DNA from: a virus
DNA length: 43,999 bases
Direction: 5' to 3' (one strand)
IMG/VR virus record: IMGVR_UViG_3300031637_000002
Span: 1 to 43,999 of that record
This document shows, in pieces, positions 1 through 43,999 of this stretch. The position numbers and the translations under genes were made by a program. Each line of letters starts with the position of its first letter. Position 1 is the stretch's first letter. Below the pieces are notes generated by a model. It searched no databases, was not told where the DNA came from, and saw nothing but the letters and a program-made list of their open reading frames with translations.

Positions 1-11
1 CTGGAATCGTG

Positions 12-17
12 TAGCTT
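12..17 (+). promoter_or_regulatory. -10 box of early promoter cut by the window edge
   Basis: TAGCTT lies 7 bp before the ATG at 25. Its TTGTCA -35 and most of its spacer dyad are visible only in the right-end copy (43734-43762). The spacing predicts a leaderless transcript. Confidence 0.75.
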
Positions 18-24
18 TACTTAC

Positions 25-252
25 ATGAAGAACAGCACCGCAACCCTCGCCCTTGAATCAGCAGCCCTCCGCACGACCGAAGCCGAGTTCGCCCGGTTGA
101 CAGGTGGCCTTCTCGAAGAGTTCGCATGCCGCTCCCTTAAAATCGGAGAACGTGCCGCCCTCGCCGAAGCCCACGAATGGAGCGCCGGAGCTGGCTGGCT
201 TCTCCTCGGCCTCCTCGAAGCGCTTGAGGCTGAGGGGTTTACCGCCCGCTGA
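25..252 (+). CDS. Hypothetical Ala/Leu-rich small early protein
   Basis: This 75-residue protein has unknown function. It is rich in Ala, Leu and Glu and probably helical; the C-terminal half (about residues 47-70) is amphipathic to hydrophobic. The ATG at 25 is chosen because the TAGCTT -10 box ends 7 bp upstream, the arrangement shared by the early promoter family, so the mRNA should start at or beside the ATG. The gene is repeated at 43770-43997 because of the end redundancy, with Cys in this copy and Arg in the other near residue 35. A strong hairpin follows at once. No family recognised. Confidence 0.7.
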   Translation: MKNSTATLALESAALRTTEAEFARLTGGLLEEFACRSLKIGERAALAEAHEWSAGAGWLLLGLLEALEAEGFTAR

Positions 253-258
253 TCCTGA

Positions 259-288
259 GAGCGCACCGGCTACACGGTCGGTGCGCTC
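259..288 (+). terminator. 10-bp hairpin between two early genes
   Basis: Arms GAGCGCACCG (259-268) and CGGTGCGCTC (279-288) pair perfectly around a 10-nt loop. There is no U-tract. The same stem with a different loop follows another early gene at 1184-1213, and the flanks are also conserved, so it is probably an attenuator or partial terminator before the next gene. Confidence 0.6.
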
Positions 289-335
289 AACTGGACCAAC
301 GAAGACAACCGCAACCAACCAGAAAGCAAAAACCA

Positions 336-446
336 ATGACAAAACCAACCGCTCCCGCCGACCAGCTCGGCCCTATCCACTTCGTCGCTGTTGCGATGAT
401 GTTCATGCCGTTCTGGCTGTTCCCGCTGATGGCCTGGATCTTCTGA
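336..446 (+). CDS. Small membrane protein
   Basis: This 36-residue protein has a polar N-terminus (MTKPTAPADQ) and one hydrophobic segment of about 20 residues rich in Phe, Met, Val and Trp, ending at the C-terminus, so it is probably a single-pass inner-membrane peptide. Its start is preceded by the ACCAGAAAGCAAAAA-like sequence also seen before other second genes in early operons, in place of a normal Shine-Dalgarno. Its TGA overlaps the ATG of the next gene, implying coupled translation. Function is unknown; host takeover or superinfection exclusion would be guesses. Confidence 0.6.
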   Translation: MTKPTAPADQLGPIHFVAVAMMFMPFWLFPLMAWIF

Positions 447-772
447 TGGACAACACAACTGACCTTGCCGAGTTCGGATATCGGGAAATCGGGATAGCCC
501 GTGACCTGCTCGACGCCTGGCTGAACAACGGCCTGCCTGCCGACTTCAATATTGAAGGCGTGACCGTAATGCTCAACCCGATGTCCGACATGGTCTTCCT
601 GACGAACGCCGAGTTCCAAGTCGCTGTGCTCAGCGACGGGGAACTGGTCAGCTTCTACCTGTCGCCCTACGAGGGCCATGAGGGCACGCTGGCCGAGCTG
701 GTCGAGATGTTTGACGCCGACACGTGGAACGGCGAAGACATCGAGTGGCTCGAAGAACTGCGCGGCTTATGA
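446..772 (+). CDS. Acidic early phage protein of a widespread family
   Basis: This acidic protein has 108 residues. The central part (about residues 35-75: VTVMLNP, VFLTNAEFQVAVLSDG, then EGHEG) resembles a small protein family I recall from many Gram-positive phages, where a VFLTxxxYQVA core recurs; its function is not established. The ATG at 446 overlaps the TGA of the upstream membrane peptide, and the reading frame is open further upstream only by chance. Its own TGA overlaps the ATG of the next gene, so 336-897 reads as one coupled operon. The family assignment is from memory of the motif. Confidence 0.65.
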   Translation: MDNTTDLAEFGYREIGIARDLLDAWLNNGLPADFNIEGVTVMLNPMSDMVFLTNAEFQVAVLSDGELVSFYLSPYEGHEGTLAELVEMFDADTWNGEDIEWLEELRGL

Positions 773-897
773 ACTTGATTCAGTGCGAGGGCTGCGGGCG
801 GTGGCTGGCTGCTCCGGTGTTCCATGAATGCCCGATGGACCGACCGCGTCGGATTGTTGAGTTGCCGCCGATCGACACGTGGGCGGGTTGCGAATGA
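769..897 (+). CDS. Cys-rich small protein, possible zinc-binding
   Basis: This 42-residue protein has an N-terminal CEGCGRW motif and a later HECP, together resembling a minimal zinc knuckle (CxxC with H/C about 15 residues on). ATG and the preceding TGA overlap by two bases. It is the last gene of the first operon and is followed by the next early promoter. No family recognised; zinc binding is inferred only from the spacing of Cys and His. Confidence 0.55.
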   Translation: MNLIQCEGCGRWLAAPVFHECPMDRPRRIVELPPIDTWAGCE

Positions 898-922
898 TTT
901 CTGAGATTCTTTTGGTTGGGGG

Positions 923-951
923 TTGTCATCCCGATCCAGGTCGTGTAGCTT
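923..951 (+). promoter_or_regulatory. Early leaderless promoter with spacer dyad
   Basis: TTGTCA (923-928), 17-bp spacer holding CGATCCAGGTCG (932-943), then TAGCTT (946-951). ATG follows 7 bp later at 959. Upstream lies the GATTCTTTTGGTTGGGGG block shared by class A members of the family. Confidence 0.85.
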
Positions 952-958
952 TATCTAC

Positions 959-1177
959 ATGAACAACAGAGCAACCACCACCACCGCCCAGACGGTCACC
1001 CTCCACATCCACGCAGCTCCAGGCGCATGGGGCACCTACACCGTCCGAGAGAACAGCCGCCACATCGGCTGGATCATCCAAGAGCGGGCCGGATGGGTCG
1101 CCATCAATCTCGATCCCGCCGCCGACGATGTCGATGGGTTTGAGTCGGCCGCTCTGGCCGCTGAGAGCCTTCGCTGA
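959..1177 (+). CDS. Hypothetical early protein
   Basis: This 72-residue protein has a Thr-rich N-terminus and a probable beta-rich middle (VTLHIHAAPG, YTVREN, IGWIIQERAGWVAINL). The ATG at 959 lies 7 bp after the -10 box; the longer open frame starting at 923 merely translates the promoter (it begins MSSRSRSC, as several others do). A 10-bp hairpin follows the stop codon at 1184-1213. No family recognised. Confidence 0.65.
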   Translation: MNNRATTTTAQTVTLHIHAAPGAWGTYTVRENSRHIGWIIQERAGWVAINLDPAADDVDGFESAALAAESLR

Positions 1178-1183
1178 TCCTGA

Positions 1184-1213
1184 GAGCGCACCGGTCACCC
1201 GGTCGGTGCGCTC
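1184..1213 (+). terminator. Second copy of the 10-bp early hairpin
   Basis: GAGCGCACCG (1184-1193) and CGGTGCGCTC (1204-1213) are identical in stem to 259-288 but differ in the loop. It sits between a first and a second gene of an operon and lacks a U-tract. Confidence 0.6.
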
Positions 1214-1254
1214 GACTGGACCAACGAACATCAACCAGAAAGCAGAAACGAATC

Positions 1255-1572
1255 ATGGAAATCAAACACATCATCAAAACGACCGACCTTTACAGCGACC
1301 GCCGAACCGAAGTCGTCGCCGATCAGGCTCTGCATCTCGGGCAGCTCCGAGCCGAAGCTTCGCAATGGGAACAACCCGACGGCGCTCACGAATCGGTGTC
1401 GCTCGCCGCTCCGCACGTTTCGGTCACTGCTCACCTCAACGTTCCCGGCGTTGAGCACAATTGGACGACCGCCTCGGTCCACGATGTCACTGGCGTCGAT
1501 GTCGGCGACACGAAGATCGTCGTGAGGATCAGCGACGGTTCCAAGTTCGTGCTCGACCTGTTCCACGCGTGA
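1255..1572 (+). CDS. Hypothetical early protein
   Basis: This 105-residue protein has unknown function. The N-terminal third is charged (about residues 1-35); the C-terminal part (HVSVTAHLNV, then TKIVVRISDGSKFVLDLF) looks like beta strands. The start is preceded by ACCAGAAAGCAGAAACG, the unusual start-associated sequence also found before 336, 9823 (-), 10408 and 38465. Its TGA overlaps the GTG of the next gene. No family recognised. Confidence 0.65.
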   Translation: MEIKHIIKTTDLYSDRRTEVVADQALHLGQLRAEASQWEQPDGAHESVSLAAPHVSVTAHLNVPGVEHNWTTASVHDVTGVDVGDTKIVVRISDGSKFVLDLFHA

Positions 1573-1703
1573 GCGACGCCGAGGTGCTCTTGACCTATCG
1601 TGAGGTCAAGAGCTGGGTCAAGACTGGGCGCATCCATTTTTACTCCGTTGCTCAAATCAAACGGATCGTTGCGAGGGCGAGCCGAGCAGAACGATCACGG
1701 TGA
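1569..1703 (+). CDS. Very small helix-turn-helix-like protein
   Basis: This protein has 44 residues and a GTG start overlapping the previous stop codon (GTGA). The sequence LLTYREVKSWVKTGRIHFYS followed by a basic helix resembles the minimal helix-turn-helix of excisionase or MerR-type proteins, where a helix precedes a short wing. It ends with several Arg and Ser residues. It could be a small transcription regulator of the early genes, but it is short and the assignment rests on pattern alone. Confidence 0.5.
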   Translation: MSDAEVLLTYREVKSWVKTGRIHFYSVAQIKRIVARASRAERSR

Positions 1704-1732
1704 CAACATAAATCTCCCCCGGTGGGCCGCAG

Positions 1733-1840
1733 GTTTGTCGGTTCATTTAGTAGGTAGGTGCCATCGAAACGCACCGGGTGGGGCACCAGACGAGGACCGC
1801 TTCTTTGGTTGGGGGCGGTCCTTGTCGCGTCCCGACAAAC
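1733..1840 (+). ncRNA. Possible structured RNA or leader, three-stem fold
   Basis: This gene-free stretch can fold with an outer 9-bp stem (GTTTGTCGG 1733-1741 with CCGACAAAC 1832-1840) enclosing GGTGCC 1757-1762/GGCACC 1782-1787 and AGGACCGC 1793-1800/GCGGTCCT 1815-1822. The last hairpin loop contains TTCTTTGGTTGGG, the sequence that lies upstream of early promoters. It may act as a terminator cluster, an RNA element or a decayed promoter. Confidence 0.4.
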
Positions 1841-1866
1841 ATTTCCGAGAAAGTCTGGCGAAGGGG

Positions 1867-1894
1867 TTGCATCCCGACGGGAGTCGTGTACTAT
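1867..1894 (+). promoter_or_regulatory. Early leaderless promoter, variant -35
   Basis: TTGCAT (1867-1872) looks like TTGTCAT with one base deleted, giving a 16-bp spacer. It holds CGACGGGAGTCG and then TACTAT (1889-1894), 7 bp before the ATG at 1902. A GAGAAAGTCTGG block lies upstream, as in class B members. Confidence 0.75.
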
Positions 1895-1901
1895 GGTCTA
1901 C

Positions 1902-2393
1902 ATGACCAACACAGCCACAGCATCCACCCTCCGCACCGAAGCCGCCCAGCACGAACAAGACGCCGCCGACAGCTTCGAGCGCTGCGACACCGACGGCTTC
2001 CTCAGCCAGTGGGCCTCCGGCTGCAACGCAGCCAAGAAGCGCCTCCAGGCCGACATCGAAGACAACGACGGCAAGGCCGAAGTGCCCGCCCTGTTCGACC
2101 TCGACGGCAACCTGATCCCGGCGAAGCTGATCGACACCCGCTTTGGCACGGCGTGGGGAATCTTCGAGTCATGGGATGACCTCACCGGCTCGGGCGACAT
2201 CGTCCGCTGGGTCAACGCCTTCCCTGCCCGCCGCTCGACGCTCGCCAACAAAGACGTGATGGAGGGCCGGGTAATGGCTCGGGCCTACGCCGACCTTCGA
2301 GGTGCCAGCGCCTGCAACGTCACAGCGGTTATAATTCGCTCCCAGTTCGACGGCGACGAAGAGATCGTCACCGCCGACCGGTTCGAGGCTTAG
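1902..2393 (+). CDS. Hypothetical early protein
   Basis: This protein has 163 residues. The N-terminal 60 residues are helical and rich in Ala and Gln; a middle segment (LFDLDGNLIPAKLIDTRFGT) and the C-terminus (VMARAYADLRGA) look like an ordered domain of a kind seen in small actinophage proteins of unknown role. The start is set by the early-type promoter 7 bp before the ATG. It is the last gene before the late-type module, which begins 38 bases downstream at a strong palindrome. No catalytic motif seen. Confidence 0.7.
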   Translation: MTNTATASTLRTEAAQHEQDAADSFERCDTDGFLSQWASGCNAAKKRLQADIEDNDGKAEVPALFDLDGNLIPAKLIDTRFGTAWGIFESWDDLTGSGDIVRWVNAFPARRSTLANKDVMEGRVMARAYADLRGASACNVTAVIIRSQFDGDEEIVTADRFEA

Positions 2394-2402
2394 ATCCCCC
2401 CA

Positions 2403-2438
2403 CGTTCATCGACCCGACTACAATCGGGTCGATGAACG
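2403..2438 (+). promoter_or_regulatory. 15-bp palindrome over -10 box and start codon
   Basis: CGTTCATCGACCCGA (2403-2417) and TCGGGTCGATGAACG (2424-2438) form a perfect inverted repeat with a 6-nt loop. The TACAAT -10 box (2419-2424) falls in the loop region and the ATG (2432-2434) in the right arm. It could be an operator, an RNA hairpin hiding the start codon, or a terminator for the upstream operon. Confidence 0.7.
2419..2424 (+). promoter_or_regulatory. Late-type -10 box, leaderless
   Basis: TACAAT lies 7 bp before the ATG at 2432. No convincing -35 is visible at 17 bp upstream. It may start the late transcript carrying the packaging and head genes. Confidence 0.55.
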
Positions 2439-2773
2439 AATCGGAGTTCGAGCAAGCCATCGTGGACGCTGCTCGCGTGTTCGGCTGGAAGATCGTCGGC
2501 CACCGCCCAATGCGAACCAAGCACGGCTGGGCGACCGGATGGAAATACGACGGCACCGGCTGGCCCGACCTCACCATGATCCACGCTGATCGTGGACTCC
2601 TCATCGCTGCCGAACTCAAAACCGAGAAAGGCCGACTCTCCAACGACCAGATCGAATGGGGACAACGCCTCGAAACCCTCGAAGCAAAACTCCCCGGCTT
2701 CGCATACCACGTCTGGCGACCCGACGACTGGAACCAAATCATCAACCTCATCTCCAACGGCGCAGCACGCTAA
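2432..2773 (+). CDS. VRR-NUC-type nuclease
   Basis: This 113-residue protein is a small PD-(D/E)xK nuclease. The visible core is GWPDLTMIH (about residues 48-56), then LLIAAELKTEKGRLS (about 59-73), giving the D, E and K of the active site; the N-terminal E in ESEFEQAI completes the VRR-NUC pattern. Such enzymes act on branched or damaged DNA and are common next to phage terminase genes, where they may resolve junctions before packaging. It is the first gene of the late module, and its start codon lies inside a perfect palindrome. A long intergenic space with a weak TACGGT box follows before the terminase small subunit. Confidence 0.85.
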   Translation: MNESEFEQAIVDAARVFGWKIVGHRPMRTKHGWATGWKYDGTGWPDLTMIHADRGLLIAAELKTEKGRLSNDQIEWGQRLETLEAKLPGFAYHVWRPDDWNQIINLISNGAAR

Positions 2774-2869
2774 ACCTCCCCCAAACGCCCCCACTGGGGC
2801 AACCCGCCAACCCAACGCCGCACACGGCCACACAGACCCCGCTACGGTGGAAACCAGAGGAGCCGACCG

Positions 2870-3391
2870 ATGCCAAAAGCGATCCCCCAAAAAAACGTCG
2901 TCCGAAACTACGCAGGAACGATCACAAACAACAATGCCCCGGTCCTAGAGCCACACCTCGATCGTGTTGTCGAGATGAAGATGGCTGGCGCTGCGGACCG
3001 ACAGATTGCTGCGGAGTTGGGCGTGGACCATACGACGGTGTCGCGGTTCCTCCGCAAGCCTTCGGTGAGGAAGGAGATCGACCGGGCACACGGCGAGCTG
3101 ATGAAACGGGCCTCTCGGCAGCTTTCGCTTGGTGCGGGCTGGGCGGTGGAAACGCTGTTGCATTACGTCAACCCCGACAATCGCGACAAGGTGGAGCCGC
3201 GGTTCCAGCTCCAGGCGACAAAGATCATGATGGATACGATCGGTCTGGGCCGGATGGCTGACGCAACCGAGCTGCTGGGCGAGGCGATCACGGACACGGT
3301 CGCTGAGTCTGCTCGGGCGAAGGTGTTGGCTATCGAGGCGTCGTTTGTCGAGGCTGAGGAGCGGGCTGACTTGCACGCCGTCAACGAATAA
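2870..3391 (+). CDS. terS: Terminase small subunit
   Basis: This 173-residue protein carries a helix-turn-helix at about residues 35-65 (MKMAGAADRQIAAELGVDHT), the DNA-recognition part expected of a small terminase subunit, followed by helices that would form the oligomeric ring. Position just before the large subunit supports the role: recognition of the packaging site and control of TerL. A GAGGAG Shine-Dalgarno precedes the ATG. The stop codon lies inside the first of two 17-bp direct repeats (3388-3423). A plain DNA-binding regulator is the alternative. Confidence 0.75.
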   Translation: MPKAIPQKNVVRNYAGTITNNNAPVLEPHLDRVVEMKMAGAADRQIAAELGVDHTTVSRFLRKPSVRKEIDRAHGELMKRASRQLSLGAGWAVETLLHYVNPDNRDKVEPRFQLQATKIMMDTIGLGRMADATELLGEAITDTVAESARAKVLAIEASFVEAEERADLHAVNE

Positions 3392-3423
3392 GCGATGCGG
3401 TTATGTATAAGCGATGCGGTTAT
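3388..3423. repeat. Two 17-bp direct repeats, possible operator
   Basis: ATAAGCGATGCGGTTAT occurs at 3388-3404 and 3407-3423, spaced 19 bp start to start. The second copy touches the TAGGAT -10 box of the RHH gene. Tandem sites on adjacent DNA turns are typical of RHH operators, so autoregulation is plausible. Confidence 0.7.
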
Positions 3424-3428
3424 AGGAT
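3423..3428 (+). promoter_or_regulatory. Late-type -10 box, leaderless
   Basis: TAGGAT lies 6 bp before the ATG at 3435 and shares its first base with the second direct repeat, so a protein bound there would block it. Confidence 0.5.
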
Positions 3429-3434
3429 GGTGAC

Positions 3435-3590
3435 ATGCCTCGACTCCCAGCTCACGCTTCTGGCCCGGCGTCGCCGGTGACGCTCCGCCTCTCGCCGCAC
3501 CATCTCGCCAAGCTCGACCGACTCGCCGAATCGAAAAGCAAGACACGATCAGCGATCGTCGCTGCCGTCTTGGATCGAGTTGCCGAATGA
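3435..3590 (+). CDS. Ribbon-helix-helix (CopG-type) regulator
   Basis: This 51-residue protein fits the ribbon-helix-helix fold: a strand SPVTLRLSPHH, helix LAKLDRLAES, a short turn and a second helix RSAIVAAVLDRVAE. Such proteins bind DNA as dimers through the paired strands and often repress their own gene. Two 17-bp direct repeats sit just upstream. The TGA overlaps the ATG of TerL, so the two are translated together, suggesting that this protein tunes the packaging operon. No Shine-Dalgarno is visible; the start relies on the TAGGAT box 6 bp upstream. Confidence 0.75.
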   Translation: MPRLPAHASGPASPVTLRLSPHHLAKLDRLAESKSKTRSAIVAAVLDRVAE

Positions 3591-4981
3591 GCGAGTCTCG
3601 CGCTGACCGCCTCGGTCGTGCCGGTCTGCTGGTGCCGCTCCTCGCCTCGATGGACAACGAAGAAATCGCCGAGCTGATGTACGACTGGGAGTTTTGGCGA
3701 CGCCCTGAGCAAGCCATGCCGACCGGCGACTGGACTTCGTGGATGATCCGTGCGGGCCGCGGGTTCGGCAAGACAAGGACCGGCGCAGAATCAATCAGGC
3801 ATTTCGCTCACCACTCCAAGACCGGGCTGCTTGGTGCTGTTGCTCCGACCTCGGGCGATGCCCGTGACGTGATGGTCGAAGGCGAATCGGGAATCCTGGC
3901 GATCTCGCCTCCGTGGGATCGGCCGCTATACGAGCCGTCAAAGCGACGCGTGAGCTGGCCGTCAACCGGTGCCCGCCTCACCCTGTTCTCTGGCGAGGAA
4001 CCAGACCGGCTCCGAGGGCCGCAGCATGAGGTGATCTGGGTTGACGAGCCTGCCTCGATGGACTCCGGCGCTGACGTGCTCGACATGGCACGACTCGGGC
4101 TGCGCCTCGGCGACCCTAAAGTCATAATCACCGGGACACCGAAACGCCGCCAATGGATGAAAGACCTCGAAGCCGAAACCGGGACGGTCGTCACTACAGG
4201 CTCCACGTACGACAATCTGGGCAACCTGGCACCGGTGTTTCTCGACGTGATTCTGTCCCGCTACGAGGGCACACGGCTCGGCAGGCAGGAACTCCACGCC
4301 GAGTACCTCGACAACGTTGAAGGCGCGCTTTGGACGCTTGACTCGATCGACGCGAACCGGGTTGATCCTGAGGACTGGGATGCCGCCCACCCGCACGACT
4401 CTCACGTCACCTGGCTGGCGCTCGGCGAGGTCGTTGATTTCTCGAAGCAACGCCGCCGACCCTGGCGCACCATCATCGCCGTTGACCCTCCCGGCGAAAC
4501 CGCCGAGTGCGGCATCGTCGCTGCTCAAGCACCGGAGCGTGCGAAGTGGGGCGTCGATCCCTGCGCGATCCTCGCCGATCACTCGATGTCTGGCCGACCG
4601 GAAGACTGGGGGCGAGCTGTTGTCAACGCCTTCAACCAGCACAACGCTCACGCCGTTTACGTCGAGAAGAACCAGGGCGGCGACATGGTTCGCTCCACCA
4701 TCCACGCCGTCGATCCTTCGGTGCCCGTCAAGAAGATCAACGCGACCGAATCCAAGAAGGCTCGCGCAGAACCTGTCTCGGTGTTGTACGGCAAGAAGCT
4801 CGTTCACCACATCGGCCCGTTCCCGAAGCTTGAAAGCCAGATGACCGAATGGGTGCCGGGCGAGTCGAGATCACCTGACCGCCTCGACGCTCTGGTCCAC
4901 GCTGTTCGGTGCCTGATCCCTGAGCGGGTCATCGCTCAATCGCAGCTCGGCTCGAAGAGCATCCTCGGCTCTCGGATCTGA
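3587..4981 (+). CDS. terL: Terminase large subunit
   Basis: This 464-residue packaging motor has a Walker A at RAGRGFGKT (residues 55-63) and Walker B at VIWVDE (149-154), so the ATPase half is intact. The C-terminal RNase H-like nuclease half shows an acidic strand IIAVDPPGE, then VYVEKNQGGDM, and a final acidic DRLDALVHAV. It pumps DNA into the prohead and cuts concatemers. The ATG overlaps the TGA of the RHH gene. The length is normal for the family. Whether it cuts at fixed ends or by headful cannot be read with certainty, but the window's end repeat is compatible with either. Confidence 0.95.
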   Translation: MSESRADRLGRAGLLVPLLASMDNEEIAELMYDWEFWRRPEQAMPTGDWTSWMIRAGRGFGKTRTGAESIRHFAHHSKTGLLGAVAPTSGDARDVMVEGESGILAISPPWDRPLYEPSKRRVSWPSTGARLTLFSGEEPDRLRGPQHEVIWVDEPASMDSGADVLDMARLGLRLGDPKVIITGTPKRRQWMKDLEAETGTVVTTGSTYDNLGNLAPVFLDVILSRYEGTRLGRQELHAEYLDNVEGALWTLDSIDANRVDPEDWDAAHPHDSHVTWLALGEVVDFSKQRRRPWRTIIAVDPPGETAECGIVAAQAPERAKWGVDPCAILADHSMSGRPEDWGRAVVNAFNQHNAHAVYVEKNQGGDMVRSTIHAVDPSVPVKKINATESKKARAEPVSVLYGKKLVHHIGPFPKLESQMTEWVPGESRSPDRLDALVHAVRCLIPERVIAQSQLGSKSILGSRI

Positions 4982-4986
4982 ATTGC

Positions 4987-4992
4987 TACCAT
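4987..4992 (+). promoter_or_regulatory. Late-type -10 box, leaderless
   Basis: TACCAT ends 7 bp before the ATG at 5000. There is no Shine-Dalgarno and no clear -35. Confidence 0.5.
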
Positions 4993-4999
4993 CGACGAC

Positions 5000-5293
5000 A
5001 TGACATTGCTTGTTGTTCTGTCCGTTCTGGCCTGCTGGCGTCTGGCCCGCCTGCTTACCGTCGATGAAGTGTTCCTCCCTGTCCGTGAACGAGTCGCAAA
5101 GCGCGGCGACACTTGGGCATATTTTGTCACGTGCCCGTGGTGCCTGAGCATCTGGGTTTCTCCGCTCGTCGCTGTCCCTGTCGTGCTTTGGTCCGACTTC
5201 AACGACCCGTGGCTCTGGATCGTCGTGATCTCGCTGACCGGTTCGCTGGCTGCCGGGATCGGTCAGACGGTCGAGGACAGGCTCGATCGGTAA
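5000..5293 (+). CDS. Membrane protein, DUF1360-like
   Basis: This 97-residue protein has three hydrophobic segments (about residues 1-14, 47-63 and 70-90). A CPWCLSIWVSP motif in the middle and the N-terminal ACWRLARLLTVDEVF resemble DUF1360 proteins, which are small membrane proteins of unknown function common in bacteria and their phages. It lies between TerL and portal, an unusual place for a membrane gene. The stop codon overlaps the next ATG (TAATG). The leaderless-type box sets the start. Confidence 0.7.
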   Translation: MTLLVVLSVLACWRLARLLTVDEVFLPVRERVAKRGDTWAYFVTCPWCLSIWVSPLVAVPVVLWSDFNDPWLWIVVISLTGSLAAGIGQTVEDRLDR

Positions 5294-5427
5294 TGATTTG
5301 TGAGGCGTCGCTGCTCGAAGGAGACGTAGATGGGCCGTTGCTGATATGCCCTGAGTGCGGACGTTCCTGGTATCAGCTCGGCACAGATTGCTTGCTGCCG
5401 GATCACACTCGACAGGACGAACTGTGA
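5293..5427 (+). CDS. Small CxxC protein
   Basis: This protein has 44 residues with an ICPECGRSWYQ motif in the middle and a further Cys before LLPDH, so a single zinc site formed by two Cys plus Cys/His is possible. The ATG overlaps the preceding stop codon. It is acidic overall. No family recognised; it may be translated by coupling with the membrane protein. Confidence 0.6.
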   Translation: MICEASLLEGDVDGPLLICPECGRSWYQLGTDCLLPDHTRQDEL

Positions 5428-5468
5428 AGCTGTTTGGCGGGGTTCCTCTCCAGCGATGACGGTCGGGG

Positions 5469-5474
5469 TAGCCT
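5469..5474 (+). promoter_or_regulatory. Late-type -10 box, leaderless
   Basis: TAGCCT ends 6 bp before the portal ATG at 5481. Neither a Shine-Dalgarno nor a -35 is visible. Confidence 0.55.
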
Positions 5475-5480
5475 CTGGAT

Positions 5481-7370
5481 ATGGCCGACCGTCCACGGGC
5501 AATTTCAAAGCCTCACATTTATTCGCTTGTCGCTGCTGCTGAGATCGTCACGTCTCGACACGTCAAGAACAAAGTACAGAGCGTGGGCCTGCTCCCGTGG
5601 CAGGAAGCTGCCTGGACTTTTTACGACCAGGTCGGCGAGCTGCGGTTCGGTGTCGGCTGGACGAGCAACGCTCTGTCACGCGTCAACCTGACAGCAGCGG
5701 TCCCTCCGAAAGCGTCAGGCCAAGAGCCAAGCCCGATCCATTACAACGGGGAAGAAACGACCGACGCTCAGAAGCGCGCTGTCGAGCTTGTTGATCTGAT
5801 CGCTGGAGGCGCAGCAGGACAGGGGCAGCTCCTCGCCGAGTTCGGGCAGCACCTGGCCGTCGCCGGGTTCGGCTGGATGATTGCTGAACCCGACATGAAA
5901 GACGACCTGTCGGATATCTACGAGACGTGGCAGGTCTACTCTCAGGACGCGATTCGGATCACGGAGGACGCAGGCAAGACCGTCGTCAAAGTGCGGACGG
6001 CTCAAGGCTCTAGCAGCGACGCCTGGCGATTCGTTCACCCGAACGCTCTTGTCGTCAAAGTGTGGCGGAGGCATCCTCGACGCCCGTGGGAACCAGACGC
6101 CCCGGTGCGCGCTGTCCTCGGGGTACTCGAACAGCTCGAACTCCTCAACGCTCACGTCACCGCTTCGGCTCGCAGCCGCCTCGCTGGTGCTGGCCTGCTC
6201 GCAATCCCGGCCGAGGCGGAGTTCCCGCCGCCGCCACCGCCGACCGCTGGAGCTGCTCCAGCCGATCAGGATCAAGACGGCTTCGATCGGTTCGTGAACG
6301 AGTTGACCGAGATGATGACGGTGCCGATCAAGGATCGCGACTCCGCTGCTGCTGTCGTGCCGTTGACGTTGGCGATCCCTGGCGAGTTCATCGACAAGAT
6401 CAAGCACATCAATTTCTCGACCCCGTTCGATGACCGGATCGAGTCGTTGCAACAAGCGGCGATCAAGCGCCTGGCTCTCGGCCTCGATATGCCTCCCGAG
6501 ATTTTGACTGGCATGTCGGGCGTCAACCATTGGACTGCCTGGCAGGTCGAGGCGACGGCGATCACGCTTCACATCGAGCCGAACGCCGAGATCGTGTGCA
6601 ACGCTCTCACCGAGTCCTGGCTGCGGCCTGCCTTGGAAGCCGAGGGCTACGATCCTGACACGGCGATCGTCTGGTACGACACGACCGATCTGCAAGTGCC
6701 GCCCGACAAGTCGGGGAACGCCACGGCAGCGTATGACCGTCTGCAAATGTCGGCGGCGTCATACCTCCGTGAGCAGGGCTTCTCGGTTGAGGACCAGCCT
6801 GACGATGCAGAGTTCAAGCAGCGCGTGCTCCTCGATACTGCCAAGGGCGCTCCTGCGCTTGCGCCGAAGATGCTGGCCGCTGCGGGGATCTTGGACGAGG
6901 ATGTCGCCGATGCGACGGAGGTCAACGAAGTCATCGAAGTGTTCCGCGAGCCGGAGGGCGTTGAGCCTCCTGCTAACGGGCCTCCTTCGGCCGACACCCG
7001 GCCCTCTGGCGATCAGGCGTCAGCGATCGTCATGGCTTGCGATGGCATCGCTTACCGTGCGATGGAGCGTGCCGGTGGCCGACTCCGCAACGCGATCGGC
7101 AGATCAACGAACGGGCCGCAAGTTTCCGAGACGCGTTCGATCGCGTCCGACCAGTTGCACCTGTCGTTTGATCCGACCGTTTACAGCGACCTGGACTGGC
7201 TGCTCGAAGGCGCGTTCGATCGTGTACCCGAGATCGCCGACGCCCTCGAAATTGACGCCGAGTCGCTGACCTCAACAATGAAGGCGTACTGCCGTTCACT
7301 GCTGGCTGCTCAACATCAGCATGAGCGTCTCCGGCTGCTGGCTGCTCTCGGGGTCGAAGCAACAATCTGA
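5481..7370 (+). CDS. Portal protein
   Basis: This 629-residue protein occupies the portal position between TerL and the MuF protein. Typical portal traits are an N-terminal region on crossing a trimolecular core (LLPWQEAAWTFYDQVGELRF), a central segment with INFSTPFDDRIESLQQ and LALGLDMPPEILTG, and a long helical C-terminus. Portals form the dodecameric ring through which DNA enters and leaves the head and to which the connector binds. The TGA overlaps the next ATG (TGATG). A Pro-rich loop (PPPPPPTAG, about residues 250-258) looks flexible. Confidence 0.85.
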   Translation: MADRPRAISKPHIYSLVAAAEIVTSRHVKNKVQSVGLLPWQEAAWTFYDQVGELRFGVGWTSNALSRVNLTAAVPPKASGQEPSPIHYNGEETTDAQKRAVELVDLIAGGAAGQGQLLAEFGQHLAVAGFGWMIAEPDMKDDLSDIYETWQVYSQDAIRITEDAGKTVVKVRTAQGSSSDAWRFVHPNALVVKVWRRHPRRPWEPDAPVRAVLGVLEQLELLNAHVTASARSRLAGAGLLAIPAEAEFPPPPPPTAGAAPADQDQDGFDRFVNELTEMMTVPIKDRDSAAAVVPLTLAIPGEFIDKIKHINFSTPFDDRIESLQQAAIKRLALGLDMPPEILTGMSGVNHWTAWQVEATAITLHIEPNAEIVCNALTESWLRPALEAEGYDPDTAIVWYDTTDLQVPPDKSGNATAAYDRLQMSAASYLREQGFSVEDQPDDAEFKQRVLLDTAKGAPALAPKMLAAAGILDEDVADATEVNEVIEVFREPEGVEPPANGPPSADTRPSGDQASAIVMACDGIAYRAMERAGGRLRNAIGRSTNGPQVSETRSIASDQLHLSFDPTVYSDLDWLLEGAFDRVPEIADALEIDAESLTSTMKAYCRSLLAAQHQHERLRLLAALGVEATI

Positions 7371-9097
7371 TGTCTGAGCTGGACGACCTCCTCAAAACTC
7401 TTGAAGGTCTGCCGACTGACCCTGAAGCAAAGCGCGAGTGGGTTGATGAAAGGTCTGAGGACTTAGGCGAGTTGATGGCCCGTGCCGCTGGCGAGATCAC
7501 AGAGTTCGCTGCGACTGCTTATGCGATGACTCTCGTCGCTGCTGGTGACATCGCTGCTCTCGATGGGATCGAGAAGATCTGGTACTCATTCGTCACTGAA
7601 GTCGTCGGCGAATATACGGCGGGCATGTATTTGACGGGAAACCTGTCTGCGTTCGTCGGCGTTCCTGGAGGTGGTCCTCCGCCAGAAGAGGCGGCGGCTT
7701 GGGCCTCGGTCGTGAACGAGAACGCTGTCGCGTATCAGGCCACGGCAACCAATCGGATCGTTGGCTCCTCCACAAATATGTGGCAGGACGTTCGTAACAA
7801 GGTGACGAACAACATCCAAGACGGGATGTCTGCCGAGCAAACCAAATCGGCGATCGAGGAGATCACTGGCTACAGCGAGTTTCGTGCTGACGCGATCGGT
7901 CGCACCGAGGTCCAGGGCGCTTACGCTGGCGGCGAGATGGCTGGTGCCCGTGCTCTTGGCGAGTTCGGCCCGATCGAGAAAAGCTGGCTGTCTTCGACTG
8001 ACTCGCGTACCCGCAGAACTCATTTGCGTGCTGACGGTCAGACTGTCCTGATGGACGAGCCGTTCATCGTCGGCGGCGAGCGAATGGACCGGCCTTTAGA
8101 CCCTTCTGCCGATGCGGCTGAGGTCGTAAACTGTCGTTGCGTTGTGCAGCTTCTGTATGCCGGTGACACTCGACCGGACGGCTCAACCGTTGAGGGCGAT
8201 GCCGCTGATAGTGAAGAAGTATCAGAGGCCAACACCGAAGCCGATCCAAATGTTGCGATGCAGGATTGGTTTGACGAGCAGGCCAGAGATGGAGACGCGG
8301 CGCAAGGTTTGGACGAGTTCATTCAATCTGAAGCAGCAAAAGCCGAAGACCTCCGGCCGTTAGACAAATGGGCGGTCACCGACGATCCGACGACATTGAA
8401 GGACCGGGCCGAATCGGTGTTCAGGCCGGGGCAACAAACAATCAAAACTCGGTTCACGCCAGACGGTACCGATTACGAAACCGATACTGGACTTGCTGAT
8501 TTGATGAAGACTCGCGACGCTGACGGTTTGCCGTCTCGCGTCTCGGCTGCTGTCGCTGACGACATGATCGCTGACGGTGCAATCGAAGTGTTCCGTGGAG
8601 CATCTTCTGCGGCGCAGTCGTCGTTCGCTGCTGGCGAGTATGAGGCGGGCCTCGGCGTGTTTGGCAACGGGTTCTACACCTCGACGCGTCGAAAGACCGG
8701 ACAGGCGTATGCCGAAAAGGTCGGTTTCGGCGACGGTTCCGTTTCTCGAATCGTGATCGACAACAATTCAAAGATAGCCGACTTCGGTGATCTGCGAAAT
8801 GAGTGGACTGCTCTCGATCAGGTGATGGAAACTCGCAAAGTCTTGCCTGGCCGTGACGCCGGTTCGATCATGCGAAACCCGGCAACGGGCGCGATCGAGC
8901 GCGGAAACTGGGAGGAAACTGCTCTCGGCGTATCGGTTAACGACCTCGGCAGGCTTGCGGCGACAAAGGGATACGACGTGATGCGCGTGCCTGGAAAATG
9001 GATTGAGCAAGCTCAGGCAAGTGTCGGTATCGACTACGACGCGAGCGAGGACTTCTACGTCATTCTAAATCGGGCCGTGTCTGCCGTGGTAGACTGA
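7370..9097 (+). CDS. MuF-type head protein fused to ADP-ribosyltransferase-like domain
   Basis: This 575-residue protein has two parts. Residues about 130-265 match the MuF head-morphogenesis family (FRADAIGRTEVQGAYAGGE, then WLSSTDSRTRRTHLRADGQ and VVNCRCVV). Residues about 370-575 resemble an ADP-ribosyltransferase: VFRGAS (R409), GNGFYTSTRR (432-441), QAYAEKVG, acidic WEE at 514-516 and a closing FYVILNRAVSAV. MuF proteins sit inside the head and some carry toxin domains delivered with the DNA, so this may be an injected effector that modifies host proteins. The catalytic residue assignment is my inference. A 62-residue acidic gene follows 4 bases later. Confidence 0.75.
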   Translation: MSELDDLLKTLEGLPTDPEAKREWVDERSEDLGELMARAAGEITEFAATAYAMTLVAAGDIAALDGIEKIWYSFVTEVVGEYTAGMYLTGNLSAFVGVPGGGPPPEEAAAWASVVNENAVAYQATATNRIVGSSTNMWQDVRNKVTNNIQDGMSAEQTKSAIEEITGYSEFRADAIGRTEVQGAYAGGEMAGARALGEFGPIEKSWLSSTDSRTRRTHLRADGQTVLMDEPFIVGGERMDRPLDPSADAAEVVNCRCVVQLLYAGDTRPDGSTVEGDAADSEEVSEANTEADPNVAMQDWFDEQARDGDAAQGLDEFIQSEAAKAEDLRPLDKWAVTDDPTTLKDRAESVFRPGQQTIKTRFTPDGTDYETDTGLADLMKTRDADGLPSRVSAAVADDMIADGAIEVFRGASSAAQSSFAAGEYEAGLGVFGNGFYTSTRRKTGQAYAEKVGFGDGSVSRIVIDNNSKIADFGDLRNEWTALDQVMETRKVLPGRDAGSIMRNPATGAIERGNWEETALGVSVNDLGRLAATKGYDVMRVPGKWIEQAQASVGIDYDASEDFYVILNRAVSAVVD

Positions 9098-9101
9098 AGT
9101 C

Positions 9102-9290
9102 GTGGACAGCATTGAACTTTCCCAGTACGCAGCGTCGGCGCTTCAGTCACCTATCGTCGTAAGCAATTTGTCAGTCCCTGAACGGTGGGCAATCGTTGAC
9201 GAGATCGCTGCCGCTTCGTCAGAGTTTGATCTGTCTGAGGAGACGTGGGAGCTGCTCCAGGCGGGTTACCAGGAGCAGCACTCGTCCTAA
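9102..9290 (+). CDS. Small acidic protein downstream of the MuF-ART gene
   Basis: This protein has 62 residues and a GTG start only 4 bases after the MuF-ART stop codon. It is acidic and mostly helical (IVDEIAAASSEFDLSEETWELLQ). No family is recognised. Because the upstream protein ends in a probable toxin-type enzyme domain, a neutralising partner expressed during virion assembly is one possible role, but position alone supports this. Its stop codon abuts the stop codon of the convergent gene on the other strand. Confidence 0.6.
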   Translation: MDSIELSQYAASALQSPIVVSNLSVPERWAIVDEIAAASSEFDLSEETWELLQAGYQEQHSS

Positions 9291-9509
9291 TCAGGCGGGG
9301 TGAGCGTCGAGGTACTCTTCGCCTTTGAGGGTGAGTTCAAAGAGGCCGAAGTTGTTGGCGAAGATGAAGCCCTTCTCGATGGCGGCGTTGGAGCGTTCCC
9401 CGACCCCGTCTTCGTCGCCGCTGGCGATGGTGCCTTCGTACCAGCAGTCGATTTGGCTGACGCGGATCATGGAGCGGAGGATGCTGGCTGCGGTGCGGTT
9501 GTTGTTCAT
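9291..9509 (-). CDS. Hypothetical early-type protein
   Basis: This protein has 72 residues. The sequence MNNNRTAASILRSMIRVSQI followed by SNAAIEKGFI and FGLFELTLKGEEYLDAHP suggests a small winged-helix-like fold (helices then a hairpin and LTLKGEEYL, as in many repeat transcription regulators), but this is weak. The start at 9509 is chosen because TAGCTT lies 7 bp upstream in the early leaderless arrangement; a longer reading begins inside the promoter. It converges on the structural gene that ends at 9290. Confidence 0.65.
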   Translation of the reverse strand: MNNNRTAASILRSMIRVSQIDCWYEGTIASGDEDGVGERSNAAIEKGFIFANNFGLFELTLKGEEYLDAHPA

Positions 9510-9516
9510 GAGTGCA

Positions 9517-9545
9517 AAGCTATCGACTCCAATCGTGAACGACAA
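9517..9545 (-). promoter_or_regulatory. Early leaderless promoter, minus strand
   Basis: On the minus strand TTGTCG, spacer with CGATTGGAGTCG, then TAGCTT, 7 bp before the ATG at 9509. It is a class B member (dyad one base from the -10) with a GAAGAAAGTTTGG block upstream. Confidence 0.8.
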
Positions 9546-9574
9546 CCCATCTCCCAAACTTTCTTCGGAAAGAT

Positions 9575-9823
9575 TTAGAGGAGGACCGTCAGCCCGTTGC
9601 AAACGTCGAAGGCGGCGTCGGTCTCTTCGACCATGTCGAGCACGGCGTCAGCCTGCGGGCAGGCCATGCCGTGCGCCATGATCTCGGAGGCTGCGCGGTT
9701 CCGCGAGGCGGTCCAGAAGCGGCCGTCGCGAAAGAGGCCGAAGAGGACGAGGTCGTGGCCGTAGTTAGCCGGGGAGCCAGGGACGGTGCGCTCAAGTCTC
9801 ACTGAGAGCGTGGAGGTGGTCAT
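9575..9823 (-). CDS. Hypothetical early-type protein
   Basis: This 82-residue protein begins MTTSTLSVRLERTVPG, has a beta-like stretch DLVLFGLFRDGRFWTAS and a helical C-terminus with ADAVLDMVEETDAAFD. ATG 9823 is preferred over an in-frame ATG 48 bases upstream because AACCAGAAACGAGAAACC, the start-associated sequence of second genes in early operons, lies directly before it. It is the second gene of the minus operon beginning at 10064. No family recognised. Confidence 0.65.
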   Translation of the reverse strand: MTTSTLSVRLERTVPGSPANYGHDLVLFGLFRDGRFWTASRNRAASEIMAHGMACPQADAVLDMVEETDAAFDVCNGLTVLL

Positions 9824-9845
9824 TGGTTTCTCGTTTCTGGTTGGG

Positions 9846-10064
9846 TCAGCGATCGCCGTCAGCGGCGACAACTTCGATGAGGGTGGCGGCTCGGGCCTGA
9901 CGCTCGATGGTCTGGCCGAGGCTGTTGACGGCTTCGATGGTGACGAGGTCGTCGCCCCAGACTGCGGTGATCGTGTGGGCCTTGTTGCCGTAGACGCTGC
10001 GGACGACGAGCTTGTCTCCGAGGATCAGAGTCGCTGCGGCGAGGCTGGTGGTTGGTTCGTTCAT
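9846..10064 (-). CDS. Small beta-rich early-type protein
   Basis: This 72-residue protein is probably a small beta barrel: ATLILGDKLVVRSVYGNKAH, ITAVWGDDLVTIEAVN. Such a pattern resembles small SH3-like or KOW-like modules, but no family is certain. The ATG at 10064 lies 7 bp after TATATT on the minus strand. It heads a two-gene operon with 9575-9823 and is transcribed away from the plus-strand gene at 10173. Confidence 0.65.
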   Translation of the reverse strand: MNEPTTSLAAATLILGDKLVVRSVYGNKAHTITAVWGDDLVTIEAVNSLGQTIERQARAATLIEVVAADGDR

Positions 10065-10071
10065 GGAGATC

Positions 10072-10100
10072 AATATACGGACTCCAGTCGTGAATGACAA
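10072..10100 (-). promoter_or_regulatory. Early leaderless promoter, minus strand
   Basis: TTGTCA, 17-bp spacer with CGACTGGAGTCC, TATATT, 7 bp to the ATG at 10064, all on the minus strand. It is divergent from the promoter at 10137-10165; the stretch between them is AT-rich. Confidence 0.8.
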
Positions 10101-10136
10101 CCTCAAACAAATATTTATTTATTTACGATTGAGGGG

Positions 10137-10165
10137 TTGTCAAGTCGATCACGGTCGTGTACTGT
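10137..10165 (+). promoter_or_regulatory. Early leaderless promoter with spacer dyad
   Basis: TTGTCA (10137-10142), spacer with CGATCACGGTCG, TACTGT (10160-10165), 7 bp to the ATG at 10173. It has a GAGGGG sequence before the -35 but lacks the full upstream T-rich block. Confidence 0.85.
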
Positions 10166-10172
10166 TACATCC

Positions 10173-10367
10173 ATGAACGAGACAGCAATCATCGAAATCA
10201 AGAAGTCGGGCCGCAAGTTCGTCGCCATCCGTAACGGCGTCACTAAGGCTGGCCGATTCGACTCGGTGGCTGACGCTCGGGCTTGCGAGCGTCGCAGCGA
10301 TCGGTACGCAACGCACATCTACCCAGTCCAGGGCGGCATCTGCACCGAGTACGGCATCAACGGCTGA
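10173..10367 (+). CDS. Hypothetical early-type protein
   Basis: This protein has 64 residues and is basic. It shows a strand-like start (AIIEIKKSGRKFVAIRNG) and a helix SVADARACERRSDRYATHIY. The ATG at 10173 is set by the leaderless-type promoter; the upstream in-frame reading (MSSRSRSC) is promoter sequence. It heads an operon with 10408 and 10731. No family recognised. Confidence 0.65.
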   Translation: MNETAIIEIKKSGRKFVAIRNGVTKAGRFDSVADARACERRSDRYATHIYPVQGGICTEYGING

Positions 10368-10407
10368 CCGGCCGACCAACCAACCACCAACCAGAAACGA
10401 GAATCCA

Positions 10408-10734
10408 ATGACCGCAACAAAGTTCACCGCAACCACCGGGACCGGCACCTCGACCGAGACGTTCACCCGCACCTCGACGCTCGACCTCACGCACGCAGTG
10501 ATCGGCATCGTCGGCTCCCGCATCGCCGAGATCGCCGACCGCACCGCCTGGCTCGACCGCTGGGAAGGCACGGGCGTCGAAGGCATCCTCGTCCGCAACA
10601 ACAAGCGAGACCTCGTCCGGTTGGCCGAGTCCGATTCGGTCACGGTCCACCGTGTGATCTCCTGGCACGCCTCGGAAGACGCAGCGACACGCAAGCGCCG
10701 CGTCGGCGAGACGGTCGTGGCGGTCAAGTCGTGA
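10408..10734 (+). CDS. Hypothetical early-type protein
   Basis: This 108-residue protein has a Thr-rich N-terminus (about residues 1-25), then a helical part (VIGIVGSRIAEIADRTAWLDRW) and a basic C-terminus. CCAACCAGAAACGAGAATCC immediately precedes the ATG, the recurring start signal of second genes in early operons. Its TGA overlaps the GTG of the next gene. No family recognised. Confidence 0.65.
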   Translation: MTATKFTATTGTGTSTETFTRTSTLDLTHAVIGIVGSRIAEIADRTAWLDRWEGTGVEGILVRNNKRDLVRLAESDSVTVHRVISWHASEDAATRKRRVGETVVAVKS

Positions 10735-11015
10735 GCACGGAGACGATCACGAAGCTCCCGGCGAGCCAGGGCCATTCATTCGGTCCTGGCTCGCTGGAGC
10801 GAATGGTGCTGACCGCGTGGACGAACAAGCACGGCGTCGGCAAAGTGCGGCTCACGGGCTGGTTCACGGCGTACTGCGGGCACGGCAACGAGCACAACGT
10901 TCGGATCGATGAGCGTGGCGCTGCTGCTGACTTCGACGGCTGGAAGACCTGGCAGGTTGCGTTTGAGCTGATCTCGTTCGGCCTGGAGGATTGGGCCGAC
11001 GAATGCGATATCTGA
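10731..11015 (+). CDS. Hypothetical early-type protein
   Basis: This 94-residue protein has a GTG start overlapping the previous stop codon (GTGA). The C-terminal half is aromatic and acidic (GWKTWQVAFELISFGLEDWADE), and a HSFGPGSLERMVLTAW segment lies near residues 15-30. Third gene of the operon starting at 10173; the next early promoter follows after 19 bases. No family recognised. Confidence 0.6.
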   Translation: MSTETITKLPASQGHSFGPGSLERMVLTAWTNKHGVGKVRLTGWFTAYCGHGNEHNVRIDERGAAADFDGWKTWQVAFELISFGLEDWADECDI

Positions 11016-11034
11016 ATCTTTTCTTTGTTGGGGG

Positions 11035-11063
11035 TTGTCAAGTCGAGTCGAGTCGTGTAGTGT
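11035..11063 (+). promoter_or_regulatory. Early leaderless promoter with spacer dyad
   Basis: TTGTCA (11035-11040), spacer with CGAGTCGAGTCG, TAGTGT (11058-11063), 7 bp to the ATG at 11071. The class A block TTCTTTGTTGGGGG precedes the -35. Confidence 0.85.
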
Positions 11064-11070
11064 TACATCC

Positions 11071-11796
11071 ATGAACAGCAACCAGACAGCCCGCCTCGAA
11101 GTCACCATCGACACCGAGATCGCCCGCCTCGCAGGGATCTCCGCAACCGCCTCCGAGCGTGTCGCCAGCATGAAGCGATACAAGAAGGACGGCGACCGTG
11201 ACCTCCTCGAAGCGATCGACGCCGCAGCCTCCACCCGTGAAGCGTTCCTCGCCGAGAACAAGAAGTTCGCCGGATGGTCACGCTTCTTCCTGGTCAACAA
11301 CAAGGGCGGCCACATCCACTCCTCGACCAACTGCTCGACCTGCACCTTCCACACCAGCTTCTCCTGGCTCACGAACCTCGCAGCGATGACGAGCGCCGAA
11401 GCCGTCGAAGAGTTCGGTGCGATCCTCTGCTCGGTCTGCTTCCCCGAAGCACCGGTCGAGTGGACGAACGGCAAGAACAAGAAGGTCGAAGCCGACAAGC
11501 AGCTTGCCGCCGACCTCAAAGCGATGCGGGCGACGCCCGAGGGCAAGAAGCTCCTGAAGGCTGATCGCGACCTGCGCTCCACGGCCAGCTCCGCCAAGTG
11601 GGCCTGCGAGGCGGTCGCCCAGCTCGAAGGCTTCGCCGCTGACGGGCAGGAGCGGACGCCGGAGCGGGTCGCGTCGTTGCGGTCGGACATCGTGGCGGCG
11701 CTTGCCAAGCAGATCAAGACCGAGGCTCTGCTGGTAGGAGCGCAGTCGAAGCTCGACCTGGCTTCTCTCGCTTTCGATGTGGCGGCGGCTGGCTGA
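11071..11796 (+). CDS. Cys/His-containing conserved actinophage-type protein
   Basis: This protein has 241 residues. A probable metal-binding core lies at about residues 68-130: FFLVNNKGGHIHSSTNCSTC, then the ILCSVCFPEAPVEW segment, giving paired Cys and His residues. I recall this HIHSS...CSTC...LCSVCFP pattern from many actinobacteriophage proteins of unknown function. The N-terminus (1-60) and the C-terminal 100 residues look helical and coiled-coil-like. Single-gene operon set between a leaderless-type promoter and a 15-bp hairpin. A nucleic-acid-binding role is possible but not shown. Confidence 0.75.
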   Translation: MNSNQTARLEVTIDTEIARLAGISATASERVASMKRYKKDGDRDLLEAIDAAASTREAFLAENKKFAGWSRFFLVNNKGGHIHSSTNCSTCTFHTSFSWLTNLAAMTSAEAVEEFGAILCSVCFPEAPVEWTNGKNKKVEADKQLAADLKAMRATPEGKKLLKADRDLRSTASSAKWACEAVAQLEGFAADGQERTPERVASLRSDIVAALAKQIKTEALLVGAQSKLDLASLAFDVAAAG

Positions 11797-11799
11797 GAT

Positions 11800-11838
11800 C
11801 CTCGTCCGAAGATTCTTTTGAGAAATCTTCGGACGAGG
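11800..11838 (+). terminator. 15-bp perfect hairpin abutting the next -35
   Basis: CCTCGTCCGAAGATT (11800-11814) and AATCTTCGGACGAGG (11824-11838) pair perfectly over a 9-nt loop. It begins 4 bases after a stop codon and its last base touches the TTGTCA at 11839, so it probably ends the upstream transcript. Confidence 0.75.
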
Positions 11839-11867
11839 TTGTCAACCTCGACATCAGTCGATATCTT
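11839..11867 (+). promoter_or_regulatory. Early leaderless promoter, class B
   Basis: TTGTCA (11839-11844), spacer with CGACATCAGTCG one base from TATCTT (11862-11867), 7 bp to the ATG at 11875. Confidence 0.8.
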
Positions 11868-11874
11868 AATCTCC

Positions 11875-12123
11875 ATGAACAACACCTCCATCCCCACTCC
11901 TTCCTTCGACACCGTTGTCGCCAACGTGAAGGCCGCTCTCCGGTCAGCGAAAGGCCAGGGCATCTTCGGTACGCCTTCCGCCGCTCTCGATGCGGCCGTT
12001 CGTCCGTACTCGGGTGCGTTCTTCTCCTACGAGGAGACAAAGGCTCTCGCCGACATGGCGCTGGCGAAGGCCCGTCGCGAGATCGAGGTCGAGGCTGCTC
12101 ACGCAGCGATCTTCGCAGCCTGA
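11875..12123 (+). CDS. Hypothetical early-type protein
   Basis: This protein has 82 residues and is largely helical and Ala-rich (VVANVKAALRSAKGQG, then KALADMALAKARREIEVEAA). The ATG is fixed by the class B promoter 7 bp upstream. It stands alone between two hairpins. No family recognised. Confidence 0.6.
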   Translation: MNNTSIPTPSFDTVVANVKAALRSAKGQGIFGTPSAALDAAVRPYSGAFFSYEETKALADMALAKARREIEVEAAHAAIFAA

Positions 12124-12130
12124 TCGGCGG

Positions 12131-12148
12131 GCTGGCCGTCGGGCCAGC
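12131..12148 (+). terminator. GC-rich 7-bp hairpin
   Basis: GCTGGCC (12131-12137) and GGCCAGC (12142-12148) pair over a 4-nt loop, 7 bases after a stop codon. There is no U-tract, as is common for GC-rich actinobacterial terminators. Confidence 0.55.
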
Positions 12149-12201
12149 GAGGCCGCTTGTCTCGCTTCCTGAAAGAAATCCAAGAAAGTTTGGAGTCGAG
12201 G

Positions 12202-12230
12202 TTGTCACTCACGACGGGAGTCGATATGGT
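12202..12230 (+). promoter_or_regulatory. Early leaderless promoter, class B
   Basis: TTGTCA (12202-12207), spacer with CGACGGGAGTCG one base from TATGGT (12225-12230), 7 bp to the ATG at 12238. A GAAAGTTTGG block lies upstream. Confidence 0.8.
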
Positions 12231-12237
12231 ACTTCTC

Positions 12238-12585
12238 ATGACCAACACAACCACCACCGCCCGCCCCACGATCTCCTTCCCGACCATCTCGCTCAAAGAG
12301 GAAGCCCGCACGATCACCCGCATCGCATTCGACACCCTCCTCCAAGTTTCAAGCTGGAACGGCGTCGCCGAGATGAACCGGGCCAGCGCCGACTCCGACC
12401 GTGACGCCATCATCTGCGGCTCATGGAGCGACGGCGAGATCAAGCTCGTCAACCTGTCCGCTGGCGACTCGATCACCTTCACCGCCCCGGCTGACGATGC
12501 GATGGGCCTCGACTTCGTCCTCACGATGGACGGCGTCGAGTTCCCCGGCCACACCGATCACATCATCCGCATCGGACTCGCCTGA
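12238..12585 (+). CDS. Hypothetical early-type protein
   Basis: This 115-residue protein has a Thr-rich start, a helix around residues 18-35, and a beta-rich C-terminal half (AIICGSWSDGEIKLVNLS, DSITFTAP, DFVLTMDGVEFPG). The ATG at 12238 follows the class B promoter by 7 bp; the longer in-frame reading from 12157 runs through the promoter. It is the last gene of the early-type island within the head module. No family recognised. Confidence 0.65.
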   Translation: MTNTTTTARPTISFPTISLKEEARTITRIAFDTLLQVSSWNGVAEMNRASADSDRDAIICGSWSDGEIKLVNLSAGDSITFTAPADDAMGLDFVLTMDGVEFPGHTDHIIRIGLA

Positions 12586-12631
12586 TCGGCTCCCTGGCCG
12601 TCGGTCCTCGCAACTTGGAGGGCCAACGGTC

Positions 12632-12637
12632 TACGCT
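12632..12637 (+). promoter_or_regulatory. Late-type -10 box, leaderless
   Basis: TACGCT ends 7 bp before the protease ATG at 12645; there is no Shine-Dalgarno. It would restart late transcription after the early-type island. Confidence 0.5.
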
Positions 12638-12644
12638 GTCAGGT

Positions 12645-14108
12645 ATGCGACTCGCACTGGTAAACGACAAATCAAAAGGATCAGTCACCGTCACGCTTGC
12701 AGACGAGAACGGCGACGGGATTGACGACGACACCGGCGAACCGGTAGAAGTCATCGAAGAGATCATCGACGTTGAACCCGAAGACGGCACTCACATCATG
12801 CCCGACGGTTCAATCATGGACGACGACGAAATGGAATACGGTGCGGACACCGTTCGCTGGCTCCTCGCCGTCGAAGGAACACCGACCGGAGACGGGCGCG
12901 AGTTCGAGCGAGATTCTTTGACGTGGCGAGAGCTGCCGCTGCCGCTCATGGCAACCGACGAAACCAGCCACGGCCACGACGGCGCGAAGCTGGTCGCCAA
13001 CATCGTTTCAATCGAACGAGACGGCGACGAGATTTACGGTGTCTCAGAAATGATCTACTCGGAAGACGACCGAGTCAAAGCACTCCAGCAGCTCATCGTT
13101 GACGGCCACCTCCGAGGCGTGTCCGTTGACCTCGACAACATCGAAGGGCGAATGGAGTTCATGGCTCCCGAAGAGGAGATGGTGACGACCGACGCTGACG
13201 GCAACGAGATCGTGTCGATGCCGTTGGGCGGAGAGCGAATGATCTTCACGTCCGGCCGGATCATGGGCGCGACCGCTGTCCCGTTCCCGGCGTTCGCTGA
13301 AGCTCAGCAGGTGTCGGCATCGCTGACCGCCGCAGCCGGATCGGTGATGACAAAGCAGGACGAGCCGTCGCTGATTGTGCCGCCCGCTAATCCTCCGATC
13401 GCTTGGATGGCGAATCCGAACTTGACTGGCCCGACTGCTTTGACGGTCGGCGAAGATGGTCGCGTGTCTGGTCACCTGGCGCTCTTCGATTCGTGCCACA
13501 TCGGATTTCAGGACCGCTGCGTTCAGCCTCCACGATCGGCGTCTGCGTACGCAGCGTTCCATTCTGGGGCACTTGTGACCGCAGAGGGCGAAACGGTCCG
13601 TGTTGGGCAAATCACGGTGGACTGCGGGCACGCTGCTCTCAGAGCGAACGCCGAGAAAGCGTCGGAGCATTACGATCACACCGGCTGGGCCGCAGCCGAT
13701 GTCCGCTGCGGTGAGGATGCTTTCGGCATTTGGATCGCTGGAGCGATGCGCCCTGGCTTGACGGCTAACGCTGTCCGTGCGTTCATGGGCGCTGACGTGT
13801 CGGGCGACTGGCGTGCGATCAAGGGCAATCTTGAACTGGTCGGCATCGCTTCGGTCAACGTGCCCGGTTTCTCGAAGGCGCAATTCTCGCAAGGCGATCG
13901 CGTTTCTCTTGTCGCTTCGGTGCCGATCTGTACCGACGTTCAGCGTGAACCCGGCTATGGCGACATCGCCGAGCGGATCGCTTCGACGGTCGGCTTGGCC
14001 CGCTGGCAGATCGACGCAGAACGCGACCGGCTCGCTCTGTCTGTCGGAGTTCACCCGGCGCAGCGACGGCTAGCCCTGCTCCGCCAGGTGCAGCGGGAAG
14101 CGTTCTGA
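12645..14108 (+). CDS. Capsid maturation protease
   Basis: This 487-residue protein precedes the major capsid gene. An acidic N-terminus (residues 10-60, many Asp and Glu) is followed by a prohead-protease-like region (TSHGHDGAKLVANI, HLRGVSVDLDNIEG, GATAVPFPAFAEA) and a long C-terminal part (HLALFDSCHIGFQDRCVQPP, YDHTGWAAADVRCGED, NVPGF) that I associate with large capsid proteases of actinophages. It would trim the scaffold part of the capsid protein in the prohead. A His and Ser suitable for catalysis are present, but I cannot assign the active site firmly. Start chosen from the -10 box. Confidence 0.75.
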   Translation: MRLALVNDKSKGSVTVTLADENGDGIDDDTGEPVEVIEEIIDVEPEDGTHIMPDGSIMDDDEMEYGADTVRWLLAVEGTPTGDGREFERDSLTWRELPLPLMATDETSHGHDGAKLVANIVSIERDGDEIYGVSEMIYSEDDRVKALQQLIVDGHLRGVSVDLDNIEGRMEFMAPEEEMVTTDADGNEIVSMPLGGERMIFTSGRIMGATAVPFPAFAEAQQVSASLTAAAGSVMTKQDEPSLIVPPANPPIAWMANPNLTGPTALTVGEDGRVSGHLALFDSCHIGFQDRCVQPPRSASAYAAFHSGALVTAEGETVRVGQITVDCGHAALRANAEKASEHYDHTGWAAADVRCGEDAFGIWIAGAMRPGLTANAVRAFMGADVSGDWRAIKGNLELVGIASVNVPGFSKAQFSQGDRVSLVASVPICTDVQREPGYGDIAERIASTVGLARWQIDAERDRLALSVGVHPAQRRLALLRQVQREAF

Positions 14109-14144
14109 GCCGTGGCTTGAGGCGGCAACAGGAGAGGAGCTGCC

Positions 14145-14312
14145 GTGAGTAGCCCGCAACCAGTTTCAAGATCAGCGATGGCCGTTCAGGCCGGATCACA
14201 GAAGTATTATGAAGTCCTGAAGGGCGAAACTTTTACGGGCCGACGCTTCACTTCGCTGGTGTCCGCAAACAGATACGCAAACGCAATCGGAGGGAAAGTC
14301 CGCACGGTGTGA
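14145..14312 (+). CDS. Small basic protein before the capsid gene
   Basis: This protein has 55 residues and a GTG start with a strong GGAGAGGAG Shine-Dalgarno just upstream. The sequence KYYEVLKGETFTGRRFTSL followed by VSANRYANAIGGKVRTV looks like a small basic alpha-beta fold. No family recognised. The reading frame is clean from the ribosome site to its TGA at 14310. It could be a minor head or decoration factor by position. Confidence 0.6.
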   Translation: MSSPQPVSRSAMAVQAGSQKYYEVLKGETFTGRRFTSLVSANRYANAIGGKVRTV

Positions 14313-14323
14313 CAATCGTGTGC

Positions 14324-14329
14324 TACAGT
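14324..14329 (+). promoter_or_regulatory. Possible extended -10 promoter of the capsid gene
   Basis: TGC followed by TACAGT forms an extended -10 shape without a clear -35. Transcription from here would give a leader of roughly 115 bases before the capsid ATG, containing the hairpin at 14401-14434. Confidence 0.35.
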
Positions 14330-14400
14330 CCCTCGCAGAGAAACGACGACGGCCGCGGGGCGAAGCCCTGACGTTGCGACTCCGGCCTAGTACCGGGGAC

Positions 14401-14434
14401 GCTGTGACGAATAATCATATTCCAACATCACAGC
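14401..14434 (+). promoter_or_regulatory. Hairpin just before the capsid ribosome site
   Basis: GCTGTGA (14401-14407) and TCACAGC (14428-14434) pair over a 20-nt AT-rich loop, ending three bases before the GGAGG of the capsid gene. It may stabilise the mRNA or space the ribosome site. Confidence 0.45.
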
Positions 14435-14450
14435 CCCTGGAGGCAACGTC

Positions 14451-16247
14451 ATGGCCGATACCCCGGCAATCCCCGAAGACAACAACCTCGATTCGATCGA
14501 GACCGCTGAGCTTGAAACCACCGTTTCCGAGCTTCGTGAAGAGTTCACTCGTCTGTATGACGAGCAGGCTCCTCTCGCCGAGTTGAACGAAATCGCCAGC
14601 CGTGTCGAAGCAATCGACGCCGAGCTGGACGGCCGCAGCCTCGCCGCTGAAGCCGAAGCCGCTGAGCGTTCTGCTCTCGCCGACAAGATCGCAGCAACCG
14701 CTCCGGTCGCTGCCGAAGAATCTGAGGTCGTCGCTGAAGCTGAAGCGATCACGGAAGAAGCCGCCGAAGTGGTCGAGCCTGTTGCGGCTTCTGCTGCTCC
14801 GTCTGCTCGCAGCATCGCACGCCGCACCGTCACCCCGGTTGCCCCGTCAACGAACGATCGCGAAGTGGTCATCACCGCTGCCGCCGATGTTCCTGGCTAC
14901 TCCAACGGACAGTCGCTCGACAAGAAGGGCATCGCCATTGCGATGCACGCTCGGTCCCGCAACCTGTCTGACAGCAAGGGCCAGGCTGCGAAGTTCTCGG
15001 TCGCCTCGATCCAGTCGAACAACGAGTTCACCATCGGCGACCATGATGTCGCTGACGACGTGATCCGTGCGTCGGTTGACTCGCAGCTCAAAGGCAAGGA
15101 TGCGGCGGCTCTCGTCGCTTCTGGCGGCTGGTGCGCTCCTTCTGAGACGCTCTACGAGATGTTCGGCGTCGCTTCTGACGACGGCCTGCTCGACCTCCCT
15201 GCTGTCGGCGTCAGCCGCGGCGGCTTGAACGTCCCGTCGTTCGTCGGCATCGACCAAGCCACGGCCGGTCTTTGGACCTGGACCGAGTCAACTGACCTCA
15301 GCGGCCCGCAGGCAATCACCGATCTCGACGTGTCAGCTACTGTTGCTTCGGCGACGGTGGCAGCTCACGGATACGTCACGGGCCAGACGGTCACCATCAC
15401 CGGCACCGGCGTCGCTCTGCTCGACGGCAGCTATGTCATCAACGTTGTGGATGCGAACACGTTCTCGTTCACGACTACGGCAGCCGACACGACCAACGCC
15501 ACCGGCATCGTCCAGGCGATCAAGCAGTGCCTGCACATCCCTTGCCCGTCGTTCATGGACTACCGCCTTGAGGCCGAGGGTCTTTGCATCACGAACGGCA
15601 ACCTGATGGATCGTGCGTTCCCTGAGATGGGTTCGTACTTCGTTGACCTCGCCGTCAAGGCTCACTACCACCGCCTGTCCGCAGCCAAGATCGCGAAGAT
15701 CGTGGCGACGGCAACGGCAGTCACCGTGACCACGGTCCCGTCTGACATCGCTGGCGATCTCCTGAACGCCATCGACTTGCAGGTTGCTGACTACCGCAAC
15801 CAATTCCTGATGGGCAACGGCACCGTCCTCGACGCGGTGTTCCCTGAGTGGGTCATCGAAGCGATTCGTTCGACGCTCGCAATGCGGGCAGGCATCGACA
15901 AGCTGGCCGTCAGCAACGACGAGATCATCTTCTACTTCACCGTCAGGAACATCCGGCCGCAGTTCGTCGCGAACTACGGCGACCTGTTCAACGCAACCGC
16001 TGCGACGGCCTGGCCTGCAACGACCAAGTTCCTGCTCTACCCGACCGGCGGATACGTCTTCGGTGATGGTGGAACCCTGGACCTCGGCGTCGTCCGTGAC
16101 AGCGTTCTCAACGCAACGAACGACTTCACCGCTGCCTGGACCGAGCAGTTCTACACCGTCATCCAGCGTGGCCCTGCTGCCCGTGAAGTGACCGTGACGA
16201 CTTCGGTCAACGGCCAGACCGGTGGACCGGAGTTCGTCGGAGCCTGA
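14451..16247 (+). CDS. Major capsid protein with N-terminal scaffold region and inserted beta domain
   Basis: This protein has 598 residues. The first about 140 residues are acidic and helical (many Glu and Ala), as in HK97-type capsids whose N-terminal scaffold (delta) domain is cut off by the upstream protease. The HK97-fold part follows, with a Ser/Thr/Gly-rich beta segment at about residues 290-357 (YVTGQTVTITGTG, DANTFSFTTTAADT) that looks like an inserted domain exposed on the shell. A GGAGG ribosome site precedes the ATG. A 14-bp hairpin follows the stop codon, fitting strong separate expression. Family assignment is by position, size and architecture. Confidence 0.85.
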   Translation: MADTPAIPEDNNLDSIETAELETTVSELREEFTRLYDEQAPLAELNEIASRVEAIDAELDGRSLAAEAEAAERSALADKIAATAPVAAEESEVVAEAEAITEEAAEVVEPVAASAAPSARSIARRTVTPVAPSTNDREVVITAAADVPGYSNGQSLDKKGIAIAMHARSRNLSDSKGQAAKFSVASIQSNNEFTIGDHDVADDVIRASVDSQLKGKDAAALVASGGWCAPSETLYEMFGVASDDGLLDLPAVGVSRGGLNVPSFVGIDQATAGLWTWTESTDLSGPQAITDLDVSATVASATVAAHGYVTGQTVTITGTGVALLDGSYVINVVDANTFSFTTTAADTTNATGIVQAIKQCLHIPCPSFMDYRLEAEGLCITNGNLMDRAFPEMGSYFVDLAVKAHYHRLSAAKIAKIVATATAVTVTTVPSDIAGDLLNAIDLQVADYRNQFLMGNGTVLDAVFPEWVIEAIRSTLAMRAGIDKLAVSNDEIIFYFTVRNIRPQFVANYGDLFNATAATAWPATTKFLLYPTGGYVFGDGGTLDLGVVRDSVLNATNDFTAAWTEQFYTVIQRGPAAREVTVTTSVNGQTGGPEFVGA

Positions 16248-16255
16248 TTCCTGAT

Positions 16256-16296
16256 TGGGGGCGGGCACTTTCTCGCACGGCGAGTGCCCGTCCCCA
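16256..16296 (+). terminator. 14-bp hairpin after the capsid gene
   Basis: Arms 16256-16269 and 16283-16296 pair with one G-U wobble over a 13-nt loop (core GGGCACT/AGTGCCC). There is no U-tract. It probably ends part of the transcript, so that capsid mRNA exceeds downstream mRNA, or protects its 3' end. Confidence 0.65.
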
Positions 16297-16332
16297 TCCT
16301 GGATTTCCACTGATCTGATCGAAGGAGCGAAC

Positions 16333-17157
16333 ATGGCAACACTGGTCGAATATTCGGCATTACTGAATCTCACAGACGCACCGACGAGCGTGCCATACCG
16401 GTACGGCTTGTTCTCTGCGGTGAACTTTGACCAGATCGGTGAACACGACCGGCTCGGTATGACTTGGCGGTCTGACGCCTGCCAGCAGCCCGGTATCACG
16501 ATAGGCGAATGCAAAGCGATTCCGCCTGCGGTGGTTGCTCCGCTGGCTGCCTCCGCTTGTGGATACATCGGCACCGCCGAAGCGTTCACGGCGTACATCC
16601 TCGATGAAGATTCGCTGGCTGGCGTTCCGCTCTCGCAGCACGAAACTCAAGCACGCAATCGTTTCATCGCTGCCGAGCAATGGGGCGTCGAGAACAAAAT
16701 CTCGGCCGTCCTGGCGACCGCTGGAGCTGCTGCTGCTTCGATCATCGACATCGCTCCGCTCGTACATGCTGGCAAGAGCATCCCCGACAAATATCAGACG
16801 ATGCTCGCGCAGGTCGAATCTCAAATGTCGGTCCTGACCGGCAATGAGGGCATCATCTACATGTCCCGGTTTGCGGCGTCGATGCTGTCCACCGTCCTGA
16901 CCACATCGGGCGGAATGCTTCGCACGGTCCTCGGGACTCCTGTGGCTGCGATGGGCGGCTGGGCCGACGTGACTGCGAACACGCTCATCACCGAGGATGT
17001 CATTTACGGCACCGGTCCTGTCAAAGCAGCACGCGGCGACATCGACCTCTACAACGGAATCGGCGATCTGTCGATCAACGACGCCTCGATCATCGTGCAG
17101 CGGACCTACTCATTCGGGTGGGACTGCGGCGTCGTCGGCGCTTCGGTAACTCTCTAA
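16333..17157 (+). CDS. Conserved virion protein downstream of the capsid gene
   Basis: This 274-residue protein has a clear AAGGAG ribosome site. Visible features are WRSDACQQPG, then an Ala-rich ACGYIGTAEAFTAYILDED, EQWGVENKISAVLA, a region like IIYMSRFAASMLST, and a C-terminal NDASIIVQRTYSFGWDCGVVGASV. I recall similar proteins encoded directly after capsid genes in actinophages and suspect a structural role (capsid-related or head-tail), but the exact role is unknown. An alternative start just upstream is less likely because the ribosome site fits ATG 16333. Confidence 0.7.
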   Translation: MATLVEYSALLNLTDAPTSVPYRYGLFSAVNFDQIGEHDRLGMTWRSDACQQPGITIGECKAIPPAVVAPLAASACGYIGTAEAFTAYILDEDSLAGVPLSQHETQARNRFIAAEQWGVENKISAVLATAGAAAASIIDIAPLVHAGKSIPDKYQTMLAQVESQMSVLTGNEGIIYMSRFAASMLSTVLTTSGGMLRTVLGTPVAAMGGWADVTANTLITEDVIYGTGPVKAARGDIDLYNGIGDLSINDASIIVQRTYSFGWDCGVVGASVTL

Positions 17158-17185
17158 TCAACACATCGCCTGAGGAGGCAAAGCA

Positions 17186-17845
17186 ATGGCAACTCAAATC
17201 CTGAACTCATTACGAGGCCGAGTCATGCGGCTCACCCGTTTGGACGAATGCGGCGTGCCCGTTGTTGGTGCCTGCTCGTCAATCGTGACGGCCGGATTCA
17301 TCACAGTCGAGTTTGCGCCTGAGGTCGAAGCCGGTGAGGAGTACACATCGAAGAACGCATGGGGCGACTTCTGCATCGACGAGAAATCCGCTGACTACAA
17401 CAAGTGGGTCAACGTCAACATCTCGATGTGCGAAGTCAACCCTGACGTGCTCGATATCGTCGGTGGCGGCAACGCAATCACAGACGGCACCGACACGATC
17501 GGCTCGTCCTTCGGCCAATACAACAGCCTCGGAGCGTTCGCTATCGAAGTGTGGACTAAGCAAGCTGGCGGTGCCTGCGTTGCTGGCACGCCGGAGTGGG
17601 GCTACTTCCTCGCTCCGTACTGCATCAACGGTTCGCTCGACGGTTCGATCACCATCGAGAACGGCGTCCTGACGATCGGCCTGAAGGGCGAAGGACAACC
17701 GTCCGTCGCTGGCTGGGGCGTCAACCCGTACGCAGACAACCCGCTTCTGACCGCTGCTGGTATGCCGGTTGGCGATCTTTGGGCAGTCGTTCGCACGACG
17801 GTCCAGCCGCCTGCTGTCACCGTCGGCTGCGTGGCTCTCGCCTGA
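17186..17845 (+). CDS. Probable major tail protein
   Basis: This 219-residue protein has a GAGGAGG ribosome site. The N-terminus (MRLTRLDECGVPVVGACSS, then FITVEFAPEVEAGEEYTSKN and VNVNISMCEVNPDVLDIV) resembles tail tube proteins I know from actinophages, which carry a RLDxCG motif and a beta-barrel core. It would polymerise as the tail tube. Its position before the connector genes is unusual, since tube genes more often follow them. Six or more Cys residues are present. The TGA overlaps the next ATG. Confidence 0.7.
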   Translation: MATQILNSLRGRVMRLTRLDECGVPVVGACSSIVTAGFITVEFAPEVEAGEEYTSKNAWGDFCIDEKSADYNKWVNVNISMCEVNPDVLDIVGGGNAITDGTDTIGSSFGQYNSLGAFAIEVWTKQAGGACVAGTPEWGYFLAPYCINGSLDGSITIENGVLTIGLKGEGQPSVAGWGVNPYADNPLLTAAGMPVGDLWAVVRTTVQPPAVTVGCVALA

Positions 17846-17982
17846 TGGGCCGCTTCGACCATTTGTATGTCCCGGTGGCGGCTGAAGTCGTAGCTCCGGT
17901 GGAAGTCGCCAAGAAGGCTCCCGCTCGGAAGAAAGCTACGTCCAAGAAGTCGTCCAACAAGTCGCCCGCCAGCGACGACTGA
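17845..17982 (+). CDS. Small Lys/Ala-rich protein
   Basis: This protein has 45 residues. After a short hydrophobic start (RFDHLYVPVAAEVVAPVEV) the chain is a string of Lys, Ala and Ser (AKKAPARKKATSKKSSNK), typical of flexible nucleic-acid-binding tails. The ATG overlaps the preceding stop codon. It may bind DNA or the head-tail joint; no homologue is recognised. Confidence 0.6.
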   Translation: MGRFDHLYVPVAAEVVAPVEVAKKAPARKKATSKKSSNKSPASDD

Positions 17983-17987
17983 TCCTC

Positions 17988-17993
17988 TAGGCT
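17988..17993 (+). promoter_or_regulatory. Late-type -10 box, leaderless
   Basis: TAGGCT ends 6 bp before the ATG at 18000; there is no Shine-Dalgarno. Confidence 0.55.
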
Positions 17994-17999
17994 CGGGCC

Positions 18000-18704
18000 A
18001 TGAGCCGAACTGTACAATCTGCCTGGCCGGTCGTCACCTATCAGTGTGACGTGTCCGTTGTCGCACCCGACGTGTTGTCTGCGGCGCTTACGTCGGCGTC
18101 TACGTGGCTCTGGGCGCTCTCTGGCCGCAGGGTCGGAGCGTTCACGACTGTCGAGGACCGGTACAGGGGCGCTTCTGATTGCGGGATTTGTGCGATTGGC
18201 GCATACAAAGACGGCAACGGATTTTGGCGTAACGGGATTCAGCCGACAAACTGCTGCTCGCTGACGTTGGAATCTCAGCCGGTCAAGTCGATCACGGAGA
18301 TCCGCTTGTCGGGCGTAGTCCTCGATCCTGCTTCGTATGTCCTCGAAGGCAACACGATCGTCCGGCTCGGTCAATGCTGGCCGTGCGACTTGGATTGCCA
18401 GGCCGCTCCGATTGAAGTGGATTACACGTGGGGCGTCCCTGTCGATGTTCTCGGCCTCGAAGCGTGTGCAGAGCTGACGTGCGAGTTCATCGCCGGTATG
18501 ACGGGCCAGGCTTGCCGTTTGCCGTCTCGGGCCGTGTCGGTGTCGAGGCAGGGCGTGTCGATCGAGATGCAAGATGCCCAGCAGTTTGCTGATAACGGTT
18601 TGACCGGGTTGCCGATCTGCGACGCTTGGATCAGGACGTTGAACCCTGGACAGTTGCAGCAACGTTCGAGGATCATTTCTGTTGATACCGGCCGACGCGT
18701 ATGA
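18000..18704 (+). CDS. Probable head-tail adaptor
   Basis: This 234-residue protein has the position and layout of a head-to-tail connector adaptor. It shows helical N-terminal APDVLSAALTSASTWLWALS, then Cys-rich ASDCGICAIG, CCSLTLESQPVKSITEIRL, PCDLDCQAAPIEVDYTWGV and a C-terminal helical part. Adaptors bind the portal ring and close the head. The final ATGA overlaps the next gene. Several Cys pairs are unusual but are shared with neighbouring proteins here. Confidence 0.65.
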   Translation: MSRTVQSAWPVVTYQCDVSVVAPDVLSAALTSASTWLWALSGRRVGAFTTVEDRYRGASDCGICAIGAYKDGNGFWRNGIQPTNCCSLTLESQPVKSITEIRLSGVVLDPASYVLEGNTIVRLGQCWPCDLDCQAAPIEVDYTWGVPVDVLGLEACAELTCEFIAGMTGQACRLPSRAVSVSRQGVSIEMQDAQQFADNGLTGLPICDAWIRTLNPGQLQQRSRIISVDTGRRV

Positions 18705-19201
18705 GCACGCCGCTCGGGCCTTACGAATTGTGCGAGTGGCTCCGCTCCGCCATCGAAGCCGACCTGATCGCGTGCGGCTCCGAACCAATCACGAACACGT
18801 ACAACGGTGTCGGCCTAATCGCTTGGGATGACTGCTGCGGGCAGCTCGTCGTGACGCCTGAGCGGATCTACAGGTCACAAGAGTTCCCGAATGAAGACAC
18901 GACCGACGAACGATGCTTCGCCGGGTCGATTGCTGTGACCCTTCTAGCGTCCCTGGTTCGCTGCGTACCGAGTCCTGACGACCGGGGTAACCCTCCAAAG
19001 CCCGCAGCCCTTTCGCTCGCTCACAAGGCGATTCTCGACGACGCCGCAATTGTCTGGCAGTCGATGGGCGGGCCGATAGATCCCGAGTGGGACCGGGCTG
19101 CGTTGTCTCAGACGTTTGTCGGCAACCAGGGCGGCTGTATCGCGATCGAGTCGCGCGTCACGATCGGCGTGCAATCCGAAGATTGGTGTACCGGCTGCTG
19201 A
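18701..19201 (+). CDS. Probable head-tail connector / head closure protein
   Basis: This protein has 166 residues. It lies between the adaptor and the gp10-like gene, the usual slot for a head closure or tail terminator component. Visible features are LCEWLRSAIEADLIACG, then DDCCGQLVVTPERIYRSQ, and Cys at the very C-terminus (EDWCTGC). The ATG overlaps the previous stop codon and its own stop codon overlaps the next ATG, so translation is coupled. The assignment is by position and overall size rather than by a clear motif. Confidence 0.55.
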   Translation: MSTPLGPYELCEWLRSAIEADLIACGSEPITNTYNGVGLIAWDDCCGQLVVTPERIYRSQEFPNEDTTDERCFAGSIAVTLLASLVRCVPSPDDRGNPPKPAALSLAHKAILDDAAIVWQSMGGPIDPEWDRAALSQTFVGNQGGCIAIESRVTIGVQSEDWCTGC

Positions 19202-19650
19202 TGGCCGAGGTCACTTTTAAGCTCAACCAGAAGCAAATCATCGACCAGTTGACTGGTCCTAGCGGTGCTGTGGCTCTCGACTTGTTGCAGCGTGGGCGGC
19301 GGGTACAGAACTTGGCGCAACGTTTGGCTCCTGTCGATCAGGGCACGTTGCGAGCCTCGATCACGACCGAGGTCAGCGGCTCCGGCAAGAACTTGATCTG
19401 CCGCATCGGAACGAATCTGGACTACGCGATCTACGTCGAAAAGGGCACCGGTATTTATGCGGGCCGAGGATACATCACGTCCAAGACGGGCGGCTTGATG
19501 CGCTGGCCGAACAAGAACAACAATTACAGGACCACGGGTGGCAATCGTCGGTACTCGGGCGGCAAGACAGCCAAGTACGTTTACGCCAAGAAGATCAAAG
19601 GCATGAAGGCGCAGCCGTTTTTGGAGCCTGCGCTGGTGGCGGCTGCTTAG
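19201..19650 (+). CDS. HK97 gp10-like tail component
   Basis: This 149-residue protein shows the hallmarks of HK97 gp10-type proteins: a helix around VALDLLQRGRRVQNLAQRLA, the PVDQGTLRASITTEV motif (about residues 41-55), then ICRIGTNLDYAIYVEKGTG (about 63-81), and a C-terminal QPFLEPAL. These proteins form part of the head-tail joint. The central Gly/Tyr/Asn/Lys-rich stretch (residues about 95-130) seems an insertion. The ATG overlaps the preceding stop codon. Confidence 0.8.
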   Translation: MAEVTFKLNQKQIIDQLTGPSGAVALDLLQRGRRVQNLAQRLAPVDQGTLRASITTEVSGSGKNLICRIGTNLDYAIYVEKGTGIYAGRGYITSKTGGLMRWPNKNNNYRTTGGNRRYSGGKTAKYVYAKKIKGMKAQPFLEPALVAAA

Positions 19651-19690
19651 CCATATCCCCGATGCTTGATCTTTAGCGGGCCACACCGAC

Positions 19691-19696
19691 TAGAGT
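19691..19696 (+). promoter_or_regulatory. Late-type -10 box
   Basis: TAGAGT ends 8 bp before the ATG at 19705, slightly farther than the others; there is no Shine-Dalgarno. Confidence 0.4.
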
Positions 19697-19704
19697 CTTG
19701 AGCA

Positions 19705-20148
19705 ATGCCTATCTCCTCCAAGAACCAAGACTCGTTCAACGCTGCGCTCAAGCGCGTGTCCGAAGAAGCGAACGTCCTTAAACGGACCTACAAGGGTCTT
19801 GAGTTCGAGTTCTCGTTCTTGCCGTCGATGTCGATGCCTGCGATGGAAGTGGTCGGCAAACTCCAAGAGCTTGGTGAGTCGTCCTCACCGATCCCGGTGT
19901 TCAAGACGGTGCGCGAGTTCATGAAGCTCATGTCGGTCTCCGACACTTACGACGATGTCGTCTTTTTGCTTGACGAAGCGATCATGACGCCGCAGGACTT
20001 GATCGAGCTACAGCAAGCCGTTGTCCAGGGTGTCGCTGCCCGCCCTACCGTGAGGTCGTCATCATCGGATTCTGGCTCGTCACCGGATGGTCCGACTTCG
20101 ACGGCCTCTGCGCTTACCGAAACATCGACGCCTCAGCCCTCCCTCTAG
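19705..20148 (+). CDS. Tail assembly chaperone, short form
   Basis: This 147-residue protein sits directly before the tape measure, the place of the G chaperone. The first about 115 residues are well ordered (YKGLEFEFSFLPSMSMPAME, DTYDDVVFLLDEAIMTPQDL). The last about 35 residues after the shift point are a Ser/Thr/Pro-rich run, which is what a zero-frame read through a frameshift region looks like. It would coat the tape measure before tail tube assembly. Confidence 0.75.
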   Translation: MPISSKNQDSFNAALKRVSEEANVLKRTYKGLEFEFSFLPSMSMPAMEVVGKLQELGESSSPIPVFKTVREFMKLMSVSDTYDDVVFLLDEAIMTPQDLIELQQAVVQGVAARPTVRSSSSDSGSSPDGPTSTASALTETSTPQPSL

Positions 20149-20324
20149 ACCGGCTCCTCAACCTGTTCATGTCGTACCTACGGCAGCGGGTAAATGAGGA
20201 GCAATGGCAAGATGTAGTCGAGGCGCTCGAACCGCCGAACAGAATCGACCCGCTGACTGGCTTGCCATACGGCTGGGTTGAGGACGACGAACTTGACGGC
20301 TTCGAGGCCATACTCACGGGATGA
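19705..20324 (+). CDS. Tail assembly chaperone, -1 frameshift form
   Basis: A -1 frame opens far upstream and runs through ordered sequence (PYREVVIIGFWLVTGWSDF, then LLNLFMSYLRQRVNEEQW) to a TGA at 20322-20324, giving a G-T-type fusion. The best slip point I see is CCCT at 20043-20046, where a Pro tRNA could step back from CCT to CCC before TAC; there is no classic XXXYYYZ heptamer. A separate reinitiation at ATG 20168 is an alternative. The lysine-free, hydrophobic C-terminal part is real-protein-like, unlike the zero-frame tail. Confidence 0.65.
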
Positions 20325-20336
20325 GGCGAAGGTTAG

Positions 20337-20342
20337 TAGCCT
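20337..20342 (+). promoter_or_regulatory. Late-type -10 box, leaderless
   Basis: TAGCCT ends 6 bp before the tape-measure ATG at 20349; there is no Shine-Dalgarno. Confidence 0.55.
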
Positions 20343-20348
20343 GACGGG

Positions 20349-23321
20349 ATGCCAACTCCGATCGCTGAGGCATTCGTCTCGATTCAACCTGTCTTCGACA
20401 AGTTCGACTCTGGCCTCAAAACGTCTTTACAGAAGGCCGAGAAGTCGGCGGAGCGTGCGGCGACGCAGATCGAGACGACGTTCAAGAGCGCGGCTTCGGA
20501 CTCGGCGCAGGCGTTTGACGCTCTAGATTCCGACATTGAGAACTCGGTCAAGAACCTGGACCTCGGTGCGGTCGAGAAGTCGTTTGATGCTGCCGCTGCT
20601 GACGCGTCCGAATCGTTCCAAAATCTCGACGGCGATATTGAGAACACGGTCAAGAACCTAAATCTGAGCAAGGTCAAAACGTCGTTCGATGCGGCGGCTG
20701 CTCAAGCCGGAGATGCCTTCAACACGATCAAGTCCAAAATCGAGGGCACGATTCAGAGCCTGGACTTGAGTCGCGTGAAGAAACAGTTCGATGGCGCGGC
20801 CGCGGATGCTGTCCAAGCGTTCGACGGTGTTGAGAGAGACATCGAACGCAAAGTTGACGACATTGACGTAAACGTTGACGCCGATTTTGAGGCGGCTGGC
20901 AGCTCTGGCTCTGCATCGTTCCTCTCAGGGATGTCGGGGTTGAAGGGCGGTGTCGCTGCGATCGGCGTTGCCGCTGGCGCTGCGTTGACCGCAGGGTTCA
21001 AGGGGGCGATCGACCGGGACCAAGTAGCCGCCAACTTGCAAGCCCAGTACGCTCTGACAGAAGAAGATTCAAGGATTGCCGGACGGGTCGCTGGGCAGGT
21101 CTACCGGTCTGCTTGGGGCGAGAGCCTGGAGGCCGCTGGTGCGGTCACTGGAGCACTTCTGCAAGCGTTCCCCGATCTCGATCCTCTGGGCGGCGAGATT
21201 AACGATTTGGCTGGTCAGGCGTTTGCTCTCCAGGAGGCGTTCGATATCGACGCTTTCTCGATTATCAACTCGGCGAGCATCGCCGTGACGGGCGGCTTGG
21301 CGAAGGACGGAGCTGAAGCGCTCGACTTGCTGACTAGCTCGTTCCAGAACTTGTCGCCGGTTGTCCGTGACGAAGTGATAGCAGCAACGGACGAATACTC
21401 GAAGTCGTTTACCCAGCTTGGCATCGACGGTCCGGCAGCGTTCGGGTTTCTCACATTGGCGGGCGAGCAAGGCATCTTCGGTCTGACCAACGCTGGCGAC
21501 GCCATCAAAGAGTTCACCATCCTTTCGACGGATGAATCAACAAAGTCGATCGAGGCGTTCGAGACGCTCGGCTTGGCAAGCGATGAGATGGCGAACCGGT
21601 TCCTCGCTGGCGGCGATACTGCTGAAGAGGCGTTTAAGGAAACGGTAGATGCTCTACTCGCGATCGAAGATCCGGCCACACAAGCCAACACGGCGATCGC
21701 TTTGTTCGGCACCCCGCTTGAGAACCTAGGTGTAGACAACATCCCAAAGTTCTTGACTGCAATGACTGGGGCTGGAGATGAGCTGGGCAACTTTGAGGGC
21801 AGCGCTCAGCGCGTCGCTGACACGTTGGGCGGCACGGCGACTGCGAAGTTCGAGGCGTTCAAGCGTGAGGCGTTCGGGACGTTCGTTGACTTCCTAGTTG
21901 AGAACGTGATACCGACCGTTGACAAAGTGAAGGAGTTCTTCCAAGAAGACCTGGTCCCGTTGATGCAGGAGCTGGCGGAATACTGGGAGCCGTATCTCGT
22001 GGCGATCCAAGACGTGTGGGATGAGATGACGGGTGGGATCGAAGAAGGCGCCGGTGCCCTGATCGAACTTTGGCCCACGATTCGCGATGCGCTCAAGCCT
22101 CTCGTTGATTTCTTCGTGAATACTTTGATACCGATCGTCGCTGAAATACAGATCGCGTTTGTCAAGTTCCAGGTGAAGTTCTTCAAGCTCTGGCTCGACA
22201 TCGTTGCGAGCACGATCGGCAAGATCCAAGAGCTGGTGACCTACTTTCGGACCACGTTGTTCCCTGCGATCAAGAAGGTGTTTGACGACATCCTGATTGC
22301 TCTTGAACCGTTCGTTGCCTACTGGAAGGAGATCTGGCCTCAGATCCAGACCACGGTGCAGAACGTGTGGGATGCGATCGTGGCGATCACGTCGGCGGCG
22401 ATGGCGGCGCTCGAAGTCGTAGTGAAAGTTGCGATGGTTGCGATCGGTGTCATCATATTTGTGGCTGTGAAAGTCATTCAGACGTTGTGGGAGACGTTCG
22501 GCGAAACCATTTTCAACACTGTCAAAGTTGTGTTTGACAACCTCCTCATCTTCTTGGACATCGCGTTGCGTGTCGTCTTGGAGACGATCAACTTCATCAC
22601 GGGCCTCATCACCCTGGACTGGCAGCAGACGTGGGATGCGATCAAGGCGATCCTGGTGCTGGCTTGGGAAACCATCCAGTTGATTGTGAAGATCGCAATC
22701 GACGGGGTGTATGCCACCATCCAACTTGTGCTCGATGCGATCGGGCTGTACATCGACATCGCTCTCGGTTTAATCAAGGCGTCATGGGATCTCATTTGGG
22801 GCGGTCTGTCTACGTTTGTATCCGAGACGTGGGACAGCATTTCTGGTTTCGTTGTTGGCGGCATCGAGGCGATCGTTGGGTTCGTCACTGAGCTTCCTGG
22901 CAAGATTGCGACTGCGGTGTCTGGCGCGTTCGACTCGATCACTGACGGGTTCAAATCCGCGATCAACGCTGTGATCCGTATCTGGAACGACCTGTCGTTG
23001 CCATCGTTTAAGATCGGCGGCTGGGACATTGGGTTGGGAATTAAAGCTCCAACGATCAACACGCCTGAGATCAACCTGCCCGACATTAAGGAGTTGGCGA
23101 ACGGCGGAGTCGTTCGTTCTCCGACGCTGGCGCTGATCGGCGAGAACGGTCCTGAAGTTGTGACTCCGCTAAATCGTCAGCGGCGTGATTTCTTGCCTGG
23201 CGGCGAGATGACTGGTGCGGTTGTGTCAATCAACCAGGCGAACTTCTACGATGGCACAGACGCCGACTTGGTGGCACAGAAGACGATGCTCGCGTTGAGC
23301 GCTCGAAGGTTGACGGCATGA
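20349..23321 (+). CDS. Tape measure protein
   Basis: This 990-residue protein is the longest gene and follows the chaperones. The N-terminal about 180 residues hold imperfect repeats of roughly 40 residues (FDAAAADASESFQNLDGDIE, then similar AQAGDAF and ADAVQAF units), suited to a coiled rod. Long hydrophobic stretches lie in the middle and second half (VVVKVAMVAIGVIIFVAVKV), as in tape measures that cross the host membrane. The C-terminus near LALIGENGPEVVTPLNRQR resembles the end of many tape measures. At about 0.15 nm per residue the tail would be near 150 nm. Confidence 0.92.
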   Translation: MPTPIAEAFVSIQPVFDKFDSGLKTSLQKAEKSAERAATQIETTFKSAASDSAQAFDALDSDIENSVKNLDLGAVEKSFDAAAADASESFQNLDGDIENTVKNLNLSKVKTSFDAAAAQAGDAFNTIKSKIEGTIQSLDLSRVKKQFDGAAADAVQAFDGVERDIERKVDDIDVNVDADFEAAGSSGSASFLSGMSGLKGGVAAIGVAAGAALTAGFKGAIDRDQVAANLQAQYALTEEDSRIAGRVAGQVYRSAWGESLEAAGAVTGALLQAFPDLDPLGGEINDLAGQAFALQEAFDIDAFSIINSASIAVTGGLAKDGAEALDLLTSSFQNLSPVVRDEVIAATDEYSKSFTQLGIDGPAAFGFLTLAGEQGIFGLTNAGDAIKEFTILSTDESTKSIEAFETLGLASDEMANRFLAGGDTAEEAFKETVDALLAIEDPATQANTAIALFGTPLENLGVDNIPKFLTAMTGAGDELGNFEGSAQRVADTLGGTATAKFEAFKREAFGTFVDFLVENVIPTVDKVKEFFQEDLVPLMQELAEYWEPYLVAIQDVWDEMTGGIEEGAGALIELWPTIRDALKPLVDFFVNTLIPIVAEIQIAFVKFQVKFFKLWLDIVASTIGKIQELVTYFRTTLFPAIKKVFDDILIALEPFVAYWKEIWPQIQTTVQNVWDAIVAITSAAMAALEVVVKVAMVAIGVIIFVAVKVIQTLWETFGETIFNTVKVVFDNLLIFLDIALRVVLETINFITGLITLDWQQTWDAIKAILVLAWETIQLIVKIAIDGVYATIQLVLDAIGLYIDIALGLIKASWDLIWGGLSTFVSETWDSISGFVVGGIEAIVGFVTELPGKIATAVSGAFDSITDGFKSAINAVIRIWNDLSLPSFKIGGWDIGLGIKAPTINTPEINLPDIKELANGGVVRSPTLALIGENGPEVVTPLNRQRRDFLPGGEMTGAVVSINQANFYDGTDADLVAQKTMLALSARRLTA

Positions 23322-23340
23322 CCGGCAGGAAAGTGATTCG

Positions 23341-24225
23341 ATGAGTCTCGTATATCTGACAGAGGACACGCTCGGCCAGCTCGATCTCGGGCCGATCAGC
23401 TTGGGCGGCGGGCTACGCGAATGCAACGCCGCCGGTTACGTCGTCACGGGCTGGGAGATCGGTTTCCCTGCCTCGCGACCGGTGACCCGCAACCGTGCGC
23501 TCAGCGACGGCACGATCGACTCGACACGGTTCATCGGTGCCCGAGCTGTCAGCATGGCGATCACGCTCGACGTGAATAAGCAAGACCCGCAAATCTCGAT
23601 CGACAATTTGACGGCTTACATGAGTCCTCGGCTCCGCCCTCGGCTGAACTGGACCATCCCTGGTTCGACGCAGGAGCGTTCGCTGCTGGTCCGTGGCGAA
23701 TCGGCTCCCGTGACAATCCGGCGGCCGCAGGCGAACACGCTCACGGCTTCGTTCATCGGTGTTCGCGGCGTGTTGGAGTCACCAAACGAATCGACGCTTC
23801 TGATCGTGCCTGGCAGCGATGTTGAGACAGGTCGCAACTACGACCTGACGTTCGACCGGGTGTATCCGGCAGGTATTCCGATTGGCTCCAGAATCGTTGT
23901 CAACGACGGCAACGAAACGACCGACTGGTCAGCGACCATCTTCGGGCCTGCTGTCGATCCGACCGTGACGATCAACGGGGTCAATATGTCGTTCGACCGT
24001 AACGGCGGCCAGACGTTGGCGGCTGGCGAAACTTTGACGATCAACACCCGCACCAAAACGGTGTATCTGAACGACGATCCGACAGCGTCCCGGTACGACA
24101 AAATCAACTTCACTGACTGGTCGTGGGAAGAGGTCCGCTTCGTGCCTGGGCAAAACATCGTCCGCTATCAAGAAGCCACGCAGCAAGGAACCTGTCAGTT
24201 CACGTGGCGGTCGGCGTGGCTATAG
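23341..24225 (+). CDS. Distal tail protein
   Basis: This 294-residue protein begins 19 bases after the tape measure with an AGGAAA ribosome site. The N-terminal half (VTGWEIGFPASRPVTRNRAL, STRFIGARAVSMAITLDV) fits distal tail (Dit-type) proteins that close the tube and join it to the baseplate; the C-terminal half is beta-rich. This is the usual gene after the tape measure in siphoviruses. It overlaps the following gene by 10 bases. Confidence 0.75.
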   Translation: MSLVYLTEDTLGQLDLGPISLGGGLRECNAAGYVVTGWEIGFPASRPVTRNRALSDGTIDSTRFIGARAVSMAITLDVNKQDPQISIDNLTAYMSPRLRPRLNWTIPGSTQERSLLVRGESAPVTIRRPQANTLTASFIGVRGVLESPNESTLLIVPGSDVETGRNYDLTFDRVYPAGIPIGSRIVVNDGNETTDWSATIFGPAVDPTVTINGVNMSFDRNGGQTLAAGETLTINTRTKTVYLNDDPTASRYDKINFTDWSWEEVRFVPGQNIVRYQEATQQGTCQFTWRSAWL

Positions 24226-25280
24226 TCGAGAACGTTTTCACCATTGCGGTTGGCGACTCGTCTGCTTCTCTGCCGGTCCAGGAAGTTGCTTCGTTCGACA
24301 TCCTGTCGCTGTCGTTGTCGCTGGACGCTGGCGGCGAATGCTCGTTCACGGTTCCAGGCAACTCGGCGACTGCTCTGCTCATCAACGAACTGGCCTCCGA
24401 TGTCTGGGTTTACAAGAGCGGCGCAATCTTCGCCCGGTACCGAATCATCTCAGTCGGCCAGACGTGGGGACCGGACAACGATGATGTCGTGTTCATCACC
24501 GCTGTCGATTACAAACGCCTAATGAACGCAAGGCACGTACAAGCTGCCCTGACGTTTGCCTCCACGGGCCAAGCGGACATCATCGCTGCGATCATCGCTC
24601 ACACTCAAAGCCAGTCTGGTGGCGACTGGGGCATCACTAACGGGACGCTCGACAATGACGGCCGGTTCCGTGACCGGTCTTACGTTCTCGGCGAGAATAT
24701 TGGGACGATCCTCGCCAATCTGTCAGGTGTGATAAACGGGCCGTATTGGTCGGTTGATGGCAGCCTGGTTCTCAACGTCAGCTCTGGCGACATTACGGCG
24801 TTCCCGATCCAGGGCACGCCGATCATGCTGGGCGGCACAGCTCGGGCTTTGTCGCGCAGTGGCAGCACGGGCGAGTTCGCTAACTCGGTGTTTGTTGACG
24901 GCGACTCTGCTTCGACAGTTCCAGCGGTCGCCGATGCGCCTGGCATTGCGACTGACCCTCGGGGCAGATGGGAACGTGCTGTCGGTTTCCCGAGCGTCAC
25001 GGAGCAGGCCACGCTGACGCAATACGCTGCGGGTCTGGTCGAGGAGTTCAACTCTCCGCTGTCCACGTGGTCGTGCGATATCGACGCAGCGAGATATGTG
25101 TCCGATGCTGCGTTCTCGCCTGGCGACCGGGTGACGATTGTGGTGCCTGCGACGGCGGCCGCACCGATCGGCAACCCAGGCTTCAGCGTGACCGGGCAAG
25201 TGATGAACGTAAATCTTTCGTTCACTGCTGACGGTGCCCTGACGGTTTCGATGGAAGTCATCGAAACGTCAGCGATCTGA
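24216..25280 (+). CDS. Tail hub / baseplate protein
   Basis: This protein has 354 residues from a GTG start inside the end of the distal tail gene. Its content (FDILSLSLSLDAGGECSFTV, YRIISVGQTWGPDNDDVVFI, AVDYKRLMNARHV, LGENIGTILANLSG, FSPGDRVTIVVP) resembles baseplate hub or tail-lysin proteins of siphoviruses (gp27-like). No peptidase motif is evident. The GTG is preferred to a farther upstream ATG because that ATG would overlap the previous gene by more than 100 bases. Confidence 0.7.
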   Translation: MAIVENVFTIAVGDSSASLPVQEVASFDILSLSLSLDAGGECSFTVPGNSATALLINELASDVWVYKSGAIFARYRIISVGQTWGPDNDDVVFITAVDYKRLMNARHVQAALTFASTGQADIIAAIIAHTQSQSGGDWGITNGTLDNDGRFRDRSYVLGENIGTILANLSGVINGPYWSVDGSLVLNVSSGDITAFPIQGTPIMLGGTARALSRSGSTGEFANSVFVDGDSASTVPAVADAPGIATDPRGRWERAVGFPSVTEQATLTQYAAGLVEEFNSPLSTWSCDIDAARYVSDAAFSPGDRVTIVVPATAAAPIGNPGFSVTGQVMNVNLSFTADGALTVSMEVIETSAI

Positions 25281-25290
25281 GTCTGGGATC

Positions 25291-25296
25291 TAGGCT
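25291..25296 (+). promoter_or_regulatory. Late-type -10 box, leaderless
   Basis: TAGGCT ends 6 bp before the ATG at 25303; there is no Shine-Dalgarno. Confidence 0.55.
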
Positions 25297-25302
25297 GAAC
25301 TC

Positions 25303-26208
25303 ATGACCGTCCCAAGAGGTACACCGCCTGGCGTCGAACAGTCTGCTGCTTTGCAAGAGGATCAGCTTCGCCGCATCGCTGCCCTGGAACGTGCCTCAAC
25401 GTCTGGGAGCGGCGGCGGGGGCGGCGGAAGTGGCGGCTACGTCGGCCAAATCACAGCGTGGGCTGGCGGTGGCACTGGGGCGACGCTCCCTACTAACAAT
25501 CTGGTTTGCGATGGGGTTGCTGTCTCTCGCTCTACCTACTCGGCGCTGTTCGCTGTCATCGGAACGAAGTACGGGACGGGCAACGGAAGCACGACGTTCA
25601 ATCTGCCGACCGGCACGACCGGCGAGTTTCTCACTGGCATCCCGGCAGCTCAAAACACTAGAGCGGTCGTTGCGAATACGAGCAACGAATCTGCTAGCCA
25701 CACGCACACGGGAACCAGCGGTAACCAGTCGGCTAATCACGCTCACAACTCGAACGCCGGGAATCAGTCTGCTAACCACTCGCACAACGCTGGCAACCAA
25801 TCGGCCAATCACTCGCACGCCGTCAACATGGGCAACCCGAGTTCCAATCACTCGCACTCGTTCTCTGCGAACACTGGCAACGTCAGCGCCAACCATCAGC
25901 ACTCGTATTACTCGGGTGGCAGTGGAGCCAAGAACACAGGCAATATCACCGCCAACCACTACCACGGTGTCAACGGCAATACGGGCAACGTCAGTGCCTG
26001 GCACACGCACGCAACCAACGTCGGCAACAACAGCGCCAACCACAGCCACTCGATCAACAACCAAACGGCAAGCCACAGCCACACGATCACCGTCGCCAAC
26101 AGCACGACGAACCACACTCACACGCTGACGACGGGCAACGAATCTGTCGTCCACGACCATTCAGTCGGGAGCCTCAATGTCACTTTCCTCATCCAGTACG
26201 CCGCCTGA
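25303..26208 (+). CDS. Tail fibre/collar protein with twelve HxH motifs
   Basis: This 301-residue protein has three parts. Residues 1-45 include a helical start and a Gly/Ser linker. Residues about 46-115 match a phage collar domain (VGQITAWAGG, STTFNLPTGTTGEF). Residues 133-286 carry twelve His-x-His motifs in short repeats (ANHSHN, ANHSHA, TNHTHT and similar) separated by 8-16 residues. In T4 gp37, HxH pairs from three chains hold iron in a needle-like fibre tip, so a trimeric metal-binding fibre is likely here. The C-terminus FLIQYAA is typical of fibre tips. It overlaps the next gene. Confidence 0.8.
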   Translation: MTVPRGTPPGVEQSAALQEDQLRRIAALERASTSGSGGGGGGSGGYVGQITAWAGGGTGATLPTNNLVCDGVAVSRSTYSALFAVIGTKYGTGNGSTTFNLPTGTTGEFLTGIPAAQNTRAVVANTSNESASHTHTGTSGNQSANHAHNSNAGNQSANHSHNAGNQSANHSHAVNMGNPSSNHSHSFSANTGNVSANHQHSYYSGGSGAKNTGNITANHYHGVNGNTGNVSAWHTHATNVGNNSANHSHSINNQTASHSHTITVANSTTNHTHTLTTGNESVVHDHSVGSLNVTFLIQYAA

Positions 26209-26935
26209 TCCGAGCGAAGAAGAAGTACCAGACTGGTCAACCGTCGTAGCGCCACCGATGCTCCGGCTGATTGACGAGCCGACGCAGCGAGGCGGGGTCG
26301 GGGACTACGCTCGCTTCGCTGAATACCGTGACGCCCGAGGCATCTTCATTGCGGTCAGCGCCCGGCCAATCTCCGCTGGCGCAACCGACAGATGTGACGC
26401 CGACCGGTACGGTCCGTTCGGATATCACAAGTGGGACGAGGACGCTCAAATCTGTATCTGCGGAAGCACCGACATGCCAGATCCGAACATGGGCAACCAC
26501 CTCATCACGATGGAGAACATCGAATGGGTTGACGTGATCTTTGATGCTGCTCCGATCGGGTATCTGCTTTACCTGGAGCACAAGACCGCTGAGCTTGACG
26601 AACAGATCAGGCTGGTCACGCCGACGGCGACCCGCACGTTGCAAGAGCTGTTCCGCATCATGATCGAATGGGACTTCGCTTACAAAGAGCTTGGCAACAC
26701 CGAATTGGTGTCTAAGACGTGCAGTGGTATTCTCGACTCGATGGGGATGCCGGACGAGTTCCGGTCGTGGCTCCTCAGCGACGTTGACGACCAGTTCGTC
26801 GCCCGATATCTGAAGGGCAATGTTCGGGCTAGAGATCGGGGGAAGAATGTTCCTCCGCTGCCTGATCTGTTCGATGATTGGACGACTCGATTGCTAGTTG
26901 AGAAGACCCGACAATTAGGAGTGCATCGTGCTTGA
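26177..26935 (+). CDS. Hypothetical protein with possible zinc site
   Basis: This 252-residue protein begins within the end of the fibre gene (32-base overlap). A GYHKWDEDAQICICGSTDMP segment (about residues 79-98) with His, two Cys and Asp looks like a small zinc ribbon. The C-terminal 120 residues are helical (LLYLEHKTAELDEQIRLVT, RTLQELFRIMIEWDFAYKEL). No family recognised; its place between fibre and oxygenase genes suggests a fibre chaperone or adaptor role, by position only. Confidence 0.55.
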   Translation: MSLSSSSTPPDPSEEEVPDWSTVVAPPMLRLIDEPTQRGGVGDYARFAEYRDARGIFIAVSARPISAGATDRCDADRYGPFGYHKWDEDAQICICGSTDMPDPNMGNHLITMENIEWVDVIFDAAPIGYLLYLEHKTAELDEQIRLVTPTATRTLQELFRIMIEWDFAYKELGNTELVSKTCSGILDSMGMPDEFRSWLLSDVDDQFVARYLKGNVRARDRGKNVPPLPDLFDDWTTRLLVEKTRQLGVHRA

Positions 26936-27641
26936 ATCCGAAGTGTATGAATCAGTGCCAGGAATGTCAGACAAGCCTGGCGTTGAGTATTCGTGGGTCG
27001 GCCCGCAGGAGAACGGCATCCTGGTCGTGCGTGGCTGCTTCGATGAGGGCGTGATCGAACAGGTCCACCTGCTCGCTTTGGACGCTCTGCCAGAGATCGG
27101 GTGGAAAGGCGAAACGATCTCAGGCCAGATGCCGAACATGAAGAACTGCATCGACGGCAGCTTGGCATACGACAACAAATCTTGGTCAGGCGACTGGGCA
27201 CCTGACAAACTTTTGGAGCTTGGCTACGACTTGAAGGAGCTTGAAAACCAGGTGTTCCTGGGCCTCAAGGAAGCGCTGATCGTCTACCGGGGACTGGTGA
27301 CGCAGCTCGATGACGTGCCGCTATGCGACTCGGGATATCAGCTCCAGATGTACAAGAAGAACGACGGCTTTTACAAGGAGCACGTTGACTCGCTGCCTGG
27401 GAAGCAGACGGAGCGGGTGCTTGGCTGCGTCATCTATCTGAACGACGTGGCAGAAGGCGGGCAGACATTCTTCCGACGGCAAGACACTTACGTCAAGCCA
27501 GCGGTCGGCAAAGTCTTGTTGTTCCCTGGCCTGTGGACGCACCCGCATGAGTCGATGATTGCCGAGACGGACGACAAGCTCATCATCTCGACGTTCATTG
27601 AGGTTGAGGCTCAGAAGCCTCACGAACCACATGACCACTAA
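26928..27641 (+). CDS. 2-oxoglutarate/Fe(II)-dependent oxygenase
   Basis: This 237-residue protein has a GTG start with AGGAG upstream. Visible are YKEHVDS (His and Asp of the HxD iron site), YLNDVAEGGQTFFRR, and GKVLLFPGLWTHPHESM (second iron His), then a basic DDKLIISTF that would bind 2-oxoglutarate: the signature of prolyl-4-hydroxylase-like enzymes. These hydroxylate proline or related residues. Lying among fibre genes, it may modify fibre proteins, though the substrate is unknown. The gene overlaps its neighbour upstream by 8 bases and the one downstream by 11. Confidence 0.9.
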   Translation: MLESEVYESVPGMSDKPGVEYSWVGPQENGILVVRGCFDEGVIEQVHLLALDALPEIGWKGETISGQMPNMKNCIDGSLAYDNKSWSGDWAPDKLLELGYDLKELENQVFLGLKEALIVYRGLVTQLDDVPLCDSGYQLQMYKKNDGFYKEHVDSLPGKQTERVLGCVIYLNDVAEGGQTFFRRQDTYVKPAVGKVLLFPGLWTHPHESMIAETDDKLIISTFIEVEAQKPHEPHDH

Positions 27642-27840
27642 CATGCGAATGCCAGACAACAGCGATGGGGCTTTGGAACCAGATCAACAGCCGACGCTCT
27701 CCCTGGCCGTTGCCGGGACGATGGAAATCCCAGGCAGCGAGGACGGGATACGCCCGCCTCTGCTCATGCTGTTCATGGCTAACGGCGAGATCCGCTGGGT
27801 CAAGCCTCCCAGCGACGATCGCCAAGAGAGTTCTGAGTAG
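27631..27840 (+). CDS. Small acidic hypothetical protein
   Basis: This protein has 69 residues and starts at ATG 27631, within the end of the oxygenase gene; ATG 27643 is an alternative with a start 2 bases after the stop codon. It contains LSLAVAGTMEIPG and LLMLFMANGEIRWVKPP, a strand-rich short sequence, ending in acidic residues. Unknown family; perhaps a fibre accessory. Confidence 0.5.
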   Translation: MTTNMRMPDNSDGALEPDQQPTLSLAVAGTMEIPGSEDGIRPPLLMLFMANGEIRWVKPPSDDRQESSE

Positions 27841-27866
27841 TCGCTACGCTGGTCCCGTACGCCTAG

Positions 27867-27872
27867 TACCCT
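27867..27872 (+). promoter_or_regulatory. Late-type -10 box, leaderless
   Basis: TACCCT ends 6 bp before the ATG at 27879; there is no Shine-Dalgarno. Confidence 0.55.
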
Positions 27873-27878
27873 CGTATC

Positions 27879-29990
27879 ATGCTCTACAGTGGCGTGCCAA
27901 CAATCGACACCCGCAACGAACAGGTAGATTTCTGGCTACCTGTAAGCGTCCCCTGGGCGACCAGCATCTGCGCCAAAGGCACTGATGGGTTACCGTTTGA
28001 CTTGACTGGCGCAACTATTCAAGCGGGTCTACTCGATTCAGCAGGTGTAGAGATTCTGTCGTTCTCTATGTCCGTCGATCTTCCGACGGCCTGTATCGGT
28101 GTGTCGGTAACAGGAGATCAGACTGAGACACTCGGACTTGGCTGGTATTACTGGTATCTGAGAGTCCAACTGCCTGCGGACACAGAGTTCACGTATTGGG
28201 TTGGCGGAAAGTGGAGGGTGTTTCGGGTCTACACGTATGCCCCACGTCGTCCGAACGTTGATGTAGTGGATGTCGTTGTCGGGTCAGAAATTACTGCCAA
28301 GGTGAACGTGTGTGTCGCTGGTGCTAGCGGCGGCGGTGACCTATTGGCTGCCAATAACCTTTCTGACGTTGACAACGCCGCTGCGTCGTTGGCGAACATA
28401 GGTGGTGCTACTGCTGCTCAGGGCGCACTGGCTGATACAGCGTTGCAGACAGTTGATGTTCCTGCTGATATCACTGCGACTGGAACACCTGGCACTACGA
28501 CGTTCCTTCGGGGCGATGGTGCGTGGGCAGCTCCTGCTGGAACATCGGGCGACCTCCTTGCTGCAAACAACTTGTCTGATGTCGATGACGCTGCAACTTC
28601 TCTAGCAAACTTGGGTGGTGCTACTGCTGCTCAAGGGGCGCTCGCTGATTCTGCGTTGCAGACAGTTGCTGTCCCTGGCGACATTACAGCGACGGGAACG
28701 CCGAACGCTACGACGTTCTTGCGTGGTGACGGTGCGTGGGCCGATACCGGGTCGCTGCCTGACGGTACGGCTCTCGCACCTTCGCTCACTTTTACGTCCG
28801 ATCCCGACACCGGCATGTACTTGGCTGGTACAAACGAGATCGGGTTTACCGCTGGTGGCGTAGAGCTGTTGAGCGTAGGTTCGGCCGACGTGGACGTTGT
28901 GACGGGACACTTGAACGTGTTTTCCAACACTGGCTCTGACACCATTTCGCTGGGCGAGTTTTCGGGCGGTTCCAACCTTGCCGCAATAGAAACATCGTCT
29001 TTCTATGCGCTGCTGGGAACGGGCAACCCTAACGATGCTGCGTTCATTCGTACTAAAGGCACTGGACCGCTAATCCTCGGTGCGAGTCAAGGCTCTGATC
29101 TGACAATCGCCACAGGTGGAGCAATTACTCTCTCAAGCGACCTCACCGTTGGCGGCGACGTTATTGCGTCGGACGGTTCTGCCGGTGCGCCGAGCCTGAC
29201 GTTCGCATCGGACGGCGACACTGGCCTGTATCGGGTTGGGGCAAACCAGATCGGATTCTCCGCTGGCGGAGTGGAGCTATTGAGCGTTGGCACTGACGAC
29301 GTTGATGTGATAACGGGACACCTCAACATGATCTCGAACACTGGCGCACAAACGATGTCGCTCGGCGAATGGTCGGCCGGTTTCGACTACGCAGCCGTCG
29401 AGACGCCAAGCATGGTTGTGCTGATGGGCAACGCCTCCGACGTGAACAGCCAAGGGTTCATCCGCACAAAAGGCACTGGTTCGCTTGGTTTGGGAACCAA
29501 CAACAGCACCGACCTGACCATCACGAATGGCGGTCAGGTTGCGTTGACTGCGGGGTACGGCTTCACGACTGCCAGTTCAGCCAACCTCTTTCTCGATGCC
29601 AACACTAAAATCTACCGCTCCACGTCAGCAGCCAAATACAAGACCGACGTGGAAACGATGGCTGATGAGTACGCCGACGCAATTCTCGATCTGCGGCCTG
29701 TCTGGTACAAGTCGCTTGGGCAGCATGATCCTAGTGACTGGGGATATTGGGGGCTGATCGCTGAAGAAGTCGCAGCCGTTGACCCTCGCCTGGTGCATTA
29801 CGGTGTGGCTGAAAGCTATGAGCCTGCCACGGGTGCAGGAGGAGAGCTGCTTGATCCTACGGTGGCGGACCTGACTGAACCTGAGGGCGTGCAGTATGAA
29901 CGGTTTGTGCCGCACCTAATCAACTTGGTGTCACGTCAACGTGCCGATATTGAAGCGCTTGAAGCCCGGCTTGCTGCACTGGAGTCATAA
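27879..29990 (+). CDS. Tail fibre with C-terminal S74 chaperone domain
   Basis: This 703-residue fibre has internal duplications: two 71-residue units (GDLLAANNLSDVD..., 28335-28547 and 28548-28760) and two longer units of about 120 residues (SLTFTSDPDTG..., SLTFASDGDTG...). The last about 125 residues are a self-cleaving intramolecular chaperone of the S74 family, with IYRSTSAAKYK giving Ser581 and Lys586 five residues apart, the spacing of the catalytic pair. The C-terminal coiled coil (RQRADIEALEARLAALES) would align three chains. It is the likely receptor-binding fibre. The leaderless-type box sets the start. Confidence 0.88.
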   Translation: MLYSGVPTIDTRNEQVDFWLPVSVPWATSICAKGTDGLPFDLTGATIQAGLLDSAGVEILSFSMSVDLPTACIGVSVTGDQTETLGLGWYYWYLRVQLPADTEFTYWVGGKWRVFRVYTYAPRRPNVDVVDVVVGSEITAKVNVCVAGASGGGDLLAANNLSDVDNAAASLANIGGATAAQGALADTALQTVDVPADITATGTPGTTTFLRGDGAWAAPAGTSGDLLAANNLSDVDDAATSLANLGGATAAQGALADSALQTVAVPGDITATGTPNATTFLRGDGAWADTGSLPDGTALAPSLTFTSDPDTGMYLAGTNEIGFTAGGVELLSVGSADVDVVTGHLNVFSNTGSDTISLGEFSGGSNLAAIETSSFYALLGTGNPNDAAFIRTKGTGPLILGASQGSDLTIATGGAITLSSDLTVGGDVIASDGSAGAPSLTFASDGDTGLYRVGANQIGFSAGGVELLSVGTDDVDVITGHLNMISNTGAQTMSLGEWSAGFDYAAVETPSMVVLMGNASDVNSQGFIRTKGTGSLGLGTNNSTDLTITNGGQVALTAGYGFTTASSANLFLDANTKIYRSTSAAKYKTDVETMADEYADAILDLRPVWYKSLGQHDPSDWGYWGLIAEEVAAVDPRLVHYGVAESYEPATGAGGELLDPTVADLTEPEGVQYERFVPHLINLVSRQRADIEALEARLAALES
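28335..28760 (+). repeat. Tandem 213-bp coding duplication in the fibre gene
   Basis: Two in-frame units of 71 residues (28335-28547 and 28548-28760) share most residues, including GDLLAANNLSDVD and TTFLRGDGAWA. Recent duplication within a fibre shaft is likely and may alter shaft length. Confidence 0.8.
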
Positions 29991-30030
29991 CGTGCAGCTC
30001 AATGCCCGCCGAGCCAGCTCCGCTCTGAGG

Positions 30031-30036
30031 TAGCCT
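30031..30036 (+). promoter_or_regulatory. Late-type -10 box, leaderless
   Basis: TAGCCT ends 6 bp before the ATG at 30043; there is no Shine-Dalgarno. Confidence 0.55.
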
Positions 30037-30042
30037 GCGAAC

Positions 30043-30573
30043 ATGACCATTCAAGTTCCCATTTGGTTGCAGGCTGGAACGTACCCGGCACGGCTCGACC
30101 GAGGATTCATTGAGCAAGTGCTGCATGGTGCCGAGCGTGTCTTCGAGGGCTGCGTTGTTTCGCAGACCGGCACTGGTGGCGACACTGTCAATGTTGCTGT
30201 CGGATCGGTAGCGATCAAGGGCGACGACGAAGTGAACCAGGGCATGTATTTCGTGGAGGTAGTTGCTGCGGAAACGTCGAACTCCCTGGCTGCTCCTGGC
30301 TCGGGAGTTCGCACCGACATCGTTGTGCTGCGGGTCAACGATCCGGCGGCTGGCGGTGCTACTGGCGACAATGCGACGATCGAGCTGATCTCTGGGACGA
30401 CCGTGCCAGACTCTGCGATTCTGCTCGCCACGATTGCCCGCACAGCAGGCCAAGCGATCTTTGACGCTGACATCACCGACTCCCGCCCGCTCGGACCGTA
30501 CCCGTACGGCGTGGGAACGTCTGGACCGCCTGCTCAGGGCGTCGAAGGCGATCTCTACATTCAAGTGGCCTGA
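30043..30573 (+). CDS. Minor tail / fibre-base protein
   Basis: This 176-residue protein has an aromatic N-terminus (VPIWLQAGTYPARLDRGFIE), a beta-rich middle (VFEGCVVSQTGTGGDTVNVA, VRTDIVVLRV) and a Gly/Pro-rich end (LGPYPYGVGTSGPP). Proteins of this look are encoded in actinophage tail modules between fibre genes and are annotated as minor tail proteins. One base separates its stop codon from the next start. The precise role is unknown. Confidence 0.65.
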   Translation: MTIQVPIWLQAGTYPARLDRGFIEQVLHGAERVFEGCVVSQTGTGGDTVNVAVGSVAIKGDDEVNQGMYFVEVVAAETSNSLAAPGSGVRTDIVVLRVNDPAAGGATGDNATIELISGTTVPDSAILLATIARTAGQAIFDADITDSRPLGPYPYGVGTSGPPAQGVEGDLYIQVA

Positions 30574-30574
30574 C

Positions 30575-32890
30575 ATGCCTTTGTTCCCACCGAACTTGGC
30601 ATACGGCCGTGTGGCAAGCGTTTGGCGGTCGTGGGCTACGGCCTGGGTTCATCGCTCTGGAAGCTGGGTCACCGCTGAAAGGGTCTGGGCTTACTCTGCT
30701 GGTTCGTGGCGGCTCGTATGGTCCGAGACGGCGACACCCGCTCAGAATCCGTTGGCAGTCCTTCAAGCTAACAACACGGTTGTCATTACTTGGGATGCGC
30801 CTGCTGGCGGCACGGCCGATCCTGAGGTGGCGAGTTCGTACAACGTGCGGCGTTCCAACAATGCGCTCGTTGGCTCAGTCTCAGCGACAGGCGGTAGCTA
30901 TTCTGTTACTGACTCAGTACCGCTTGCGGGCACGAATGCGTACACGATCTGGTCGCTGATCTCGGGCGTCCAATATGTGTCGGTGACGACGAACACGGTG
31001 ACCGTCGCTGGGCCACCGACGGGCGTCGTGGCGACACCAACAAACGTGGGTGTTGATACAAACATCGGTTTGGTTTGGGATGCTTCGCCTGGTGGAGCAA
31101 CGTACAACGTTTACCAACCGGACGGGTCGCTCATCGGAAACACTGCCGGACTGTCGTTTACAGACACAAATCCGCAGCCAACGACCGACGGATACCTAGT
31201 CCAAGCTCTCACTCTGGGCGGTGGAAACATCGGCACGGGAACATCGAACTTGTTGACATTGGCACAAGCTCCAACGTCGCTGACCGCTGGTGCTCCGACC
31301 TCGGGCGACAATGTTGCTCTCGCCTGGTCTGTTGCGTCGGTCGGTGACCACGATCAGATCCAAGTGGTTCGGGGTGGTTCGTCGCTGGTCTACCTGGCTG
31401 CTGGTTCTACTTCGTACACGGACACGAACGCCCGTGAGGGCACGGTCGAGTCGTATCAGGTTCGGGCTGTCATCTCTGACAATCCTGGCCCGTATTCCAA
31501 CACGGCTACTTCTTCGATTCCGGCGAGCGTGCCGCCCTCGGTCACTGCCGTGGCTACTTCGACAAAGGGTCAACTGAGACTGACCTGGGGCACGCCTGCT
31601 GGTTCGTTCACTGGATACGAGATTCAGTACCTGTCTGACCCTGGTGGCGTTTGGACGGCTTGGCTCACCCTGTATGGGGGCAACGGGCCGGTGATCCGAA
31701 CTTGGTCCGCTGGTTCTGGCAGCCGGTCGCTGCGGATTCGTACACTGGCGACTACAGGAAACTCGGCATATGTAACCGTCTCTGCTACACCTACTTGGCT
31801 GTACCCGCCGAACGTTCCGGCGAGCGTCAGCATCGCTCCTACTGCAACGCTAGGGCAACTCACATTGTCGTGGGCTACGCCGTCTGGTGCGGACCCGTAC
31901 GATTTGCCAAGCAACTATGTCGTCGGGGTGTCTGAGAACGGAACAAGCTGGGTTGACGGTGTAGTTTCGTCGGCCACGTTGAGCGCAAATACTACATTCG
32001 CTGGCACTGGCGGCGTCAGATATATGCGGGTCGCTTCACGCAACAGTGCGGGCGACTCGGCGTTCGTCACGAAGTCAGCTACGCCACTCTGGGACAACAC
32101 GCCTCCGGCTGTCCCGACCATCACTTCGTGGAAGCCTGAAGCGTCTTACGGTCGGATGGTCCTCCGGTTTACGACCAGCAGCTCAGACAATTACCAGTAC
32201 AGAACCCAGATTCTCACAAACGGTTTCCCGTCTTACGGTGCCTGGACTTCTGTCGGAAACAGCGAATCAGTTACCTACGTTGCTGGCACTTTCGCTGACG
32301 GCCAAACTCTCAGCGGTCTCGTTGAAGTGCGGGACCAGTACAACAACACAAGCACTCTCGTTGGCGGCGACTACACGCTCAAGCCTGCGGTGCAAAACAT
32401 CTTTGCTACCTCGTCTGGCAACTTCCGCCAAGGATCGTGGAATGCCTACACCGGGAACTCTCGCCCGTACCAGGGCTACTTCTCGAACCCGTCGTTCATT
32501 TACACGGGCTGCTACTTCTTCGCAACCAACGCAATTTACAATGCCATCCAAGCCACATCGTATTTGGGCGGCACAGTCACGGTCACAGGCATGACCGGTC
32601 TGGTCGCCAGAGCGTCGGGCGTCGGTAACTCGGTGCAGACGGTGTATATGGGTACGTCAGCGACGGCGAGCGCTTCGGGAACTCCGAGCGTCCAAAACAT
32701 TGTGGCCTATTCCAACCTGTCAACGAGCGCCACTTACACGCCAGCGTTTAATGCTGGGGCTGTCACTGCGTTCTCGAACGGCACCGCAAAATCTGTGGGC
32801 TTCTACGTGAACAGCACCGCTTACTCGGCGTTCTACATGCCGTCCGAGAACGTGTTTGCTGGCATGGTCACCGTGAACTCGCTCGGCTAG
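30575..32890 (+). CDS. Minor tail protein with fibronectin type III-like repeats
   Basis: This protein has 771 residues from ATG 30575, one base after the previous stop codon. After an aromatic N-terminus (residues about 10-50, many Trp), it carries repeated Fn3-like beta domains with recurring patterns: PTGVVATPTN, PTSLTAGAPT, PPSVTAVATSTKGQLRLTWG, PASVSIAPTATLGQLTLSWA and PTITSWKPEASYGRMVLRF, about 80-100 residues apart. Such domains are common on phage tails and may hold surface polysaccharide. The C-terminal 150 residues are Ser/Tyr/Gly-rich and may be a separate binding domain. Confidence 0.8.
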   Translation: MPLFPPNLAYGRVASVWRSWATAWVHRSGSWVTAERVWAYSAGSWRLVWSETATPAQNPLAVLQANNTVVITWDAPAGGTADPEVASSYNVRRSNNALVGSVSATGGSYSVTDSVPLAGTNAYTIWSLISGVQYVSVTTNTVTVAGPPTGVVATPTNVGVDTNIGLVWDASPGGATYNVYQPDGSLIGNTAGLSFTDTNPQPTTDGYLVQALTLGGGNIGTGTSNLLTLAQAPTSLTAGAPTSGDNVALAWSVASVGDHDQIQVVRGGSSLVYLAAGSTSYTDTNAREGTVESYQVRAVISDNPGPYSNTATSSIPASVPPSVTAVATSTKGQLRLTWGTPAGSFTGYEIQYLSDPGGVWTAWLTLYGGNGPVIRTWSAGSGSRSLRIRTLATTGNSAYVTVSATPTWLYPPNVPASVSIAPTATLGQLTLSWATPSGADPYDLPSNYVVGVSENGTSWVDGVVSSATLSANTTFAGTGGVRYMRVASRNSAGDSAFVTKSATPLWDNTPPAVPTITSWKPEASYGRMVLRFTTSSSDNYQYRTQILTNGFPSYGAWTSVGNSESVTYVAGTFADGQTLSGLVEVRDQYNNTSTLVGGDYTLKPAVQNIFATSSGNFRQGSWNAYTGNSRPYQGYFSNPSFIYTGCYFFATNAIYNAIQATSYLGGTVTVTGMTGLVARASGVGNSVQTVYMGTSATASASGTPSVQNIVAYSNLSTSATYTPAFNAGAVTAFSNGTAKSVGFYVNSTAYSAFYMPSENVFAGMVTVNSLG

Positions 32891-32918
32891 ATCCCGCTGA
32901 CGATTGTTCTGATCGGTG

Positions 32919-32924
32919 TACCCT
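32919..32924 (+). promoter_or_regulatory. Late-type -10 box, leaderless
   Basis: TACCCT ends 6 bp before the ATG at 32931; there is no Shine-Dalgarno. Confidence 0.55.
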
Positions 32925-32930
32925 GGACTC

Positions 32931-33347
32931 ATGGACATTGCATCTGAACTACGCCTCGCTGGCTTGACCGTGATCGAAGGCCGTGCGGGCATCGGTCGAA
33001 CGTCTCAAGTTGCTGGTATTGACGTGCTGCCAACAAAGACCGGCGCGAGCCATGAGGGTGCCGACGACATCAACGACATCGTCGCTCCGGCTCGGGCGGT
33101 CGGGTACATCGAACGGAGCGGTCGTGTCTGGCTGCTCGCTGACGGTCCGGTCGAGGTTGGCTCCAACGCGCTGGTCTACTTGGCGCAGTACAACGGCGAT
33201 CCGAACGAAGCGCAAGCCGATTCTCTCGCTGTCGTCCTGGCCGTGTTGGGGGATGCTTACGCCCTGGATGCGTCGGACGAAGATTCCGAGGCCGTAGACG
33301 GCGATATAGAGGCCAATACGGACGAACCAGAAGGAGACGAACAATGA
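32931..33347 (+). CDS. Hypothetical protein before the lysis genes
   Basis: This 138-residue protein has a compact alpha-beta start (ASELRLAGLTVIEGRAGIG), beta segments (ARAVGYIERSGRVWLLADG) and a strongly acidic tail from about residue 110 (DASDEDSEAVDGDIEANTDE). Start set by the -10 box 6 bp upstream. Its stop codon overlaps the holin-like ATG. No family recognised; it may belong to the tail or to the lysis operon. Confidence 0.6.
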   Translation: MDIASELRLAGLTVIEGRAGIGRTSQVAGIDVLPTKTGASHEGADDINDIVAPARAVGYIERSGRVWLLADGPVEVGSNALVYLAQYNGDPNEAQADSLAVVLAVLGDAYALDASDEDSEAVDGDIEANTDEPEGDEQ

Positions 33348-33568
33348 TCGCAAAGCCAACCTTGGAATCTGAGCCGGTCAGGATCGGCACGGCGTTCACC
33401 GCTGCGCTGGTCGCAACGATCAACATGCTCGGGATGGCGCTCGGCTGGTCCGGCGATTTGATCGCAGGACTGAACGTCGCTGCTGCCGGATGGGTCGGGC
33501 TGCTCGGCGTTTGGCTCCGCTCCAAAGTCACGCCTGTCGCCTCGATCCCGCCGCCCGAGTTTGCGTGA
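33344..33568 (+). CDS. Holin-like membrane protein
   Basis: This 74-residue protein has two hydrophobic segments (about residues 15-32 and 38-58: LIAGLNVAAAGWVGLLGVWL), a short charged start and a Pro-rich end, matching class II holins in size and layout. It lies directly before the amidase and overlaps it (GTGA). A GGAG ribosome site precedes the ATG. Holins permeabilise the membrane at the time of lysis. The assignment is by topology and position. Confidence 0.65.
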   Translation: MIAKPTLESEPVRIGTAFTAALVATINMLGMALGWSGDLIAGLNVAAAGWVGLLGVWLRSKVTPVASIPPPEFA

Positions 33569-34449
33569 GCCTCTACTATCCGAGAGCGCACTGGGAGAAC
33601 CCGGCGCAGCCTGTAACTGGTCCTGGCCCGCAGGGCGTTCGGGGCACGTGGGTTATTCATTACCCTGGCAACGATGGTTTCCATGCGCCGTTGAGCGACT
33701 ACGAAATGATCGAATACTGCCGGGCCATGCAGAACGATTACGTCACCAACCGGGGCTACTCGCTGGGCTACTCGTTCGTCGTCAGTCAGTCCGGTCTGGC
33801 GTACGAGGTGAGAGGCTTCGACATCAACAACGCCGCCAACAAAGGCGACAAGTTGAAGCCCGAGATTCCGAACTTCAACGCTGTCTCGATGTCGATTCAG
33901 GTTGCCGTGTCAGGTCAGGACGCTGCGTCGCCTGCGGCTGTTGTAATGCTCAACGAGATCATCGCTCTGGAGCCGGACTGGGATGTCGTGGTTCATGCAG
34001 ACGTGGACTACACATCGTGCTGTGGAACAGGCATGATCGAGCAAGTACGGTCTGGCATAATTGGTCAGAGCGTTCAGCCTGCGCCGCCTGCGCCTAGCAC
34101 TGGAGACGATGCCATGATTATCCTCGACAAGCCGATCCGCATGTTGGACACCCGTGACGACATTCCGACGCCGTTGCCGTCTGGCGTGTGGCCGCAAGGG
34201 TTACCGGATGGTATTCCTGCCACTGCTTCTGCGATCTTCGTAACGGTCACCGCAACGCAGGCCGAGGCGCCTGGCTTCATCACGCTGTGGGGGTCAGGCT
34301 CGCAGCCGAACGTTTCCAACCTCAACTATTCCGCTGGCCCTCAAGCGATCGCAAACACAACGTTAACCCGTGTCGTTGGTGGACAGTTCGAGATGTTCAA
34401 CGAGTCGCCAACGCACATCATTCTTGATGTCGCTGGTTACACGGTTTGA
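33565..34449 (+). CDS. Endolysin: N-acetylmuramoyl-L-alanine amidase with C-terminal wall-domain
   Basis: This 294-residue protein from a GTG start overlaps the holin stop codon. Residues about 20-175 form an amidase (PGRP/Amidase_2 type): TWVIHYPGNDGFH (zinc His), SLGYSFVVSQSGLAYEVRG, and VVHADVDYTSCCGTG with the second His and Cys. Residues about 190-294 are another domain (RMLDTRDDIPTPLPSGVW, IFVTVTATQAEAPGFITLWG, THIILDVAGY), a pattern I know from secreted actinobacterial proteins. The first domain cuts the sugar-peptide bond; the second probably binds the wall. Confidence 0.85.
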   Translation: MSLYYPRAHWENPAQPVTGPGPQGVRGTWVIHYPGNDGFHAPLSDYEMIEYCRAMQNDYVTNRGYSLGYSFVVSQSGLAYEVRGFDINNAANKGDKLKPEIPNFNAVSMSIQVAVSGQDAASPAAVVMLNEIIALEPDWDVVVHADVDYTSCCGTGMIEQVRSGIIGQSVQPAPPAPSTGDDAMIILDKPIRMLDTRDDIPTPLPSGVWPQGLPDGIPATASAIFVTVTATQAEAPGFITLWGSGSQPNVSNLNYSAGPQAIANTTLTRVVGGQFEMFNESPTHIILDVAGYTV

Positions 34450-34481
34450 CGGCTTGAGCTTGATGGGTGCCGTGAATCCTG

Positions 34482-34739
34482 ATGACTGAAGCAATGTGGG
34501 TATTTCTCGGGGCGATGATCTCTACGATTATCAGCTCGGCGATCACGTTGTACCGTGCCCGCCTCAACGGGCCAGACAACCAGATCAACTCTCTCACCGC
34601 ATCGGACAAGCTCATCGGACGCCTAGAAACTCGCATCGACAAACTCGATCAAAGAGTCGAAGCGATGGAGGCTGAGCTGGACAGGTACTACGCCCTGCAC
34701 GGTCCGCTGCCGCCAGTGGACGACGACAGCCAGGCGTGA
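34482..34739 (+). CDS. Second small membrane lysis protein
   Basis: This protein has 85 residues with one N-terminal membrane segment (WVFLGAMISTIISSAITLY) followed by a coiled coil (LIGRLETRIDKLDQRVEAME) and a Pro/Asp-rich end. This is the shape of holin-associated or pinholin proteins next to endolysins. It ends one base before the stop codon of the convergent minus-strand gene. An alternative start is Met at 34494. Confidence 0.6.
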   Translation: MTEAMWVFLGAMISTIISSAITLYRARLNGPDNQINSLTASDKLIGRLETRIDKLDQRVEAMEAELDRYYALHGPLPPVDDDSQA

Positions 34740-34740
34740 T

Positions 34741-35424
34741 TCAGAACAGCCACTTCTTGCAGGAGTAAGGCTTGGTCCAGGGGCCGAGGCTCTCGCATGA
34801 GTGGTAAAGCATGGAGGCAGCGTGGACTGCGCCTTCGGGAGTCGCCATGTACGACCGGCTGATCCCGACGCTGTCCCATCCTGCGTCGAGCGATCCGTAC
34901 CGGTTGACTTGGAGCGGCCCGTAGCTATCGTCGCGAGTTCGAGGTTTGTAGTTCCGTGCGTTCGTGCAGCGACTCTCTCGGTACATGATCGGCTGAAACA
35001 ACTCGTATGGCATTCCGTACTTGGCGAGCAACGGTTTCCATGAAGCACAATCCCAGTCGGTCGGCATCGGTGTCGGTGGCGGGTTGATCTGCGTTTGAGT
35101 TCCTCTGACGGCTGGCGCGTAGCTGCCGACCGTTGCCGCCCACGTGACGGGACCGACGATGCCGTCAGGCAGAAGCCCTGACATCCGCTGGAGCTTGGTC
35201 ACAATCGCAGTTGTAACTTTGCCGTACTGGCCGTCAACGTCGATGACCCAGCCGTTGTCGGCGAGGTACTGCTGAAGCTCTTTGACTTGTGAGCCACTTT
35301 CGCCATAGCTGAGCCAGACCGTTTCTTGTTCTGCGGCTTTTGCTGCGAGCGAATCGAAGACGGCGACCGTGGTGAACGTGACAACGAATACGGCGAGGAC
35401 CGCTGCCCACTGTTTGCGGCTCAA
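34741..35424 (-). CDS. Exported muralytic enzyme with peptidoglycan-binding domain
   Basis: This 227-residue protein begins at a TTG with GGAG upstream. A signal peptide or anchor occupies residues about 1-30 (WAAVLAVFVVTFTTVAVF). Residues about 38-95 match a peptidoglycan-binding domain (VKELQQYLADNGWVIDVDGQ, LLPDGIVGPVTW). The rest is a lysozyme/transglycosylase-type fold with a likely catalytic Glu in YRESRC and DSYGPLQVNRYG. As the last gene of the minus operon it is made early, unlike the lysis-cassette amidase. It might open the wall at entry, prevent superinfection or help late lysis. Confidence 0.75.
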   Translation of the reverse strand: MSRKQWAAVLAVFVVTFTTVAVFDSLAAKAAEQETVWLSYGESGSQVKELQQYLADNGWVIDVDGQYGKVTTAIVTKLQRMSGLLPDGIVGPVTWAATVGSYAPAVRGTQTQINPPPTPMPTDWDCASWKPLLAKYGMPYELFQPIMYRESRCTNARNYKPRTRDDSYGPLQVNRYGSLDAGWDSVGISRSYMATPEGAVHAASMLYHSCESLGPWTKPYSCKKWLF

Positions 35425-35576
35425 GCTCCGGCCTCACCTGGAGTCGCTGTCCGGTCGTCGTGCCAAGCCGCGTGGGTTGCTGTCTGGGCGGCTGGGATTG
35501 CGACGAAACAAGTTTTACAGATCGTCGTGTCGATGCGTTCCTGGCGGCGGGTGGGGAGTGCGTTGCTTTTAATCAT
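35421..35576 (-). CDS. Small Cys/His-type zinc protein
   Basis: This 51-residue protein holds CKTCFVAI followed by HAAWH (about residues 20-39), a C2H2-like zinc site. It is basic at the start and Gly/Ala-rich at the end. Its stop codon overlaps the TTG of the muralytic gene. A GGAG ribosome site lies before the ATG. No named family recognised. Confidence 0.65.
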   Translation of the reverse strand: MIKSNALPTRRQERIDTTICKTCFVAIPAAQTATHAAWHDDRTATPGEAGA

Positions 35577-35601
35577 GTGTTTTGCTCCTGTTTGATTTCG
35601 G

Positions 35602-35730
35602 TTAGAACATGAGGTTGAAGATGAGGGCTGATGCGAACAAGATGGTCATCCAGATGACGGAGAACATCGTGAAGATCGCAAGGCGCTCGACGGTTTTGTT
35701 AGTTGATTCTGAAACTTGACGTTTGGTCAT
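35602..35730 (-). CDS. Small single-pass membrane protein
   Basis: This 42-residue protein has a basic polar start (MTKRQVSESTNKTVER) and a long hydrophobic helix (AIFTMFSVIWMTILFASALI) up to the C-terminus, with AAGGA before the ATG. Such a peptide would insert into the inner membrane. Role unknown. Confidence 0.65.
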   Translation of the reverse strand: MTKRQVSESTNKTVERLAIFTMFSVIWMTILFASALIFNLMF

Positions 35731-35750
35731 GATCTTCCTTTTACTCCCAT

Positions 35751-35957
35751 TTACTCCCATTTCCATCGGTTAGTCGAGGGCGGTGCAATCTTGTTTTTGT
35801 TCCGCGATGCGGAATGTTTCCGCGATGCGGAATCTTTTGATGCCTGTTGGACGGTGAGCGTCTGCCACGGCTTGTTGGTATTTGCGGGTCGGCGACGCCA
35901 GACACCGTCCAACTTCTTGAACTGCCACGGCGACCGAGCCAATCGTTCATCGGCCAT
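35751..35957 (-). CDS. Small basic protein overlapping SSB
   Basis: This protein has 68 residues; its ATG overlaps the SSB stop codon (TGATG). It has WQFKKLDGVWRRRPANTNK and an Arg/Lys/Ser-rich middle with a coded repeat DSASRK HSASRN arising from two 16-bp DNA repeats at 35800-35833. Trp residues at both ends suggest a structured core. It may bind DNA with SSB; no family recognised. Confidence 0.6.
   Translation of the reverse strand: MADERLARSPWQFKKLDGVWRRRPANTNKPWQTLTVQQASKDSASRKHSASRNKNKIAPPSTNRWKWE
35800..35833. repeat. Two 16-bp palindromic direct repeats
   Basis: TTCCGCGATGCGGAAT occurs at 35800-35815 and 35818-35833 (18-bp period). Each copy is an inverted repeat (TTCCGC/GCGGAA). 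They lie in a coding region, and the core GCGATGCGG is shared with the repeats at 3388-3423. Confidence 0.7.
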
Positions 35958-36376
35958 CAGAACGGTTCCTCCTCGGCGTATGAGGGATTCGCTTTCTTGG
36001 CTTGCTGCGGCGCGCTGGTCCGCTCGGTGCGGGTGACTTCGCAGGTGGCCCATCGGAGGTCTGGGCCGATGGAGTCGGCGACGACTTCCACGATGTTCCG
36101 TTTCTCTCCTTCGCGCGTTTCGTATGTCCGCTGGGAGAGCCGTCCGGTGACGATGGCCCGGTTGCCTTTGTTGAGCGACGCAGCGACGTTCTCGGCGAGG
36201 TCTGCCCAGCAGGTCACGTTGAAGAAGCTGACTTCTTCGGTCCACTCGTTGTTGACCATGTAGCGCCGGTTGACGGCCATCCCGAACGAGGTGACTGCTT
36301 TCCCGCCTGATGTGTATCTGAGGTCTGGTTCTTTGGTGACGTTCCCGACCAGGGTTACGGCTGCATCATTCGCCAT
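35957..36376 (-). CDS. ssb: Single-stranded DNA-binding protein
   Basis: This 139-residue protein has an OB-fold core (AVTLVGNVTKEPDLRYTSGG, then FGMAVNRRYMVN, VSFFNVTCWADLAENVAASL, NRAIVTGRLSQRTYE) and a C-terminal acidic tip (YAEEEPF), the site by which SSB proteins contact partners. It binds single-stranded phage DNA during replication and annealing. The start overlaps the end of the ERF gene by 11 bases; a GGAG ribosome site precedes ATG 36376. Longer in-frame readings upstream lie within ERF and are not favoured. Confidence 0.92.
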   Translation of the reverse strand: MANDAAVTLVGNVTKEPDLRYTSGGKAVTSFGMAVNRRYMVNNEWTEEVSFFNVTCWADLAENVAASLNKGNRAIVTGRLSQRTYETREGEKRNIVEVVADSIGPDLRWATCEVTRTERTSAPQQAKKANPSYAEEEPF

Positions 36377-36968
36377 TGGTGGCTCCTTCGGTTGTGTTGC
36401 GATTGTAGGTTTTGAAGTACGCCAGGGCTTCTCCGTGGCGCGACTCGGGAAGCTCGGCAAGCGTGTAGCCGAGTTCGATCTTGAAGTTCTGAGCGAACAA
36501 CGCACGGTCTTCTTTCGACCAGGCGCTGATCGTCGTGCGGATCTCTATCTCTGCCTCGGTGCGGGCGTTCGGCTTGACCGCTGCCCGGTGGCCCTGCGCG
36601 CCGTCGTCGTCGTTGACGGTGAGGGCGAACAGCATGACCAGGCTGTAGCGGCGGTGATATGTGATCGCGCTGCCGACCGCTTGCGGGTCACCGGTGACTG
36701 GGAAGATCGGGCCACCGAAGTCGATGCGATCGCCGCTGACCGTGTCGATGATTGTCGTGGACATCTGCTGCCGGTCGGCTCCGTGGGGCACGACGTGCTG
36801 CGTGAACGTCAGCCCTTCTGTCGCGCACGCTGCGCTGCAAGTGGCGAGCACATCGTTGAGCGTGACGTAGCTGTACTTGAAGTCTTTGCCGAGGTCTGCC
36901 GTCTTGCTTTTCGTGACGGCTTCGGCGTGCGCGACTGCTCGCGCGAACTTTGCGTTGATTTCACTCAT
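36366..36968 (-). CDS. erf: ERF-family single-strand annealing protein
   Basis: This 200-residue protein matches ERF recombinases: KYSYVTLNDVLATCSAACAT (about 29-48), VSGDRIDFGGPIF and the family signature SAITYHRRYSLVMLFALTV with NDDDGA next (about 95-125). The C-terminal part is acidic-basic and flexible. These proteins anneal complementary strands and, with SSB, help circularise or repair phage genomes, including end redundancy. Operon order 36961-37476, ERF, SSB fits a recombination cassette. Overlaps the upstream gene by 8 bases. Confidence 0.88.
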   Translation of the reverse strand: MSEINAKFARAVAHAEAVTKSKTADLGKDFKYSYVTLNDVLATCSAACATEGLTFTQHVVPHGADRQQMSTTIIDTVSGDRIDFGGPIFPVTGDPQAVGSAITYHRRYSLVMLFALTVNDDDGAQGHRAAVKPNARTEAEIEIRTTISAWSKEDRALFAQNFKIELGYTLAELPESRHGEALAYFKTYNRNTTEGATNGE

Positions 36969-37476
36969 GGTCCTGCACTCCTTCTTCGAGCTTTACGGTG
37001 TTGCGCCACTGGCGTGATTTGTAGTCGTCGATGTTGAGGTTGAGTTCGCTTTTTGCGTTGCCCTTTGTTCCGCTGATCGAGGGGACGTACATGCTGAGGA
37101 CTCGGATCGTTTCCTTTGCGATGTTGCGGCGCTCTTGGTTGATCTCTCCGGTGCCGATGTCGATGGCGACTTTGGTGGCGACGGCGTGGGCGAGGTCTTC
37201 TCGGAAGCGTGGCCCGTCAGACTTGTCTCGGAATGTTGCGGATGCGAGCGATCGGCTGCGGACAAATCGTCCAACGTTGGGGATCGTGACGGCGTCGCTC
37301 TCCATTCGTTCGTTCAGCGATTCTTCGCAAACGTCGCGGATCTGTTTTGCGACGAGGCTGAGGTGGAGGGCTGCTTGATAGCGGGCACCTACTTCGTCCA
37401 GCGTGCCGTTGTCGGCGCTGTCTGCCTGTTCGCTGAGCGCTTCGAGCGCTGCGTATAGGGCGGTGTCTAGTTCCAT
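36961..37476 (-). CDS. Hypothetical recombination-operon protein
   Basis: This 171-residue protein is first in the minus operon, before ERF. It has a helical start (LYAALEALSEQADSA, YQAALHLSLVAKQIRDVCEE), a middle segment with IPNVGRFVRSRS, and a basic C-terminal end (DDYKSRQWRNTVKLEE). ATG 37476 is chosen over an upstream in-frame reading because a GGAG ribosome site precedes it; the upstream part overlaps the promoter. By place it may act with ERF or in DNA metabolism; no motif proves it. Confidence 0.65.
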   Translation of the reverse strand: MELDTALYAALEALSEQADSADNGTLDEVGARYQAALHLSLVAKQIRDVCEESLNERMESDAVTIPNVGRFVRSRSLASATFRDKSDGPRFREDLAHAVATKVAIDIGTGEINQERRNIAKETIRVLSMYVPSISGTKGNAKSELNLNIDDYKSRQWRNTVKLEEGVQDHE

Positions 37477-37534
37477 GTTTTGTGCTCCAGTGGTTTTCGT
37501 CGTGCCGGATGGCGTGACGTGTTGTGTAGGAGAA

Positions 37535-37563
37535 ACAGTACACGACCTGAGTCGTGATTGCAA
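37535..37563 (-). promoter_or_regulatory. Early promoter for the ERF-SSB operon, leadered
   Basis: On the minus strand TTGCAA, spacer with CGACTCAGGTCG, then TACTGT (complement of 37535-37540). Unlike the other members, the first start codon (37476) lies about 50 bases downstream of the expected start site and has a normal GGAG ribosome site. Confidence 0.8.
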
Positions 37564-37566
37564 CCT

Positions 37567-37622
37567 GGTCCACTTTTAATGTCGTGGTCCACTTTTAATG
37601 TCGTGGTCCACTTTTAATGTCG
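37567..37622. repeat. Three 19-bp direct repeats, iteron-like
   Basis: GGTCCACTTTTAATGTCGT is present at 37567-37585 and 37586-37604 and again without its last base at 37605-37622, in exact tandem between divergent promoters. Equal 19-bp spacing and an AT-rich core suit an origin or a cooperative operator. The GGTCCAC part recurs three times in the initiator gene (39087-39141). Confidence 0.85.
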
Positions 37623-37647
37623 CACCGATAATTCTTTTGGTTGGGGG

Positions 37648-37676
37648 TTGTCAAGTCGATTGAGGTCGTGTATGGT
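37648..37676 (+). promoter_or_regulatory. Early leaderless promoter with spacer dyad
   Basis: TTGTCA (37648-37653), spacer with CGATTGAGGTCG, TATGGT (37671-37676), 7 bp to ATG 37684. The class A block ATTCTTTTGGTTGGGGG lies upstream. Divergent from the ERF operon promoter across the iterons. Confidence 0.85.
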
Positions 37677-37683
37677 TACCTCC

Positions 37684-37953
37684 ATGACCTACGACATCAG
37701 CGACCGAGTCGAAGCACCCGAGTTCTTCGACATCCCCAATTACGATTACACCTCGGAGATCCCTCCGATCGAAGGCACAACCGATCCCCGAGCCGACTGG
37801 GTTGCGTACCTGGATGAGCTGGAGGAGTACGGCTGCGAGTGCGAGATCGACTGGAAGTGCGGCGTCTGTCGGGAGAACGGTTACCGCCATTCGCGCCTCG
37901 ACGCATTCGGCTTCGGTCCCGACGCTGATCTCGCCGGAATGGAGGTGCGGTGA
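37684..37953 (+). CDS. Acidic Cys-containing early protein
   Basis: This 89-residue protein is acidic (many Asp and Glu) with a Cys cluster ECEIDWKCGVCRENG at about residues 57-71, probably a zinc site. It opens the replication-side early operon and its stop codon overlaps the ATG of the next gene. Start from the leaderless-type promoter. No family recognised. Confidence 0.65.
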   Translation: MTYDISDRVEAPEFFDIPNYDYTSEIPPIEGTTDPRADWVAYLDELEEYGCECEIDWKCGVCRENGYRHSRLDAFGFGPDADLAGMEVR

Positions 37954-38135
37954 TGGACCTCTACTTCATCGACTCATCGGGCAGCGACTACGGCTGCGAC
38001 TGCCGCCGCTGCTTGAAGGGAGATCCTGGCGGGTGCCTCTCCGCCGAGGCGATCTTCTTCGACCAGCTCGCTCGGGGCATCGTCGGTCCCGACGACTACT
38101 TCATCATGAAGGACGAGAACGGGGTTCCGATGTGA
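37953..38135 (+). CDS. Small Cys-containing protein
   Basis: This protein has 60 residues with CDCRRCLKGDPGGC near residues 15-28, another short Cys-rich cluster, and a C-terminal acidic-aromatic part (IFFDQLARGIVGPDDYFIMK). The ATG follows the previous stop codon by one-base overlap (TGATG). It resembles its neighbour in style, so the two may work together. No family recognised. Confidence 0.6.
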   Translation: MDLYFIDSSGSDYGCDCRRCLKGDPGGCLSAEAIFFDQLARGIVGPDDYFIMKDENGVPM

Positions 38136-38143
38136 TCCGGCCT

Positions 38144-38176
38144 CTCGCCAAGTTTTCTTTCGAGAAGTTTGGTGAG
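38144..38176 (+). terminator. 13-bp hairpin with wobble pairs
   Basis: Arms 38144-38156 (CTCGCCAAGTTTT) and 38164-38176 (GAAGTTTGGTGAG) pair with four G-U wobbles over a 7-nt loop, 8 bases after a stop codon. It ends just before a class B promoter. Confidence 0.55.
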
Positions 38177-38180
38177 GGGG

Positions 38181-38209
38181 TTGTCATTACCGATCCGAGT
38201 CGGCATAAT
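38181..38209 (+). promoter_or_regulatory. Early leaderless promoter, class B
   Basis: TTGTCA (38181-38186), spacer with CGATCCGAGTCG one base from CATAAT (38204-38209), 6 bp to ATG 38216. GAGAAGTTTGG lies upstream. Confidence 0.75.
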
Positions 38210-38215
38210 GAACTC

Positions 38216-38356
38216 ATGAGCAACACGCAAAGCAACATCGGACAGCAGCCAATGATTGTCGGGGAGCGCCACCACAACCGCACCGCCACACGGTTCGCCT
38301 GCAACCGCAACTGGAACCGTCGAGGCGACAACGTCAAATCGAAAGCCAAGAAGTAA
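38216..38356 (+). CDS. Small basic protein
   Basis: This 46-residue protein is strongly basic (ERHHNRTATRFACNRNWNRR, then KSKAKK at the end), which suits nucleic acid binding. It has its own class B promoter and stands alone between a hairpin and the next promoter. No family recognised. Confidence 0.55.
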   Translation: MSNTQSNIGQQPMIVGERHHNRTATRFACNRNWNRRGDNVKSKAKK

Positions 38357-38380
38357 TCGCAAGATTCTTTTGGTTACGGG

Positions 38381-38409
38381 TTGTCAAGCCGACTCGAATC
38401 GTGTATGGT
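38381..38409 (+). promoter_or_regulatory. Early leaderless promoter with spacer dyad
   Basis: TTGTCA (38381-38386), spacer with CGACTCGAATCG, TATGGT (38404-38409), 7 bp to ATG 38417. Upstream GATTCTTTTGGTTACGGG marks class A. It probably drives the replication genes. Confidence 0.85.
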
Positions 38410-38416
38410 TACCTAC

Positions 38417-38788
38417 ATGAACACGAACCCAACCACCGGCCACCAGGCCAGAAACGAGAACACCATGAACGTCGCAACCACGACCGTCCGTCACGCAAGG
38501 ATCGCCGAAGCCGCAAAGGCCCACGCCGACTTCCCCCAGTACCACGACGGCTACTGGAACGACTGGAGCGTCGGACGCATCAAGCGGAACCTCCGCAGCC
38601 GTGGCGCTCAGATCGCCAGCAAGGGCCAGATCGTGCTCGTCAACGAGTCGAGCCTGACCACGGCAGACCAGCCCGAGGTCGCCTCTGGAATGCGCCGAGC
38701 CGGATACATCACGGCCCAGCTCCCCGACCACTACGCCGGGAACACGGCCACCTCGATCAAGGCCACCGACATCGAGATCATCCGATGA
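38417..38788 (+). CDS. Hypothetical early protein before the initiator
   Basis: This protein has 123 residues from the leaderless-type ATG 38417. An in-frame ATG at 38465 follows GCCAGAAACGAGAACACC, the start signal seen before second genes elsewhere, so the real start may be there (107 residues); the first 16 codons could be the remnant of a lost first gene. The body has HARIAEAAKAHADFPQYHDG, a basic RIKRNLRSRGAQIASKG, and a final ATSIKATDIEII. It overlaps the initiator gene. Unknown function. Confidence 0.6.
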   Translation: MNTNPTTGHQARNENTMNVATTTVRHARIAEAAKAHADFPQYHDGYWNDWSVGRIKRNLRSRGAQIASKGQIVLVNESSLTTADQPEVASGMRRAGYITAQLPDHYAGNTATSIKATDIEIIR

Positions 38789-39567
38789 GAACGCCGACCT
38801 CGACAGGACGACGCGGCTTTGTCACCATCGACCGAACGTGGCTAGAGCAGTCCGATTTAAGCGACGGCGCGATGCGCCTGATGCTTTGGCTCGAATCGCA
38901 CTCGGACGAATACCTCGGCCGCATGAACATTTCCAGGTCTGCCGAACGGCTCGGATGGGGACGCAATCGCGTCAAACGGATGATCGCTGAACTCGAATCT
39001 CTTGGACTCATCTCGACCGAGCAGATGCCGCGCGAGTTTGGCGGCACTGTCACGAAGTTCACGCTGCACCTTGACGCCTGGACCGCTGGTCCACAACAGA
39101 CCATCGCGATGGTCCACGGTGAAGCGCGAGCGGTGGTCCACGGTGGAGCACCTTCCTATGAGCATCAACAAGTTGTAGAAACCAAATCAGAGGATTCTTC
39201 AAGCAGCGCTTCGCTCGCTTGCCTCGACCTGCAAATCGTGGAGGCAGAAGTCGTTGACGAGTTTGACCGATTCTGGAGCGCTTACGGAAACCTTGCAGGA
39301 ACCTCGAAACGGCTTACGCTCGGATTCTGGAAGACAGCGCTGGCTCGCGGCAACGATGCCGAGGAGATCATCGCTGGACTTCAGGCATGGGTTGCGTACT
39401 GGCGCACGCCTGGAGCAAATAAAGCGATGTACGCGCAGGGCTTTCTCAATCAGGACAAGTGGACGGTTTCTCCGCCTCCGGTCCAGATCGAAGGTTCGCA
39501 ACATAGATCAGCGCCTGGTGCCGACCGGCTCAGGCTTCGGATGCAAGCAGCGAGGATGAACCAATGA
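38785..39567 (+). CDS. Replication initiator with winged-helix and DnaD-like C-terminus
   Basis: This 260-residue protein begins at the ATG overlapping the previous stop codon. Residues about 10-90 look like a winged helix (FVTIDRTWLEQSDLSDGAM, NISRSAERLGWGRNRVKRMI, AELESLGLIS). The C-terminal region (FDRFWSAYGNLAGTSKRLTL, then GNDAEEIIAGLQAWVAYW and GFLNQDKW) matches the end of phage replication proteins related to DnaD and helicase loaders. Three TGGTCCAC sites and a 16-bp palindrome lie within the gene (39087-39141), as lambda's origin lies in its O gene. It probably binds the origin and recruits the host helicase. Confidence 0.75.
   Translation: MRTPTSTGRRGFVTIDRTWLEQSDLSDGAMRLMLWLESHSDEYLGRMNISRSAERLGWGRNRVKRMIAELESLGLISTEQMPREFGGTVTKFTLHLDAWTAGPQQTIAMVHGEARAVVHGGAPSYEHQQVVETKSEDSSSSASLACLDLQIVEAEVVDEFDRFWSAYGNLAGTSKRLTLGFWKTALARGNDAEEIIAGLQAWVAYWRTPGANKAMYAQGFLNQDKWTVSPPPVQIEGSQHRSAPGADRLRLRMQAARMNQ
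39087..39141. other. Candidate origin repeats inside the initiator gene
   Basis: TGGTCCAC at 39087-39094, 39110-39117 and 39134-39141 (23 and 24 bp apart) plus the perfect palindrome GACCATCGCGATGGTC at 39099-39114. The core GGTCCAC is shared with the 19-bp iterons at 37567-37622. A replication origin is inferred. Confidence 0.5.
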
Positions 39568-40007
39568 GAAACCTGACCGAAACGCAAGCCGTCCAACTTT
39601 TGAGCACCCTGGTCACTGCGACGACCGGATGGAATGACGACTCTGTCGATGCGATGGTCGAGCAGATCAAACGGAAATGGTCGGACGAAGCTGCTGGTGC
39701 CGAGGCTGTCGATTCTGTTGTCGGTTCGTGGGAGCAGTCGTCTCGTCCTCCGTGGGGCGTTCTGATGAGCGCTTACCGTGGAGCGGTGCGGCGTCGGACG
39801 ATGGACGCTCCTGCTCTTGGCACGTCGTCGTGGTCGTCGATCTCGGTGTCCGAGGGCCGCAAGATTGCTGCGAAGGCATACGCCCAGTCGTGCCGTCTGC
39901 GCGACCCTGAAACCGATCCGCTGATTTTGTCGGGGTTCCGCACGAGCGAGCCGGACCCGATGGTCTTTGATCGGCTGCTCGGTTTCAAGGCCGGTATTGA
40001 TGGTTGA
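39564..40007 (+). CDS. Possible helicase loader
   Basis: This 147-residue protein is translated from an ATG overlapping the initiator stop codon. The N-terminal half (AVQLLSTLVTATTGWNDDSV, VEQIKRKW, ending in PPWGVLMSAYRGAV) matches the helical layout of small phage loaders such as G39P, in which a PPxxxLxxAYR motif ends the domain. The C-terminus is variable. Its place after an initiator supports delivery of the host DnaB helicase. The assignment is by pattern and context. Confidence 0.55.
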   Translation: MRNLTETQAVQLLSTLVTATTGWNDDSVDAMVEQIKRKWSDEAAGAEAVDSVVGSWEQSSRPPWGVLMSAYRGAVRRRTMDAPALGTSSWSSISVSEGRKIAAKAYAQSCRLRDPETDPLILSGFRTSEPDPMVFDRLLGFKAGIDG

Positions 40008-40194
40008 TCGTTCGCTCCTGTCAATCCGACCGGGCGATCGTGTCCGTGTCGAGGCTGGCGGCTGGGGATCTCCGTGGGCGACCGTGGTGCGGACGCTTGG
40101 CTCTGAGCGCGTGACGGTCGCTCTGGAGCTGTCTGGCGCTGAGCTGACGGTGCCGCATTCGATGTTGACCGGGGCGGAGCGAAAGAAATCCTGA
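40000..40194 (+). CDS. Small beta-barrel-like protein
   Basis: This 64-residue protein has an 8-base overlap with the previous gene. It reads as a small SH3-type barrel: LSIRPGDRVRVEAGGWGS, ATVVRTLGSERVTVALELSG, then AELTVP. Such modules can bind nucleic acids or proteins. No family assigned. A gene-poor stretch of 420 bases follows. Confidence 0.6.
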   Translation: MVDRSLLSIRPGDRVRVEAGGWGSPWATVVRTLGSERVTVALELSGAELTVPHSMLTGAERKKS

Positions 40195-40212
40195 GAATCT
40201 TTGGATTGGGGG

Positions 40213-40241
40213 TTGTCATCCCGACTGGGATCTGTTATGTT
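40213..40241 (+). promoter_or_regulatory. Early-type promoter with no ATG at the usual place
   Basis: TTGTCA (40213-40218), spacer with CGACTGGGATCT, TATGTT (40236-40241), with the TTTGGATTGGGGG upstream block. No start codon lies 6-7 bp downstream; transcription would begin near 40248 into a gene-poor region, suggesting a non-coding or long-leader transcript. Confidence 0.75.
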
Positions 40242-40326
40242 GTTCTTGTTGCCGAGAACACCGGCAGCGAGCACATTGACAACTGAAGAGGTCAGGCGAC
40301 CGACGAAGAACCGAAGAGACCGCCAA

Positions 40327-40431
40327 ATGACCACACCGCTGACGGCTAACGACCACGACCAGCCCGCCTTCAAGGGCCAACCCAAAACACCGGGTTGGGA
40401 TCGGAGGAATAACGAGTCTGGCGATCCCTGA
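40327..40431 (+). CDS. Very short doubtful protein
   Basis: This frame encodes 34 residues (MTTPLTANDHDQPAFKGQPK, then TPGWDRRNNESGDP). It is polar with no hydrophobic core and lacks a clear ribosome site. The MTTP/MTN-like start resembles starts of other early proteins here. A hairpin (40377-40398) lies inside it. It may be an artefact of a non-coding region. Confidence 0.3.
   Translation: MTTPLTANDHDQPAFKGQPKTPGWDRRNNESGDP
40377..40398 (+). other. 7-bp hairpin in the gene-poor region
   Basis: CCAACCC (40377-40383) and GGGTTGG (40392-40398) pair over an 8-nt A-rich loop. A GATCG/CGATC pair flanks the next stretch, which contains GGAGGAATAAC. Confidence 0.5.
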
Positions 40432-40614
40432 ACGAACGGTGTGCGATGGAGCGAGGGGTAGAGCGAGTGAAGCCGGAAGCGCCGAGCAAAATCAAAGGGG
40501 AAGCGAAGTCCGTACTCAATGCATGGGGTGTCACGGAATAGATCCTGAGAAAGTAGCTCGAATCGCCTGACCTGTTCAGTTGCCAATGTGCATCACACTT
40601 GCCGAGGAGGCACG

Positions 40615-40938
40615 ATGAAAAGCAAGCGATACCCGATGCCGCCAGGGCGACACGACGAAGCTCTGGAAGCAGCCGAGTATCGCTGCGTTGGATTGGCGCA
40701 CGGGCTACCTGCTCCGTGCTTCGGTCGTTTGGTCGTTCATCACAAACGGATGAGGGGTTCCGGTGGAACGTCTGACCCGTCGATTCACGACCTTGAGAAT
40801 CTTGCCGTCCTTTGCGGCGGCGTCACTGGTCGCGACGGCCATCACGGATATGTTCACGACAACCCTGCCGAGAGCTACGAGAACGGTTTGCTCGTCCGAC
40901 GAGCTGGCCTCCCAACAATAAGAAAGAACGACCGATGA
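40615..40938 (+). CDS. HNH endonuclease
   Basis: This 107-residue protein has a GAGGAGG ribosome site. It contains RCVGLAHGLPAPC, FGRLVVHHKRMRGSGG (the HH of the HNH core), then DLENLAVLCGG and GHHGYVHDNP, so the His-Asn-His metal site is present with Cys residues that may bind zinc. Such small HNH enzymes act as homing or packaging-associated nucleases; its position away from terminase favours a mobile or replication-linked role. Its stop codon overlaps the next ATG. Confidence 0.88.
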   Translation: MKSKRYPMPPGRHDEALEAAEYRCVGLAHGLPAPCFGRLVVHHKRMRGSGGTSDPSIHDLENLAVLCGGVTGRDGHHGYVHDNPAESYENGLLVRRAGLPTIRKNDR

Positions 40939-41405
40939 CCGACCATTATCAACCCGACCTTTGGGGCGCGATTGCTGAAGAGTTTGCACCCGTGCCGCTC
41001 ATCGAGCATCTTTGCCCAACCTGCCACGGCGCTGGCTCAATCACTTCCGCTCGCATGGCCGAGATGATGGAGCGACCCGGCCAAGTTGCTCGCGGTGCCA
41101 GCGAGACAAGCCGAAAAGCAGGCACGACTCCACGCAAGGGGACGCAGCGATACCACGTCCTGATGGCGCTGGCAAAGCATCGCGATGGCTTGACGGCCTA
41201 TCGCGTCTCAGCCTTGATCGGCAAGTCACCGAACCAGACGGCTACCCGGCTCGGAGAGTTGCATGACGACACTTTTGTCAAGTACCTTCGCCATCCCGTC
41301 TCCCGCTCCATTGTCGAGGAGCCGACGACTGAAGGGAATACCGGCATGGTTCACGTTCTCACCGCTGCGGGCGATCTTGCTTTGTTGGCAGCTCAACGCG
41401 CATGA
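40935..41405 (+). CDS. Zinc-knuckle and winged-helix protein
   Basis: This 156-residue protein has CPTCHGAG (about residues 28-35), one half of a DnaJ-type zinc knuckle, then a basic linker, then a winged-helix segment (GTQRYHVLMALAKHRDGLTA, ALIGKSPNQTATRLGELHDD). The C-terminus has HVLTAAGDLALL. A DNA-binding regulator or replication accessory is likely. ATG overlaps the HNH stop codon, so expression is coupled. Confidence 0.65.
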   Translation: MTDHYQPDLWGAIAEEFAPVPLIEHLCPTCHGAGSITSARMAEMMERPGQVARGASETSRKAGTTPRKGTQRYHVLMALAKHRDGLTAYRVSALIGKSPNQTATRLGELHDDTFVKYLRHPVSRSIVEEPTTEGNTGMVHVLTAAGDLALLAAQRA

Positions 41406-41791
41406 GCGACATCCGACCCGTTCTGAACCAAGCCGAGATCGAGCACATGATCGTGGATACGACCGAGTCGCTGGAGCTGCTGGTCGAGGAGTACGCAGCG
41501 ATCTCGGAGCGGGCTGCTACCGCCGAAGTCGATTTTAAACGGATTCAGGCGTTGACGGTGATTCGCCAGATCGAGAATCCTCCGCTCGACAAGTTCGACA
41601 AGCCGCGCAAAATGTTGGCATCGGAACGCGACGCTCGCGTCGAGATCGAATGCAACGACGCTCGGCGTCTGGCTGCGATCGCGGCTTCGGCTCGCGAGGT
41701 TTCCCGAGAGTCGATGTCCACTCACCGGACTCGTATTGATGCTGCGCGAACGCTCGCTGCGAACGTGCGATATCACGTCAGCGACAGATGA
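41402..41791 (+). CDS. Coiled-coil phage protein
   Basis: This 129-residue protein is helical throughout with a long charged coiled coil (VDTTESLELLVEEYAAISER, then EVDFKRIQALTVIRQI, and DARRLAAIAASAREVSRE). Overlaps the previous gene (ATGA). Similar small coiled-coil proteins are common near phage recombination genes, but no function is established. Confidence 0.6.
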   Translation: MSDIRPVLNQAEIEHMIVDTTESLELLVEEYAAISERAATAEVDFKRIQALTVIRQIENPPLDKFDKPRKMLASERDARVEIECNDARRLAAIAASAREVSRESMSTHRTRIDAARTLAANVRYHVSDR

Positions 41792-41793
41792 TG

Positions 41794-41822
41794 GTGGCGC
41801 TGCGACCCGAGTCGGCTACCGT
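41794..41822 (+). promoter_or_regulatory. Degenerate early promoter with intact dyad
   Basis: CGACCCGAGTCG (41803-41814) two bases before TACCGT (41817-41822), 7 bp to ATG 41830. The -35 position reads GTGGCG, so the -35 is weak while dyad and -10 keep family spacing. Confidence 0.6.
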
Positions 41823-41829
41823 GTATGTC

Positions 41830-42069
41830 ATGCTCGACGCTGACAAGAAGAAACTCGCCAAGCTCCAGACTGCTGTCGCTCGCGGCAACATCGCGATGTT
41901 GGAACGGAACGCCATGTTTAGGCGGCTGTTCAGCGACGGCATAACGCACTCTGCGATGACGTTGGTCGTCAACGAAGTGAACGCCGCAGAAGGCGACAGG
42001 GAGGTCACTGCGGACGCCGTGTACCGGGCGATCAAGCGGCTGAATGATAAGAACGAAATCAATCACTGA
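41830..42069 (+). CDS. Hypothetical helical early protein
   Basis: This 79-residue protein starts at ATG 41830, chosen because TACCGT lies 7 bp upstream; a longer reading begins at 41788 within the promoter. It is helical with basic start (MLDADKKKLAKLQTAVARGN) and a C-terminal AVYRAIKRLNDKNEIN, perhaps a small helix-turn-helix. It ends before the next early promoter. Confidence 0.6.
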   Translation: MLDADKKKLAKLQTAVARGNIAMLERNAMFRRLFSDGITHSAMTLVVNEVNAAEGDREVTADAVYRAIKRLNDKNEINH

Positions 42070-42086
42070 ATTGTTTTAGTTGGGGG

Positions 42087-42115
42087 TTGTCAAACCGATC
42101 ACGGTCGTGTATGGT
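42087..42115 (+). promoter_or_regulatory. Early leaderless promoter with spacer dyad
   Basis: TTGTCA (42087-42092), spacer with CGATCACGGTCG (identical to the dyad at 10173's promoter), TATGGT (42110-42115), 7 bp to ATG 42123. Upstream TTTTAGTTGGGGG is class A. Confidence 0.85.
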
Positions 42116-42122
42116 TTCTCTT

Positions 42123-42362
42123 ATGACCAACGCAACCACTCAAACCGACCGCCGCTACCCAGCCACTCTTGGCACCGATGTCCACGTCGAAGATGTCACG
42201 ATCGACTCGCTCGGCAACCGCTACCTCATCGTCGGAATCATCAACGACGAAGACGGACGCTGGTTGGAGCGTCGTGATCTCAACTACGTCGATGGCGAAT
42301 GGGTCGCCTCCGGCCGGATCTACACCGTCGATTCCGACAGCAACTTCATGGTGGTCCGCTGA
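42123..42362 (+). CDS. Small beta-rich early protein
   Basis: This 79-residue protein has a strand-rich layout: VHVEDVTIDSLGNRYLIVGI, then RWLERRDLNYVDGEWVASGR and IYTVDSDSNFMVV. It heads the last operon with four more genes in overlap. ATG 42123 follows the early promoter by 7 bp. No family recognised. Confidence 0.65.
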   Translation: MTNATTQTDRRYPATLGTDVHVEDVTIDSLGNRYLIVGIINDEDGRWLERRDLNYVDGEWVASGRIYTVDSDSNFMVVR

Positions 42363-42568
42363 TGACCAACCAAGAACCCCGAACGTTCAAGTCCGGCAAT
42401 TACGGGCGAACCGGCGAGTTCCTTCTGTCGCTCTCGGCAGTTGATTACGGCCTGGTAATGCACGCGCTAGTGCTTGCTGGCACTGTCGTCGCTGATCGTC
42501 GGGGCATTGACGCCGCTCGACCGTATGACGAGCTACACGATCGCCTGATGGACTGGAACCCCGAATGA
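42362..42568 (+). CDS. Hypothetical early protein
   Basis: This 68-residue protein's ATG overlaps the preceding stop codon by one base (TGATG). It has FLLSLSAVDYGLVMHALVLA in the middle and an acidic end. The central part resembles a short helix pair. No family recognised. Confidence 0.6.
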   Translation: MTNQEPRTFKSGNYGRTGEFLLSLSAVDYGLVMHALVLAGTVVADRRGIDAARPYDELHDRLMDWNPE

Positions 42569-42858
42569 GCAGGGCAGACGACGGCGCACGTCCAGTTTTG
42601 GTTGGTGGCGCAGAAGAAGACGCTGGAATCACCAGTCATGGTGTCACGCGTGCATCAATGCTCCGGCCAGGTCAGCAACTGGTTTCCAACAATATTTACG
42701 GGCCTGTCTGGTACACGATCAAAACTGTGGAGCTTGCTGATGGCGAAGTGATAGCCAAAACAGGCGATGTGTCGTTCATATTTCCTGAAGCTGACATGGT
42801 GCCCGTGCGCGACATCCTGCACACCTACACCGAAACGAAAGAGAGCAAGACGCAATGA
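42565..42858 (+). CDS. Hypothetical early protein
   Basis: This 97-residue protein has an ATG overlapping the previous stop codon (ATGA). The C-terminal two thirds are beta-rich (RPGQQLVSNNIYGPVWYTIK, ELADGEVIAKTGDVSFIFP). The N-terminus is acidic and flexible. No family recognised. Confidence 0.6.
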   Translation: MSRADDGARPVLVGGAEEDAGITSHGVTRASMLRPGQQLVSNNIYGPVWYTIKTVELADGEVIAKTGDVSFIFPEADMVPVRDILHTYTETKESKTQ

Positions 42859-43115
42859 CCGGTCCAATGAACCCGCAGCCACTCACGTATTTTTGCAGCG
42901 AATGCGACGAAGAATCCGAGCCGTGGGAAGACGAACCGCTCGGCTTGTGCCTTTACAACGGCAGGCCACACGGAGGTTTCGGCAGCGGTCCTGGACCGTG
43001 CGATTGCGGTGCCTCCGCAGACTGGACCTGCGAAGAATGCGACCCGCCTCAATGGACGGCTCTCGATGAAAGCTACGCCCGAGCCGAAGCAATGGGCCAC
43101 GGCGAACACCTGTGA
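42855..43115 (+). CDS. Cys-rich zinc-ribbon-like protein
   Basis: This 86-residue acidic protein has FCSECDEESE near the start, CDCGAS in the middle and WTCEECDPPQW near residue 60, giving several CxxC-type pairs as in zinc ribbons. The ATG overlaps the previous stop codon. It may help transcription or bind nucleic acid; the function is not known. Confidence 0.65.
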   Translation: MTGPMNPQPLTYFCSECDEESEPWEDEPLGLCLYNGRPHGGFGSGPGPCDCGASADWTCEECDPPQWTALDESYARAEAMGHGEHL

Positions 43116-43143
43116 AACAGATGATCTTGAAAGGATCGGAATC

Positions 43144-43515
43144 ATGAACAACGCATTGACCGTCGCCGAGGCGGCAACCTTCCTCGGCACGACACGCCAG
43201 GCCGTCAACAAAGCAATCGCGAAAGGGACGCTGGCCGCTGAGCCGGTGATCGAGCGTGGCAAGGTCACCCGGTACCTGCTCGACCCTGAAGTTGTGTCGG
43301 AGCGTGCGAACGCCCGAGTCGTTCCTGACGGCTATCTGAACATCGAACGTGCAGCGAATTATCTGAGCTGCTCCACGACGACGATGGCCCAATATTTGAC
43401 CGATGGTCTGGTGCCGCATGAACGAAACGTGATCGGCGTCGTGTCGATCAAGGTTTCGGACCTCGACGCGATCGAGCGGCCGAAGCTTGGGCGTCCGATG
43501 AAGGTGGATTCTTGA
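43144..43515 (+). CDS. DNA-binding protein with two helix-turn-helix segments
   Basis: This 123-residue protein has two related helix-turn-helix units: VAEAATFLGTTRQAVNKAIA (about residues 7-26) and IERAANYLSCSTTTMAQYLT (about 62-81), each followed by a wing-like strand (VTRYLLDPEV, VVSIKVSDLDAI). This is the layout of excisionase/MerR-like regulators. Two DNA-reading units in one chain could match an inverted repeat such as the spacer dyad of the early promoters, making it a candidate regulator. AAGGA ribosome site before the ATG; overlaps the next gene. Confidence 0.7.
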   Translation: MNNALTVAEAATFLGTTRQAVNKAIAKGTLAAEPVIERGKVTRYLLDPEVVSERANARVVPDGYLNIERAANYLSCSTTTMAQYLTDGLVPHERNVIGVVSIKVSDLDAIERPKLGRPMKVDS

Positions 43516-43715
43516 CTGCTTCGGTTGACCCGTTGGATGCCGATTGCCTTGCGGAGCTGAAGAAGATTCGGTCTGATTTCGATCGGGCGCGAGTTGAGGT
43601 GGCTAGGTGGGAGTTGCCTGAGTTGCCTGTCGGCGGGCTGCGTATTCGTGCGCGAGTGGAGAAGATTTGGCGGGCGGACGATCCGTTGTTGTTGGACCGG
43701 GGATGGTTCCGCTGA
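43512..43715 (+). CDS. Small hypothetical protein
   Basis: This protein has 67 residues from a TTG overlapping the regulator's stop codon. It begins TASVDPLDADCLAELKKIRS and continues FDRARVEVARWELPELP, with a charged helix and a basic end (RIRARVEKIWRADD). It may act with the upstream regulator. The start is by frame and overlap only. Confidence 0.55.
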   Translation: MTASVDPLDADCLAELKKIRSDFDRARVEVARWELPELPVGGLRIRARVEKIWRADDPLLLDRGWFR

Positions 43716-43733
43716 GATTCTTTGGATTGGGGG

Positions 43734-43762
43734 TTGTCATCCCGACTGGAATCGTGTAGCTT
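43734..43762 (+). promoter_or_regulatory. Early leaderless promoter at the genome junction
   Basis: TTGTCA (43734-43739), spacer with CGACTGGAATCG (43743-43754), TAGCTT (43757-43762), 7 bp to ATG 43770. The class A block GATTCTTTGGATTGGGGG lies upstream. Confidence 0.85.
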
Positions 43763-43999
43763 TACTTACATGAAGAACAGCACCGCAACCCTCGCCCTTG
43801 AATCAGCAGCCCTCCGCACGACCGAAGCCGAGTTCGCCCGGTTGACAGGTGGCCTTCTCGAAGAGTTCGCACGCCGCTCCCTTAAAATCGGAGAACGTGC
43901 CGCCCTCGCCGAAGCCCACGAATGGAGCGCCGGAGCTGGCTGGCTTCTCCTCGGCCTCCTCGAAGCGCTTGAGGCTGAGGGGTTTACCGCCCGCTGATC
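43746..43999. repeat. Right copy of 254-bp end repeat
   Basis: Identical to 1-254 except C at 43872 for T at 127. It shows end redundancy or closure of a circular map. Confidence 0.95.
43770..43997 (+). CDS. Right-end copy of the first early protein
   Basis: This is the same 75-residue frame as 25-252, with Arg instead of Cys near residue 35. On a circular map the two are one gene. It carries the complete promoter that the left end lacks. Function unknown. Confidence 0.7.
   Translation: MKNSTATLALESAALRTTEAEFARLTGGLLEEFARRSLKIGERAALAEAHEWSAGAGWLLLGLLEALEAEGFTAR

What the first reader, a model, noticed from the sequence alone, without database searches (positions are those of the whole stretch)
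5469..5474. Late-type leaderless starts: TAGCCT/TAGGCT/TACCCT 6-8 bp before structural ATGs
Structural genes that follow an intergenic gap and lack a Shine-Dalgarno (ATGs at 5000, 5481, 12645, 18000, 19705, 20349, 25303, 27879, 30043, 32931, and 2432, 3435) have TANNNT ending 6-8 bp before the ATG, mostly TA(G/C)(G/C)CT, without a -35. Genes with a Shine-Dalgarno (14451, 16333, 17186) do not. This suggests many internal late promoters and leaderless translation, possibly with an altered sigma specificity.
Basis: partly seen in the sequence, partly recalled or inferred. Interest (0 to 1): 0.75.

Follow-up and report, generated by a model that had tools for sequence, protein, structure and literature searches.

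The report
Leaderless promoters inside phage structural operon
An uncultured actinobacterial virus, and well-studied laboratory viruses of Mycobacterium, carry a tiny promoter just before the start codons of the same particle-building genes, so that those genes are probably read from leaderless messages; this gives specific, easily tested candidates for the poorly known late promoters of these viruses.

Summary
All 12 listed starts have TANNNT ending 6-8 nt before the ATG, against 14 of 545 other ATGs (p = 6e-18). Two more such starts were missed (GTG 9102, ATG 41830). In the structural region, nearly every start that follows a gap has either this box or a Shine-Dalgarno; genes with neither overlap or abut the previous gene. 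Another 12 starts, mostly non-structural, are also leaderless-type but have a -35 (TTGTCA-N17-TANNNT-N7-ATG).

The best reading is a host primary-sigma (SigA-type) -10-only promoter giving leaderless mRNAs, a signal well known in Actinobacteria. What appears new is where it sits. The ORF before portal, the portal, the head-tail adaptor and the tape-measure gene carry it in the uncultured relatives, and also in cultured cluster-B mycobacteriophages, Gordonia phage NHagos and Rhodococcus phage ReqiPine5. Capsid and major tail genes keep a Shine-Dalgarno in all of them. Other cultured actinophages with the same gene order lack it at portal and tape measure.

An altered sigma specificity is not shown. 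However, structural boxes prefer C at -10 position 5 (9/14 against 0/12 in the -35 class). Promoter activity and late timing are untested. Cluster-B phages on M. smegmatis make both easy to test.

The parts
2419..2424 (+). -10-only box TACAAT, N7 before ATG 2432 (weak VRR-NUC-like gene); box in the five relatives of 50-58% identity shown, and in the 100% copy; not at the start picked in L004
3423..3428 (+). -10-only box TAGGAT, N6 before ATG 3435 (small ORF overlapping terL start)
4987..4992 (+). -10-only box TACCAT, N7 before ATG 5000 (ORF before portal); same site in uncultured relatives and in most cluster-B phages, NHagos, ReqiPine5
5469..5474 (+). -10-only box TAGCCT, N6 before ATG 5481 (portal); TA[GCA]CCT or TACCGT in relatives
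12632..12637 (+). -10-only box TACGCT, N7 before ATG 12645 (capsid maturation protease/structural)
17988..17993 (+). -10-only box TAGGCT, N6 before ATG 18000 (head-tail adaptor by synteny)
19691..19696 (+). -10-only box TAGAGT, N8 before ATG 19705; box also N8 in three uncultured relatives and N6 in a fourth
20337..20342 (+). -10-only box TAGCCT, N6 before ATG 20349 (tape measure); TAGCCT-N6 in all seven cluster-B phages and NHagos
25291..25296 (+). -10-only box TAGGCT, N6 before ATG 25303
   Evidence: not conserved in L071/L073, which have SD
27867..27872 (+). -10-only box TACCCT, N6 before ATG 27879 (tail fibre-like)
30031..30036 (+). -10-only box TAGCCT, N6 before ATG 30043
32919..32924 (+). 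-10-only box TACCCT, N6 before ATG 32931
41817..41822 (+). -10-only box TACCGT, N7 before ATG 41830 (missed; right-arm gene, in-frame start inside ORF 41788-42069)
923..951 (+). class A promoter TTGTCA-N17-TAGCTT, N7 before ATG 959
1866..1894 (+). class A-like site with a poor -35, TACTAT -10, N7 before ATG 1902
10137..10165 (+). class A promoter TTGTCA-N17-TACTGT, N7 before ATG 10173
11035..11063 (+). class A promoter TTGTCA-N17-TAGTGT, N7 before ATG 11071
11839..11867 (+). class A promoter TTGTCA-N17-TATCTT, N7 before ATG 11875
12202..12230 (+). class A promoter TTGTCA-N17-TATGGT, N7 before ATG 12238
37648..37676 (+). class A promoter TTGTCA-N17-TATGGT, N7 before ATG 37684
38381..38409 (+). 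class A promoter TTGTCA-N17-TATGGT, N7 before ATG 38417
42087..42115 (+). class A promoter TTGTCA-N17-TATGGT, N7 before ATG 42123
43734..43762 (+). class A promoter TTGTCA-N17-TAGCTT, N7 before ATG 43770 (= ATG 25 across the terminal repeat)
10072..10100 (-). class A promoter TTGTCA-N17-TATATT, N7 before ATG 10064 (minus strand)
9517..9545 (-). class A promoter TTGTCG-N17-TAGCTT, N7 before ATG 9509 (minus strand)
14434..14450 (+). Shine-Dalgarno start of major capsid gene 14451 (contrast class); SD also at 16333 and 17186, conserved in relatives

Best explanation
The TANNNT boxes are -10 elements, without a -35, used by the primary-sigma RNA polymerase of an actinobacterial host. Transcription starts at or next to the A (or G) of the start codon 6-8 nt downstream and gives leaderless mRNAs. 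The structural region is therefore probably not one message driven only from upstream. It is split into short units, each opened by its own leaderless promoter (pre-portal ORF, portal, protease, adaptor, tape measure, several tail genes). Later genes of a unit follow by stop/start overlap or by Shine-Dalgarno, and the capsid and major tail genes use Shine-Dalgarno. The arrangement is under selection: the same genes carry the box in two separate phage lineages. Shown: box, spacing, gene partition, conservation. Inferred: promoter activity, leaderless 5' ends, sigma identity, late timing.
For: 12/12 reader starts against 14/545 other ATGs. Enrichment only at spacers 6-8. An annotation-independent test gives 9.0-fold in the window, 5.9-fold in close uncultured relatives, 7.5-fold in 40-50% relatives, 5.6- and 4.8-fold in two cluster-B mycobacteriophages, and about 1 in EMoore, Ranunculus, TurkishDelight and sphingomonad prophage loci. 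The same genes carry the box across relatives and the same three (MCP, next gene, MTP) carry SD. Window and L004 portals share TAGCCT while the 6-nt spacers differ. Aligned sites have G at -2 before the hexamer, matching the CGN/SRN-TANNNT extension reported for M. tuberculosis, where TANNNT without a -35 marks 73% of primary TSSs and about a quarter of genes with a primary TSS are leaderless (PMC3898074). TA-like signals about 12 bp before starts mark leaderless genes in Actinobacteria (PMC3160421). Portal, protease, major tail and SSB match actinophages. Portal tree: label changes 3 against 13 shuffled.
Against: No transcript data. The host is unidentified, so its own leaderless usage could not be measured; terL hits were sphingomonad prophages. 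M. smegmatis phage L5, not a close relative, appears to start late transcription at one place near the left end (PMC5712189). Gene 25303 has SD, not the box, in two relatives. Gene starts were curated by eye and by a simple coding score, which tends to favour starts with visible signals; the annotation-independent test answers this in part.
Confidence: 0.84

Rival explanations
1. A phage factor (RNA polymerase-binding protein, sigma appropriator or activator) changes specificity late in infection so that TANCCT-type -10s without a -35 are used, while TTGTCA-N17-TANNNT sites serve early genes.
For: Structural boxes have C at position 5 in 9/14 and never T at position 3, against 0/12 and 6/12 in the -35 class (p = 7e-4 and 4e-3); C at position 5 is 19% among all TANNNT in the window. 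Across 52 non-redundant sites C is commonest at positions 4 and 5, followed by G.
Against: The middle bases vary between genes and relatives (TACCAT, TAGAGT, TACAAT, TACTGT), so no invariant late box exists. The sites are related by descent and chosen for TANNNT. No candidate factor was found. High G+C and weak selection on NNN could explain much of it.
Confidence: 0.2
2. One long late transcript is cut by an RNase just before the start codons, and the box is part of the cleavage signal.
For: L5 late transcripts appear to begin near the left end (PMC5712189). Leaderless ends can in principle arise by processing.
Against: The first T, A and last T with 6-8 nt spacing are those of a -10. The same spacing follows an obvious -35 in class A of the same genome. 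The G before the hexamer matches the mycobacterial -10 extension (PMC3898074).
Confidence: 0.06
3. The box is a translation signal on a leadered message rather than a promoter.
For: It sits at a fixed distance from start codons of genes that lack SD.
Against: UAGCCU has no useful pairing with the anti-SD tail (own knowledge); class A has the same box in clear -35/-10 promoters; spacing and degeneracy are those of a -10.
Confidence: 0.05
4. Chance in a composition-biased genome, with starts chosen to fit.
Against: Shuffles, Fisher test, annotation-independent test and conservation.
Confidence: 0.01

Closest known systems
Leaderless genes with a TANNNT -10 in Actinobacteria (M. tuberculosis, PMC3898074; genome-wide survey, PMC3160421; mycobacterial leaderless translation, PMC4633059)
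   Same: TANNNT without -35, short spacer to the start codon, G-containing extension before the hexamer, no SD.
   Different: Those are host genes. In M. tuberculosis leaderless genes are depleted of active-growth functions; here essential virion genes carry the signal and it recurs through one operon.
Mycobacteriophage Corndog (cluster O) predicted leaderless promoters (PMC4351075) and Adephagia P90 (PMC11373665)
   Same: Phage promoters predicted to start transcription at the first base of a start codon.
   Different: Single predicted promoters (SigA-like in Corndog, in AT-rich intergenic regions); not a series of -10-only boxes through the virion genes conserved between lineages.
Mycobacteriophage L5/D29 late transcription (cluster A, PMC5712189)
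   Same: Rightward left-arm virion genes expressed late.
   Different: Late transcripts appear to begin about 230 bp from the left end; I saw no internal leaderless series reported there.
SAS/ESAS of cluster K mycobacteriophages (mentioned for Adephagia, PMC11373665)
   Same: Repeated signals next to start codons.
   Different: From my own knowledge, SAS carries an SD-like core and ESAS sits in leadered promoters; the boxes here replace the SD.
-10 regions adjacent to ORFs in Deinococcus-Thermus (PMC12340547)
   Same: -10 next to the ORF drives leaderless expression.
   Different: Different phylum, host genes; used only as a parallel.

Membership tests
Actinobacterial -10-only leaderless promoter | TANNNT 6-8 nt before the start codon, more often than chance | tested here: met
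Actinobacterial -10-only leaderless promoter | no conserved -35 | tested here: met
   best -35 match per site like background; class A is the positive control
Actinobacterial -10-only leaderless promoter | no Shine-Dalgarno at the same start | tested here: met
   11 of 13 structural-region box starts without an SD-like motif; the two exceptions (3435, 30043) hold an AGGA/GAGG that overlaps the box or lies beside it
Actinobacterial -10-only leaderless promoter | 5' triphosphate end at the start codon | not testable with these tools
   needs dRNA-seq
Actinobacterial -10-only leaderless promoter | host is an actinobacterium | tested here: inconclusive
   structural and SSB proteins match actinophages; terL matched sphingomonad prophages in genome contigs; no host genome found
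Phage-specific late promoter class (altered specificity) | a sequence distinct from the phage's other promoters | tested here: inconclusive
   position 5 C 9/14 against 0/12, but the middle is degenerate across relatives
Phage-specific late promoter class (altered specificity) | activity only in infected cells | not testable with these tools
   needs reporter assays
Cluster-B-type (Bclasvirinae) late gene organisation | box at pre-portal, portal, adaptor and tape measure; SD at MCP, next gene and MTP | tested here: met
   same pattern in window, cluster B, NHagos and ReqiPine5
Cluster-B-type (Bclasvirinae) late gene organisation | common ancestry of window and cluster B portals to the exclusion of SD-type phages | tested here: inconclusive
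   two separately supported groups, relation between them unresolved; one origin not excluded, not shown

The most novel reading that the evidence does not exclude
Two phage lineages, one uncultured and one including the cluster-B mycobacteriophages, express essential virion genes from a series of leaderless -10-only late promoters with a preferred TANCCT form, and a phage-made factor or modified host polymerase confers that preference late in infection.
Probability: 0.18. Interest if true: 0.78.

Novelty: new variant of a known kind. Interest (0 to 1): 0.6.

Why it matters
A 2022 review states that few mycobacteriophage late promoters have been characterised and that more work on them is warranted (PMC9262239). 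This gives exact, conserved, single-base predictions in phages that grow on M. smegmatis, where cluster B alone has more than 350 members by that review. If right, virion genes of these phages are set gene by gene through promoter and start-codon class (leaderless for portal, adaptor and tape measure; Shine-Dalgarno for the high-copy capsid and tail proteins), which would link stoichiometry to initiation mode. It also corrects start codons in public records and helps recognise genes in uncultured actinophages.

Tried and rejected
Host genome: a portal-alignment scan of genome contigs found no relative and a terL scan found sphingomonad prophages; the genome holding the best terL hit has no WhiB, so no actinobacterial host was available for comparison. 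The idea that the pattern is unique to the uncultured clade, suggested by the first four cultured phages, was wrong: cluster B has it. TAG in TAGCCT/TAGGCT as the stop codon of the previous gene: rejected, upstream genes end elsewhere. An invariant late box: rejected, the middle bases vary. A -35 for the structural boxes: none above background. DSL-LC01's apparent portal box is doubtful (alternative start, very long branch, whole-region ratio 1.1). The major-capsid scan of viral contigs gave one fragment only. No structure predictions were run: the question concerns DNA signals.

Full report
WHAT THE WINDOW IS. The window is one virus record, with a 254-bp terminal overlap (253 of 254 identical, bases 1-254 and 43746-43999), so it is probably a complete terminally redundant or circular genome of about 43.7 kb. 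Order: terminase, portal, MuF, protease, major capsid, major tail, adaptor, tape measure, tail genes, endolysin, and then ERF, SSB and a replication initiator. Portal, protease and major tail match about 850 cultured phage records, nearly all of actinobacteria, at about 40% identity or less. Close relatives are uncultured IMG/VR contigs. The host is not known.

IS THE BOX THERE? Yes. All 12 starts named have TANNNT ending 6-8 nt before the ATG, against 14 of 545 other ATGs (p = 5.8e-18). The spacing profile peaks at 6-7 nt; shuffled sequence gives a quarter to a seventh of the count. Eight of the 12 are TA[G/C][G/C]CT.

THREE START CLASSES. Class A: 12 starts, nearly all with TTGTCA (one TTGTCG, one poor), N17, TANNNT, N7, ATG; a repeated cassette, also on the minus strand at 10064 and 9509. 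Class B: 14 starts with the -10 only, spacer 6 (9), 7 (4) or 8 (1), -35 matches at background level. Class C: Shine-Dalgarno or overlap with the previous gene. In the structural region every start after a gap of more than 2 nt has a box or an SD-like motif, except 34482; for two small ORFs in that table (near 5329 and 14146), and for the overlapping gene near 24215, my start coordinates are imprecise. Genes with neither signal abut or overlap their neighbour. Both A and B therefore predict leaderless mRNAs; the finding covers only B.

CONSERVATION IN UNCULTURED RELATIVES. Upstream regions of orthologues with 40-80% protein identity mostly keep the class gene by gene. Portal, ORF 5000, protease 12645, 18000, 19705 and 30043 keep a box in the closer relatives, as do most relatives of 2432 and the single aligned relatives found for 32931 and the tape measure; capsid, 16333 and major tail keep an SD. 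Exceptions are in the most distant rows, where the aligned start is often unsure, and in gene 25303, which has SD in two relatives. The hexamer survives while spacer and flanks change: for portal the window and L004 share TAGCCT but not the spacer.

CONSERVATION IN CULTURED PHAGES. An annotation-independent count (ATG or GTG opening at least 60 codons, TANNNT at 6-7 nt against 11-40 nt) gave ratios of 9.0 in the window, 5.9 in the close uncultured clade, 7.5 in the 40-50% group and 1.4 in the more distant group. Among cultured phages: 5.6 Waleliano, 4.8 Phipps, 3.9 Pam4, 3.5 Twister6, 3.1 Metamorphoo, 2.6 ReqiPine5, 0.9-1.7 the others; counts per phage are small. In Waleliano, Heath, Nigel, Phipps, CRB2, Briakila, Gordonia NHagos and Rhodococcus ReqiPine5 the same four genes carry the box (ORF before portal, portal, adaptor, tape measure); ItsyBitsy1 has three of four; capsid, the gene after it and major tail carry SD in every one. 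Nigel's adaptor and ReqiPine5's portal fit if the start is moved to 16542 and 6380. TurkishDelight, EMoore, Twister6, Sunfish, Ranunculus, phiAsp2 and Metamorphoo have no box at portal, adaptor or tape measure (EMoore and Ranunculus do have one at the ORF before portal); Pam4 has one at the adaptor. On a portal tree the label needs 3 changes against 13 in shuffles, in two well-supported groups whose mutual relation is open. This corrects my own interim view, after four cultured phages only, that the trait was confined to the uncultured clade.

MECHANISM. Aligned on the hexamer, 52 non-redundant sites show information at G two bases before it, at the hexamer, at C in positions 4-5 and at G just after; nothing at -35 (the sites were chosen for TANNNT, so the T, A and T are given). 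That is the M. tuberculosis promoter description: TANNNT, no -35, CGN/SRN extension (PMC3898074). I therefore take the boxes as SigA-type -10 elements giving leaderless messages. Class B hexamers differ from class A (C at position 5: 9/14 against 0/12; T at position 3: 0/14 against 6/12). This could reflect weaker, G+C-rich hexamers, or a late change in polymerase specificity; the data do not decide. Timing is inferred from gene function.

KNOWN OR NEW. Leaderless -10-only promoters are well known in actinobacterial hosts (PMC3898074, PMC3160421, PMC4633059), and single leaderless phage promoters have been predicted (PMC4351075; PMC11373665). I found no report of a conserved series of them through a phage virion operon; the library searched lacks most subscription papers and the search was by words. 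A review notes that few mycobacteriophage late promoters are characterised (PMC9262239). I rate it a new variant of a known kind.

LIMITS. No transcript data, no host genome, gene starts partly curated by eye, and the cultured sample (18 phages) was picked by portal and protease similarity.

Noticed in passing
window 9291-12585: An island of small genes on both strands, most of them opened by class A (-35) leaderless promoters, sits inside the structural region between MuF and the protease.
   Followed up: partly
window 1-254 and 43746-43999: Terminal direct overlap of 254 bp, 253 identical: the record is probably a complete genome.
   Followed up: yes
window 25674-26049: Eight degenerate copies of a 34-nt repeat inside gene 25303, encoding an N/H-rich repeated stretch.
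   Followed up: no
window 37560-37625: Three near-identical tandem copies of about 19 nt (ggtccacttttaatgtcgt) between divergent promoters.
   Followed up: no
window 37476-37573, minus strand: A TTGCAA-N17-TACTGT promoter followed by a leader of about 50 nt with an SD-like CTGGAG before ATG 37476: a leadered exception.
   Followed up: no
L014 / L077-L082 (IMGVR_UViG_3300027848_000009, 155,887 bp): G+C falls from 0.62 to 0.51 along the contig and the later part encodes tail and fibre-like proteins of another kind: perhaps a chimera of two phages.
   Followed up: partly
L220 (Nigel) 16503 and L215 (ReqiPine5) 6413: Annotated starts of adaptor and portal look wrong; 16542 and 6380 have the conserved box.
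   Followed up: partly
L218 (Pam4, ON014756): Recorded as a Pseudanabaena phage, yet its portal, capsid and tail module is actinophage-like and its adaptor has TAGGCT-N6-GTG; the host entry may deserve a check.
   Followed up: no
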